49,682 bases of DNA from Opitutia bacterium (GTDB lineage Bacteria > Verrucomicrobiota > Verrucomicrobiia > Opitutales > UBA953). Shown piece by piece: positions 1-49,682 of this stretch (within the stretch, counting starts at the first letter, position 1; every line of letters begins with the position of its first letter). The notes under the pieces are model-generated. The model was given only the letters and a program-made list of their open reading frames with translations. It did no database searches and had not been told where the DNA came from. The position numbers and the translations under genes are program-made. Location: positions 1 through 49,682 of the forward strand of contig CANIUQ010000011.1 of assembly GCA_947470855.1 (NCBI GenBank), given 5' to 3'.

Positions 1-1338
1 CTTTGAATCAGTATGAAGTTCCAGTGCTTGTGCGAGTGCCCAATCAATTGCTTTGCTGTCCGCATCTTGAAAAACAATGCCAGTCGCATCTTTGCTACCA
101 GGCGACCATGGTTTCACGGTGTCAGCTAATCCACCTGTGGATCGAACAATCGGAACAGTGCCATAGGCTAATGAATAAAGTTGATTCAAGCCACAGGGTT
201 CAAAGCGGCTAGGCATTAAAAAGAAATCGGCTCCGGCTTCAATCTGGTGAGCGAGTGCGTTGTCGTAACCAAAACGCACAGCGACTTGCGTGGGAAATTC
301 TTCGGCTAAATGTCGAAAGGCATTTTCGAGAGCGATATCACCGCTACCTAGAAGGGCGAACTGGATTTTTCCTTCCAGTAAAAGTCGACGCAGGGGATGC
401 AAAGTTAAATCCAAACCTTTTTGCTCCCACAAACGCGAGACCACGCCAATTAATGGAAGAGAAGGATTGGTCTCTAAATTTAACTTTTTCTGTAAATCGG
501 TTTTGCAGGCTTTTTTACCTGCGAGTTTTTTTTCAGAAAAGTTTTGGGCAATATGGGGGTCGTTTTGAGGATTCCAATCATCTCCATCAACTCCATTGAG
601 AATACCCTCGAGGTCATTTTGGCGGCGACGAATGTAATCATCGAGTCCATAGCCATAGGCAGGAGTCAGAATCTCTTTGGCGTAAGTCGGACTTACGGTG
701 GTGACCCGCGTAGCATGGAGAATTCCGCCTTTGAGAAAATTGATGCCACCAAAACATTCCAATTCATCGGGATGATAAAGCCATTCGGGGAGATTGAGAA
801 AAGGTAGAATTCTCCGCCCGTGAATTCCTTGGTGCTGTAAATTGTGGATCGTGAGAACTGAGGCCGTGCGACCGAGGAAAGTTCCTTTGGCGGTGGTATT
901 TAAAAGGACGGGGACAAGTCCAGTCGTCCAGTCGTGACAATGAATGACGTCGGGAATCCAATCGGTGGCCAAGCAAATATCGAGTGCGGCACGGCTGAGG
1001 AAGGCCGCTCGTTCTCCAGCATCTTCTCTGGCTGAATAAATTTCTGACGAACCATAATAGTCATTATGCTCAATAAACCATACTTCACTATTCTCACTAA
1101 GGCTGTTTTTGCGAATGCGACAGTGGGCTTTGGCGGGATCTCCTGCGACGTGAACTTTGAGTGAGGGAATGAGAACGGGAAAATCATCACGCCCTGGTAC
1201 GGAACCATAAAGAGGGGTGACCACACGTACTTGATGTTGTTGCTGTGCCAGTGCCTTGACCAAACCGGCAGTCGCGTCTCCCAGTCCGCCTGCCTTTGAC
1301 CATGGCGTGAGTTCTGGGGTGACGTGTAAAATTTTCAT
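1..1338 (-). CDS. glgA: Glycogen synthase, ADP-glucose type (GT5), C-terminus cut by window edge
   Basis: This enzyme transfers glucose from ADP-glucose to the growing alpha-1,4-glucan in the cytoplasm. The visible 446 codons start MKILHVTPELTPWSKAGGL, which contains the KxGGL ADP-glucose-binding loop at Lys15. Further family marks are a VIHCHDW segment, a TIHNLQHQG segment, the ILNGVD region and, near the cut end, SRFEPCGLNQLYSLAYGT, the C-terminal nucleotide-sugar binding and catalytic region. The family is usually about 480 residues, so roughly 30-40 residues are missing. The ATG overlaps the TGA of the upstream exosortase gene (ATGA), so translation is probably coupled. The leader is pyrimidine-rich with no Shine-Dalgarno. 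GlgP, the degrading enzyme, is encoded on the other strand about 10 kb away. Confidence 0.96.
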   Translation of the reverse strand, partial: MKILHVTPELTPWSKAGGLGDATAGLVKALAQQQHQVRVVTPLYGSVPGRDDFPVLIPSLKVHVAGDPAKAHCRIRKNSLSENSEVWFIEHNDYYGSSEIYSAREDAGERAAFLSRAALDICLATDWIPDVIHCHDWTTGLVPVLLNTTAKGTFLGRTASVLTIHNLQHQGIHGRRILPFLNLPEWLYHPDELECFGGINFLKGGILHATRVTTVSPTYAKEILTPAYGYGLDDYIRRRQNDLEGILNGVDGDDWNPQNDPHIAQNFSEKKLAGKKACKTDLQKKLNLETNPSLPLIGVVSRLWEQKGLDLTLHPLRRLLLEGKIQFALLGSGDIALENAFRHLAEEFPTQVAVRFGYDNALAHQIEAGADFFLMPSRFEPCGLNQLYSLAYGTVPIVRSTGGLADTVKPWSPGSKDATGIVFQDADSKAIDWALAQALELHTDSK

Positions 1339-2363
1339 GGGGACTGGGAAGGCAGAGGCGTGCTACGTCCCAATCGATTGATTAGTGGCACGCAGGCAAG
1401 CAGTAAGAGAAAGGCTAGGACCATGGAAGCGTTGCCCGCAAAATCATGCACGTTGCCGAGTTTCGAGAATTGCGGACTACCCATTTCCATTCCCCAGAAG
1501 TCATGCTCGAGCGAGCGGGATCCATTTTTTAGAGCGTAAAATGCCAGAAAGGCATTGCGAGCAATGTTAATCAGAATGGCAGCAAATCCGGCACAGACGA
1601 TGAGAAGAATCCGGCGAATAAGACTTCCCGGAAATCCGCCTTGCAGAAAAATAGCTCCTAAAAATGCACCGACAAAGATACAGGCGGAGAGAGAGCGAAT
1701 GCCAGAGCAAGCATCGGCAATACCGACCGCATCTTGATTCGCAAACACGATGGTATTGCCTCGAACGGTAATCGTTTCTCCGGCGAGTCGCATTAATCCA
1801 GAAACGATCTCGGTAACATTGGTGAGAAGTTCGCCTTTGATTTTATTATCAACCAGATAGAGGAAAGGGCCTGAAATCATCCATACAAAAGTAGGAAAGC
1901 ACATTAACCCAACGGCCTGCCAACGAGAACCTAAGGTAGGTGGAAATTTTTCAGGACCTCGCACCGATAGGTAAGTGAGGCTTAAGGTTGTACCAATAAA
2001 TCCGCCTGCGATGGCTAATGTTGGGCCGACGCCCGTACCAAAAATAGCTCGGGTAGCTCCGCCGATAATGAAGAGAAGAAGAAAAATAAAACCGATGGTG
2101 CCGGCAGAAAAATTGAGCCAGCGAAAATCACGAGTGGCGGGGAGAGATTTTTCACCCGAGAGTAATCCTTTTAGGTCATCCCATCTTTCCCAGAGAACAT
2201 AAGCGGAAAAGAGCGGGACAAGGAAACCGAAATTGTAATCCTCTTTGGTGCTCCAAATAAACCACTGATCCCAAGCTGTGATGATGGCCATGCCCACAAC
2301 AAGAAAGGCTATGCCTTTGGTTGTTGAATCCAGTTTAGGACGATGGGCGAGGGGTGTGTTCAT
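1335..2363 (-). CDS. Exosortase (EpsH/Xrt family) membrane transpeptidase
   Basis: Exosortases are multi-pass membrane cysteine proteases thought to cut and re-anchor proteins that carry a PEP-CTERM-type tail, often together with exopolysaccharide export. This 342-residue protein has about eight hydrophobic segments. The family triad is visible: Cys219 in DACSGIRS, Arg269 in NIARNAF and His306 in NVHDFAG. The C-terminal helix after His306 is typical. The gene sits directly behind an ABC transporter ATPase (no spacer) and overlaps glgA by 4 nt. No protein in the window ends in a recognisable PEP-CTERM or VPDSG-like tail, so substrates must be elsewhere. Family assignment is firm; the Xrt subtype is not assigned. 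Confidence 0.93.
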   Translation of the reverse strand: MNTPLAHRPKLDSTTKGIAFLVVGMAIITAWDQWFIWSTKEDYNFGFLVPLFSAYVLWERWDDLKGLLSGEKSLPATRDFRWLNFSAGTIGFIFLLLFIIGGATRAIFGTGVGPTLAIAGGFIGTTLSLTYLSVRGPEKFPPTLGSRWQAVGLMCFPTFVWMISGPFLYLVDNKIKGELLTNVTEIVSGLMRLAGETITVRGNTIVFANQDAVGIADACSGIRSLSACIFVGAFLGAIFLQGGFPGSLIRRILLIVCAGFAAILINIARNAFLAFYALKNGSRSLEHDFWGMEMGSPQFSKLGNVHDFAGNASMVLAFLLLLACVPLINRLGRSTPLPSQSP

Positions 2364-3161
2364 TTAAAAACGTGGAACCGCCGAGAGAAGTTTCTGCGTA
2401 TAGGGGTGCTGAGGATTGGTCAAAACAGAAGTAGGATTGCCTGTTTCCACGATTTTTCCTTGTGACATGACAAGAATCTCGTCGCTGACATGTTCTACCA
2501 CGGCCAAATCATGGGCGATAAAGAGGTAGGTAAGTCCGAGCTGTTCTTGAAGGTCTTGTAAGAGGTTTACGACTTCAGCCTGCACCGAGACGTCTAATGC
2601 GGAAACTGGTTCGTCGCAAATAATCAGTTCAGGTTGAACGGCTAGTGCACGCGCAATGCCAATGCGTTGACGTTGTCCTCCAGAAAACTCGTGTGGGTAC
2701 CGTCGTAAATAGTCAGCTGGTAGTTTAACGGATTTTAACAAATCGACACAGCGCTCGGTGCGTTCGGCGTTGGTCATGCTGGGAAAATGGATTTCCAGTG
2801 GTTCAGAAAGAATACCGAGGACATCACTCCGTGGATTCAGTGAGTTGTAAGGATCCTGAAAAATCATTTGGATTTTTTTTCGCCATGGTTGGAAAGCTGC
2901 TCCATCGAGCTTACCGATTTCCTTTTCTTGATAAAAAATCTGACCCGAGGTGAGTGGGGACAATTTGATAATCGCTTTTCCTGTCGTGCTTTTACCCGAA
3001 CCCGATTCACCAACCAGTCCGACAGTCTTTCCGCGTGAAACAGTGAAGGAGATGTCATTGACCGCACGCTTTGGCTCTTTTTTTTGCCAAAACCATCCCG
3101 AGCGACTCGGGTAATGAACCGAGAGGTTTTTGACGGTTAAGAGGTTTTCAGAATAAGACAT
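2364..3161 (-). CDS. Peptide ABC transporter ATP-binding protein, OppF/DppF type
   Basis: This is one of two ATPases powering uptake by the neighbouring YejB/YejE-type permeases. The 265 residues show Walker A GESGSGKST, the Q-loop in MIFQDPYNSLNP, signature FSGGQRQR, Walker B LIICDEPVSALD and the H-loop IAHDL. The C-terminal HPYTQKLLSAVPRF stretch is typical of Opp/Dpp ATPases. In E. coli the Yej system has one fused double ATPase (YejF); here the two halves are separate genes. The start overlaps the stop of the upstream ATPase by one base (TAATG). The next gene, the exosortase, begins immediately after its stop. Confidence 0.93.
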   Translation of the reverse strand: MSYSENLLTVKNLSVHYPSRSGWFWQKKEPKRAVNDISFTVSRGKTVGLVGESGSGKSTTGKAIIKLSPLTSGQIFYQEKEIGKLDGAAFQPWRKKIQMIFQDPYNSLNPRSDVLGILSEPLEIHFPSMTNAERTERCVDLLKSVKLPADYLRRYPHEFSGGQRQRIGIARALAVQPELIICDEPVSALDVSVQAEVVNLLQDLQEQLGLTYLFIAHDLAVVEHVSDEILVMSQGKIVETGNPTSVLTNPQHPYTQKLLSAVPRF

Positions 3162-4000
3162 TAGTTTTTTATTTCTTCGCTAAGGGTTGTGAGGCGGCGG
3201 CGACGTTGTCCGAGGCGGGGGATACAAGCGATGAGCCCACGGGTATAAGGGTGAGCGGGATTTTGCATGACGGTGGTGGTTTCGCCTGACTCCACAATTT
3301 CCCCTTGTCGCATTACCTGAACGCGGTCGGCAAAGTGAGCAACAATTCCGAAGTTATGTGTGATCAGGAGAATGCTCATTTTTCGCTGCTGACGGAGTCG
3401 TTTAAGCAGATCGATAATCTCTTTTTGAATAGTGACATCTAGCGCTGTCGTAGGTTCATCGGCGACTAAAAGTTTTGGATTACAGGCGAGTGCCATCGCA
3501 ATCATGGCACGTTGTTGCATACCTCCCGAAAGCTCGTGGGGGTACTGTTGTGCGACTTTATGCGGATTATCGATTAGTACATCATGCAAAGATTGATAAA
3601 CAACAGCATCGATATCTTTGATGGTAGGCTCGTGAATCTTTACGGCTTCAGCAATTTGGTAACCGATGGTGTAGACAGGATTGAGCGAGGTGCCAGGATC
3701 TTGAAAGATATAGGCAATCTCTTTACCACGAATTTGCGTAAGTTGGTCCTCGGTTATTTTTTGTAAATCCCTTCCGCGCCAAAGAATGCTTCCCTGAATA
3801 TCGCATAAAGGGGGAGAGGGTAAAAGTCGCGTGAGGGAGAGAGCGGAAACTGATTTACCAGATCCCGATTCGCCAACGACGGCGAGAACTTCCCCCGTTC
3901 CGACCGAGAAACTAATCGACTTAACCGCTTTCGTGGTGCGGCCGTGAGAGGAAAAGGTAATGCTCAGATTTTCAACGTTAAGTAGCGGTTCTGAGGGCAT
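3161..4000 (-). CDS. Peptide ABC transporter ATP-binding protein, OppD/DppD type
   Basis: This is the second ATPase of the peptide importer, 279 residues. It shows Walker A GESGSGKSV, Q-loop YIFQDPGTSLNP, signature LSGGMQQR (characteristic of OppD), Walker B LLVADEPTTALD and H-loop LITHNFG. It ends with the HPYTRGLIACIPRLG region found in Opp/Dpp ATPases. OppD proteins are often around 320-330 residues, so this is a shorter form. It lies 48 nt downstream of the binding-protein gene, with no terminator visible in the gap, so it probably belongs to the same transcript. Confidence 0.92.
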   Translation of the reverse strand: MPSEPLLNVENLSITFSSHGRTTKAVKSISFSVGTGEVLAVVGESGSGKSVSALSLTRLLPSPPLCDIQGSILWRGRDLQKITEDQLTQIRGKEIAYIFQDPGTSLNPVYTIGYQIAEAVKIHEPTIKDIDAVVYQSLHDVLIDNPHKVAQQYPHELSGGMQQRAMIAMALACNPKLLVADEPTTALDVTIQKEIIDLLKRLRQQRKMSILLITHNFGIVAHFADRVQVMRQGEIVESGETTTVMQNPAHPYTRGLIACIPRLGQRRRRLTTLSEEIKN

Positions 4001-4048
4001 AGAAAAGAAATAAGGGCGAGGAGATAGAAGGGAAAGACTGAAACGAGT

Positions 4049-5977
4049 TTATTCAGTGCGCCAACGATCAAAAGTTTGGTTACTTGGCGGAGTTTTTTCG
4101 TCTGACCTAAGATTTTCTAGGCCCAACGGGCTTTGTAAGATTTTTTGCCAATAGGCTTTTTCGTTCGGATCAATCCAGAATAAGCCTGAGGAAAGTGGGT
4201 TGTCGCTGGTACGAACATCAAAATGCTCGGGCCACTTAAGCCAGCGCCAATATCCCAAGCGATAGCCAGGAATACAAAATCCGGGAATAAACGAGGCTTC
4301 ATCGTGGATGATTTGTTGTGCCTGAAAGCTGATTTGTATCATCTCTGCTTTATCGGTCGAGCGACGGAAATCGTCGATGAGTTGCGAGAGTTCGGGGAGA
4401 TGGGTGCCCGTAATATTATTTGTCTGACGCTTGGCGATAAATGCACCGGAAGGTAATTTTTCTACCGCATTATCGCTATGATGTGATTGCCACAGTTCGG
4501 GTTGCAGTCCGCTGGCGCTCCAAGCCCAAAAACACACCTCGTGGTTTTTCTCCATTACTTTTCGATACATCGTAGTAGGCTCCAAGACTTCTGGTCGATA
4601 CTCCAAGCCACAGGCGTAAGCGGATTCAATCAACGTGGGTAAAAACTTTCTTCGGTCTGAATCATCCATCGTTAGGCGAATCGATAATCGAACCCCGTCA
4701 GGTCTTTTTAAAATGCCGTCGGCGCCCCTTTCGGTAAATCCAGCTCTCGCAAAAGCGGCTCTGGCCAAGGTGGGATTATATTTTGGAGCTTTGATGGTGG
4801 GGTTAGTGAATTCGCCGTACCCTTGATTGAACTGATTCAGTCTTTCATAATCGCCTCGATAAAATGTATCGATGACACGCTGAAAATGTGTCGCGTGCTG
4901 TAACCCGATCCGCACATCAACATGATCAAGGAGAGGTTTCAGTGTGTTGATGTACAGGCCGAGCGGTGGACGGGGAACATCGTTAAAAAATCGAGCTTTG
5001 TGGATTAAGCCCGCTTGATAGGCCTTACTGTCATTAATGCCGTACCAAAACTTGGGTAATCCCATGATCATTAAATCGAGTCCGCCTTGTTGGAAAATTT
5101 GGTATGCCTTATCTACTTCACGAATGACTTTGAAGTGGATTTTATCTACATTGAAGCGCTTTGCCGTATAGCGTTCCGTGTCGCCCCACCACTGTGGTAG
5201 GCGACGTAGGGTGATAGACTGTCCGCGAATAAAATCTTCGTCTGCAATCGCGTAAGCGCCAGTCGTGGGTTGAAATCTTTCGGAGTATACTTGGCAGTAG
5301 TCTGAACCAAAGTCTTTGAAAAACTGACGCGGCGTTGGGCTGATTGACCCAAGGATATAAAGTGGATCGGGCTTTTTACTGGGGAGTTGTAGGGCTATGG
5401 TATAGTCATCATACTTGGTAATTCCCGCAAACTCTCGATGGTAGAAATCATTGTACCAAGGTGCGTTAATCCAGGGAGATTGATAGAAATAAAAAGTGTA
5501 AAGATAATCGTCTGCACTGACGGGTTGCCCATCGGTGAATCGTACAGCGGGATTCAGTTTGAAATAGGCGGTTAAGCCATCCTCGGAAACAGCCCATGCG
5601 GTAGCTAATCCTGGAATCCACCGCAGTGAATTCGGGTGCATTGATAAGAGTGAAAAATCATTCGTATCATAAGCCGAGTCGCGAAAACTATGATTAGAGT
5701 TGGGTCCAACTCGTCTGAGGACGGGAGGAGTGTTATTCAAAAAAAAGTTTAACTCGCCACCCCGTTGCGCTCGAGGGTCAGCAAAGACTGGTTCGAGGGG
5801 GTCTGATTGCCACTGCAGGTTGGATGGTAAATCGGCTAGGGTTTTAAACTGAAAAAATTCAGGTTTAGATTTGTAGTAAGCCGTGGCGCGGGGGTCGGTG
5901 AAAACTTCTTGTGCGGAAAGTTCAGTCGATAATCCGAAAAGAATCAGCCATGCGATGAGAGAGGATAAAAGCTTCAT
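4049..5977 (-). CDS. yejA: Periplasmic peptide-binding protein, family 5 (YejA-like)
   Basis: This protein probably captures oligopeptides in the periplasm and delivers them to the adjacent permeases. The 642 residues begin with a signal peptide (MKLLSSLIAWLILFGLSTELSAQ, cleavage likely after SAQ). The mature part has SBP family 5 features: the WAVSEDGLTAYFKLNPAVRFTDG block near residues 130-155, then ADDYLYTF. A long, Trp- and Tyr-rich C-terminal lobe fits the YejA branch, usually about 600 residues. Its ATG overlaps the stop of the upstream permease by 4 nt. Substrate range is not readable from sequence; YejA relatives take up peptides including microcin C-like compounds. Confidence 0.92.
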   Translation of the reverse strand: MKLLSSLIAWLILFGLSTELSAQEVFTDPRATAYYKSKPEFFQFKTLADLPSNLQWQSDPLEPVFADPRAQRGGELNFFLNNTPPVLRRVGPNSNHSFRDSAYDTNDFSLLSMHPNSLRWIPGLATAWAVSEDGLTAYFKLNPAVRFTDGQPVSADDYLYTFYFYQSPWINAPWYNDFYHREFAGITKYDDYTIALQLPSKKPDPLYILGSISPTPRQFFKDFGSDYCQVYSERFQPTTGAYAIADEDFIRGQSITLRRLPQWWGDTERYTAKRFNVDKIHFKVIREVDKAYQIFQQGGLDLMIMGLPKFWYGINDSKAYQAGLIHKARFFNDVPRPPLGLYINTLKPLLDHVDVRIGLQHATHFQRVIDTFYRGDYERLNQFNQGYGEFTNPTIKAPKYNPTLARAAFARAGFTERGADGILKRPDGVRLSIRLTMDDSDRRKFLPTLIESAYACGLEYRPEVLEPTTMYRKVMEKNHEVCFWAWSASGLQPELWQSHHSDNAVEKLPSGAFIAKRQTNNITGTHLPELSQLIDDFRRSTDKAEMIQISFQAQQIIHDEASFIPGFCIPGYRLGYWRWLKWPEHFDVRTSDNPLSSGLFWIDPNEKAYWQKILQSPLGLENLRSDEKTPPSNQTFDRWRTE

Positions 5978-7275
5978 CGTTCGTATTTTTTGGGATCAAA
6001 AGCCTCGCGCATCGCCTCGCCAATAAAGTTAACCATGATTAAAAGCCCGACCATCGAGGTGACGGTGGAAGTAATAATCCACCAGGCAGACCAATTTTCT
6101 TTTCCTTGGCGTAAAAGGTCGCCCCAAGAGGGTACGGTGGGAGGTAAACCAAATCCAAGATAATCCAGTGCGGAGAGAGAGGCCACCACGGCGGCAACGC
6201 TAAAGGGAGCCATCGTAATCATAACGGAAATAGTGTTCGGTAAAATATGTTTAAAAATAATTCGGCTATGCGAAGCACCTAAAGCACGCGCTGCTACCAC
6301 ATAGTCGCGAGCGGCTTCCCGGTAGGCGGCAGCTCTCATCTGGTGGGCGAGTCCAATCCAAGAAAAAGCGACCAAGATAAGCATGAGAGCGATGAGTCCT
6401 GGTTCGAGAAGTGTCGCTAAGAAAACAATGGCATAGAGAAAAGGTATATTCGACCAGATTTCGATAAATCGTTGCATGATTAAATCAAACCAACCCCCAA
6501 AGTATCCCATCGCTGCACCGAGGAATAGTCCTATCGCATAGGTCGCAACCATGTAAAGGCAAGAGGCCCCTAAGAGAATTTGGAATCCGCCAAATAAACG
6601 CGCTAGAACATCGTGGCCCGACTCATCGGTTCCTAGCCAATGTCCATCCATACCTGGTGGTGTTGGGTAAGGAATAAACGTAAATAATTTTTCCCCAGGG
6701 TGTGGGGAGGGGTTTGTCGGCTGATTCAGCGCTTTGCCGTTCGCAAATTTGCCCAGAAAAATGCTATCTCCCTGAGCATTGCGAAGTCGATAGTCTCCGT
6801 GAAGTTGTCCATTCACAATCGACCAAGTGCTACCACGACTGCCATCAGGGTTGATCTCAAAAATGCGAGTCTCGGGTAATGGCTGATTCGATTGATTGGT
6901 ATAAATTCGACCCTGTGCCGTTTCTTTGGAGTACACAGGTAGGTTCACCTCGCAGACCTCGGTGGGGGAGAAAGGTATGAGAGGCATGATTAACCAGTGG
7001 GGTGACTTTTCTTGCTGCCATGTTTTTTGTAACCAGCGGTAATTAGGCTCTGTGTCCGATGTTAGTCCAAACTGATGTGCTGGGATGTATCCTTGGAGAA
7101 AAGGAAAGTGATACTGATTTTGATAGTGAACAATCAGAGCGCGCTGACCAACAAGCAGAGGCCCGAGGAGAGCCATTAGCGATAAGAAGCCGATGATCAA
7201 AAAAGACCACCATCCTCTGCGCAAAGAACGGAATCTTTGCCAGCGTTGTTGAGTGATGGGGCTGAGAGAAATCAT
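5974..7275 (-). CDS. yejE: Peptide ABC transporter permease, YejE type
   Basis: This is the second membrane subunit of the importer. It has one N-terminal helix (about residues 25-45) and five C-terminal helices. The permease EAA-type loop is visible in REAARDYVVAARALGASHSRIIFKHILPN. The C-terminal LSALDYLGFGLPP and PSWGDLLRQGKENW segments are typical of the OppC/DppC/YejE family. At 433 residues it is about 90 longer than E. coli YejE, the excess being a periplasmic segment between helix 1 and HWLGTDESGHDVLARL. That segment includes a beta-rich patch around SRGSTWSIVNGQLHGDYRL. It overlaps both neighbours by 4 nt. Confidence 0.93.
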   Translation of the reverse strand: MISLSPITQQRWQRFRSLRRGWWSFLIIGFLSLMALLGPLLVGQRALIVHYQNQYHFPFLQGYIPAHQFGLTSDTEPNYRWLQKTWQQEKSPHWLIMPLIPFSPTEVCEVNLPVYSKETAQGRIYTNQSNQPLPETRIFEINPDGSRGSTWSIVNGQLHGDYRLRNAQGDSIFLGKFANGKALNQPTNPSPHPGEKLFTFIPYPTPPGMDGHWLGTDESGHDVLARLFGGFQILLGASCLYMVATYAIGLFLGAAMGYFGGWFDLIMQRFIEIWSNIPFLYAIVFLATLLEPGLIALMLILVAFSWIGLAHQMRAAAYREAARDYVVAARALGASHSRIIFKHILPNTISVMITMAPFSVAAVVASLSALDYLGFGLPPTVPSWGDLLRQGKENWSAWWIITSTVTSMVGLLIMVNFIGEAMREAFDPKKYER

Positions 7276-8492
7276 TTTTCGAATCGAATTCGTGGATCAA
7301 CCGCTGCCACACACAGATCGGAGAGAATGTTTCCAATTAGCAGAACTAAACTTGAAAGCGTCAGTAAGCCTAAGAATACGGGAAAGTCGCGTTGCACTAA
7401 AGCATCGTAGCTCAGTAATCCGATGCCATCGATGTCGAAAGTGTATTCGATGAGGAATGAACCAGTGAGAAAGAAGCCAATATTTTGACCAAAATTAGCT
7501 GCTAAAGGAATGAGTGAGTTTCGTAGGGCGTGAACGTAAAGACGACGGGTTTCGCTGACGCCTTTCGCTTTTGCCGTACGCATATAGTCGGATTGTAACT
7601 GGTCCATAAGGCTGTTCTTCATAAACAGTGTCATCGATGCAAAAGCTCCTACGGTTTGGCAGACTAACGGAAGAATGGTAGAGCGGATAGGTTCATCCCA
7701 ATTAAATCCCGAATGAGGAAACAGGGGGATTTGGAAGCAAAGCAGATAGAGGCTCGCGAGTGCTAAAATAAATCCAGGTATAGCGAAGCCGAAGAAAAGC
7801 AATGAGGACGAGAAAGTGTCACTCCATTGGTTATGGTGTTTAGCTTTATAAATTCCTAAAGGCACGGCAATGAGGTAGGCCAAAGTCATTCCCCAAAATC
7901 CAAACCAAGCAGACAGGGGAATTTTTTCGGCAATGATAAGTAAAACGCTTTTATCGCTTTGTGTGGAAGTGCCAAAATTGCCTTGGATGATTCCGTTCAA
8001 CTGCGGTTGATAAACAATGATCCGACGAGCAGGATTGGGATCCTGCGGAAGAGGGGCATCTTCGATAACCCAATCATCGAGCAGACGTTTTTGGCTGTCA
8101 CGAATTTCCCATTTACCCTCAGGCTTAGGTTGCAGAGATAAAAGAATGCTTTTTTGTGATGATTTAACTTCGACAAGGGTAGGTTGATTATCGTTCAGTC
8201 GTGCCACGGCCCATGAAGTAGGTCCAGGATAGACTCCCAACCAAATCGCATAGGCCTCCCAAAGTGGACGATCAAAACCATATTGGCGTTTTAGATTATC
8301 GAGTTCTTCAGGAGAAGCGGGCCCACTCGAAGAAGGTTGCAGGGTGAATTTTTGTTTGGCCTGAAGTTTTTCAGCCATGGCACGTTCAATAGGTCCACCT
8401 GGAACCAGTCGTGTCATTAAAAAGGCGATGAAAGTGATTCCGACAAAGGTCAGAGGAATCAGGAGTATCCGCCTGAGGATGTACTCGCGCAT
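7272..8492 (-). CDS. yejB: Peptide ABC transporter permease, YejB type
   Basis: This is the first membrane subunit of the importer and probably the first gene of the run. I chose the ATG at 8492 (MREYILRRILLIPLTF) because the family starts just before this first helix. Upstream in-frame options (ATG at 8510, TTG at 8531) would run further into the divergent gene. The DPP-type permease features are FLMTRLVPGGP near residue 25, LRRQYGF-like LKRQYGFDRPLWEAY, and the EAA loop in DYMRTAKAKGVSETRRLYVHALRN. The protein is about 406 residues against about 364 in E. coli. The extra length is a periplasmic segment (EGKWEIRDSQKRLLDDW) between helix 1 and the core. Confidence 0.92.
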   Translation of the reverse strand: MREYILRRILLIPLTFVGITFIAFLMTRLVPGGPIERAMAEKLQAKQKFTLQPSSSGPASPEELDNLKRQYGFDRPLWEAYAIWLGVYPGPTSWAVARLNDNQPTLVEVKSSQKSILLSLQPKPEGKWEIRDSQKRLLDDWVIEDAPLPQDPNPARRIIVYQPQLNGIIQGNFGTSTQSDKSVLLIIAEKIPLSAWFGFWGMTLAYLIAVPLGIYKAKHHNQWSDTFSSSLLFFGFAIPGFILALASLYLLCFQIPLFPHSGFNWDEPIRSTILPLVCQTVGAFASMTLFMKNSLMDQLQSDYMRTAKAKGVSETRRLYVHALRNSLIPLAANFGQNIGFFLTGSFLIEYTFDIDGIGLLSYDALVQRDFPVFLGLLTLSSLVLLIGNILSDLCVAAVDPRIRFEK

Positions 8493-8500
8493 CAAGACGA

Positions 8501-10897
8501 ATGAAGGCATCGTTTTCGAAGACAGGGTCAACCTTGAAAGGACTCGGCTTGCTCCCCGCGGAGGAGTTGCTTTATCTCACATGGCTGATGGGTTTTTTCG
8601 CACTCACTTTAACTGCAGGTTTATCCCTCATGGGCATTGTATCGATTGCCTTGTTGGTTTATTTAGTCAGTCAAATTCTGCGACGTGATCGTAGGATGGG
8701 TTTGGCCTATGGTGTGGTGCGAGCCCTTTGTTTAGTCGTCGTTAAATTTTTCTACAGGGTAAGGACCAAAGGTATGGAAAACATTCCTGCGGAAGGCGGC
8801 GTTCTATTGCTCTGTAACCATGTTTCTTATGTCGATGTTGTGATTCTCGGTGTTGTCACTCGACGCCCGATTCGCTTCCTTTCTTGGGAAGGATTTGAGC
8901 GACATTTCTTGATGCGCTGGGTTATGCGCACGATGAACACGATTCCGGTGGCGGAAGAGAAAGCAAAAGAGGCTATTCAAAAAGCCGCAGAAGCTTTGCA
9001 GTCCGGTGAAATCGTTTGTATTTTTCCAGAGGGTCACGTTACGCGTAATGGAACCATTGCCGCGCTTCGACGAGGTTATGAACTGATTGCCCGACGGGCG
9101 GGGGTGCCATTGGTTCCTCTGGCGATTGATGGATTGTGGGGATCGATTTTTAGTTTCCATGGAGGAAAGTTTTTTTGGAAAATGCCCAAGCATTTTCGAC
9201 GCCCGATAACGGTTGTGGTCGGTCATCCCTATGCCGCCACGGAGCATGCGACAACGCGCTATCGCTTGTTGGAGTTAGCGGCTGAAGCGTTTGCCATGCG
9301 CCCTTCTTTGCAGGGGCATTTAGCGCAAGACATTGTCCGTGGCTTATCCAGTAAAGCAGGGCAGGTTGTTTTGATTGATCGCACCCAGCAACGTCGACCC
9401 TTTACTGGAGCAGTCCTATGGTCGCTGTCCTATCTCTTGGCTCAGTATCTTAAGAAAAAAGTTAAGTCCAAGCGTATCGCGATTGTTTTGCCTCCTGGTG
9501 TTGGCGCGACCGTGGCGAACACGGCTTGTCTTTTAGCTGATAAAATTCCTGTGAATGTTAATTTCACTTTGGGGCGTGAGCAAATTTCCTCGTGTTTATC
9601 GCGTGCTGAAGTCGATTGGGTTATGACGGCGTCGGTCTTTCAGGAAAAACTAAACGAAAAGTTTCCCCATTTCCCTTGGGGTAATCAGGTCATCGATGTG
9701 GCAGATTTTTTATTAAAGTTATCGCGGGTTAAAATTATCTGGTGGGTGTTAGGGGCTCGGCTTTTGCCTTCTTGGATATTGGCAAAACTTTGTGGTGTTC
9801 CAGTTGAAGGTGGAAATCGCGAGGCCGCATTGCTTTTTACGAGCGGAAGTTCGGGCGAGCCGAAAGGCGTGGTGCTTTCGCATCGCAACTTACTGGCGAA
9901 TTTGCGGCAGATTGAAGACGCTGATATTTTACCTCCCCGTGCATTCTTGTTAACGGGGCTACCCGTTTTTCATAGTTTCGGATTTACTGTCGGGCTTTGG
10001 TATTGCTTAACGCGTGATGCGACAGTGGTCACGATACCTTCTCCGTTAGATACAGCGGCAGCTGTGCAAGCGATTAGGGATGAAAAAATTACTGTTCATG
10101 TTGGCACGCCAACTTTTATCAGGCCTTATTTGAGACGGGCCCAAGCGGAGGATTTTGCCTCTTTAGAGTGGGTTGTCGTTGGCGCCGAAAAATTGCCTCA
10201 AGATTTAGCGACAGCGTTTCTCAAACAATTGGAGACGCCTTTGTTGGAGGGGTATGGAATTACAGAGACCAGCCCAGTGCTTTCGGTTAATTTGCCCGAT
10301 CGTCTTGATGAGACTGCTCCGCAAGGGGTTTGGAAGGGGAATGTGCCAGGTTCTGTAGGACGTCCAGTGATGGGTGTGGCGGTGCGTTTTCGTCAGGTTG
10401 ATTCTGGCGAACTTTTAGCTCCAGGAGAAATCGGCCTTTTAGAAGTTAAGGGTGCTAATATTTTTTCGCATTATTTAAACGATCCATCGCACACCGATGA
10501 AGTTTTACACCAAGGATGGTATCGTACAGGTGACATCGGTCGAATGGATGAAGAGGGGTTCCTTTATTTATCAGGTCGCCTATCGCGATTTTCAAAAATT
10601 GGCGGTGAAATGGTGCCGCATGGATTGGTCGAACAAGCTTTGCTGAAAGTTTTAGGGTGCGAGGGGCAATCAGACTGGGTTTTGGCGGTTACGGCACGGA
10701 CGGATGCGGTAAAAGGCGAGCACCTCGTCGTTATTCACACGCTAGATATCGACTCCGAGTCTGTGCAAGTCTCTCTGGTGACGGCAGGGTTGCCCAATTT
10801 ATGGATTCCAAAAGTGTTTAAGAAAGTACCCAAGATTCCCATTTTGGGCACGGGTAAGCTAGATTTAAACACCTTACGCCAACTGGCACAGGGTTGA
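8501..10897 (+). CDS. aas: Lysophospholipid acyltransferase / acyl-ACP synthetase fusion (Aas-like)
   Basis: The two parts suggest re-acylation of lysophospholipids at the inner membrane: a synthetase activates a fatty acid and the acyltransferase moves it to the lipid. An N-terminal hydrophobic segment (about residues 25-60) leads into a PlsC domain with the HX4D motif NHVSYVD and the FPEGHVTRNG block. From about residue 260 to the end is an AMP-binding domain with LLFTSGSSGEPKGVVLSHRNL, the GYGITETSP motif and WYRTGDIGRMDEEGFLYLSGR. The length of 798 compares with about 719 for E. coli Aas. The first in-frame ATG is at 8501, only 8 bp from the divergent yejB start; a later start (ATG 8588) is possible. 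It could act on another acyl acceptor. Confidence 0.88.
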   Translation: MKASFSKTGSTLKGLGLLPAEELLYLTWLMGFFALTLTAGLSLMGIVSIALLVYLVSQILRRDRRMGLAYGVVRALCLVVVKFFYRVRTKGMENIPAEGGVLLLCNHVSYVDVVILGVVTRRPIRFLSWEGFERHFLMRWVMRTMNTIPVAEEKAKEAIQKAAEALQSGEIVCIFPEGHVTRNGTIAALRRGYELIARRAGVPLVPLAIDGLWGSIFSFHGGKFFWKMPKHFRRPITVVVGHPYAATEHATTRYRLLELAAEAFAMRPSLQGHLAQDIVRGLSSKAGQVVLIDRTQQRRPFTGAVLWSLSYLLAQYLKKKVKSKRIAIVLPPGVGATVANTACLLADKIPVNVNFTLGREQISSCLSRAEVDWVMTASVFQEKLNEKFPHFPWGNQVIDVADFLLKLSRVKIIWWVLGARLLPSWILAKLCGVPVEGGNREAALLFTSGSSGEPKGVVLSHRNLLANLRQIEDADILPPRAFLLTGLPVFHSFGFTVGLWYCLTRDATVVTIPSPLDTAAAVQAIRDEKITVHVGTPTFIRPYLRRAQAEDFASLEWVVVGAEKLPQDLATAFLKQLETPLLEGYGITETSPVLSVNLPDRLDETAPQGVWKGNVPGSVGRPVMGVAVRFRQVDSGELLAPGEIGLLEVKGANIFSHYLNDPSHTDEVLHQGWYRTGDIGRMDEEGFLYLSGRLSRFSKIGGEMVPHGLVEQALLKVLGCEGQSDWVLAVTARTDAVKGEHLVVIHTLDIDSESVQVSLVTAGLPNLWIPKVFKKVPKIPILGTGKLDLNTLRQLAQG

Positions 10898-10947
10898 CAC
10901 GGTTTTGGCTCGCTTGTGGCTTATCTTAAGTTGTGTTTAATTCCTCT

Positions 10948-13476
10948 ATGTCTCCGTCCAAGAAAACCCCTTTAAAAACGAAAACCAAAGCCAAGGCGAA
11001 GGTAGCAAAAAAGAAGTCCTCCGTATCGTCTTTGGCCACTCCTTCCGCGCAAGAGTTTCGCGAAGCTATTCTTCGTCATCTTAAAAGTACTTTTGCTCGA
11101 GATACCGTTACAGCGAGTCGCAATGATTGGTGGTTGGCGACTTGTATGGCGGCTCGAGATTTAACCTTGGAGCGTTACATCTCTACTCAGACCGTGCACG
11201 TGAATAAGAATGTGCGTCGAGTTTATTATTTATCTTTGGAGTATTTGATGGGTCGTGTGCTCTCTAATAATTTGGTCAATTTGCGTGTGCGTAAGGTGGC
11301 GGCAGCGGCTTTAAAAAGTTTAGGACAAGATTTAGAGGTGGTTGCTAATGAGGAAGCCGATATGGGTCTGGGTAATGGTGGTCTAGGTCGATTGGCAGCT
11401 TGTTTCTTGGACTCGCTTGCCACGATGGATATTCCTGCGATTGGTTATGGAATTCATTACGAATTTGGTCTCTTCCGACAAACCTTTGTCCAAGGTCGTC
11501 AGATTGAAGTCGCCGATGCTTGGTTAGAGAACAACAACCCTTGGTTGATTCGTCGTCCTAACTTCCGTGTTCGTGTCCCACTATACGGTCGGGTGGTCAA
11601 TCGGATTGATGATCGCGGCAACCATCAGGCTGAACTCGTGGATACCAAAGATTTAGTCGGAGTGCCATGGGATGTGCCGATTGCTGGATTTAATGCGAGT
11701 AGCGTCAATTTCCTGCGCCTTTGGGAGTCTCGTGCGACAACGGATTTTGATTTCCGTGCTTTTGACCGCGGTGGCTATGTTGAGGCTGTTCATGAACGGG
11801 ATTCCAGTGAAACTGTTTCCCGCGTCCTTTATCCCAATGACAGTACGGAAAGTGGGAAAGAGCTACGTTTAGTTCAGCAAATTTTCTTCGTCTCTTGTTC
11901 ATTGCAGGACATTTTACGACGCCATTTACGTTCCAATAAGGATTGGTCTAATTTACCTGAAAAGGTGGCGATTCAGTTGAACGATACGCATCCTGCAGTT
12001 TCGGTGGCGGAATTGATGCGTCTCTTGGTGGATGAAAATCGTTTAACCTGGGAGGATGCTTGGAAAATTTGCACCCAAGTATTTAGTTATACTAATCACA
12101 CATTACTACCAGAAGCCCTCGAATCATGGTCCTTGTCTCTCTTTGAGAAAGTGCTTCCACGTCATTTAGAAATTATTTACGAAATTAATCGTCGTCATTT
12201 AGAAGAAGTGGAGCGGAAGTGGCCTGGCGATGATGCGAAAAAATCAGAACTCTCCATTATTCAGGAAGGTGGAGTTAAGCGCGTTCGTATGGCCCATTTA
12301 GCCGTGGTGGGATCGCATCACGTCAATGGCGTTGCTGAATTACACACCCGACTCTTACGGGCTCATCTCTTCCCCAGTTTTGATGAACTGTGGCCAGGTA
12401 AATTCGTTAATGTGACTAATGGTGTAACCCCTCGTCGATGGATTAGAGGCTGCAATCCTGCCTTAGCTGCACTTTGTGACGAGACTGCTGGTCAGGGGTG
12501 GGAAACAAATCTCAAGCAATTACATAAACTCGATGTCTTGGCGGATCGTCCAGCCTTTCAGAAAGAGTTTATGGCGATTAAGCGGGCTAACAAAGTTAAA
12601 CTAGCTACCCGTATTCAAGAACTCATTGGCGTCGAGGTGTCGCCCGATGCGCTCTTTGATGTCCAGATAAAGCGATTGCATGAGTATAAGCGTCAGCATC
12701 TTAATCTTCTGCACATTCTTTATTTGTATCGGAAAATTTTAAACAACCCAGAGGCACAAGTTCAACCTCGAGTCTGTATTTTTGGTGCAAAAGCTGCGCC
12801 GGGTTATGCCTTAGCTAAGCATATTATTCATGCCATTAACCGCGTTGCCTTGATCATTAATCATGACGAGCGAGTAAAAGGTTTATTGAAGGTTGTTTTC
12901 TTGCCTGATTATCGTGTCTCCTTGGCTGAGCAGATTATACCTGCAGCCGATTTATCGGAGCAGATTTCGACGGCTGGCAAAGAAGCTTCGGGCACAGGAA
13001 ATATGAAACTTGCTCTCAATGGAGCGGTGACGATTGGCACAATGGATGGTGCCAATGTTGAAATTCATGAAGAAGTCGGTGATGAGAATATCTTTATTTT
13101 CGGACTCGAAGTCGACGAAGTCGCCGAACTTTACGCTCGAGGTTACGACCCTCGTGCTGTCTTGAATGAAGACCCAGAATTGGCTGCTCTCTTGGATTGG
13201 CTCCGTTCCGATTACTTTACACCCGAGCAACCTGGCGTCTTGTCACCCGTGGTCGATTCCCTTGTTGAAGGTGGCGACCCCTATTTAGTCTTGGCTGACT
13301 TCCGTAGTTACGTGGCCGCCCAAGCGAAGGCGGAGGAGGCATTTGCTGACCCCCAAAAGTGGGCAGCCATGGCCATTCGTAACGTTGCGCGTTGTGCCAA
13401 ATTCTCCTCCGATCGCTCCATTAACGATTATGCCAAAAAGATTTGGCATACGAAATCCCAACCGATTCCACGTTAA
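10948..13476 (+). CDS. glgP: Glycogen phosphorylase (GT35)
   Basis: This enzyme releases glucose-1-phosphate from glycogen using pyridoxal phosphate as cofactor. It has 842 residues from the ATG at 10948; a GTG at 10933 is also in frame, but the ATG is the simpler choice. The PLP-binding Lys687 lies in [15 protein letters not shown]. Other family blocks are [59 protein letters not shown] and [12 protein letters not shown]. The first 25 or so residues are a Lys- and Ala-rich extension ([20 protein letters not shown]) not needed for catalysis. No Shine-Dalgarno is visible. With glgA on the other strand, the window holds synthesis and breakdown of glycogen. Confidence 0.97.
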
Positions 13477-13520
13477 CTCGAGATTGAGATTTTCATTAAA
13501 GTGCCCACACTAAACTTACT

Positions 13521-14390
13521 TTGCGTGGGTTACTTTCCATTTTCTCTGGTCTTTTTTTAGGGCTTTCAGTTTTGCTTGCACAGCAAGCTCCTGGGGCACC
13601 TAAGCGTGCGGGCTATACGGCGAGCAGCGAGGGTGGTATCGAAGGTAAGCAGTTCATCCATTACGATGAAGAGGGAAGAGTGATTGAATCTAATCTCGTT
13701 AATCCTTTACCGACTAAAAAAGTTGAACCTCGTCCTTTGCCCGAAGTTACTCGTTCTCCCTTGGCGAAGCCTAGTGTTGAGCCGGTTGGACCTCCCGTGT
13801 CTCAGGGCATGTATACAGCCGATGGTCGCAAGTTGCCTTTTTCAATTGAAGGCAAGGGTGGAGCTAAGACGGTTGATGACTCGGTCGATTTTAATGCGGC
13901 TTTGAAAAAAGCCAGTAAGGGCTCTGATTTGTTAGAAAAAAGATACGAGATTGGAAATGCTACATTGACGGAAGATACGCCTTATTCGCGTGAGGCGAAC
14001 TTACTTAGTTTTGATAGTTGGCATGGTAAGTATGATACTTTTGGACGAGTCAAATCTGACATCGAAGTTGCAGATTCTTTTGATCGAGGTGAGCCCCGTG
14101 CCAAAAATACCGTGGAGATAAAATCCATCGAAAGGGATGAGTCCATTTGGTCTCGAAAGATGACGGATATCGCAGGAGTCGATGAGCGGTTGACTACCGA
14201 AAAGAACAGTAAGTTTTCCGTGGCCCCTCTTCCGGCCACAGAGCAATTAGCCCCTAAATCTTTGCAGGAATTATCCATGCAGGATATCAACCGCTATCAA
14301 TTTAGGCGTAATCGTTCAGATGAGCCTGGGTTGCCCTTTGTTCGCCCAGGCTCAGACCAGGTCCAGACCCTCAAGTCGGGGTCACAATAG
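13521..14390 (+). CDS. Secreted proline-rich protein of unknown function
   Basis: I do not recognise a family. The 289-residue product begins with a clear signal peptide (RGLLSIFSGLFLGLSVLLAQ, cleavage likely after LAQ). The mature protein is polar and rich in Pro, Lys, Glu and Ser, with long low-complexity stretches. There are no Cys residues and no membrane segments, so it may be a disordered periplasmic or surface protein. The only usable start in frame is TTG at 13521: a TAA lies at 13497 and no ATG or GTG occurs between them. The last 70 bases contain a perfect 10-bp inverted repeat (14321-14354). It lies between glgP and the adenylate kinase-like gene on the same strand. Confidence 0.72.
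   Translation: MRGLLSIFSGLFLGLSVLLAQQAPGAPKRAGYTASSEGGIEGKQFIHYDEEGRVIESNLVNPLPTKKVEPRPLPEVTRSPLAKPSVEPVGPPVSQGMYTADGRKLPFSIEGKGGAKTVDDSVDFNAALKKASKGSDLLEKRYEIGNATLTEDTPYSREANLLSFDSWHGKYDTFGRVKSDIEVADSFDRGEPRAKNTVEIKSIERDESIWSRKMTDIAGVDERLTTEKNSKFSVAPLPATEQLAPKSLQELSMQDINRYQFRRNRSDEPGLPFVRPGSDQVQTLKSGSQ
14321..14354 (+). repeat. Perfect 10-bp inverted repeat inside the 3' end of a coding region
   Basis: TGAGCCTGGG (14321-14330) is mirrored exactly by CCCAGGCTCA (14345-14354), with a 14-base loop. A second, weaker stem (GACCC/GGGTC) follows before the stop codon, and a T5 run lies just after it near 14400. The arrangement could weaken transcription toward the next gene or protect the mRNA 3' end. 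It also encodes sensible protein, so its role is uncertain. Confidence 0.5.
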
Positions 14391-14447
14391 CCCCCTTTTT
14401 GCCTCGCAGTTTGTTCAGTGACGTTTATGTAAAATCTTCTTCCCCCT

Positions 14448-15650
14448 ATGAGCGAAGCTCTCAGCAAGTCCAACGGCAGTGCGGTATCCGACCTCGAGGT
14501 CAAAGATGCCCAGATTATTTTTGATGCCGTTTGGTCTGGTTTAGAGCGTGAATTTGGACGAGCCAAGCTCTCTTTTCCTCGGGAAATTTTTTGGCTCAAT
14601 GGCGCACCTGGTGCTGGTAAGGGCACGAACACTCAATTCATTTTACAGTACCGCGACTATGGGGCTGAACCGATTGTCATCAGCGATCTTCTCTCCAGCC
14701 CCGAAGCGAAGAAGCGAATTGATGCAGGTATGTTGGTCGGTGACCGCGAAGTGGTTGAATTACTCTTCCGCAAATTACTTGAGCCGAAGTACGTGACAGG
14801 GGCAGTCGTCGATGGGTTTCCTCGCTCGATGGTGCAAGTGGAATGCTTAAAAATGCTTTTTGCTCGGTTAAATGATTTGCGCCAAGAATTCCGCAATACC
14901 CCTGAGGCGGTTCGTTTCCCCAAACCACATTTTCATATTTTAGTCCTTTTTGTGGATGAAAATGAATCGGTGCGTCGTCAGTTATTACGCGGTGAACAAA
15001 CTTTGGAAGCCAATAAAAAGGCGGCGAGCGAGGGTGGTGCGTTACAAGAGGTGCGGAAGACTGACCTAAGTGCAGAAGCCGCACGCAATCGTTACCGTGT
15101 CTTTAAAGAGCGGACCTATGAGCCTTTGCAGTCGTTGCGCGATATTTTCCATTATCATTTTATCAATGCCCATGGCTCTTTGCCCGAGGTGCAGGCCCGT
15201 ATCATTAAGGAATTACAGTATCAAAGTTCTTTGGAATTATCTGAAGAGACTTACGATTTAATTTCTCCGATTCCTCTTTCGTCTCAGATTGTGCAACATG
15301 CTCGGCAGGATTTGGTGAGTCGTTTGGATGACTATGCTGAACGTCACACGGAGTTATTCCGTAAGGTGATTGCGGTGATTACGGAAAAATTCTTACCTAT
15401 CATTCGGGCTCATGCGATTTCGGGTCAGGCACACATCAATATCGAAACCACAGTTTTTGATGACCCCCTAGCCATTGCCATGTTCATCGATGTCTTTTCC
15501 GAGCGCGGATTCCATGCCGTTGTCGATCAGCATCGCATCGAGATTCCTGAGTCCTTTGACTTAAAAACCGGACAAGTAAAAACGCGTTTGAAAAAGGTTT
15601 GGCGTATTTCGATTCGTTTTGAAGGCTCTGAAATTCGTCGAGGAAGTTGA
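14448..15650 (+). CDS. Adenylate kinase-like nucleoside monophosphate kinase with C-terminal extension
   Basis: The N-terminal half is an adenylate kinase-type P-loop kinase. Walker A GAPGAGKGT is at residues 52-60, the GMLVGDREVV segment at about 94-103, and the DGFPRS nucleoside-monophosphate motif at 122-127. A pair of Arg-containing segments (RRQLLRGEQ and ARNRYRVF) stand where the lid and catalytic arginines would be. Bacterial Adk is about 180-220 residues; this protein has 400. The extra is an N-terminal stretch of about 45 residues and a C-terminal domain from about residue 270 that I cannot assign to a family. It could be the cell's main Adk or a specialised paralog; its substrate is inferred. 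A strong terminator follows at 15672. Confidence 0.8.
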   Translation: MSEALSKSNGSAVSDLEVKDAQIIFDAVWSGLEREFGRAKLSFPREIFWLNGAPGAGKGTNTQFILQYRDYGAEPIVISDLLSSPEAKKRIDAGMLVGDREVVELLFRKLLEPKYVTGAVVDGFPRSMVQVECLKMLFARLNDLRQEFRNTPEAVRFPKPHFHILVLFVDENESVRRQLLRGEQTLEANKKAASEGGALQEVRKTDLSAEAARNRYRVFKERTYEPLQSLRDIFHYHFINAHGSLPEVQARIIKELQYQSSLELSEETYDLISPIPLSSQIVQHARQDLVSRLDDYAERHTELFRKVIAVITEKFLPIIRAHAISGQAHINIETTVFDDPLAIAMFIDVFSERGFHAVVDQHRIEIPESFDLKTGQVKTRLKKVWRISIRFEGSEIRRGS

Positions 15651-15671
15651 GGGTGAATGAATCAGAAAAAT

Positions 15672-15699
15672 AAAAAAGCGACCGAATGGTCGCTTTTTT
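15672..15699. terminator. Bidirectional intrinsic terminator
   Basis: AAAAAAGCGACC, a GAAT tetraloop and GGTCGCTTTTTT form a perfect stem with A and T runs on both flanks. It lies between the convergent kinase gene (plus) and superoxide dismutase gene (minus) and can end transcription from both. Confidence 0.93.
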
Positions 15700-15721
15700 A
15701 TGAACTGAATGAGAAGAGCCC

Positions 15722-16453
15722 TTAGCGTAAAGCTTGGGTGTAAAGCTCGTTGGCTTTTTTCCAATCCACGACCTTCCAAAAGGCATCCACGTAATCGGGA
15801 CGGCGGTTCTGATATTTGAGGTAGTAAGCGTGTTCCCAGACATCCAAAGCTAAGACAGGTTTACCCGTTACTTCGGCAACTCCATGCATCAAAGGGCTGT
15901 CTTGATTGGGAGTAGAGGTGACGGCCAAAGTCTTATCGGCTTTAACAATAAGCCATGCCCATCCCGAGCCAAAGCGGCCAAGGGAAGCGGTTTTGAAAAG
16001 TGCTTTCAGGCCTTTTTCGCCTTCCAGCCCACCAAAAGTTTTTTGTATCGCTTCACCGAGTGCTCCAACTGGCTCGCCACCACCATTGGGTGAGAGAAGA
16101 TTCCAGAAGAGAGTATGATTAGCATGGCCACCTGCATTGTTACGCACGGCCGTACGAATGGACTCGGGGACTTTGCTTAAATCAGCGACGAGGGCATCGA
16201 CATCGGAGCCAGCTTGGAAATGGGGTTCTTTGGCTAGAGCGGCATTCAGATTGGTCACGTAAGCTTGGTGATGCTTGCCGTGGTGAATCTCCATTGTCAT
16301 TTGATCAATGTGAGGCTCTAAGGCATTATGAGCATAAGGAAGGGCAGGGAGGGTGTAGTTCATGGAGGGAGAGGAAGAGGAAAATAAAGTTGGGTAAGTA
16401 GTGATCGTAGCAAAAAGGGTGGTGCAGTTTTTAATGAAATGTCGTCGATGCAT
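15722..16453 (-). CDS. sodA: Superoxide dismutase (Fe/Mn family), possibly exported
   Basis: It converts superoxide to oxygen and hydrogen peroxide. Metal ligands are visible: His in the [10 protein letters not shown] block, His in [13 protein letters not shown], and Asp plus His in [10 protein letters not shown]. The [10 protein letters not shown] and NQDSPLM sequences favour the manganese type, though metal choice is inferred. Unlike the usual cytoplasmic enzyme, about 30 residues precede the normal start ([10 protein letters not shown] at residue 31). They begin [17 protein letters not shown], which resembles a twin-arginine signal (RRxFIK followed by a hydrophobic stretch). If used, the enzyme would be periplasmic. 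A cytoplasmic start at 16363 is the alternative; neither start has a Shine-Dalgarno. Confidence 0.92.
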
Positions 16454-16487
16454 CCGTTAGCGAGGGGGAAAGTGAAAGTTGGTCAAG

Positions 16488-17036
16488 TTAGTCGGCTAAA
16501 TCCTTGCCGCGTTTCATGGTAAAGTAAGCCTGTAAGATTTCGCGACAAGGTTCTTCGAGGATTCCGCGTGTAACCGTTACGCGGTGATTAAGTTTCGGCA
16601 ACGAATGCAGTTCCATGGCACCTCCCATACACCCCATTTTAGGATCACCCCAGGCATAGACTACCCGACCCAGTCGACTCATGATACTGGCTCCCGAGCA
16701 CATCGGACAAGGCTCCTTGGTCACATAAAGAGTGCAGTCATTAAGTCGCCAGTCCCCGATTTTTTTGGACGCTTGGGTAATAGCCAAAATTTCGGCGTGG
16801 GCAGTGGGGTCTCCCGTGCGTTCGACTTCATTGTGGGCTGCTGCGATGATTTCGCCTCCGCGTTCGATGATAGCCCCAATCGGCACCTCATCGATTCTCC
16901 AAGCGTCGACCGCCAGGTTGAACGCCAATGACATGAAAAAGGCATCATCTCGAATGAGTTGCGATGGACGCAGTTTCTCGAAAGGACAAACTAGCCCAGA
17001 AGGGGGGATTTGGCTTTCTCCAGTCATTTTTGGCAT
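16488..17036 (-). CDS. tadA: tRNA-specific adenosine deaminase
   Basis: TadA changes adenosine to inosine at the wobble position of tRNA-Arg(ACG). The zinc and proton-shuttle motif is HAEIL (after DPTA) and the Cys ligands are in KEPCPMCSGA. The DPKMGCMGG segment and a C-terminal EILQAYF stretch also fit. The 182 residues include an N-terminal extension of about 30 residues before the conserved start of the fold. An ATG at 17027 is an alternative start. It is 34 nt upstream of the superoxide dismutase gene on the same strand and divergent from infA. Confidence 0.95.
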   Translation of the reverse strand: MPKMTGESQIPPSGLVCPFEKLRPSQLIRDDAFFMSLAFNLAVDAWRIDEVPIGAIIERGGEIIAAAHNEVERTGDPTAHAEILAITQASKKIGDWRLNDCTLYVTKEPCPMCSGASIMSRLGRVVYAWGDPKMGCMGGAMELHSLPKLNHRVTVTRGILEEPCREILQAYFTMKRGKDLAD

Positions 17037-17134
17037 TTTTCAGACCCTTTTGCCGTTGGCAAGCGGGTAGGCGATAAGCAGCGACAGAGATTGACTCCCA
17101 GCCTAACCCTGCATGGATAGGTGTCGAAATAAGC

Positions 17135-17401
17135 ATGGCAGAAGAACCCGTTATCGAACTCGAAGGCAAAATCCTCCAAGTCCTCCCTGGAACAATGTTC
17201 CGAATCGAGCTTCCCAATAAGCATGTGGTTCTGGGTCGAATTTCTGGGCGTCTCCGCAAAAACTTTATTCGAATCAATCCCGGAGATCGCGTGAAGGTTG
17301 AGATGAGTCCAGCGGATTTGACCCAAGCGAGAATTATCTTCCGTTTGCGTGATTTCAATCCTCGTCCGATCAACGCTGCACCGCCTAAAAAACGTTACTA
17401 A
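17135..17401 (+). CDS. infA: Translation initiation factor IF-1
   Basis: IF-1 binds the A site of the 30S subunit during initiation. The 88-residue product has the S1/OB fold expected of IF-1: [20 protein letters not shown], then [26 protein letters not shown], then a basic tail ending PKKRY. IF-1 is usually about 72 residues; here the C-terminal tail is about 15 longer. The [13 protein letters not shown] segment matches the conserved end of the fold. It is a monocistronic gene between its own leader and a strong terminator at 17416. A loose promoter match (TTGACT at 17091) lies upstream. Confidence 0.95.
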
Positions 17402-17415
17402 TTCCCCTTTTATGA

Positions 17416-17437
17416 CCCAGTTTTTACTGGGTTTTTT
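17416..17437 (+). terminator. Intrinsic terminator after infA
   Basis: CCCAGT, a TTTT loop and ACTGGG form a perfect 6-bp stem followed by T6, starting 15 bases after the infA stop codon. Confidence 0.92.
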
Positions 17438-17494
17438 CTTGCGAATAACAGGGGTTAATTAAAGAATGTTTACCTAACTTATCATCTTTTAATC

Positions 17495-18472
17495 ATGCCA
17501 ATCTACAAAAACGTTTTGGAAACTATTGGTCGCACTCCTCTTGTGCGTTTGAATAAGGTTACCGAGGGACTAAAGGCCGAAATTTTGGTCAAGCTCGAGT
17601 ATTTCAACCCTCTCTCCAGTGTTAAGGATCGAATTGGTCGTGCTATGGTTGAGGCCGCAGAGCGCGATGGCCTTCTCAAGCCAGGAGGAACCATTGTTGA
17701 GCCGACCTCGGGTAATACGGGTATTGCCTTGGCTTTCGTTGCCGCCGCACGTGGTTACAAATGTATTTTAACGATGCCCGAAACCATGTCGGTTGAACGT
17801 CGCGTTCTCCTTCGTATGTTGGGTGCGGAAATTGTTCTGACTCCTGGTGCTAAAGGTATGCGCGGAGCGATTGAACGTGCAACGCAGATTCGCGAAGAGT
17901 TAGGTAGCTCGGCTTACATGCCGATGCAGTTTGATAATCCTGCTAACCCTGAAGTACACCGTCGTACGACGGCCGAAGAAATTTGGGCTGATACGGAAGG
18001 TAAAGTGGACGCTATCGTGGCTGGTGTTGGCACGGGCGGAACCATCACTGGCGTTGCCTCGGTAATCAAAGGACGCAACTCCAAGTTCTTAGCGATTGCT
18101 GTTGAACCTTCGGCTAGCCCTGTGATTACCCAAACTCGCAGTGGTCAACCTGTGCAACCTGCACCTCACAAAATTCAAGGTATCGGTGCTGGTTTCGTAC
18201 CCAAGAATTGCGATATCTCGCTTCTTGATGAAGTGATTCAAGTTTCCAATGAAGATGCTTTTGCCACGGCACTCGATGTTTCGGCTCGTGAGGGTTTGGC
18301 GGTAGGTATTTCCTCTGGTGCTAATATTTTTGCAGCGATGCAATTAGCGAAGCGTCCTGAGTTTGCAGGTAAGCGTATCGTGACGATCGCTTGCAGCCCG
18401 AGTGAGCGCTACCTTTCTACTGCACTCGCGGAGAAGATTCGTGCTGAGGTCACAGCCTTGACCGTTTCGTAA
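17495..18472 (+). CDS. cysK: Cysteine synthase (O-acetylserine sulfhydrylase)
   Basis: It makes cysteine from O-acetylserine and sulfide with pyridoxal phosphate, the last step of the sulfate route encoded further along. The PLP Lys is in [14 protein letters not shown]. The substrate loop is [11 protein letters not shown], the phosphate-binding loop [10 protein letters not shown], and [13 protein letters not shown] is the conserved CysK/CysM block. At 325 residues the length is normal. The gene is monocistronic: an infA terminator lies upstream and a strong terminator follows 22 bases after the stop. No Shine-Dalgarno is visible. Confidence 0.96.
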
Positions 18473-18494
18473 GTTTTTTCGATTATTCCTTGTG

Positions 18495-18528
18495 AAAAGG
18501 CGGGTTCCAGAGGGAACCCGCCTTTTTT
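18495..18528 (+). terminator. Intrinsic terminator after cysK
   Basis: AAAAGGCGGGTTCC, an AGAG loop and GGAACCCGCCTTTT form a 14-bp perfect stem ending in T6. It isolates cysK from umuDC. Confidence 0.95.
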
Positions 18529-18547
18529 ATATCTCCATTTTAGAGGA

Positions 18548-18576
18548 TTGACCCTCGAAAATAAATGATGAACATT
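18548..18576 (+). promoter_or_regulatory. Candidate umuDC promoter
   Basis: TTGACC (18548-18553) and AACATT (18571-18576) are spaced by 17 bases. The -10 match is only partial. A start of transcription 7-8 bases downstream would fall on the umuD ATG at 18584, suggesting a leaderless message. The -10 region lies within the LexA-like operator. Confidence 0.5.
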
Positions 18577-18582
18577 TGTTCA
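18569..18582. promoter_or_regulatory. LexA-type SOS operator, GAAC-N4-GTTC
   Basis: TGAACATTTGTTCA contains the half-sites GAAC and GTTC separated by four bases, the same layout as the Bacillus-type LexA (DinR) box. Allowing the flanks, the inverted repeat extends to ATGAACA/TGTTCAT. It ends one base before the umuD start codon and covers the likely -10 region, so a bound repressor would block transcription of umuDC. LexA itself is not in the window. Confidence 0.78.
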
Positions 18583-18583
18583 T

Positions 18584-19015
18584 ATGTTAGATAAGAATGC
18601 GATTATCGACTATGCGCCCCGCCTCGCCTTGGCACTCCCTCTACTCGATAGCCGAGTGGCTGCTGGTTTCCCTTCTCCAGCGGATGATCACAGTGAAAGG
18701 AAAATCGATTTAAACGAACACCTGATCCGTCGCCCGCTTTCGACTTTCTTTTTACGCGTAGAAGGGGAATCGATGTCAGAAGCCGGCATTTTGCCAGGGG
18801 ACATGATTGCGGTTGATAAAGCTGCCTTACCTCGCGTGGGATCGGTTGTGGTGGCTGAAGTGAATGGTGAATTTACGGTTAAGCGACTCGATCAGACGAC
18901 TGAAGGTCAGTGGTGTTTACGCGCCGAAAGTCGACATTGGCCAAAGCACCCTTTTCTACAGGGTAATCAATTTCGTATTTGGGGCGTCGTAGTAGCAGTG
19001 GTTCGACGTTGTTAA
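18584..19015 (+). CDS. umuD: UmuD-type S24 self-cleaving SOS protein
   Basis: UmuD is processed after RecA activation to UmuD', which joins UmuC to form a translesion polymerase. The 143 residues have the cleavage site Ala27-Gly28 in [11 protein letters not shown]. Catalytic Ser63 is in GESM and Lys100 in FTVKRL, at the spacing seen in E. coli UmuD (60 and 97). No DNA-binding domain is present, which rules out LexA. The ATG directly follows the LexA-like box with no room for a Shine-Dalgarno. umuC starts 5 bases after its stop, so the pair is one transcript. Confidence 0.93.
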
Positions 19016-19020
19016 GCACT

Positions 19021-20325
19021 ATGCTCCGAGCCCTCGCCGATTGTAATAATTTTTATGCATCGTGTGAGCGTGTACTTAATCCGTCGCTCCAGGGTGTACC
19101 CATTGTCATTCTCTCAAATAACGATGGATGTATCGTGGCCCGTTCAGCCGAAGCCAAGGCTTTGGGTATTCCGATGGGAGCGCCTTTTTTCGAGGTTCGA
19201 CGAATTTGTGAAGCACAGGGAGTAAAAGTTTTTTCCTCTAATTTTTCTGTTTACGGTGAATTTTCGGAGCGAGTGATGGCGGTGTTGGCAGAGCACGCAC
19301 GTGATTTTGAACCTTATTCGATTGATGAAGCTTTCTTGGGGTTTCCTGATATGCCTGAGGCAGAAGCAAGAGCTTTGGGATTGCGCATCCGTGCTGATGT
19401 TTTGCAACGCACGGGTATCACCGTCTCGATTGGTATGGGGGCAACGAAAGTATTGTGTAAACTCGCGAACGAGCGTGCGAAGACAGATAAAAGCTCGGGC
19501 GGTTGTCTCGTTGTACCCTACTCGCCTGAAGGTCGAAAAGCCTTTCTTGCAGGGGTAGGAATTAAAGACGTCTGGGGAATTGGATCTGGCTTGGCTACGC
19601 GTTTTCGTGCTCACGGTATTTTATCTGCGAATGACTTAGCGAATGTTGATCCACCCTTTGTGCGTCGTCTGGCTGGCGTGGTCGGCGAACGCTTAGCCTT
19701 GGAGTTACGTGGCATACCTTGCCATGAAATGCAGGAAAATCCTGAGGCTCGAAAAAGCATTATGGTCTCACGCTCATTTGGCCGATCGATTACACATTTT
19801 GACGATCTAGCGGAAGCGGTGGCTACACATGCTGCTCGCGGTGCCGAAAAATTACGTGAGGATGGATTATTAGCTACATCCTTGGTCGTCTTTTTAAGAA
19901 CCAACAGGCATCGAGTTGATCAGGAGCAATATCAGGCGCAAGCCGAAGAAGTTAGAGAGTTTCCCACCGATGACGCACGCATCTGGTGTGCGAGTGCACG
20001 CCGTATTTTACAAAATATTTTTCGTGCCGGCTGTTTATATAAAAAATGTGGGATTCTTCTGCAGGGCCTTTCGTCTGCTTCTGCCGTTCAGACGACGCTG
20101 GCTGGAATGGACCAATCTCCTCCGCCAGAGCGGAGTCGTTTAATGCAAGCGGTTGATGCTTTGAACGCTCGCTTAGGTCGCGAAGTCGTGCGGCCAGGCA
20201 GCACGGGCTTGACGCGTCCATGGCGGGGTAAGTCAGATTTACAGTCGGGACTATCTTTGCATCGTCCCGATCAACTACCGAAAGTTAAAGACGGGCCTAA
20301 GCCTCGCCTGCGTTTCCATGAATAA
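19021..20325 (+). CDS. umuC: DNA polymerase V catalytic subunit UmuC (Y family)
   Basis: UmuC copies across damaged DNA during the SOS response. I start it at ATG 19021 ([18 protein letters not shown]), which matches the family N-terminus with the first catalytic Asp; the longer frame upstream lies within umuD. Further marks are the [13 protein letters not shown] block, the catalytic YSIDEAF, and [16 protein letters not shown] followed by GIGSG in the helix-hairpin region. The C-terminus holds the little-finger domain and the UmuC-specific tail. At 434 residues it is close to E. coli UmuC (422). Expression should follow the LexA-like box upstream of umuD. Confidence 0.95.
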
Positions 20326-20336
20326 GGGGAGTCGGC

Positions 20337-20359
20337 AAATGGTGCGGTTACCATTTTTT
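20337..20359 (+). terminator. Weak intrinsic terminator after umuC
   Basis: AAATGGT and ACCATTT form a perfect 7-bp stem around a 6-base loop, followed by a short T run. It overlaps the stop codon and last codons of azoR on the opposite strand. The stem is AT-rich, so its strength is uncertain. Confidence 0.55.
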
Positions 20360-20953
20360 AGCGACTTCAAGGAGTTGAGCAGAGGCAGTGGTGATGGCTT
20401 TTTCACGCTCTTCGTCAGAGCTGTTTACACCTTCGGCATGGACAAAGGTAACATCGGTGATGCCGATGAAACCGAGAATGGTTCGTAAATAAGGTTCTTG
20501 GAAATCGTAGACAGTTCCCGCGACATAACCACCGCGTGAGGTGATAACCAAAGCCTTTTTCCCGTGCACGAGTGGAACAGGTCCTTGCTCTGTGATTTTA
20601 AAAGTTAAGTCGGCACGCACAATGTGATCAATCCATGCTTTGAGAGAGGCAGAAATTGTGAAATTGTGCATGGGGGAGGCAATCACGAGCGCATCGCAAT
20701 TTAAAACCTCTTGTGCGAGTTCATCGGATTGATGCAGGAGGCCTTTCATGGCTGGATCGTTGCGTTCAGCTTGTGCAAAAGCGGCCCCTGCCCAAGCATC
20801 GGAGATGAAAGGTGGAGGGTGGTGTCCCACATCATGATGAACCACTCGGAGGTCTCCGTTTTTAAGTCGTAATGATTTGACGAATCCCGAGCTAAGGCGA
20901 CGAGTAATCGAGCGCACCGTGCGAGGTGAAGCATCGATATGCAGTAACTTCAT
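20348..20953 (-). CDS. azoR: FMN-dependent NADH-azoreductase / quinone reductase
   Basis: AzoR enzymes are flavodoxin-fold, FMN-dependent two-electron reductases of quinones and azo compounds in the cytoplasm. The 201 residues start MKLLHIDASPRTVRSITRRLS, the phosphate-binding loop of the family. The FMN-ring segment SPMHNFTISASLKAWIDH and the SRGGYVAG loop are conserved. It ends against the convergent umuC. A promoter candidate lies directly upstream, suggesting a separate transcript from the cys operon 87 nt away. The true substrate is unknown. Confidence 0.92.
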   Translation of the reverse strand: MKLLHIDASPRTVRSITRRLSSGFVKSLRLKNGDLRVVHHDVGHHPPPFISDAWAGAAFAQAERNDPAMKGLLHQSDELAQEVLNCDALVIASPMHNFTISASLKAWIDHIVRADLTFKITEQGPVPLVHGKKALVITSRGGYVAGTVYDFQEPYLRTILGFIGITDVTFVHAEGVNSSDEEREKAITTASAQLLEVAKKW

Positions 20954-20959
20954 CGCCTA

Positions 20960-20989
20960 ATACAATGGACGAATCAGAGACTGAGTCAA
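20960..20989 (-). promoter_or_regulatory. Candidate azoR promoter
   Basis: On the minus strand TTGACT (20984-20989) and TTGTAT (20960-20965) are spaced by 18 bases. The -10 element ends 6 bases before the ATG at 20953, so transcription would start at or next to the start codon. This is a second candidate for a leaderless message. Confidence 0.42.
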
Positions 20990-21039
20990 TGCGAGCAGGG
21001 TTTATTCTGCACTCATGGACGATAACGTCAGAAATAGCC

Positions 21040-22938
21040 TTAAACTTCCCAGTCTTCTGCTTTTGATTCTTGAATCTTATCTAAAGCATCGAGCACGAGT
21101 TTAACCGCTTCGTCGGTAGAGAGTTTGTCGGTTCGGATGTGTACTTCGGGTGATTCAGGTGCCTCATAGGGTGAGGTGATGCCGGTAAATTCTGCAATTT
21201 CACCTCGACGTGCTTTAGCGTAAAGGCCTTTGACGTCGCGCGATTCACAAATTTCTAAGGGAGCATCAACGAATACCTCGATGAAAGGATGGTTGGCTAA
21301 TGCGGCACGCGCCTTAGCACGATCGGCAGCCAGCGGAGCAATCAGTGTGACTAAAGTGATTTTGCCAGCATTCGCAAAAAGACCAGCAACGGCTGAAGCA
21401 CGGCGAACGCTTTCGGCACGATCCGCTGCGGAAAATCCTAAGTCGCGATTAAGAGCGGTACGTAAATCATCGCCATCAACGCGAACAACTTGTCGACCCG
21501 CATCAAAAAGTCGTCGCTCAACATTTTCAGCAATGGTGGATTTTCCAGAACCAGAAAGACCCGTAAACCAAATCACGGCAGGAGCATGACCAGCTCGGGC
21601 TGCACGTTCGGCTGAAGTGACTTTACCTTCCCGAGTGGTTTTTTCGGTGCGTGCTTCGAGAATAATACCTCCACCATTAATTCGGCCAGCATCTTCAACG
21701 GCGAATCGACCAGTGATGGCACATTCGTGATGTAAATCAAAGGCGATAGGTCGAGCGGCACGGATGGTGACTTCGCAAATTGAATCGCGCGGCACGCTCG
21801 TGGCTTGAATGGATTCCAAGGTGGCCGCATCCGTAATTTTTTCTACTTTAGCGACAACGGCCTCAACATTTTGCGTTAATAAACGCAGGCGGTAAGTTTT
21901 GTTGGTTTGAAGAGGTTCTTTACCGAGCCAGAAGATGCGGGCACGGAACTCACGTCCAACGCGTGGTTGATTGTGAATATGAGAAACGACTTGACCGCGT
22001 TCTGCGAAAATTTGTTCGGTCAGAGTGAAATTGGCGGAATCGCCTGTTCCTGCGACTTCTCGGGATGGACCAGGCCAGTCTTCGAAGGTACGAACAGTGC
22101 TGCGTCGACCCCCTGGTTGAAAAATCAGTTCTTCACCAGGTCGAATAGCACCTGCTTCAACGCGTCCAGCGATAATGCGACGGTGGTCAAAGCGATAGAT
22201 GTCAGAGATGGGTAAACGCAGAGGTAGGCCTGTTAAATCATCTTCGTGACGGAAGTTGTCTAAAGCCTCTGCCACCGTCGGACCTTTCCACCACGACATC
22301 GGCTGAGATCGGTTGACGATATTCTCGCCGTGTTTTGCGGCGATCGGAATAAAATCAACCGCGGTAAGACCAAGAGATTTTAGGAAAGCGGTATACTCGG
22401 TCTTAATTTTTTCGTAAGTGGCTTGGTCGTATTTTACCAAGTCCATTTTATTGACTAAAACAACCAGTTGTTTGACTCCTAAAAGTGAAAGGAGAAATGC
22501 GTGGCGTCGTGATTGATCCATCACGCCTTCGCTGGCATCAATGAGCAAGAGGGCAGCCGAGGCACTGGCAGCACCCGTGACCATGTTTTTGAGGAATTCC
22601 TTGTGACCTGGAGCATCGATGATGGCGTAGGCACGTTTTTGAGTGCGGAAGAAAATACGCGTGGTATCGATGGTGATGTTTTGCTCCTGTTCTTCGAGGA
22701 GAGCATCGAGCAAGAACGCATATTCAAAGTCCATGCCTTCGGCGGCACAGTTGCGACGAACCTGTTCGATTTTTCCATTAGGCAGTGAGTCGGTATCGTG
22801 TAAAAGTCGTCCAACGAAAGTTGATTTACCGTGGTCGACGTGGCCAACCACAACGACATGCATTTTGCGCAAGTCTTCGATATCGGTTGAACCAGACTTG
22901 GAGGTTTGCGGAGAAAGGTTAGCAGAAGGAGCAGACAT
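21040..22938 (-). CDS. cysNC: Sulfate adenylyltransferase GTPase subunit fused to APS kinase
   Basis: The CysN part (about residues 25-440) is the GTPase that drives ATP sulfurylase with CysD. It shows P-loop [21 protein letters not shown] and NKMDLVKY. The CysC part (about 450-632) is adenylylsulfate kinase with P-loop [11 protein letters not shown] and the [15 protein letters not shown] block, followed by [22 protein letters not shown]. The fusion is the NodQ/CysNC architecture and its length is normal for it. It is the last gene of the cysI-cysH-cysD-cysNC operon, 18 nt after cysD. It activates sulfate to APS and can make PAPS. Confidence 0.97.
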
Positions 22939-22956
22939 AGAAAGTGGGATTAAAGA

Positions 22957-23778
22957 TTACATGAAACCCTTGGCGCGCAGTGCTTGCATGGCATTGCGAC
23001 CGACGTGATCTTGAGCACGACCTGCTCGCTCGCTTACGCGAGTTTGCTTTAGCTCTTCAATAATTTCATCGATGTTGCTGGCTGGGCTATCGACGGGGTG
23101 GGTGATGGGATGGCAGCCTAGAGAACGGAAACGTTTTCCATTTCGCGCAAAGTAGAGGGTTGGGTTAGGAATATTTTCGCGACGAATGTATTCCCAGATG
23201 TCGAGTTCAGTCCATTCAAGGAGTGGTTGAACGCGAACGTGTCCACCTTCGGGAGCGGTGGAGGCGAATTGTCCCCAGAATTCGGGTGGTTGATCTTTAT
23301 AATCCCAGACACCTTCCGCCGAGCGAGGAGAGAACCAACGTTCTTTTGCGCGAGTGGGGTCTTCGTCGCGGCGAATGCCCGTGACCAAAGCATCCCATTT
23401 AAACTCATCAATCGCTGCTTTGAGTGGAACGGTTTTTAACTCGTGAGTTACGGTCACGGGGTCATGGGTTGCATAACCAATGCCTCGACGAATAGCGTCT
23501 TCGTTAACACGGACAATCAAATCGATGCCGTGAATCGCTTTGGCCTTTTCCCGGAATTCGTACATTTCAGGAAATTCGTAGGTCGTATCGATGTGTAGGA
23601 GAGGAAAAGGAATTTTACCGCAGAAAGCTTTGCGGGCTAACCAGATGAGGACGTTGGAATCTTTACCCATCGACCAAGGCATGCAAACCGAGCGAAAGTT
23701 AGCAAAGGCTTCGCGGAAAATGTGAATGGACGTCTGCTCTAGGCGCGTCAGGTGATCATTTTGAGCGTTTCGTGACAT
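22957..23778 (-). CDS. cysD: Sulfate adenylyltransferase subunit 2
   Basis: CysD forms APS from ATP and sulfate with CysN. The 273 residues carry the PP-loop PWSMGKDSNVLIWLARKAF. Other conserved blocks are FPLLHIDTTYEFPEMYEFR, TGIRRDEDPTRAKERWFSPR, PLLEWTELDIWEYI and the C-terminal RSLGCHPITHPV. It lies 2 nt after cysH and 18 nt before cysNC. E. coli CysD is 302 residues; the shorter length is common in other phyla. Confidence 0.97.
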   Translation of the reverse strand: MSRNAQNDHLTRLEQTSIHIFREAFANFRSVCMPWSMGKDSNVLIWLARKAFCGKIPFPLLHIDTTYEFPEMYEFREKAKAIHGIDLIVRVNEDAIRRGIGYATHDPVTVTHELKTVPLKAAIDEFKWDALVTGIRRDEDPTRAKERWFSPRSAEGVWDYKDQPPEFWGQFASTAPEGGHVRVQPLLEWTELDIWEYIRRENIPNPTLYFARNGKRFRSLGCHPITHPVDSPASNIDEIIEELKQTRVSERAGRAQDHVGRNAMQALRAKGFM

Positions 23779-23780
23779 AA

Positions 23781-24494
23781 TTAAATTTTTCGATTTTTAG
23801 TGTGAATGCCGCATTCTTTTTTCTCGAATCCCGGCCAGCGCCCACCGCGTTCGTCACCGCCTTGGGTGGGTTGCGTGCAGGGCCAGCAGCCAATCGAGCG
23901 ATAGCCACGGTCATGTAATGGGTTGTAGGGAAGATGATGGTCTTTGAGGTATTGCCAGACTTGGTCGCGACTCCATTCCACGAGCGGATTGAGTTTCCAG
24001 ACGTCGGAATTATCGGGGCGAGCCGCTAAACTCAACAAAGGGGTCGAGGCACGTTCCGCACTTTGGTCACGGCGCATACCAGTAATCCAAAGATCGAGTT
24101 CGAATAATTTTTGACCTAAGGGATTAACTTTGCGGAGTTCGCAGCATTTCTCAGGGTCTCTTTTCCAAAGCTCTGGTCCGTGTGTGGCGGCCTGTTGTTC
24201 AACGCTTTGTGCAGGATGTACTTCTTCAATCTTAATGCCTAAATGTTCTTCGAGTTTCTTTTTAAGTTCGAGAGTTTCAGGGAAGAGAAGCCCAGTGTTG
24301 AGCGTGAATGCCGGAATCGGCAATTGTGCTGTTTTGGCTAAGTGAAGAATGGCGATGCCAGCGGGCTGGAAACTGGTACCAATTCCTGCTCGATTTCCAA
24401 ATGTCTCATAAGCCCAGCGCAGACGATCAGCCGGAGTGAAAAATGCTAACTTTTCCTCGAGAGCAAAAATCTGACTGGGATCGAGTTCGGCCAT
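23781..24494 (-). CDS. cysH: Adenylylsulfate (APS) reductase, CysH family
   Basis: CysH reduces activated sulfate to sulfite with thioredoxin or glutaredoxin. I start it at ATG 24494 (MAELDPSQ), 11 nt after cysI, rather than the overlapping TTG at 24533. The 237 residues have the catalytic Cys in KECGIHTK at the C-terminus. Two cysteine pairs, CCELRKVNPL and CWPCTQP, are the [4Fe-4S] ligands of the APS-using type; PAPS reductases such as the E. coli enzyme lack them. APS is therefore the likely substrate, even though the operon also encodes an APS kinase. Confidence 0.95.
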   Translation of the reverse strand: MAELDPSQIFALEEKLAFFTPADRLRWAYETFGNRAGIGTSFQPAGIAILHLAKTAQLPIPAFTLNTGLLFPETLELKKKLEEHLGIKIEEVHPAQSVEQQAATHGPELWKRDPEKCCELRKVNPLGQKLFELDLWITGMRRDQSAERASTPLLSLAARPDNSDVWKLNPLVEWSRDQVWQYLKDHHLPYNPLHDRGYRSIGCWPCTQPTQGGDERGGRWPGFEKKECGIHTKNRKI

Positions 24495-24505
24495 GCCTTG
24501 ACTGT

Positions 24506-26248
24506 TTATGCAGGGGTGGAAGGGGCAGGCCAAATAGTAGCTTCATTAGCCCAATCACCAAAAGCCTGACCTGCTTTACGTTCTTTTGCGTATTGCTTAA
24601 AGAGTTCGCCAATGGCGACAGGTAATTCGTCTGCTAAAACGGATTCACGCCAAGTGCGAGCTAGGCGTGTACCTTCGCGATTTCCACCCAGCATGAGGTT
24701 GTATTTTCCAGGAGCCTTACCAACGAAACCAATTTCGGCATTATAAGGACGTGCGCAGCCGTTGGGGCATCCGGTCATACGGACGACCAATTCTTCATGA
24801 GCAATGCCAGCAGCCGCTTGTGCTGCCTCAATTTTTGCTAAAAGAGCAGGGAAGACGCGTTCCGATTCTGCGAGAGCTAATCCACAAGTCGGAAGAGCAG
24901 GGCAAGCCATTCCACGACCCTTAACTAAGCCTGGATTGAAGACAATGGAGCAACCTTGAGCGTGGAGGATTTTTTCGATCGCTTCCTTATCGCTTTCTTT
25001 GATGTCCGAAAGGATTAAATTTTGTGTCGCAGTGAGTCGGAAAGTGGGGCCAAACTTTTGGGCAATTTCACGAAGAGCGGTTTTGAGTTTGTAATCTCCC
25101 GCATCTTTGATGCGCCCCGTTTCCACGAACAATCCCAAGAACCAAAGTCCATCAGCCTGTTTGAACCAGCCAAAGGCATCGCCTTGTCCTTTGAAGAGGA
25201 AAGGTTTTGCAAGGGGAAGTGGAGCACCGAGACGTTTTCCGAGTTCTGCACGGAACCACTCAACCCCTTTTTCTTGTAAGACGTATTTGATGCGAGCGTG
25301 TTTACGATCGGTTCGGTCACCCCAGTCGCGGTGGATGGCGACAACCGCCGAGCCCACAGCGATTACTTGATCACGCGTGAGGAATCCAATGACATCAGCC
25401 AAACGAGGGTAGGTTAGTTTGTTGCCGTGAGAGGTGCCGAGTCCTCCGCCCACGAGCAAGTTGTAGCCGAGTAATTTACCGTTTTCGATGACGGCAACAA
25501 AGCCCATGTCATTCGTAAAGATATCCGTGTCATTATTGGGCGGAATTGCGAAGCCAGTTTTAAACTTTCGTGGTAAATAAGTTTTTCCGTAGAGCGGATC
25601 CACGGGTGCACCCGATTCATCTGATTCGGCTGGTGGTGGAAGGTAAGGATTCGCTTGGTCAATCGACGCGCGTGCTTTCGCAATTTTTTCATCTAAACCT
25701 AAATCGAGTTGCACCCCGTCAACCCAGATTGAGTGATAGGCTGTGGTGCGTGGAAGAAGGGCGCGTGTTAAAGCAAAGGCATCTTCATCAACGGCTACGC
25801 CAATAGCATCAACGGGAGGATTTGAAGGTGCAGTGACGTTTCGGTTAACATCGCCGCAGGTTGCGATAGTCGAACTTAAAGCCTCGTTGATGGATTTGAT
25901 CAGTGGTCCAATTCCTTTTTGTAAAACACCGTGAAACTGAAAAGTTTGACGGGAGGTAATTCGTAGCGTCCCGTTTGCAAAGAGACTCGAAAGCTCGTCG
26001 TACACTAAATACTGTCCTGCAGGAACAATACCTCCAGTTTGACGGGTGCGCACCATGACTGAATACTCTTTGCCTGTTTTGCGCTTATCGCGGTCGTCTT
26101 GCTGGTAGATTCCGTGGAACTTGATGAATTGCTCATCGTCCCCGCTAAAGCGGTCAAGCGAGGGGTCGGCTAGCGTAGCCCTAATATTGCCAGATAAATC
26201 TGGTTTTTCAGCTTTTAGGAATTCGTTTTTGGTTAAGGGCTTTTCCAT
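24506..26248 (-). CDS. cysI: Sulfite reductase hemoprotein (siroheme, 4Fe-4S)
   Basis: It reduces sulfite to sulfide with six electrons. I start it at ATG 26248 (MEKPLTKNEFLKAEKPDLSG), because the frame upstream runs into the divergent cobA promoter. The 580 residues have the substrate block RITSRQTFQFHGV and the [4Fe-4S]-siroheme ligands: Cys449 and Cys455 in ACPALPTCGLA, Cys494 and Cys498 in GCPNGCARP. No CysJ flavoprotein gene is visible, so the electron donor may be ferredoxin or a distant CysJ. It is the first gene of the sulfate operon and is preceded by a palindromic operator candidate. Confidence 0.96.
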   Translation of the reverse strand: MEKPLTKNEFLKAEKPDLSGNIRATLADPSLDRFSGDDEQFIKFHGIYQQDDRDKRKTGKEYSVMVRTRQTGGIVPAGQYLVYDELSSLFANGTLRITSRQTFQFHGVLQKGIGPLIKSINEALSSTIATCGDVNRNVTAPSNPPVDAIGVAVDEDAFALTRALLPRTTAYHSIWVDGVQLDLGLDEKIAKARASIDQANPYLPPPAESDESGAPVDPLYGKTYLPRKFKTGFAIPPNNDTDIFTNDMGFVAVIENGKLLGYNLLVGGGLGTSHGNKLTYPRLADVIGFLTRDQVIAVGSAVVAIHRDWGDRTDRKHARIKYVLQEKGVEWFRAELGKRLGAPLPLAKPFLFKGQGDAFGWFKQADGLWFLGLFVETGRIKDAGDYKLKTALREIAQKFGPTFRLTATQNLILSDIKESDKEAIEKILHAQGCSIVFNPGLVKGRGMACPALPTCGLALAESERVFPALLAKIEAAQAAAGIAHEELVVRMTGCPNGCARPYNAEIGFVGKAPGKYNLMLGGNREGTRLARTWRESVLADELPVAIGELFKQYAKERKAGQAFGDWANEATIWPAPSTPA

Positions 26249-26266
26249 AAATATAATCTTGATAAA

Positions 26267-26295
26267 ATTAGTAATGATTAAATCATTAGGGTCAA
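26267..26295 (-). promoter_or_regulatory. Candidate cysI operon promoter
   Basis: On the minus strand TTGACC (26290-26295) is a good -35 element. ACTAAT (26267-26272) matches the -10 consensus at four of six positions, with a 17-base spacer. The spacer is occupied by a perfect palindrome. The predicted message would have a leader of about a dozen bases before the ATG at 26248. Confidence 0.5.
26272..26288. promoter_or_regulatory. Palindromic operator candidate between cysI and cobA
   Basis: TAATGATTAAATCATTA is a perfect inverted repeat of 8-base arms around a central A. It lies in the 57-bp gap between divergent cysI and cobA, within the spacer of the likely cysI promoter and about 17 bases upstream of the cobA start codon. 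This is the position expected for a repressor that controls sulfate assimilation and siroheme synthesis together. The regulator is not encoded in the window. Confidence 0.65.
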
Positions 26296-26305
26296 GTTGA
26301 AGTAA

Positions 26306-27082
26306 ATGATAATTTCTTCCAGTGGCCGAGTGGTCTTTGTGGGGGCAGGTCCAGGTGCACCGGACCTGATCACCGTCCGTGGCTTGCGTTATTTGCAAGA
26401 GGCTGATGTGGTGATTCATGATAGTTTACCTGGGGATGCATTATTGGCTGAGTGTTCGCCGAAGGCCCGTTTAATTGCGGTAGGCAAACGTTGTGGTCAT
26501 CATTCAGCGACACAGGACGAGATTAACGCCACAATCACCCGAGAGGCTTTACGTGCGAAGTGTGTGGTGAGGTTAAAGGGTGGGGATCCAGGAGTCTTTG
26601 GCCGACTGGGCGAAGAAATGGATCACTTGGCTGCACAGGGAATTCCTTTTGAAGTTGTTCCAGGTGTCACCGCGGCAACAGCAGCTGGTGCCGATGCGGC
26701 TTTCCCTTTAACGCATCGCGGCAAAGCGGCTTCAGTAACATTTTTAACGGGTCATTGTGCCGATGGTTCAGAGCAAAATTGGTCCGCTCATGTAAAAACA
26801 GGATCAACGCTTTGTTTGTATATGGGTGCAAAAACTTTGCCGAGTGTTGCGCAAAAGTTAATCAAAGCAGGTGCGGTGAGCGATTTGCCTGTACGATTAC
26901 TTTCTAAAATTTCACAACCAGGATCGTCGGACGTTCTGACGACTTTGCAGGATTTAGCTTCGGATAAAATTGACGTGGTCTCTTTGCCTACTCCCCTCAT
27001 TGCTGTCGTCGGTGCGGTTGTGGCTCCACCCCGTCAATCGACGCTCGTCGACCGCATTGCTGCTTTTGTTGAATCGGTTTAA
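26306..27082 (+). CDS. cobA: Uroporphyrinogen-III C-methyltransferase (SUMT)
   Basis: SUMT adds two methyl groups to uroporphyrinogen III to give precorrin-2, the first step toward siroheme. The 258 residues have the SAM-binding VGAGPGAPDLITVRG block, HDSL, VRLKGGDPGVFGR and the VVPGVTAATAAGA segment. Only the SUMT part is present; the CysG N-terminal dehydrogenase/chelatase part is absent. It is divergent from cysI, whose product needs siroheme, and convergent with a CbiX-like chelatase gene that its end overlaps by 4 nt. Confidence 0.96.
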   Translation: MIISSSGRVVFVGAGPGAPDLITVRGLRYLQEADVVIHDSLPGDALLAECSPKARLIAVGKRCGHHSATQDEINATITREALRAKCVVRLKGGDPGVFGRLGEEMDHLAAQGIPFEVVPGVTAATAAGADAAFPLTHRGKAASVTFLTGHCADGSEQNWSAHVKTGSTLCLYMGAKTLPSVAQKLIKAGAVSDLPVRLLSKISQPGSSDVLTTLQDLASDKIDVVSLPTPLIAVVGAVVAPPRQSTLVDRIAAFVESV

Positions 27083-27873
27083 GATAGGCTAGCCTCGCGG
27101 TAGCGTTGAGTAATGAGTGCAGGTAAAGCAGGGTGTTCACCAATCAGTTTGCTGCGTTTCCACTTTAAATGAGGGGGAGCAAATTTTGCACAAATCTCTT
27201 CGACGTCACCTCCAGGGCCAGCATGTCTTCCGGGCAAAAGAAACTGCATAAGTATGGTCGCTTCGCCCTGAGCTCGAGGTAGGACCGTCTCTAAAAGCGG
27301 TTCATTAAAGGCGTATTCAGGCCCCTCGCGTCTTTCCATCGAACAGGCGATAAATTGTAAGGGTGAAAGCTCTAGGTCTTCTCGAATCTCGCGTGCCAGT
27401 GCATCGCGAACGGCAGTAACTTCTGGAGCAGGGGAACCATGATCACACAGGAAAACCGTTCCGCATGAGGGTTGCCATTTAGTTTCAAAAAGTTGGTCGA
27501 TTAATATCTTTCGTAAAATTCCATCCGTCCCATAGAGAGTTGGGGCGATTTTCAGTTGGAGGTTTCCGCGAGCGTGGTTCTTAAATTGTTCGGGGATATA
27601 TTCAGTGATTGCTCGACTGGGTCCAATAAACAGCGGAAGCACAACCAACTGGCTTACATCTGATTGCGCAGTCTCTTTCACTACCTCAGCAAAAATTTTC
27701 GCGGGAAGATGATGGAGCTGTTGAGCATCCACTTTGTTTGAGTGTAAGACCGATACAGCTTCGACTTCTTGGTGGATAAGCGAACTGACTGCATGAGCTA
27801 AGCGACGACATTGCAGTGTCGATTCGGCTTCGAGAGAGCCGTTATCAACTAGAATGATGCGTGATTTCGCCAT
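27079..27873 (-). CDS. CbiX/SirB-type sirohydrochlorin chelatase, two-domain
   Basis: It probably inserts Fe2+ (siroheme) or Co2+ into sirohydrochlorin. The 264 residues are two tandem CbiX repeats. The second repeat keeps the metal-binding features: CDHGSPAPEV near residue 140 and LLPGRHAGPGGDVEEI near residue 215. The first repeat is degenerate: its corresponding segment reads VDNGSLEAES, with Asn in place of His, although VLPLFIGPSRAITEYIP is preserved. Activity is therefore likely confined to the C-terminal half. Its position beside cobA and the sulfite reductase operon points to siroheme. The missing partner in the window is precorrin-2 dehydrogenase. Confidence 0.82.
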   Translation of the reverse strand: MAKSRIILVDNGSLEAESTLQCRRLAHAVSSLIHQEVEAVSVLHSNKVDAQQLHHLPAKIFAEVVKETAQSDVSQLVVLPLFIGPSRAITEYIPEQFKNHARGNLQLKIAPTLYGTDGILRKILIDQLFETKWQPSCGTVFLCDHGSPAPEVTAVRDALAREIREDLELSPLQFIACSMERREGPEYAFNEPLLETVLPRAQGEATILMQFLLPGRHAGPGGDVEEICAKFAPPHLKWKRSKLIGEHPALPALITQRYREASLS

Positions 27874-27913
27874 GCTAAAACGATGAGAGTAAATCGAGAA
27901 TTAGCAATGCACC

Positions 27914-28762
27914 TCAGCCCTGTAAAATGGATAAAGGTTGGGTGAGGATTTCTAGGGGGATTTTGCCTTGATCGCGTAAGGCCCGAATGCTGAGTCCTTG
28001 GGCTCTTTTGGCTAAACGTTGACCTTTTTGATCAACAACCAAAGGAGCGTGTGCCCAAGCAGGGGCAATCCAATCAAGCGTGCGATAAAGCAAAATTTGC
28101 CGTGCCGTCGAAAGAAGTAAATCGGCGCCCCTTACCACTTCGGTGATTTTCATCGCATAATCGTCGGCGACCACCGCTAATTCGTAAGCGGGGAATCCGT
28201 CTTTTCGCCAAACAAGAAAATCTCCAAAATCTTGTCCGGCGATAAAGGTTTGTGGGCCTTGTATTGCATCATGAAAAGAAATCTTTTCACCCCATGGAAC
28301 GCGAAAACGCCAATTGGTTTCGCCCGGTGTGGTGGCCGATTGACCTGCCTTTTGATTTGGACGAAACGCCAAGGGAAAAATGGGCTCTGTTGCATCGTCG
28401 GCGTGCGGAGCGACCAGGGCGTTTTCCACATCGCGTCGAGATTTATCACAGGGATAAAGGCAGCCAGTGGCGTGTAGTTTTTTCCAGACTGTTTGAAACC
28501 AATCGAGTCTTTGCGACTGAATGTAGGGGGCGTTGGGACCGCCGACATCGGGTCCCTCATTCCAGCGAATGCCCAACCAAGACAAATCAGAGAGCGCAGC
28601 TTCGGCAAACTCGGGTCGACACCGTGCCGTATCGAGATCCTCGGTTCGAAAAATTAATTGTCCCTTGGCCTCTTTCGCTCTTTGTGCGGCAAGGGCAAAA
28701 GTACGTGCGTGTCCGACGTGTAAAAGTCCCGTGGGTGTTGGTGCAATGCGACCTCGGTACAT
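27914..28762 (-). CDS. gluQ: Glutamyl-Q tRNA(Asp) synthetase
   Basis: GluQ-RS activates glutamate and attaches it to queuosine in tRNA-Asp rather than to a tRNA 3' end. The 282 residues form a truncated class I catalytic domain. The HIGH-type motif is HVGHAR in RIAPTPTGLLHVGHARTF, the FRTEDLD block follows, and the KMSKS-like loop is RLAKR. There is no anticodon-binding domain, which separates it from GltX (about 470 residues). The CLYPC pair fits the zinc site of the family. It lies 12 nt downstream of the NIF3-family gene. Confidence 0.92.
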   Translation of the reverse strand: MYRGRIAPTPTGLLHVGHARTFALAAQRAKEAKGQLIFRTEDLDTARCRPEFAEAALSDLSWLGIRWNEGPDVGGPNAPYIQSQRLDWFQTVWKKLHATGCLYPCDKSRRDVENALVAPHADDATEPIFPLAFRPNQKAGQSATTPGETNWRFRVPWGEKISFHDAIQGPQTFIAGQDFGDFLVWRKDGFPAYELAVVADDYAMKITEVVRGADLLLSTARQILLYRTLDWIAPAWAHAPLVVDQKGQRLAKRAQGLSIRALRDQGKIPLEILTQPLSILQG

Positions 28763-28774
28763 GGTCGCAGGACA

Positions 28775-29527
28775 TTAAAGTGGGTTATCGGTGGCAATGA
28801 ATTCCCATGGCACACCAAATTCTGCGGCTACTGCAGTGGCCAAGGCTTTCACGCCCCAGGTTTCGGTTGCGTAGTGACCACAGGGATAAAGATTCCAGCC
28901 TTGTTCCTGGGCCTCATTGAAATGCTCTTCGCGTAATTCTCCCGTGATTAAAGTATCGCAACCGTGGTCACGAAGGTGAGCCAAGGCACTTCTTCCACTG
29001 CCACTTAAGATGGCTATTTTCTTTGGATGAGCCGAACCGAATCGAATGGCTTTAAATGTCGAAGGATAAGATTTTTTCAGGCGGCTCTCTAAGGTTTTTC
29101 GAGCAATGCCTTGGCTAAGACAGGCAATCGGTAGGCCTTTGAAATCGACAAACCAATCCACGACGCGCAGTCCAAGGTCTTGAGCAATCAGGGCATTGTT
29201 ACCAATAAAAGGATGGGCATCCAGAGGGAGGTGGCTCGAGTAAAGGGATAGACTCGATTTTTTTAATGCGCGCTGACGGCGTTGTTGCGTTTCACGTCTT
29301 GGTGCAATGCCGGGCCAGAACATTCCATGATGTACAATCAAGTAATCAATGCCTCGTTGGGCAGCCTGTAAAAAAACTTTTTCTCCAGCATCTACCGCAG
29401 CTCCAATTTTCTTTACGTTTGTTTTTCCTTTAAACTGCAGACCATTGCGCGACCCAGGAAAATCCGGTAATGACTTACGATTCGTCAGGGTGTCGCAAAA
29501 GCGGGTGATTTCAGAGGAGGAAGCCAT
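28775..29527 (-). CDS. NIF3/YbgI-family dinuclear metal protein
   Basis: NIF3 proteins are toroidal hexamers with a dinuclear metal site; their biochemical role is not settled. The 250 residues show the metal motif LIVHHGMFWPG near residue 65 and the C-terminal YPCGHYATETWGVKAL. The middle contains SGSGRSALAHLRDHGCDTLITGE, also typical. I start it at ATG 29527, 3 nt after the upstream gene's stop; a TTG lies one codon earlier. It is cotranscribed with a LolA-like gene and gluQ. Confidence 0.9.
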   Translation of the reverse strand: MASSSEITRFCDTLTNRKSLPDFPGSRNGLQFKGKTNVKKIGAAVDAGEKVFLQAAQRGIDYLIVHHGMFWPGIAPRRETQQRRQRALKKSSLSLYSSHLPLDAHPFIGNNALIAQDLGLRVVDWFVDFKGLPIACLSQGIARKTLESRLKKSYPSTFKAIRFGSAHPKKIAILSGSGRSALAHLRDHGCDTLITGELREEHFNEAQEQGWNLYPCGHYATETWGVKALATAVAAEFGVPWEFIATDNPL

Positions 29528-29530
29528 CAA

Positions 29531-30376
29531 TCAAAGTGATTTGAAGAGGGTGGCGGGGGGTAAAGGTGCTGGAGTTGATAAATTCTCGGGATTAAAAATT
29601 TGGGGGTCAAGTTCTAGACGAAAAGCCGCTTCGGTGATTTTTAATGAATCAATATTACGAGTTTTTTCGTCACGTAAATCACAGGTATTAATCATCCATT
29701 GTTCATCCACCTTGGCGAAATCATTAATGGTAAAATTTTTGGATACCTTGTTTTCCGTATCGTGATATTTTGCCTCAGTCAGCGCTTGATAAGAGCGATC
29801 AATACCAAACACAACTTTAGTCGGTAGGGCTTGTGAATCGGGGTTGGTGGATTCGAAATAATGCACGGCACGACCGCGAGAGCGTTCGGTTGCGACATAT
29901 CGCGTATCTGCCCAGTGGGTGTAGGGCATAATCAGGTCAAACGGACAGATAATCAAATCCTCGGCGATGGATTGAGCCATTTCATTTCCTTTTAGGCTCG
30001 TGACTGGCTGTTTATCTCGAGTGATCCATGACTGATTGAGGGCGGAATTTTTAATTCCAATAAAAGCCAAGTAGCTCGTTCCAATGGCGTCTTTCATTTC
30101 TACCCGAATCAATGGACCGCCATTAACCCAACTGCCCCAAAGCACTCCTTCGATGGGTTTGCTTGATTCACCTTGGCGAGGTTTGTGAGTGATTTTAAAT
30201 TTTAGACAATAATCTCCTGGAATGCGGGAACTACGAAAACGTTCCAAGACGCTGACTGCCTCTTCTTTGGTAAGTTGCGGATAGCCAAAATCATCTAACC
30301 CTACTTGGGCAAAAGCGCTGGTAGAGTAGAGTAGTAACACCCAGCAATAGACGAAGCTGAGTCTTAAAGAGCTCAC
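29531..30376 (-). CDS. Exported LolA-like protein of unknown function
   Basis: The GTG-started 281-residue product has a signal peptide ending STSAFA. The mature protein looks beta-rich. It resembles the LolA/outer-membrane lipoprotein-sorting fold found in many Verrucomicrobiota: the segments DLIICPFDLIMPYTHW, RGRAVHYF, and YHDTENKVSKNFTINDFAKV followed by QWMINTCDLRDE match that pattern. This is fold-level recognition by eye, not a firm family hit. It starts 6 nt after secG, so it may serve envelope transport, but partners are not clear. Confidence 0.55.
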   Translation of the reverse strand: MSSLRLSFVYCWVLLLYSTSAFAQVGLDDFGYPQLTKEEAVSVLERFRSSRIPGDYCLKFKITHKPRQGESSKPIEGVLWGSWVNGGPLIRVEMKDAIGTSYLAFIGIKNSALNQSWITRDKQPVTSLKGNEMAQSIAEDLIICPFDLIMPYTHWADTRYVATERSRGRAVHYFESTNPDSQALPTKVVFGIDRSYQALTEAKYHDTENKVSKNFTINDFAKVDEQWMINTCDLRDEKTRNIDSLKITEAAFRLELDPQIFNPENLSTPAPLPPATLFKSL

Positions 30377-30382
30377 GGAAAA

Positions 30383-30865
30383 TTATTTCCCAGCGGCAGG
30401 TGCTGGGGTGGCAGGAACTGCCGGAGTGGCATCGACAGGGGCCGTTGATTTTTCAGGAGATGCTGGTGCAACAGGAGCCACAGGTGCAGGGTTTTCTGGT
30501 ACGGTTGAGGCAGGGGTTGGGGCTACGGGCGAAGCAGGAACTTCCTTTGCTTTGGGTTGCTCTGGTTGGGTTGTCGATGGAGCAGCGGGCGTACTCGTTA
30601 AAACTTTGGGAGCTTTTTCTTCGCGGGCGACAAATCCGAGGTAGAGGCCAAAACTGAGAATGAAGAGCATGACGGTCAGTGTGGTGGTCATTTTGGATAG
30701 CACGGTTGAGGATTCGCCACCAAAGACTGATTCAGCTGCACCACCACCCAAGGCTGCACCCATGCCAGCATTGGAACTGGGGCGTTGCATTAGGATGATT
30801 AAAACAACGAGAACGCAGACGAGAAAGAGAGCGACGATAGAAGCGTAGAGCAGGAAATCCTTCAT
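30383..30865 (-). CDS. secG: Preprotein translocase subunit SecG
   Basis: SecG assists SecYE in protein export through the inner membrane. I start at ATG 30865 (MKDFLLYASIVALFLVC). The first 75 residues are the SecG core: a helix, the LMQRPSSNAGMGAALGGG loop, AAESVFGGES, and a second helix VMLFILSFGLYLGFV. A Pro/Ala-rich tail of about 80 residues follows, longer than the core of many SecG proteins (about 75-110 residues in total). The tail is low-complexity and gives a long antisense open frame that I do not believe is a gene. Confidence 0.93.
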   Translation of the reverse strand: MKDFLLYASIVALFLVCVLVVLIILMQRPSSNAGMGAALGGGAAESVFGGESSTVLSKMTTTLTVMLFILSFGLYLGFVAREEKAPKVLTSTPAAPSTTQPEQPKAKEVPASPVAPTPASTVPENPAPVAPVAPASPEKSTAPVDATPAVPATPAPAAGK

Positions 30866-30908
30866 GCCCCCATCCAAGGGTTCAAGAAACGATTAAACAA
30901 TGCCAAAA

Positions 30909-31967
30909 TCAGTCTTTTTGGTAGGTTCCATCAATAACTCGATAGGTTAACCATGACCCAGAGGGGGGAGGGGTGGTTCCAGTGGCAATTACTTGGTAAG
31001 AATCGCCTACCTCCTGCCAAAAAGCCCGACGTCGGGTGTCGTCCAGCTCTCCAAGTACATCATCAGCCAAGATAACTGGAGGGGTGGGGGTTCGGACTGC
31101 ATCGCGTTGTAAACGCCCAAGACAGAGGGCAAGAACGAGTAATCGTTGCTGACCTTCCGAGGCATAATCCGCTGCGTCCTCACCCTGAAAAAGAATGGAA
31201 AAGTCGTCCTTGTGAGGTCCAAACAACGTTGTTCCGGTTAATTTTTCGACGGCGCGATTTTTTTCCCAAAGTGACGGCAACGCACCCTCGTTCACGTTGG
31301 GTTGATAAATTAAATTGGCGCCTTTGTTGGGGAATCCGGCTCGTTCACAGGTTTGACGAAGAGTTTCGGCTAGTTCCGGAAGCACTCTGGCTCGCGCCTC
31401 AATCAGTAACTGCGCAGCGGGAAGCATGGCTTTTTCAAAAGCACGTAAGGAGTCCTCGTCCGCCTCATTGGTTTTGAGTAATGCGTTTCGCCCTTCTAAG
31501 GCTCGGGTGTAATCACGCAAAGCAACGAGGTAACGACTATCCGTTCCGCCGATGGCAGCATCTAGCCAGCGACGGCGATTGGTTGGCGATCCACGCACAA
31601 GGCGTAAATCATCGGAGCAAAAGATAATCGAAGGAAATCTTCCAAGGTGTTCAGCAATTGAAGGAATCGGTGTGCCATTAAGCAGGGCTTTGCGTGAGCC
31701 TTTGGCGAGGCGGATTTCAAGTGAATTGGATTCACGGTCTTGCTGCACATCGAGTCGAATGCGAGTTTCAGTGGATCCCGTTCGAATGAGTGGGGAAATT
31801 TCAGAAGTACGAAAAGAGCGAAAAGCGGAAACGAGCCCAATGGCTTCAAGAAGATTGGTTTTACCTTGGCCATTATCACCCACAAAAAAAACTCTCGGCG
31901 CATCGAGCGGAACGTCGGCGAAAGTGATATTGCGGAAGTCAGCCGCGCGAATGCGGATGACATGCAT
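30909..31967 (-). CDS. recF: DNA replication and repair protein RecF
   Basis: RecF is an SMC-like ATPase that helps load RecA at gaps. The 352 residues have Walker A GDNGQGKTNLLEAIG, the block FRSFRTSE, signature-type YASEGQQRLLVLALCLG and Walker B PVILADDVLGELD. The N-terminal MHVIRIRAADFRN is typical. It lies 3 nt after a LysM lipoprotein gene rather than next to dnaN and gyrB as in many bacteria. The leader shows no Shine-Dalgarno. Confidence 0.96.
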   Translation of the reverse strand: MHVIRIRAADFRNITFADVPLDAPRVFFVGDNGQGKTNLLEAIGLVSAFRSFRTSEISPLIRTGSTETRIRLDVQQDRESNSLEIRLAKGSRKALLNGTPIPSIAEHLGRFPSIIFCSDDLRLVRGSPTNRRRWLDAAIGGTDSRYLVALRDYTRALEGRNALLKTNEADEDSLRAFEKAMLPAAQLLIEARARVLPELAETLRQTCERAGFPNKGANLIYQPNVNEGALPSLWEKNRAVEKLTGTTLFGPHKDDFSILFQGEDAADYASEGQQRLLVLALCLGRLQRDAVRTPTPPVILADDVLGELDDTRRRAFWQEVGDSYQVIATGTTPPPSGSWLTYRVIDGTYQKD

Positions 31968-31970
31968 GAG

Positions 31971-32708
31971 TTATTGAGGAATAACAATAGTTACACCAAC
32001 AGCAAGAGCCGTCGGACTCTTTAACTTATCGCGATTGGCGTTATAAATATCATTCATTCTTTGTCCATTCCCGTAGAACTTTTTGGAGATAGAATATAAA
32101 CTGTCTCCTCTTTGAATGGTATAAGTTTTCGTTTCCTTAGAGGCTGAAGATTCGACGACAGTTTTTGTTTTTTCGGTTTGATTTTTAGCGGTCGCAGCGA
32201 GCAAGGGATCGCCCACTTTATTGATGCGGGACAACTCCGAAACTTCGCGAAGTAATTTTGCGTTTTCTGCTTGGAGCTTACGAATTAAAGCGGCCTGATC
32301 TGAGACACCAACCTCGTCGGGGTCCAACGGACGACCTGGCAGTTGCTTAGCATAAATTTTTTCAGCCGTATTAATCATCTTCTTTACAATTTTTGCCTGT
32401 TCCGAGTCGGGCTTTAGGCGAATGTATTGATTGAAGTGGTAAATGGCAGGCAGGGGGTCTTCGAGCTCAAGTAACATTCTTCCTGCTTCAAGGTGAGATT
32501 CAGCTGCTCCTTTTCGTGAATCAATAACTTTGAGAAAACATTCTAAGGCCAAGCGGTATTCGTTTTGTTTGGAATAAAGAATGCCTTGACGAAAATCGGG
32601 GTCTTCAAGCTCGAGGGTGCGCGAGGCTGCGTTGTTCCCGTTGTCGCAACCCGTGAGACTGAACAGGGCTATACTGAAAAGTAAAAAGACAGCGCGCAGT
32701 TGTAGCAT
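31971..32708 (-). CDS. Lipoprotein with TPR-like repeats and C-terminal LysM domain
   Basis: The 245 residues begin with a lipoprotein signal peptide, lipobox SLTGC at about residue 20. Two or three TPR-like helix pairs follow (about 35-110: FRQGILYSKQNEYRLALECF, then AAESHLEAGRMLLELEDPLPAIYHFNQYI). A coiled-coil stretch (LIRKLQAENAKLLREVSEL) comes next, and a LysM domain at the end (YTIQRGDSLYSISKKFYGN). It probably sits at an envelope membrane and binds peptidoglycan. It is cotranscribed with recF, whose role seems unrelated. Confidence 0.85.
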   Translation of the reverse strand: MLQLRAVFLLFSIALFSLTGCDNGNNAASRTLELEDPDFRQGILYSKQNEYRLALECFLKVIDSRKGAAESHLEAGRMLLELEDPLPAIYHFNQYIRLKPDSEQAKIVKKMINTAEKIYAKQLPGRPLDPDEVGVSDQAALIRKLQAENAKLLREVSELSRINKVGDPLLAATAKNQTEKTKTVVESSASKETKTYTIQRGDSLYSISKKFYGNGQRMNDIYNANRDKLKSPTALAVGVTIVIPQ

Positions 32709-32749
32709 ACCTTACATTTCATTTTTGCCTCTCACTCATCAATCCAAAA

Positions 32750-33643
32750 TCACTCTTGGAGTGCTCGCGGGAGTGCCGACTCGATAGACGGTGTTTCAAA
32801 GACAAAGCCGCTCGCGGTTGCTGCCTCAGGCAGGACAGCTAAATCGCCCAGGAGGGTTTCTTCCGCCATTTGTCCAAAAGCGAGTTTTACTGCCCAGGAT
32901 GGGGTAGGACAAAAGCTAGGGCGGTGAAGTTTTTTGGCTAAAGTTTGGGCAAATTTGAATTGGGTAGCCGGCTGGGGGCTGACGGCGTTAATCGGGCCTT
33001 GGCATTGTGGGGTTTCTACTATCCAACCGATCAGACGCACAAGGTCTCCTAGGCGAATCCAGCTCATCATTTGCTTACCAGAACCAATCCGTCCCCCCAA
33101 TCCCAGTTTGAAGGCAGGCAACATGGTTTTTAAGGCCCCACCGGAGGCAGCTAAGACGACCCCCGTTCGCAAGTTTACGGTACGGATACCTGATTGATTG
33201 GCAGGCTGGGTAGAATCTTCCCAAGCGGACGATACTTCGCCAAGAAATCCCGCGGTCGAGGTGGGTGATGTTTCGGTTAAAATCTCGTTTGGCCGATGAT
33301 ATCCGTAGCGATTGATGCCAGACATCGACACAAAAACAGAGGGAGGATTTTGTAAGCGAGCCAGTGTCTCGGCTAAGAGTCGAGTACCTTGCCGACGACT
33401 TTCCAGAATTTTATTTTTGGTTTTTGCAGTCCATCGTTGGGCAATCGGCTCTCCTGCTAAATGAATAACAGCGAATGCGTTTTCTAAAAAATCACGATCA
33501 ATCCACCCCGTGGCTTCATTCATCGTCGCCTTGCCCGTGGAACGTGAGCGCAAAGCCTCTACCTGATAACCGCGACTCTCTAAAAAACCCTGTAAAGCTT
33601 TACCAACAAAACCGTGTGCGCCAGTGAGAATGATACGCTTCAT
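32750..33643 (-). CDS. NAD(P)-dependent epimerase-like protein, TIGR01777/YfcH family
   Basis: This is an SDR-type Rossmann protein of the YfcH family, whose substrate is unknown. The nucleotide loop is TGAHGFVGKAL near residue 8. The FAVIHLAGEPIAQRWT segment, SRRQGTRLLAETLA and SGINRYGYH fit the family. The C-terminal AVSPQPATQFKFAQTLAKKLHRP block is also typical. The length of 297 is normal. It is 13 nt downstream of the HMA-MauE gene. Confidence 0.9.
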   Translation of the reverse strand: MKRIILTGAHGFVGKALQGFLESRGYQVEALRSRSTGKATMNEATGWIDRDFLENAFAVIHLAGEPIAQRWTAKTKNKILESRRQGTRLLAETLARLQNPPSVFVSMSGINRYGYHRPNEILTETSPTSTAGFLGEVSSAWEDSTQPANQSGIRTVNLRTGVVLAASGGALKTMLPAFKLGLGGRIGSGKQMMSWIRLGDLVRLIGWIVETPQCQGPINAVSPQPATQFKFAQTLAKKLHRPSFCPTPSWAVKLAFGQMAEETLLGDLAVLPEAATASGFVFETPSIESALPRALQE

Positions 33644-33656
33644 CGAAGAAAGGACA

Positions 33657-34352
33657 TTAACCTTGGAGAAGCATCGTAATGGACATGGCGACCATTAGCA
33701 AATCCTCGACTAAAGTAATGGTGGACATGGGTAAATTCAAGGCGGTGCCGAGACAGGCACAACGAATTTGGAGTTGGTGACGGAGGGCTTGAATGACGCC
33801 TAAACTACTGATGGACATTAAGACGATGGAGAAGAGGAGGGAGCCCTGAAGTTGAAAGCGGAAGAGAAAAGCTAAACCCAAGCCGAGCTCTAAAAAAGGA
33901 TAGAGATAGCCATAAAAATTCCATTTCTGAGCAATGATGTCATACGAAGCGTAGGCGTCTTTAAAGCCGCGGAGGTCTATTAATTTAAAGACACTGAAAA
34001 CGATAAAGAACCCAGCCATGAACTGTAGCATCCAGTCGTGAAGGCTTTCGATTCCTCGTAAAGAAACGACACTAATGATAGTTACGATGAGAATTAACGG
34101 ATAATAGGTGGCCCAATAACTTTTTTTACCTTCGGATTCACCTGTTTCGGATGTTTCCAATCGATAGGGTCCGGCTTTTTCGACTTTAGATTTTAATTCA
34201 GAAAAATCGGGTAAGTTGTCGCTCTCAATCTCTAACTGGGGATAGGAGAGACTGACTTTTATTTTTCCCGAAAGACCCGAAAGACTTTTTTCAATCTTTT
34301 GGACACAGGAGGCGCAGTGCATGCCTTCAATTCGATAGCTTTGTTGTGGCAT
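33657..34352 (-). CDS. Heavy-metal-associated domain fused to MauE/DoxX-type membrane protein
   Basis: The first 70 residues are an HMA domain with the copper-type motif GMHCASC (Cys13, Cys16). After a short linker come four membrane helices from about residue 80 to the end, resembling the MauE/DoxX redox-associated family. A CxC pair lies in the RCACLGTALNLPMSTITLVED segment before the last helix. The architecture suggests a membrane protein for metal delivery or disulfide-linked redox at the inner membrane. Function is inferred only from the domains. The start overlaps the end of the upstream methyltransferase by 26 nt. Confidence 0.8.
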   Translation of the reverse strand: MPQQSYRIEGMHCASCVQKIEKSLSGLSGKIKVSLSYPQLEIESDNLPDFSELKSKVEKAGPYRLETSETGESEGKKSYWATYYPLILIVTIISVVSLRGIESLHDWMLQFMAGFFIVFSVFKLIDLRGFKDAYASYDIIAQKWNFYGYLYPFLELGLGLAFLFRFQLQGSLLFSIVLMSISSLGVIQALRHQLQIRCACLGTALNLPMSTITLVEDLLMVAMSITMLLQG

Positions 34353-34935
34353 GGTTAGGGTTGCGAGTGACGACTAAAATCCAAGGACGCGCAAAGTTCG
34401 GATGATAGTTAATTTTTTCCACCCAATCGCCTCTTGCCTGACAACGGTCAGCAAACAGATGAATCAGTGAAGATTCCTCCTGTCCGCCAGGATGTCCAGT
34501 GTAGGCTACACAAACGATACGACCTGTAGGCTTGAGTATCTCATAGGCTGCCTCAAGGGCTGCCGCTGTGCTCAGAGATTGCGTGGTGATTTTTTGATTA
34601 CTCCCTGGGAGATAGCCGCAGTTAAATATGACAACCGACACTTGGCCCCAGAGTTCTTTGGGAATCGCCGCTCTCATTTCTGCATGCGAACGATGATGGA
34701 GAGTTACCTGTGAACTCAGTCCAGCGACTTGCAATAAATTTTGGGTTGATTGGATAGCCTCGGCTTGAACGTCAAAAGCATGTACTTGGCCTGTCGATGA
34801 AACGATATTGGCCAAGAAGGCAGTGTCGCGTCCTTTTCCAGCCGTTGCATCAATCGCGATATCCCCAGGCTGAAGAACCGCAGCCGCAAGTTCATGCGCT
34901 TGCTCGGTGACGCGGATTGGATTTAAGGTAGCCAA
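34327..34935 (-). CDS. SAM-dependent methyltransferase, YtqB/MnmM-like
   Basis: The 202 residues form a Rossmann methyltransferase. The SAM loop is [15 protein letters not shown] near residue 30, the acidic residue is in AFDVQAEAI, and [13 protein letters not shown] plus [12 protein letters not shown] mark the YtqB (putative rRNA methylase) family. In Bacillus, YtqB was reported as MnmM, which methylates nm5U at the tRNA wobble position. Whether this protein does the same is inference. The start is TTG and overlaps the end of menB by 13 nt. Confidence 0.82.
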
Positions 34936-35768
34936 GGGAATTTTCCAAAATTTGGCGGACGCTTTTCATTCCATGCTTTTCGGCCTTCATCGCCTTGTTC
35001 CGTGAGATAGTAAAGAAGTGTGGCATTGCCCGATAGCTCTTGAAGACCTGCTTGACCGTCGAGTTCTGCATTGAAAGCAGATTTGAGACAGCGGATCGCT
35101 AATGGACTGTGCTGTAAAATCTCTTTCGCCCATTGGATTCCTTCTTCATCTAATTTTTCATAAGGTACGACAGCGTTCACGAGCCCCATCTCAAGAGCTT
35201 GGGTGGCGTTGTATTGGCGACAGAGGTACCAAATTTCACGTGCTTTTTTTTGTCCGACAATACGGGCGAGGAATGATGCGCCAAAACCTCCATCGAAACT
35301 TCCAACTTTTGGACCTGTTTGGCCAAAAATCGCATTATCAGCCGCAATGGTTAAATCGCAAATAACATGAAGAACATGGCCACCACCAATCGCATAACCT
35401 GCGACGAGAGCGATTACCACTTTAGGCATCGAACGGATGATTTTTTGTAAATCTAAGACATTGAGCCGGGGGACGCCATCTTTGCCAATGTAGCCACCTT
35501 TTTTGTCTCCCCGGATTTTTTGATCGCCCCCAGCGCAGAAAGCGTACTTTCCGTCGGACTGAGGATTCGCTCCGCGAAGTAAAACGACGCCGATCGTGCT
35601 ATCCTCTCTTGCATCGTTAAAGGCATGGATAAGTTCTGCAACCGTATCAGGGGTGAAGGCATTGCGGTTTTTGGGTCGATTGATGGTCACCCTAGCGATT
35701 CCCGATGACTTCTCATACAGAATATCGCTGTAGTTTCCGACTCTCTGCCAAACGAGGGAGGCTTGCAT
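34923..35768 (-). CDS. menB: 1,4-Dihydroxy-2-naphthoyl-CoA synthase
   Basis: MenB closes the naphthoate ring in menaquinone synthesis. The 281 residues are a crotonase-fold enzyme. MenB-specific segments include [45 protein letters not shown] and a C-terminal [16 protein letters not shown]. The [12 protein letters not shown] block replaces the usual crotonase region. It heads a minus-strand run that ends near 27079. No other men gene is in the window. Confidence 0.96.
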
Positions 35769-35834
35769 ACCACTAACATGACGGTCTTAAGGGATTTTTC
35801 CAATGAATAAGCGAGGTTCGCTTGAAAAACGGCG

Positions 35835-36329
35835 ATGAATCACTCACTTTTCCCTATGGCAAAATTAACGGACGACCAATTACAGAAGATTTCTCAGTGG
35901 GTGCAGGAGGGGGCTTCGCTCTCGGTCATTCAAGGGAAACTGGCCTCGAAATTTGGAATTTCGATGACCTTTCTCGATGTCAGACTATTAGTGGATGATC
36001 TGAATTTGATTTTACAAGAGAAGGAGGAGCCTAAAAAAGAGAACGATCAGACTTCATCCATTCAGGAAAATACGCCTCCATCTCTTGAGGCTGGCACCCC
36101 GACTAAGCCTGCTGCTGGAGTTAAGGTCGAGGTTGATGCCATTAATCGTCCTGGAACAATGGTTAGCGGAAATGTTACTTTTTCAGACGGACAAATCGCC
36201 GATTGGTATCTTGATATGGAAGGTCGTCCAGGTTTAGCACCTCGCACGCCGGGATATCGACCATCGCAAGGTGACATCATGGATTTCCAAGTGAAACTTG
36301 ATGCGGCTCTTCGTCAGGCTGGCTATTAA
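35835..36329 (+). CDS. Conserved-looking small protein of unknown function
   Basis: I do not recognise a family. The 164 residues fall into two parts. The N-terminal part (about 1-70) is helical and may carry a helix-turn-helix-like stretch (QWVQEGASLSVIQGKLASKFG). A Lys/Glu/Pro-rich linker follows, then a C-terminal part (about 100-164) beginning VKVEVDAINRPGTMVSGNV with the phrase FSDGQIADWYLDMEGRPGL. A start at ATG 35856 (MAKLTDDQL) is equally plausible. It is divergent from menB and convergent with ispD, overlapping its end by 4 nt. Confidence 0.7.
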   Translation: MNHSLFPMAKLTDDQLQKISQWVQEGASLSVIQGKLASKFGISMTFLDVRLLVDDLNLILQEKEEPKKENDQTSSIQENTPPSLEAGTPTKPAAGVKVEVDAINRPGTMVSGNVTFSDGQIADWYLDMEGRPGLAPRTPGYRPSQGDIMDFQVKLDAALRQAGY

Positions 36330-37036
36330 GACTGGCGGGCCTTGAGCACCGCTTCTGCCAAAGGAAAATCGCTCGGGCGAGTTAATTTAAGGTTGGATTC
36401 GTGGTTTTCAACCAAGGCTACATCCTGACCAATCATTTCTACCGCTGAACTATCATCGGTCACTTTCCTGCCGAGTTCGTAGACACGACGATAGCCCTTG
36501 ATAATGGTGACAGTGCGAAAAACTTGGGGGGTTTCGGCTGTCCAAACCAAAGATCGGTCAGGTGAACTTTGAATTGAGGAACTGGTAGGGTGGGCGATTT
36601 TTACCGTATCCGCTGCTCGGCCAGCCAAAATGGCGGCTCCCGTTTCAAGTGCCTTGGTGCGCACGCGAAGAATAGCATCGGGAGTTACTAACGGGCGAGC
36701 TGCATCATGGATGTGTACCAGTCCTTGATGTTGCTGACAAATTTTTAGGGCAGAGAAGACTGAATCCTGTCGAGTTTCTCCGCCTTGGATAAAGTCGATT
36801 TTTACACCTTCGTGTGGAAAAGATTCGAGAATTTTTTGTAACCGCACGAGTTGTTCTTGGTCGCGGTATGTAATAATAACCCGGTCGAATAAACCTGTGG
36901 AGAGGAATGACTGGAGGGAATGAATGAGTACGGGTTTACCATCGAGCGGTGTGATGATTTTATCGTCGACGGTGGCTTGCATGCGCCGAGCCGACCCAGC
37001 CGCCAAAAGAATCAGGATATCATCGCCCGTTTTCAC
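36326..37036 (-). CDS. ispD: 2-C-methyl-D-erythritol 4-phosphate cytidylyltransferase
   Basis: IspD attaches CMP to methylerythritol phosphate, a step in MEP isoprenoid synthesis. The 236 residues have the nucleotide loop LLAAGSARRM, the GKPVLIHSLQ block, QGGETRQDSVFSAL and VHIHDAARPLV. The end includes TDDSSAVEMIGQDVALVE and NLKLTRPSD, both diagnostic. It starts with GTG that overlaps the pyrF stop by 4 nt (GTGA), so the pair is translationally coupled. IspF is not in the window. Confidence 0.95.
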   Translation of the reverse strand: MKTGDDILILLAAGSARRMQATVDDKIITPLDGKPVLIHSLQSFLSTGLFDRVIITYRDQEQLVRLQKILESFPHEGVKIDFIQGGETRQDSVFSALKICQQHQGLVHIHDAARPLVTPDAILRVRTKALETGAAILAGRAADTVKIAHPTSSSIQSSPDRSLVWTAETPQVFRTVTIIKGYRRVYELGRKVTDDSSAVEMIGQDVALVENHESNLKLTRPSDFPLAEAVLKARQS

Positions 37037-37737
37037 GCTAACTCTCCGATTTCTCTCCGAATTTTAAGTGTTTCAGCCATCGGGTCGGGTGCTTTAAGGA
37101 TGGGCCGACCTACCACAATAAAACTGGCACCTTGTTGGGCTGCTTGCGCGGGTGTCATCACTCGATTTTGATCGTCCCCTTGAGCTTCAGGGTAGCGAAT
37201 GCCTGGCGTCACGAGATCGGGCGTCGAACCTAAATCACGACGCAACCAAGGTAACTCCAAAGGTGAGCAGACTAGACCGTGAATACCTGATTGAATCGCC
37301 ATTCGACCGAGTAGACGAACTTGCTCTTCGGGCGAACGCTCGACACCGATGGCTTTCAGTTGTGCCTGATCCATTGAAGTGAGTACGGTAACGGCCAGTA
37401 AACGACACTCGGGTAGAGTCTCACGAGCGGTATCGACAGCTCGAGCGAGCATCTCTGGTCCGCCGCTGGCGTGTAGTGTGAGCAATGAGCAGGGGCGACC
37501 TTTAAGACTTTTGATGGCGGATGAAACGGTGTTGGGAATGTCGTGTAACTTTAAATCGAGAAAGACTTTAAAGCCTAAAGCATGAAACTCGTCGACAATC
37601 GATGGTCCGTGACGCGTAAACAATTGCAGGCCAAGTTTAACCCAGACGAGTTTACCGACCAAGGGTCGAGCCAGAGCTAATGCCTCTTCTTTGTTTTCAA
37701 CATCGAGGGCGAGAATAAGACGGCAAGCGGAAGCCAT
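37033..37737 (-). CDS. pyrF: Orotidine 5'-phosphate decarboxylase
   Basis: PyrF makes UMP from OMP, the last step of pyrimidine synthesis. The 234 residues have LILALDVENKEEAL at the start, the catalytic KVFLDLKLHDIPNTV block, TLHASGG and a C-terminal VTPGIRYPEAQGDDQNRVMTP with IVVGRPI. The length is normal for the bacterial type I form. It is the first gene of a pyrF-ispD pair; the 67 bases upstream separate it from the YhcH gene. Confidence 0.96.
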   Translation of the reverse strand: MASACRLILALDVENKEEALALARPLVGKLVWVKLGLQLFTRHGPSIVDEFHALGFKVFLDLKLHDIPNTVSSAIKSLKGRPCSLLTLHASGGPEMLARAVDTARETLPECRLLAVTVLTSMDQAQLKAIGVERSPEEQVRLLGRMAIQSGIHGLVCSPLELPWLRRDLGSTPDLVTPGIRYPEAQGDDQNRVMTPAQAAQQGASFIVVGRPILKAPDPMAETLKIRREIGELA

Positions 37738-37804
37738 GTCACACTTCTAGGGGTTATGCTGTTTTTCGCCAGAGTTAATTATCCCCAAGATGAAAGGGCG
37801 CTGC

Positions 37805-38263
37805 CTATTCTAGGCGAAATTTAATGACGACTTTGAGTACCTCGGTGGGGTGATTCACCATTACGCCAGGCTGATGTCCATCGGATGGATAAAAAATAGT
37901 AAAACTTCCAGGTTTTAAATGCAGAAAGTTCGTGTTTGTCGAAGGGTGAGCAAACTTTTCCACATCCTTGCTCTCCTGATAACTCTCTGTGCTACGCAGG
38001 GCGTTGGCTGGGTAATGCCCGCAAATTTCTTCACTGGAGAACACAACTTGAATGTCGCCAAAAACTCGGTGCGATTCCCATTTCTTTTCTGCTGTTGGCT
38101 TTGTTGTATACCTTTGCACGCCCGCCACTAGGTCATCGCCTTTGATGGCATACTTGCCGTCGGGTGTTTGTGGGTCGAAATTTTTTAGCCAAGCAAAGGC
38201 CAAAGGGAAGAGAGGATGGAGCTTTTCGTATCTGGCTGACTGGCTCAGTAAATCGTGAATCAT
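37805..38263 (-). CDS. YhcH/YjgK/YiaL family sugar-related protein
   Basis: The 152 residues match the DUF386/EbgC-like family, cupin-like proteins linked in other bacteria to sialic acid or other sugar catabolism. Diagnostic segments are YAIKGDDLVAGVQRYTTKP, WESHRVFGDIQVVFSS and FTIFYPSDGHQPGVM. A metal site is likely from the conserved His and Glu/Asp residues. It lies 1 nt after the NusG paralog gene, an unusual neighbour. Its substrate is unknown. Confidence 0.85.
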   Translation of the reverse strand: MIHDLLSQSARYEKLHPLFPLAFAWLKNFDPQTPDGKYAIKGDDLVAGVQRYTTKPTAEKKWESHRVFGDIQVVFSSEEICGHYPANALRSTESYQESKDVEKFAHPSTNTNFLHLKPGSFTIFYPSDGHQPGVMVNHPTEVLKVVIKFRLE

Positions 38264-38264
38264 C

Positions 38265-38792
38265 TTAGTTTCTCTCCTGATCCAAAGGGGCTACATCCTC
38301 GGAAGATAATTCCACAGCCTGTTCTGAGCCCAAGAGCGACATGAGTACAGCGATTCGTTTTTGGGGGTTAGCTAATTTAACAACTTCGCCTTCTGAACCA
38401 GCAAAAATTCCACGAATCACTTTAATTTTACTGCCCAGTTTGAGCTCGGCATCGAGCAGAGAGAGAACTCCCTCAGGACCAAGGGCTTGCAGTTCAGTAA
38501 TAACCTTGGGATCAACGGCAACGGCCTGACCATTTTTACTGACGACATGAAGGACGCCACGCGTGCTACGAACAGAGCCGTGATAGTCCTCGGGAATGAA
38601 TTTAATAAATAGATAACCAGGAAAGAGCGGCTCAACCACAACCTGATTTTTTTCATGTCCGCGTCGAGTCCTTCTTACTCGCGGAAAAACAATTTCTACT
38701 TCTCCAAGATTTTGTAACTGCTTAGCTGCCACCGCCTCTTGGCGTGGTTTTGATTTAATACAAAACCATTGTGCGGTGGATGTCTCGTTCAT
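38265..38792 (-). CDS. NusG-family transcription factor, specialised paralog (RfaH/UpxY-like)
   Basis: The 175 residues have an NGN domain (about 1-105: WFCIKSKPRQEAVAAKQLQNLG, then VEPLFPGYLFIKF) and a KOW domain (about 120-170: VIRGIFAGSEGEVVKL). NusG proper usually neighbours secE and rplK. This gene instead follows a cytochrome c biogenesis gene with a 4-nt overlap (ATGA) and precedes YhcH by 1 nt. The FPRVRRTRRG segment and short acidic loops fit the specialised paralogs that aid long or special operons. A role as the main NusG cannot be excluded from this window alone. Confidence 0.85.
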   Translation of the reverse strand: MNETSTAQWFCIKSKPRQEAVAAKQLQNLGEVEIVFPRVRRTRRGHEKNQVVVEPLFPGYLFIKFIPEDYHGSVRSTRGVLHVVSKNGQAVAVDPKVITELQALGPEGVLSLLDAELKLGSKIKVIRGIFAGSEGEVVKLANPQKRIAVLMSLLGSEQAVELSSEDVAPLDQERN

Positions 38793-41700
38793 GAGTTACT
38801 TAGGTTTTTTGTCCGAGCGGGCAACCAGCCCAAGGCGATAATCGCAAATTGCGAAGCTGCAAAAATGCAAAGCCATTGGAAACCTGATTCGGTAAATCCG
38901 TAACTATGCAAGCCGACGCCGAGAAGGTTTGTTCCAAACCAAGACCAACTGGTTACGACATTTCCGAAAACGAGCATTTGCATTAAGCCATCGCGTTTAG
39001 CCAGTCCACCCCAACGGGCGTGTAAGCAAATCGCACACCATAAAACAATCAGCAGAGCTCCGTTTTCTTTAGGATCCCAGCCCCAGAATCTTCCCCAACT
39101 TTGATCCGCCCAAATACCTCCTAACATGGTTCCGATGAAACTCATAATGAGGGCGAAGGCGAGAATGCCATAAGCGGCGCGTGCTACCGCTTCTCCCTCT
39201 TGGTAGTTGGATTTGAAAGCACGGAGCCAAAGGTGAATTGCACCCACCAGACCTGCGACAAACATAGCGGAGTATCCTAAGGTTACCGTGGTTACGTGAG
39301 TCGAAAGCCAGAAGTTGGAGTCAAGAACGGCTCGGACGCTTTCCAAATTATCTTCACCTAAAAGACCGAGATTATGGGCGACAATCAGAGAAAGGAATCC
39401 GCTGATACCTGCGGCAGCAGCACCGATACCATTTTTCCAAATCTTCTCGAGGATAATGCCCAGTAAAACCGCACCCCAAGCGATAAAGATTCCGGAAGAG
39501 TAGAGGTTAGTTACGGGCGGTCTTTCGTGTAACCACATGCGGTAACCCAAGGCGAGGGTGTGGAGAGCAAAAAGAGTAATGAGTAAGGCATAGGCCCAAG
39601 ATCTGGGGGCGTCATTACCCGTAGCCCAAGTCCATAATACGAGTAAGAAAGTGAATACATAAACGATGAGTAGCCAATAGAATGGCTGAAGACGACTAAA
39701 GGTAGCCTCACCATCGGTGCGCTCAGTCCAAACTCCAGCATGTGCTTTGTAGAGAGCTTTGACTTGTTCAGCACAGGCTTGATCATTTCCGTCGCGCCAA
39801 GCCTGACAGAAGGCGGCATAACGTGTGAGCGAACCCTCAGGTGATAAAGCATCGCGATGTTTTCCTGGTTCGCTGACGACGGAGAGGACGGCGTTACCGA
39901 GGTTATCCCAGGCAGCGAGTCGATCATTCGATATTCCTGGGATAATGCGAATCGCACCATCCTTAGCAAATTCGCGGTAACGTTCGATGAGGAGTTTGAG
40001 GTTCTCTTGCAGTTCTTTATCAAATTTAGGAGCACCTTCGCTCGTTCTTCCATTTTTGCGCATTTGCTCCGCAGCGGCACCAAGAGAGAAAAGCCAAGCA
40101 TCGTATTCTTTTTGGGGTGGGATTTGCGGTGGTAAATCTCCTGGAATAAACGTCATCGAGAGCAGGGCATATTGTTTGGCGGCTGCCTCTAATTGTAGAA
40201 TAGCACGATCCTCAGCATCGCGATCAGCTTGCGGAGTTTTTCTGGAATTATCTGCCGCTTTGGAAATGGATTCGATGTTTTTTAGGACATCAAACCAGGA
40301 GGCGAACTTAGTCTTCTCGGGATCCTTGCCGACATATTTAAGGACAACTGGGTGATCGATGCGGAAGGTAGGTAAGTGTCGCGCAACGTGACTCCGGAAA
40401 CACACCTCAATCATCCAATCAATGGCTTTAATTTTTTTACCTTCGACGCGAACAGGTCTTTTTTCCAGTGCTTCTTTAGCTACATCATTTAAATTGGGTA
40501 ATTCTTCCGCGATTTTCTTGGCTTCTTCCTTTGTCCAGGTTGAAGGCTTTTTGCTAAAAGCAATGACTTCAGTGTCAGTCAGAGCGATTTCTCGCCGCGC
40601 CCTCATTTGGAGAAGTGAACTGGTCGCTAATGTTTCAATGGGAATAATACGACCACCGCTTTGAATTGGAATATTACCTAACTCGTCACTTTTCCAAGTT
40701 GAAGTGGCTGACGAATCGGCTGAGTAACTTTGTGGGACAAAACAGAAGAGCAGGGCTAAGACTGCCGTCGTGGATTTGCGCCGACGGTTTAAAAAGTGGA
40801 AGAGGGAGACGCCGAAGTGCCAAAGCAAACCAAAGGACATTAGGGAAACTGAGAGGTAGGGAATAAGCCATCCGGGATTACGAACGGTTTGAAGGACCGT
40901 AAGGTCTTTACCCGCCGAGGTAAGGCCGTAGCTTGATTGGTAAAAAGTCATACCGCCATGTCGCAACGGTTGATTCATCGAAATATGAAAAGGTATTTTT
41001 GCTGAATCGGTAAGAATGGTTACATCACTCGCAAAACGTTTCGGGATTTCAGTTCCAGGATATTTTTCGTGAGTGAATAAATTGAGTTGTAGGGCAAAAG
41101 GCAGGTAGGTTCGAAGTCGACGCAGGCTGATTTCAAACTGCCGATCTCCGCAGACGAAAGTTTGAGGAGCAAAAGACTCGGTGAGCTGTGCATTGAGAAG
41201 CCAGGTTCCAAGCGACTGATTTTCGTAAAATAACTCTACAATCGCTGAAGGTGAATTCGCGATATTATCGTTATAACTTATCGAGAGTGCCTTTAAGGCG
41301 AAAGGCGACTCTGCCCCGAGGCCTCGCGAAACTTTTACGGGAAACCCTTCAGGCATTTGTGATTGTCCGCGAAGAGCTGAATTAGGGTAGTAGCGTTGAA
41401 CTTTTAACTTCAGACCCGATGTCCCCAGAGTCGTGATTTCTTTGGCTTCGGTTAAGAGGGCATCAGGAATAGCGACCACTTTATCTTTTCCGTCATTTGT
41501 TTTTTCGATTACCGCGATTTCAAAATCTCGAAAAGCTTCGGAGTAGTTGCGACTTTCACCCTCGGGAATGACCATCGCTGATTCTTCTTGGTAGATGGCC
41601 GTGATAAATCCGCCAACGAGAAGGAGTAAAAGACCTCCGTGAATCGTCGAGATGCCAAGATTTTTAAGTCCTGGCTTATAATGACGGAAATGAGCACAGG

Positions 41701-41968
41701 TCAGGTTAATCAACAGGAGTGCACCAAGGAGAAAGCCAGCGGGAAGAGGTACGCGGAAATTAGCCTGTGGATCTAAGGGATAGAAACAAAACCAAGAGCT
41801 AAAATACTCTTTCTGAATATGCCAAACTCCCCAATGCACTTGTTCGAGGGTGCCGAGGAAAACGAGCACCATCGATAGACTGAGGAGCCAGACGGTTAGA
41901 CGTAGGGAGGCTAAAAAATCCCAAAAGGGATTTTGAGAGTTAGCCTTTTGCAGGAAGGTTTCGTTCAA
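38789..41968 (-). CDS. Cytochrome c biogenesis fusion protein, ResB-CcsA (system II)
   Basis: This fusion carries heme across the inner membrane and attaches it to apocytochrome c in the periplasm. The ResB part (about 1-400) begins with the FLASLRLTVWLLSLSMVL helix and has further helices near residues 65, 105 and 385. A large soluble region follows (about 420-745). The CcsA part (about 745-1059) has the heme-binding WWD motif SWGRFWGWDPKENG near residue 955 and His residues in STHVTTV and GLHSYGF. The length of 1059 is consistent with other ResB-CcsA fusions. It starts inside the preceding lipoprotein gene's stop (4-nt overlap). Confidence 0.93.
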   Translation of the reverse strand: MNETFLQKANSQNPFWDFLASLRLTVWLLSLSMVLVFLGTLEQVHWGVWHIQKEYFSSWFCFYPLDPQANFRVPLPAGFLLGALLLINLTCAHFRHYKPGLKNLGISTIHGGLLLLLVGGFITAIYQEESAMVIPEGESRNYSEAFRDFEIAVIEKTNDGKDKVVAIPDALLTEAKEITTLGTSGLKLKVQRYYPNSALRGQSQMPEGFPVKVSRGLGAESPFALKALSISYNDNIANSPSAIVELFYENQSLGTWLLNAQLTESFAPQTFVCGDRQFEISLRRLRTYLPFALQLNLFTHEKYPGTEIPKRFASDVTILTDSAKIPFHISMNQPLRHGGMTFYQSSYGLTSAGKDLTVLQTVRNPGWLIPYLSVSLMSFGLLWHFGVSLFHFLNRRRKSTTAVLALLFCFVPQSYSADSSATSTWKSDELGNIPIQSGGRIIPIETLATSSLLQMRARREIALTDTEVIAFSKKPSTWTKEEAKKIAEELPNLNDVAKEALEKRPVRVEGKKIKAIDWMIEVCFRSHVARHLPTFRIDHPVVLKYVGKDPEKTKFASWFDVLKNIESISKAADNSRKTPQADRDAEDRAILQLEAAAKQYALLSMTFIPGDLPPQIPPQKEYDAWLFSLGAAAEQMRKNGRTSEGAPKFDKELQENLKLLIERYREFAKDGAIRIIPGISNDRLAAWDNLGNAVLSVVSEPGKHRDALSPEGSLTRYAAFCQAWRDGNDQACAEQVKALYKAHAGVWTERTDGEATFSRLQPFYWLLIVYVFTFLLVLWTWATGNDAPRSWAYALLITLFALHTLALGYRMWLHERPPVTNLYSSGIFIAWGAVLLGIILEKIWKNGIGAAAAGISGFLSLIVAHNLGLLGEDNLESVRAVLDSNFWLSTHVTTVTLGYSAMFVAGLVGAIHLWLRAFKSNYQEGEAVARAAYGILAFALIMSFIGTMLGGIWADQSWGRFWGWDPKENGALLIVLWCAICLHARWGGLAKRDGLMQMLVFGNVVTSWSWFGTNLLGVGLHSYGFTESGFQWLCIFAASQFAIIALGWLPARTKNLSNS

Positions 41969-42579
41969 GGGAGTTGAGAATCAGTTAAAAATTTTAAGAA
42001 AGTATCGGTTTGAGCTTTAACCACCTGACTGTCTCCCGATAACTTAAAGAACCAACTCGCAGAGGCACTTGGGGCAATCACGGCGACCGTGTATCGTTTT
42101 CCATCTGCTGACTCTAAGCGAAAGGATTTTGCTTGGACGGTGCCCACTTGTACGTTTTGGGCAGAGGCTAAAATGGAAGATTCATCAGCTGGGGGAAGTC
42201 CCAGTTGACCTCGCCAGCGATTTACATTGGCAGCCATTCCACCGACATCACCAGGGAAGACAGTAACAGCCATCTCGGCCTTCGCTTCCCCCTCGCCGTG
42301 AATAATCCAACTGCCTTTACGCATGGCATTGGGTGCGCCGACGACCCATCCCGCTGGTGTTTCAGGCCACTTAGGTTGGCCAAAGGTTGCAGCCTCGGCC
42401 TCCATGGCTGCATTGGCTTGCATCTTGGCGTTCTCTTTTGCTGGCACAGCAGACTGAGCTCGGTTGGTCGCTTCTGAATTTACTTCATACGAAACAATTT
42501 TGGGTGCAGGCTTGCACCCCCAAAGAGCCAAACAGAAAAAGAGCGGCACAAACTTTTGCATACTGGATAGGACACGCAT
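41965..42579 (-). CDS. Predicted lipoprotein in the cytochrome c biogenesis operon
   Basis: I do not recognise a family. The 204 residues have a signal peptide with a possible lipobox LALWGC (Cys near residue 22); Trp at -2 is unusual. An Ala-rich stretch (about 40-65) precedes a compact domain that starts KWPETPAGWVV and ends SWFFKLSGDSQVVKAQTDTFLKFL. An ATG at 42561 is another start. It overlaps the ResB-CcsA gene by 4 nt, so a role in cytochrome c maturation or electron transport is suggested but not shown. Confidence 0.75.
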   Translation of the reverse strand: MRVLSSMQKFVPLFFCLALWGCKPAPKIVSYEVNSEATNRAQSAVPAKENAKMQANAAMEAEAATFGQPKWPETPAGWVVGAPNAMRKGSWIIHGEGEAKAEMAVTVFPGDVGGMAANVNRWRGQLGLPPADESSILASAQNVQVGTVQAKSFRLESADGKRYTVAVIAPSASASWFFKLSGDSQVVKAQTDTFLKFLTDSQLP

Positions 42580-42617
42580 CTCTGCTTATGGTTGCAGGGG
42601 AGGAGGGATTAGCAAAG

Positions 42618-42644
42618 AGAAAGGGAAGATTTTTGGCCCTTTCT
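42618..42644 (-). terminator. Possible weak terminator after ychF
   Basis: AGAAAGGG (42618-42625) pairs with CCCTTTCT (42637-42644) around an 11-base loop, about 16 bases after the ychF stop on the minus strand. The following T run is interrupted, so function is uncertain. Confidence 0.35.
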
Positions 42645-42660
42645 TCGATTTCTTGGCTCT

Positions 42661-43764
42661 TTAATTAGCAAATCTAAAGAGGGCTACATCGCCGTCTTTA
42701 AAGAGGTACTCTTTACCCTCTAAGCGATACTTACCAGCTTCTCTGGCTGCCGCCACAGATCCGCATTTAATCAAATCCGTATAGGCCACAACTTCGGCTT
42801 TAATAAAGCCCTTTTCAAAATCGGTGTGAATCACGCCAGCGCATTGCGGTGCAGTCATACCTTGTCGAAAAGTCCAAGCCCTGACTTCTTTTTCTCCTGC
42901 AGTGAAGTAGGTTGCCAGACCTAAGAGCTTGTAACTACCCCGGATTAATTCGGAAACACCCGAATCTTCGACTCCAAGTGATTGGAGAAATTCACGAGCC
43001 TCCGCTGGGGCTAAATCGCAAAGTTCAGCTTCCACCTGTGCACAAATGACAACGGATTCGCATCCATGTTGTTGAGCAATATGTTTGCGTACGGATAATA
43101 CGTGGGGATTTTTGCTTGGATCGGCCAAATCGGATTCGGCTACATTGCAGGCATAGAGTACGGCTTTGCTGGAAAGAAGTCCGTAGGTTTTTACACGCAA
43201 ACGTTCCTCATCGTTCAGCGATAAACTCGATGCCGGTTGTCCTTCGTTGAGGTGTTTAAGCAGACGCGTTAAGAGGGCGACGTTTTCAATCGCTTCTTTG
43301 TCCTGACTTTTAACCTTCTTCTGATTTTTGTCTAACTGTTGTTCGACCGACTGAATGTCGGCTAAAATAAGTTCTGTTTCAATAACCCCGATGTCACGAA
43401 CGGGATCCACTTTCCCCATATTGTGTACGATGTCATCGTTTTCGAAACAGCGTACCACATGCACAACGGCATCGACCTCGCGAATATTCGCTAAAAACTT
43501 ATTTCCTAGTCCCTCTCCTTTTGAGGCACCAGCGACTAACCCAGCGATGTCCACAAACTCAATGGCCGCAGGAATGACTACTTTGGTACCAGCAATTTTT
43601 TGCAACTCACCTAAACGTGCATCAGGTACCTCCACCACCCCGACATTGGGTTCAATGGTGCAAAATGGATAGTTTGCCGCCTCGGCTTTGCGTGAGCGAG
43701 TCAGGGCGTTGAAGAGAGTGGACTTGCCAACATTAGGAAGTCCGACGATGCCTACCTGTAACAT
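42661..43764 (-). CDS. ychF: Redox-regulated ATPase YchF (Obg family)
   Basis: YchF binds ribosomes and ATP rather than GTP. The 367 residues have Walker A GIVGLPNVGKSTLFNAL, FCTIEPNVGVVEVPD, DIAGLVAGASKGEGLGNKFL, and NVAES in the place of NKxD, the change that gives ATP specificity. The C-terminal TGS domain includes WTFRQGMTAPQCAGVIHTDFEKGFIKAEV and ends GDVALFRFAN. It follows a small lipoprotein gene by 33 nt. An imperfect hairpin downstream (42618-42644) may terminate the transcript. Confidence 0.96.
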   Translation of the reverse strand: MLQVGIVGLPNVGKSTLFNALTRSRKAEAANYPFCTIEPNVGVVEVPDARLGELQKIAGTKVVIPAAIEFVDIAGLVAGASKGEGLGNKFLANIREVDAVVHVVRCFENDDIVHNMGKVDPVRDIGVIETELILADIQSVEQQLDKNQKKVKSQDKEAIENVALLTRLLKHLNEGQPASSLSLNDEERLRVKTYGLLSSKAVLYACNVAESDLADPSKNPHVLSVRKHIAQQHGCESVVICAQVEAELCDLAPAEAREFLQSLGVEDSGVSELIRGSYKLLGLATYFTAGEKEVRAWTFRQGMTAPQCAGVIHTDFEKGFIKAEVVAYTDLIKCGSVAAAREAGKYRLEGKEYLFKDGDVALFRFAN

Positions 43765-43797
43765 AGAAGGGCAACGTGGGGTTCCTTGGCCTTAAGG

Positions 43798-44208
43798 TCA
43801 AGAATTGGAGTGAGGCTTTAACTGATTACCGGCAGATTCGAGTAAGAGTGCGGAAGGCAAGACGACCTCCTCATCTCGACTGGGTTGACCTCGTAAGATG
43901 ATTGCCGTCGCGGCCATGCCTTTAACCTCTTTTACTTTGAGAATAGCCGTGGGCTGAAGCTGGGAGTTGCGGGTGACAAGGAGAAAGCCACTCTTTACAT
44001 CAGCGGAGCTATTTTCCCTTACTAATTCGATTAGGACAATTTCGCCTTTAACGGCTTCGTTTCCAATAAACCCTAGGCGAGGGTTGGAGGAGGTTCCTTG
44101 GGGTCGTGTAAACGGAGAGACAGAATCTGGCTCAATCGTCTTGGGGAATGGCTCACTCGCACACCCCGTGAGGAGTGCGAGAGCGAGAATTCCAACAATC
44201 GTTTTCAC
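43798..44208 (-). CDS. Small predicted lipoprotein after rpoD
   Basis: I do not recognise a family. The 136 residues begin with a good lipoprotein signal ([19 protein letters not shown], lipobox LTGC). The mature part is beta-rich: [19 protein letters not shown], then [19 protein letters not shown] and [21 protein letters not shown], which may be an OB- or barrel-like fold. The ATG overlaps the rpoD stop by 4 nt, so it is translated from the dnaG-rpoD transcript. That placement is odd for an envelope protein. Confidence 0.72.
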
Positions 44209-46235
44209 TGACGCTGCTGCAGATTGTGGTTGAGCAATTCGTTTTGTGCCTTGAGTCGGAAAGCTTCCAAGGTAGCGCTGGGCTGCTCTGGGACGGCCAA
44301 TTTCTCGGCGGCGGTTTCCGCATCAATGAATTGATCAAAGCCAGGCCCAGAGGTATCGAGTTCACCCTCGAACATTCCTTGTAATTGGCGCATACGCGTG
44401 GGGTGACGCATCTTGCGTAGAGCTTTGGCTTCAATTTGGCGAATGCGTTCCCGGGTTACTTTGAAGTGACGACCGACTTCTTCGAGTGTTCGCTGCACGC
44501 CGTCGAGTAAACCAAAGCGTAAGATGAGAACTTCTTTTTCGCGTTCGGCGAGAGAGCGAAGAACGAAATCGATTTTTTCTCTTAAGAGTCGGGTCGAGGC
44601 AGTGTCACTGGGGTTTTCAGCCGACTTATCTTCGATGAAGTCGCCCAGGGCTGTGTCCTCACCGTCGCCCACGGGCGACTGCAAGGAAATAGGCTGCTGA
44701 GCCATCTTCATGATTTGTTGCACACGGTCGATGGCCATATTCATCTCGTTCGCGACCTCTTCGGCCGTGGGTTCGTGACCAAGTTCTTGGGTTAATTGTT
44801 TTTGCACCTGCATAACCTTGTTTAAGGTTTCAATCATATGCACAGGGATGCGAATGGTGCGGGCTTGGTCGGCAATCGAACGGGTGATGGCCTGACGAAT
44901 CCACCAGGTGGCGTAAGTGGAGAATTTGTAGCCTCGACGGTATTCAAATTTTTCCACGGCTTTAACTAAGCCCATATTACCTTCTTGAATGAGGTCGGTG
45001 AAGAGGAGACCGCGGTTTTGATATTTTTTCGCAATCGAAATAACCAATCGTAAATTGTGTTCAACCATCTCGGTCTTGGCTTTTTGGGCTTCATCTAAGT
45101 GTTTACGCACCGAGCGAACGATGAGTAAAAGTTCGGAAGGCGAGAGGCGCCAGCGCTGTTCAATTTCTTTAGCACGTGTCGCGGAAATCTCGGGCTTGCG
45201 TGCAAGTTTTGCACGCACATGACCACGCATCACGGGTGTTGGTTCAACGAGATTGCGACAATCTTCGAGATCAGCTTTGAGTTCGGGTAAGTCCAACCAC
45301 TCTTCAAAAAGTTTCATCTTGAAGCAGAACTTACGCAAAATGTCTTTGCAGCCGGTTTTACTAGTGGTTTCGATTTTTTTATAAGCCTCACGCACTTTGA
45401 CTTTCTTCGTACCCTCAGGCTCGTTAAGGTATTTCTGCCAAGCCTTATCGAGAGTCTCTTTAAGCTTCATACACTCCTCTGTCGCCTTCGGTAGCATGCG
45501 ATAGTAGGCGTCGCGGGACTCGACTTTTTTATCGATGACGACTTTGTCGAACCGTTCCTCTTTATTCAGAACTTTAAGGGCTAAATCGAGTTGATAAGGT
45601 AGGGTGAGGTAACAGGAGAAAAGGAATTCCTGGGCACGTAATTCGGTGTCCTCGATTCGTTTGGAGATTTCGACTTCTTGCTCGCGAGTGAGCAGGGGTT
45701 TATGGCCCATCTGCTTGAGATAAACATTGAACGGATCGTAAGGAGCATCCGCTGGCATCGTGCGTGAGGCCTCCTCTTCGGATTCGTCAATTTTCTTTCG
45801 ATAAATTTCTACTTCATCTTCATCGAGTAATTTAATTTCCAAATTATCGAGGATGTTCATGATGTTCTCAATCAACTCGGGGTCCGTAGCGCTATCTGGA
45901 ATAACCTCGTTGATGTTTTGTACTGTCACGTAGCCATTTTTCTTGGAAAGCCCGACCAAGATTTGCACCTTTTCATTAATATCTTTGGAAACAACCGGGT
46001 GATTCGTTGGTTTTTGCTGGCTCGATGAAGGTTTAGCAGTGGGTTTGGCCACAGCGACTGCTTTGGGGGTAGGTGCTAAAGGTTTTTTGGCCTCAGGCTT
46101 GGATGGCTTGGCCACGGCCTTAGACGGAGCTGGCTTGCTGGCTGCTTTGGCTGGCGGAGAAGCCTTCACGACTTTTTTGCTTACTTCGGGGGTCTTTTTA
46201 CCCTGAGGTTTTTTGGATTTTTTGGAGTCAGGCAT
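44205..46235 (-). CDS. rpoD: RNA polymerase primary sigma factor (sigma-70)
   Basis: RpoD directs RNA polymerase to housekeeping promoters. The 676 residues start with a Lys/Ala/Pro-rich tail (about 1-80). Region 1.1 follows (about 84-140), then region 1.2 ([24 protein letters not shown], about 165), a non-conserved region (about 195-390), region 2 ([34 protein letters not shown]), region 3 ([12 protein letters not shown]) and region 4 ([40 protein letters not shown]). A tail of about 50 residues follows region 4. It lies 1 nt after dnaG, the classic macromolecular-synthesis order. Confidence 0.97.
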
Positions 46236-46236
46236 T

Positions 46237-48093
46237 TTAGGAAAGGGATGGGGGTGTTGATTGATTTTTTCTCAGCGCAATTTTTTCAGACTGTAGTCGA
46301 TTGATGGTTTCGATTTCTCCGCTCGCACAAGCAGCAATGCTGGCATCGATGCGTCGAATTTGTGTTTGGATGTTTCTTAGATGAAAAGATTTTAGAATGT
46401 GGTTAAGGCTAGCGAGGGTCTCGAGGGGATTATCGGTGGTAGAAGAGGGAAGTGCGGAAAGTCGTGCACACTCTAGTTGTAAATCATCGTCTAAAGTGGG
46501 GATGACTTCTCGCAAACTGGCGAAGTGGCCGTGCTGGGCTTCATTGAGTAGTGCAATGAGCAGAGCGCCTGAGCGGCTGGATCGGGTAATCCATTCCAAA
46601 GGCAGGGTTTGTGAGACCGGAACAAAGTAAGCGTCATGCTTGAACAGAAGCAGTAATAGGTCGTCCTCGAGAGTTGTCAAGCCCCCCCCCTTGACAACAG
46701 GCGTGTCTGAGGGTGTGGGGCGGGTTAGTTGGCTAGCTGGTCTCTTGGCAGCCACCGTGGCCAAATGCCGTTCATAGGCCATGTGCATCTCGCGGATTCC
46801 TATACCAGCGAACCTTGCAGCCTCATTGAGAGCCTCGCGCACGACTTCTTCCGCTCCCGCTTGTTCGACGATGGGAAAGAGTTCCTCTAAAAGAGATAAA
46901 CGTTTGGCTAATGGCATCGCAGACGCTCCCGCTGGGATAATCGATTGCACACAGAATTGCATCGCACTTCGGCATGATTGCAAAAGATTAGGCCACTCGG
47001 CTAAAGTATGTGTCGAAAAATACTCATCAGGGTCTTTGCCGCCAGGTAGGGAAAGGAATCGAATATCCAGACCCTCTTTTAATGCGAGTGGGAGTAGGCG
47101 GAGCGCAGCTTTTTGCCCTGCTGCGTCGGAGTCCAAGAAAACAATCAGTTGTTTCGTGAAGCGTCGACATTGGGCAAGGTGTTCTTCGGTTACAGCTGTG
47201 CCTTGGGCGGCGATGACTCCATGAATGCCGAGGGAATGGCAACGGATTGCATCCAATTGTCCTTCGACTAGAACAAAAGGCTCGTGGTCTTCTCGGTTTA
47301 AACGAGCACGATCCAAATTAAAAATCGTGCGGGATTTTTTGAAAAGTTCCGTTTCTGGAGAGTTAACGTATTTTGCCTCACGCGAGGGGTCGTCCGCGGG
47401 CGTAATATCCAATACCCGTGCGGTAAATGCAATGATACGTCCTTGGATGTCGCGAATGGGGATGACCAATCGTCCGCGAAAACGACAACGCCAGCGTAAC
47501 GGGTCAGGTATACGATCCACTCCAAAAAAGAGTCCAGTTTGCGCAATCGCTTCTTTGGTGAAGTTTTTCTTAAGTAAACCTTGGATGAGTTTGGAATCAT
47601 CGACTGGGGCGAAACCGATTTTAAAATCATCGGCGACCTCCTTGGTAAATTTGCGCTGTTCAGTCCAATACTTCTGAATCCAGTCTCCATGAGCAGGATC
47701 CTCTAAAAAGCAACGGTGCCAGTAATCTGCAACGAGTTCATGGATATCGAGTAGCTGAGTGCGTAAAGAGCGATCCGCCATGGACTCAGTACCTTTTTCA
47801 TATTCAAGTTGGTAACCAAATCGAAGAGCAACACGCTCAATGGCCTCTGGAAAGTCCAGTCCTTCTCGTGCCATAACCAGTTTAAAAATATCGCCTCCTT
47901 GTTGCGTACTAAAGCAGTACCAAAGTCCTGTGGCGGGATTGACTTTAAACGAGGGGCTTTTTTCAGACTTGAATGGGCTGAGTCCCCACCAATCACGCCC
48001 GCGTTGCTTCATCTGGGTGTAGTCACTCGCTAAAGCAACGATATCTGCCCGTTGGCGTAATTCGTCGATGGATCTGCGGGTGATGAGGGCCAC
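46237..48093 (-). CDS. dnaG: DNA primase DnaG with degenerate zinc-ribbon
   Basis: DnaG makes RNA primers for replication. I start it at GTG 48093 ([19 protein letters not shown]); ATG is absent, and a TTG at 48147 is another option. That gives 618 residues. The N-terminal CHC2 domain is recognisable, but its zinc ligands are mostly lost: the Cys-x2-His position reads SPFK (Ser39, Lys42) and the Cys-x2-Cys position reads CFST (Cys60, Thr63). The TOPRIM core is intact: LVEGQLDAI and [16 protein letters not shown]9 tract at about codon 468 lies in the linker before the C-terminal helicase-binding domain. rpoD follows after 1 nt. Confidence 0.95.
46673..46698. repeat. 9-bp inverted repeat around a C9/G9 tract inside dnaG
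   Basis: GTTGTCAAG (46673-46681) is mirrored by CTTGACAAC (46690-46698), with only C between them. On the coding strand this is a run of nine G residues in the codons for Lys-Gly-Gly-Gly. Homopolymers of this length slip during replication, and a shift here would truncate the primase before its helicase-binding domain. Confidence 0.85.
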
Positions 48094-48094
48094 G

Positions 48095-48120
48095 GTTGTC
48101 AAGGGGTGTGTGTCAAGGGG
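48095..48120. repeat. Tandem TGTCAAGGGG motif at the dnaG start
   Basis: TGTCAAGGGG occurs at 48097-48106 and again at 48111-48120, with a period of 14 bases; the first copy extends to GTTGTCAAGGGG from 48095. The same motif is found inside dnaG on the other strand (46687-46696). It covers the codons just upstream of the chosen GTG. Whether it is regulatory is unknown. Confidence 0.6.
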
Positions 48121-48155
48121 TGGGGAGCAACCGAAAATAATTCCCAATTCATTCA

Positions 48156-48181
48156 GGGAAAATCCCTAGGGAGGACTCCTC
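48156..48181. promoter_or_regulatory. Three chained palindromes upstream of dnaG
   Basis: GGGAAAATCCC (48156-48166; AAA centre), TCCCTAGGGA (48163-48172) and GAGGACTCCTC (48171-48181) overlap end to end. Each is a perfect or near-perfect palindrome. They lie about 65-90 bases upstream of the dnaG GTG, in the likely promoter region of dnaG-rpoD, so operator function is possible. No clear -10 or -35 elements were found there. Confidence 0.45.
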
Positions 48182-48185
48182 ATGG

Positions 48186-48238
48186 GGCCAGACTCTGAAA
48201 AAGACTAAGTTTTTCTCTTTAATCGAGGCAGTCTGGCC
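48186..48238. repeat. Nested inverted repeat between dnaG and trmO
   Basis: GGCCAGACT (48186-48194) and AGTCTGGCC (48230-48238) are perfect 9-bp arms. Inside them GAAAAA (48197-48202) and TTTTTC (48210-48215) form a second stem. The right outer arm lies within the last codons of trmO. The inner stem carries A and T runs and may act as a terminator for trmO on the minus strand. Confidence 0.5.
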
Positions 48239-49028
48239 ATTCGGCTCGAAAAGCCAATTGAGCTTCTTTATCGGGAATCACTGGGCGAAGGGGATCATTT
48301 AAAAACTTAAGGGGAAAGGATGGCTTCAGACGAAGGATGGTGATGGTTTTATTAGAAATCTGAAAGACGGCATACCAAGCCCCGCAGCCGATATCAAAGA
48401 GGTCACCTCTGCGGGCGCGAATACGTCGGGTGCGATGAGGGGAAGGGTCCCGAGATAAGATTTCTTGCAGACGCTCAGAAAAATCAATCGACCATTTTTC
48501 TTGAAGCCACTGCCGCTGTTCCTGAGCCAGCGGGCTGTAGAGAATCTGATAAGTTGGCGGATTTTTTAATGCAGCATCAACTTCATCAATCCAGCCAGCC
48601 TTGGAATCGGGGAAAGAATCATAGGCTGGAATATATGGTTTGATATCAAAAATAGGCGTGCCATCAATTAAGTCGCACGGCCCTAAAATCAGCTGATTCT
48701 TTTTAATCTCTAAAAGTTGAACGGGAGTAATGCTTAGAGGGTTGGGACGATGTGGTGAGCGAGTGGCAAAAACACCGCGTCGTTTGGCGGGTCCACGAGG
48801 AGGAAGAACCTGGGGGCGCCAAGCTTGATTGCGGTGAAACCATCCAATCAGCCAAATTCGATCAAAGCCATCGAGATCGATTAATGCTTTTTGGTAAAGA
48901 TCACCCGAGAGCAGTTCGAGAACATTGGTTTCGGACTGGGATTCATTGGGCTGATGGCGGGCGTTAAATTTTAACGACTTTGCGCATCGCAAATAACCAA
49001 TGGGGCTGATGGTAAGTTTTTCGCTCAA
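48219..49028 (-). CDS. trmO: tRNA (N6-threonylcarbamoyladenosine-37) N6-methyltransferase
   Basis: TrmO (YaeB/TsaA family) methylates t6A37 in some tRNAs. The 269 residues have the family core: LTISPIGYLRCAK, IDLDGFDRIWLIGWFH, GVFATRSPHRPNPLSITPVQLL and DLIDGTPIFDIKPYIPAYD. The C-terminal half adds the substrate domain and ends with IGCGAWYAVF-type segments. E. coli TrmO is about 235 residues. The start is TTG at 49028, since no ATG or GTG is available upstream in frame. It is divergent from trhO. Confidence 0.9.
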   Translation of the reverse strand: MSEKLTISPIGYLRCAKSLKFNARHQPNESQSETNVLELLSGDLYQKALIDLDGFDRIWLIGWFHRNQAWRPQVLPPRGPAKRRGVFATRSPHRPNPLSITPVQLLEIKKNQLILGPCDLIDGTPIFDIKPYIPAYDSFPDSKAGWIDEVDAALKNPPTYQILYSPLAQEQRQWLQEKWSIDFSERLQEILSRDPSPHRTRRIRARRGDLFDIGCGAWYAVFQISNKTITILRLKPSFPLKFLNDPLRPVIPDKEAQLAFRAEWPDCLD

Positions 49029-49113
49029 AACAAAAGTATCTGAAATCTTTTAAGTAAAGGGTGGGGGATGACAAGTGCCTGTTTCTTAATGCTTTCGATA
49101 CGACGACTTGCCT

Positions 49114-49136
49114 AAGCCTTAATCAGGCTTTAAGGC
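49114..49136 (+). repeat. Two mutually exclusive hairpins in the trhO leader
   Basis: AAGCCT (49114-49119) pairs with AGGCTT (49125-49130). GCCTTAA (49116-49122) pairs with TTAAGGC (49130-49136). The two stems share bases and cannot form together. They end 10 bases before the TTG start of trhO, so they could alter access to the start. The overlap may also be chance in a short leader. Confidence 0.4.
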
Positions 49137-49146
49137 TCCTGTTCGC

Positions 49147-49682
49147 TTGAGTTCTATCATCAATCTATCGTGTTATAAGTTTACGCCACTCGACGAACTT
49201 CCGTCGCGCAAGGAAGCACTTTTGCAATTATGTATGAAAGTGGGAGTCAAAGGTACGATTCTTCTAGCCCCCGAGGGGATAAATTTTTTCATCGCAGGGA
49301 CGGCCGCGCAACTGGACGAGGTTTTAACGGAGATTCGTCGCATTCCTGGTTTAGCCGATATTAATCCCAAAGAGAGTCCAAGTAGCGAACAACCATTTAA
49401 GCGGATGTTGGTAAAAATCAAAAAGGAAATCATTGCTTTTGGCATCGAAGGTGTGGATCCAGCTCGCCAGCCTTCGCCTAAAATTACAGCGCAAGAATTG
49501 AAACAATGGTTGGATGAAGGCCGTCCGCTTACTTTGTTGGATACACGTAATGATTACGAGGTGCGCATGGGAACATTTAAAGGAGCGATTCCTGCGCGGG
49601 TGATGCATTTCCGCGATTTTCCTAAGGCGGTGCGTCAACTGCCTGAGACTTTAAAGTCACAGCCCATCGTGATGTTTTGCAC
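49147..49682 (+). CDS. trhO: tRNA uridine(34) hydroxylase, rhodanese domain, C-terminus cut by window edge
   Basis: TrhO (YceA family) hydroxylates U34 of certain tRNAs. The visible 178 codons start at TTG 49147 ([12 protein letters not shown], reading TTG as Met); no ATG lies in frame. Family blocks are [44 protein letters not shown] and the rhodanese part [19 protein letters not shown], and the sequence stops at IVMFC, just before the rest of the rhodanese active loop. Members are usually about 250-350 residues. Two competing hairpins precede it. Confidence 0.92.

Follow-up and report, generated by a model that had tools for sequence, protein, structure and literature searches.

A DnaG primase with a zinc-less ribbon domain in an Opitutia bacterium, and related zinc-less primases in other bacteria and phages

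The dnaG locus and its ligand positions

The window (the whole stretch of DNA analysed, 49,682 nucleotides) contains a gene for the DNA primase DnaG (Table 1). We counted residues from the GTG at 48093; an alternative start, the TTG at 48147, lies upstream of it. The predicted protein passed the TIGR01391 dnaG equivalog model with 341.8 bits against a cut-off of 283.6, and it matched the Pfam domains PF01807, PF08275 and Toprim. The TOPRIM catalytic acids (E277, D321, D323, D354 and D356) were invariant in an alignment of 33 homologues, and the C-terminal helicase-binding domain was present by structure match to 2R6C_G and 5Z51_A. A second, zinc-type DnaG or a second copy of the zinc domain was not found in the genome (1.36 Mb, 96% complete). 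Apart from the ligands that define the zinc ribbon, the protein matched a typical DnaG in all tests.

Table 1. Coordinates of dnaG, its domains and ligand-position codons, and the neighbouring gene in the window
Feature	Position	Strand	Basis
dnaG, DNA primase, 618 aa from GTG 48093	46237..48093	-	ORF; TIGR01391; PF01807, PF08275, Toprim
N-terminal ribbon domain, residues 1-100, zinc-less	47794..48093	-	PF01807 E 8e-26; 1D0Q_A superposition
S39 codon AGC, replaces zinc ligand Cys40 (E. coli)	47977..47979	-	Read from DNA
K42 codon AAG, replaces zinc ligand His43	47968..47970	-	Read from DNA
C60 codon TGC, retained ligand position Cys61	47914..47916	-	Read from DNA
S62-T63 codons AGT ACG, replace Gly63-Cys64	47905..47910	-	S62 47910-47908, T63 47907-47905
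RNA polymerase domain, residues 107-440	46774..47775	-	Z 33.4 to S. aureus DnaG 4EDG
Helicase-binding domain, residues about 470-612	46258..46686	-	Z 10-11 to 2R6C_G, 5Z51_A
RpoD-like sigma factor, context gene, directly downstream of dnaG	44205..46235	-	ORF; family assigned by eye

The zinc ligands of E. coli DnaG (C40, H43, C61 and C64) correspond to S39, K42, C60 and T63 in the window protein, with only the third ligand position kept, and the usual Cys-x2-His ... Cys-x2-Cys set reads S-x2-K ... C-x2-T. The local sequence around S39-PF-K42 begins GRDWWGL, and FS-T63 is followed by QQGGD. A sequence-only reading of this gene had reported the loss of three of the four ligands, and the translation and codons confirm both the residues and their coordinates. 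Even so, the domain still matched the Pfam CHC2 zinc-finger model. It is homologous to the zinc domain of other bacterial DnaG proteins (PF01807, CHC2; Geobacillus 1D0Q, Aquifex 2AU3), with which it shares position, predicted fold and the EKTPSF core, but from which it differs by the three replaced ligands and by Ser in place of Gly63.

Structure prediction indicates that the zinc-ribbon fold is kept in this domain. The AlphaFold2 model of the protein had a mean pLDDT of 88.7, and ten-residue blocks of the ribbon ranged from 81 (at the N-terminus) to 96, mostly 87-96; the input alignment consisted of 33 sequences, all zinc-less. Residues 1-99 of the model superposed on the zinc-bound Geobacillus structure 1D0Q_A with Z 15.4 and an rmsd of 2.2 angstroms over 99 residues at 39% identity, a likeness to be read with the fact that the predictor draws the same fold with or without bound metal.

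Conservation and distribution of the zinc-less ribbon

The replacement residues were fixed among close relatives of the window genome. Ser, Lys, Cys, Ser and Thr occupied positions 39, 42, 60, 62 and 63 in all 40 aligned members of the genus, and the codons at these positions varied silently among them. No other domain of the protein was as conserved as the ribbon: mean identity within the genus was 97% in its core (residues 33-70), compared with 86% in the polymerase domain and 68% in the helicase-binding domain. Between the window gene and L093, whose proteins are 93% identical, the core contained 11 silent differences and none that change an amino acid. Constraint this strong argues that the domain is in use. 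Loss of the ligands could be taken to mean that the ribbon is degenerate and dispensable, but its rank as the most conserved domain, its low pN/pS and its near-invariant EKxPSF and CFS[ST] motifs make this very improbable. Sequencing or assembly error, or a pseudogene, can be discounted almost entirely, since 40 genomes agree while differing silently and the frame is open; the same agreement argues against chance.

The zinc-less state extended through nearly all of the window's order. We screened the order with a DNA pattern for the first ligand pair, which found matches in 92 of 103 genomes. The six matched genomes of one family, f14, had C-P-F-H; in every other family the printed codons gave S-P-F-x, with x never His. 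Every sampled family carries S-x-[C/D]-[S/T] at the ligand positions, except most of f14 (probably Opitutaceae), within which a single genome, G336, is zinc-less. In family f20 (L033-L038) the last Cys of the site is also gone, giving S-N-D-S (...DYSSG...); Asp at the C61 position (DFSSG) likewise occurs in many Bacteroidota and phage primases. Named relatives of the window DnaG were mostly Opitutae/Opitutales MAGs. We also note that in L228 (G137, f14 genus g59) a change of frame near FKGGGG breaks dnaG in two, separating an intact zinc ribbon (KALCPFH..CFGC) from the catalytic domain; the cause is either an assembly error or a real frameshift.

We surveyed the wider class by anchoring on the DnaG catalytic domain, so the ribbon itself was not selected on. 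Zinc-less DnaG was found in families f30, f34, f86, f89, f91, f93, f96, f102, f105 and f108, and most of the remaining families in the class kept all four ligands.

These surveys bear on several claims of the sequence-only reading. Conservation, purifying selection and recurrence all support its view that the change was real and no decay, and sequencing error, which it named as a possible refutation, is contradicted by the shared residues and silently varying codons of the 40 genus members. It had suggested aligning DnaG proteins for a lineage-wide pattern: the S-K-C-T combination proved genus-wide, and the zinc-less state order-wide except for most of f14. Relatives with intact ligands, which it had held would speak against a real change, were absent from the near lineage but present in the majority of f14 and in most families of the class.

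Some Verrucomicrobiota genomes additionally carried a zinc-less primase of mobile elements. A second primase-like gene with a zinc-less ribbon and a TOPRIM domain was seen in L253, L254 and L041 (G106 and G085; also G038:C94:5562-5825), G106 having seven copies and G085 and G038 a single copy apiece; in L253 the gene includes a helicase-like ATPase. The DnaG proteins of these hosts are themselves zinc-less. Another primase-like ribbon, in a gene distinct from DnaG (L524, G491:C27:203100-204900), reads S-R-D-L at the ligand positions (LSPFRNENTPSF..WYDHGLGKGG).

Zinc-less DnaG also occurred outside the phylum. In Bacteroidota, sampled as the phylum of an Alistipes genome, about 40 of the 103 matching genomes read S-P-F-x by a count of printed codons. 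We fetched 20 of these places, and 19 were DnaG genes with S..[CD]FS[ST] and polymerase landmarks (the other was a different gene). Among about 100 genomes of Bacillota (the phylum of Desulforadius), no zinc-less DnaG was matched and all read C-P-F-H. In Alphaproteobacteria, which we sampled through plasmid and phage records, the DnaG of Methylobacterium bullatum and the primase of Caulobacter phage Sansa (AKU43493.1) were zinc-less, and the ligands were intact in Paracoccus, Pseudorhodobacter, Sphingomonas, Tistrella and Shinella. The Methylorubrum extorquens AM1 megaplasmid carries a second DnaG-like primase with a zinc-less ribbon (L416, 907002-909497; GLSPFQQERTPSFF..CFSSGRHGD). With a pattern open to both states (Cys was matched too), 24 of 120 viral contigs were zinc-less.

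Repeated origins and an all-or-none change

Phylogenetic comparison shows that zinc-less DnaG arose several times within the class. The RpoB tree calls for no fewer than five changes of ribbon state, and well-supported branches force all of them; on the tree of the DnaG catalytic domain seven are needed, of which three are forced. A single zinc-less clade was rejected both on RpoB (p 8e-73) and on the catalytic domain (p 5e-87), which is the basis for concluding several origins. Zinc-less DnaG is not peculiar to the window genome, then, but order-wide, with several origins, and present in other phyla and in phages.

Inside the window's order, a single zinc-less clade was not rejected (p 0.31 and p 0.69). 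In the RpoB tree, zinc-type f14 falls within a set of zinc-less families, several nodes having SH-aLRT values of 98-99, and this placement would point to a regained zinc site in f14. Two other sources of the f14 protein were considered and rejected. Transfer of the whole gene is at odds with its catalytic domain, which groups with the order. Import of a foreign zinc domain does not fit its ribbon, which with the ligand columns removed is closest to those of the zinc-less neighbours L233 and L251, so the domain was not simply imported.

The ligand residues changed together or not at all. Among 279 aligned ribbons, collected with a regular expression that limited position 40 to C, S or T and left positions 43, 61 and 64 free, 175 had the full C-H-C-C set, 104 were without ligands, and none was intermediate; the class set found through the catalytic domain gave the same all-or-none result. 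Sharp switches were confined to positions 40 (C to S), 43 (H to T, N, S or K), 63 (G to S) and 64 (C to S or T). Position 61 remains Cys or turns to Asp, positions 60 and 66 shift mildly, and the rest of the ribbon domain outside the ligand cluster showed no systematic difference between the two states.

This sequence pattern suggests that two arrangements of the site may be stable, zinc held by four ligands and, where the ligands are missing, a polar cluster joined by hydrogen bonds, and that partial sites are probably selected against. A tentative extension, which we regard as possible but doubtful, is that the ribbon makes concerted jumps of four or five residues in both directions. On this view f14 and f104 descend from a zinc-free ancestor and would have had their complete zinc site restored in situ, perhaps through recombination over short tracts. 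Phages and mobile elements, whose primases include both forms, would perhaps have been the partners in such recombination.

A probable metal-free ribbon and its alternatives

The role of the zinc motif in DnaG is described as unresolved in a review that lists its ligands as highly conserved (PMC6163395). In B. subtilis, the polymerase domain needs the ribbon to bind the template stably (PMC5429622). Ribbons of E. coli topoisomerase I keep their fold after loss of their cysteines (PMC10969213). Two of these, D8 and D9, are ligand-free and lie in a protein that handles single-stranded DNA, and we treat the likeness to the window ribbon as analogy, not membership: D8 and D9 are extra repeats beside zinc-bound ones, whereas the window ribbon is the only one of an essential primase. 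Phage primases, including that of Caulobacter phage Sansa and those on viral contigs, show the same S..[CD]FS[ST] replacements and the same all-or-none pattern, but they are phage-borne, and some are fused to other domains and are not DnaG.

We consider it highly probable that the window DnaG serves as the normal replicative primase of the cell and that its zinc ribbon is of a metal-free type; zinc would evidently be replaceable in this domain. The zinc site appears to be filled by a polar cluster of Ser, a polar residue or Lys, Cys or Asp, Ser, and Ser or Thr, which most likely closes the two loops by hydrogen bonds instead of metal. The kept sequence, the fold and the known role of the domain suggest that the zinc-free ribbon would still dock on the RNA polymerase domain and help select the template for primer initiation.

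Zinc economy is one alternative reason for the change. Zinc-free versions of the ribosomal proteins L31 and L36 are zinc-regulated paralogues in many bacteria, and a lineage living with little zinc could have dispensed with the metal in proteins that are essential or made in quantity, DnaG included. Like DnaG, L31 and L36 alternate between zinc-site and zinc-free versions among lineages, and L31 was zinc-free in every genome of the window's order that we read, as was L36 in those read. In L463 and L499 (G000) and in other genomes of the order, the zinc-free L31 adjoins an L36 of zinc-free type, each a single match with no zinc-type copy beside it. However, the two traits come apart within the class. 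In f14 and the Akkermansia-like G155, a zinc-type DnaG is accompanied by zinc-free L31, and the reverse pairing, zinc-less DnaG with zinc-type ribosomal proteins, occurs in f34, f86 and f89 (and in f91 for L36), so zinc sparing alone is not the explanation. DnaG, in contrast to those paralogues, has one copy only, and across the class its state does not follow that of L31 and L36; the genome holds a single DnaG ribbon domain, not a zinc-free copy beside a zinc-type one. DnaG is also a low-abundance protein, and little zinc would be saved. Zinc sparing is therefore unlikely as the cause, although zinc economy may contribute to the pattern.

The Cys (or Asp) that is retained could still form part of a metal site, whether weak, shared or of another kind. 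The site could bind another metal or a hard cation through Ser, Thr, Asn, Asp or Cys; no residue other than Cys or Asp occurs at the third position, and the S-N-D-S of f20 is a plausible set of oxygen ligands. We find this improbable, since residues unsuited or barely suited to metal coordination (Lys, Thr, Val or Gly) frequently stand at position 43 and the state is otherwise the same. Oxidation resistance, template preference and drift in a two-state system are other possible reasons for a ribbon without zinc.

We found no description of zinc-less DnaG in the open-licence literature, which is weak evidence of absence, and a specialist may already have noticed it. With a metal-free ribbon as the preferred reading, the natural zinc-free DnaG proteins, which span entire orders and are frequent in a second phylum, provide material to separate the contribution of the metal from that of the fold in template recognition. 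The lack of intermediates makes the DnaG ribbon a clean case of a multi-residue evolutionary switch. The findings also suggest that inhibitors aimed at the zinc of primase would miss these bacteria and phages.
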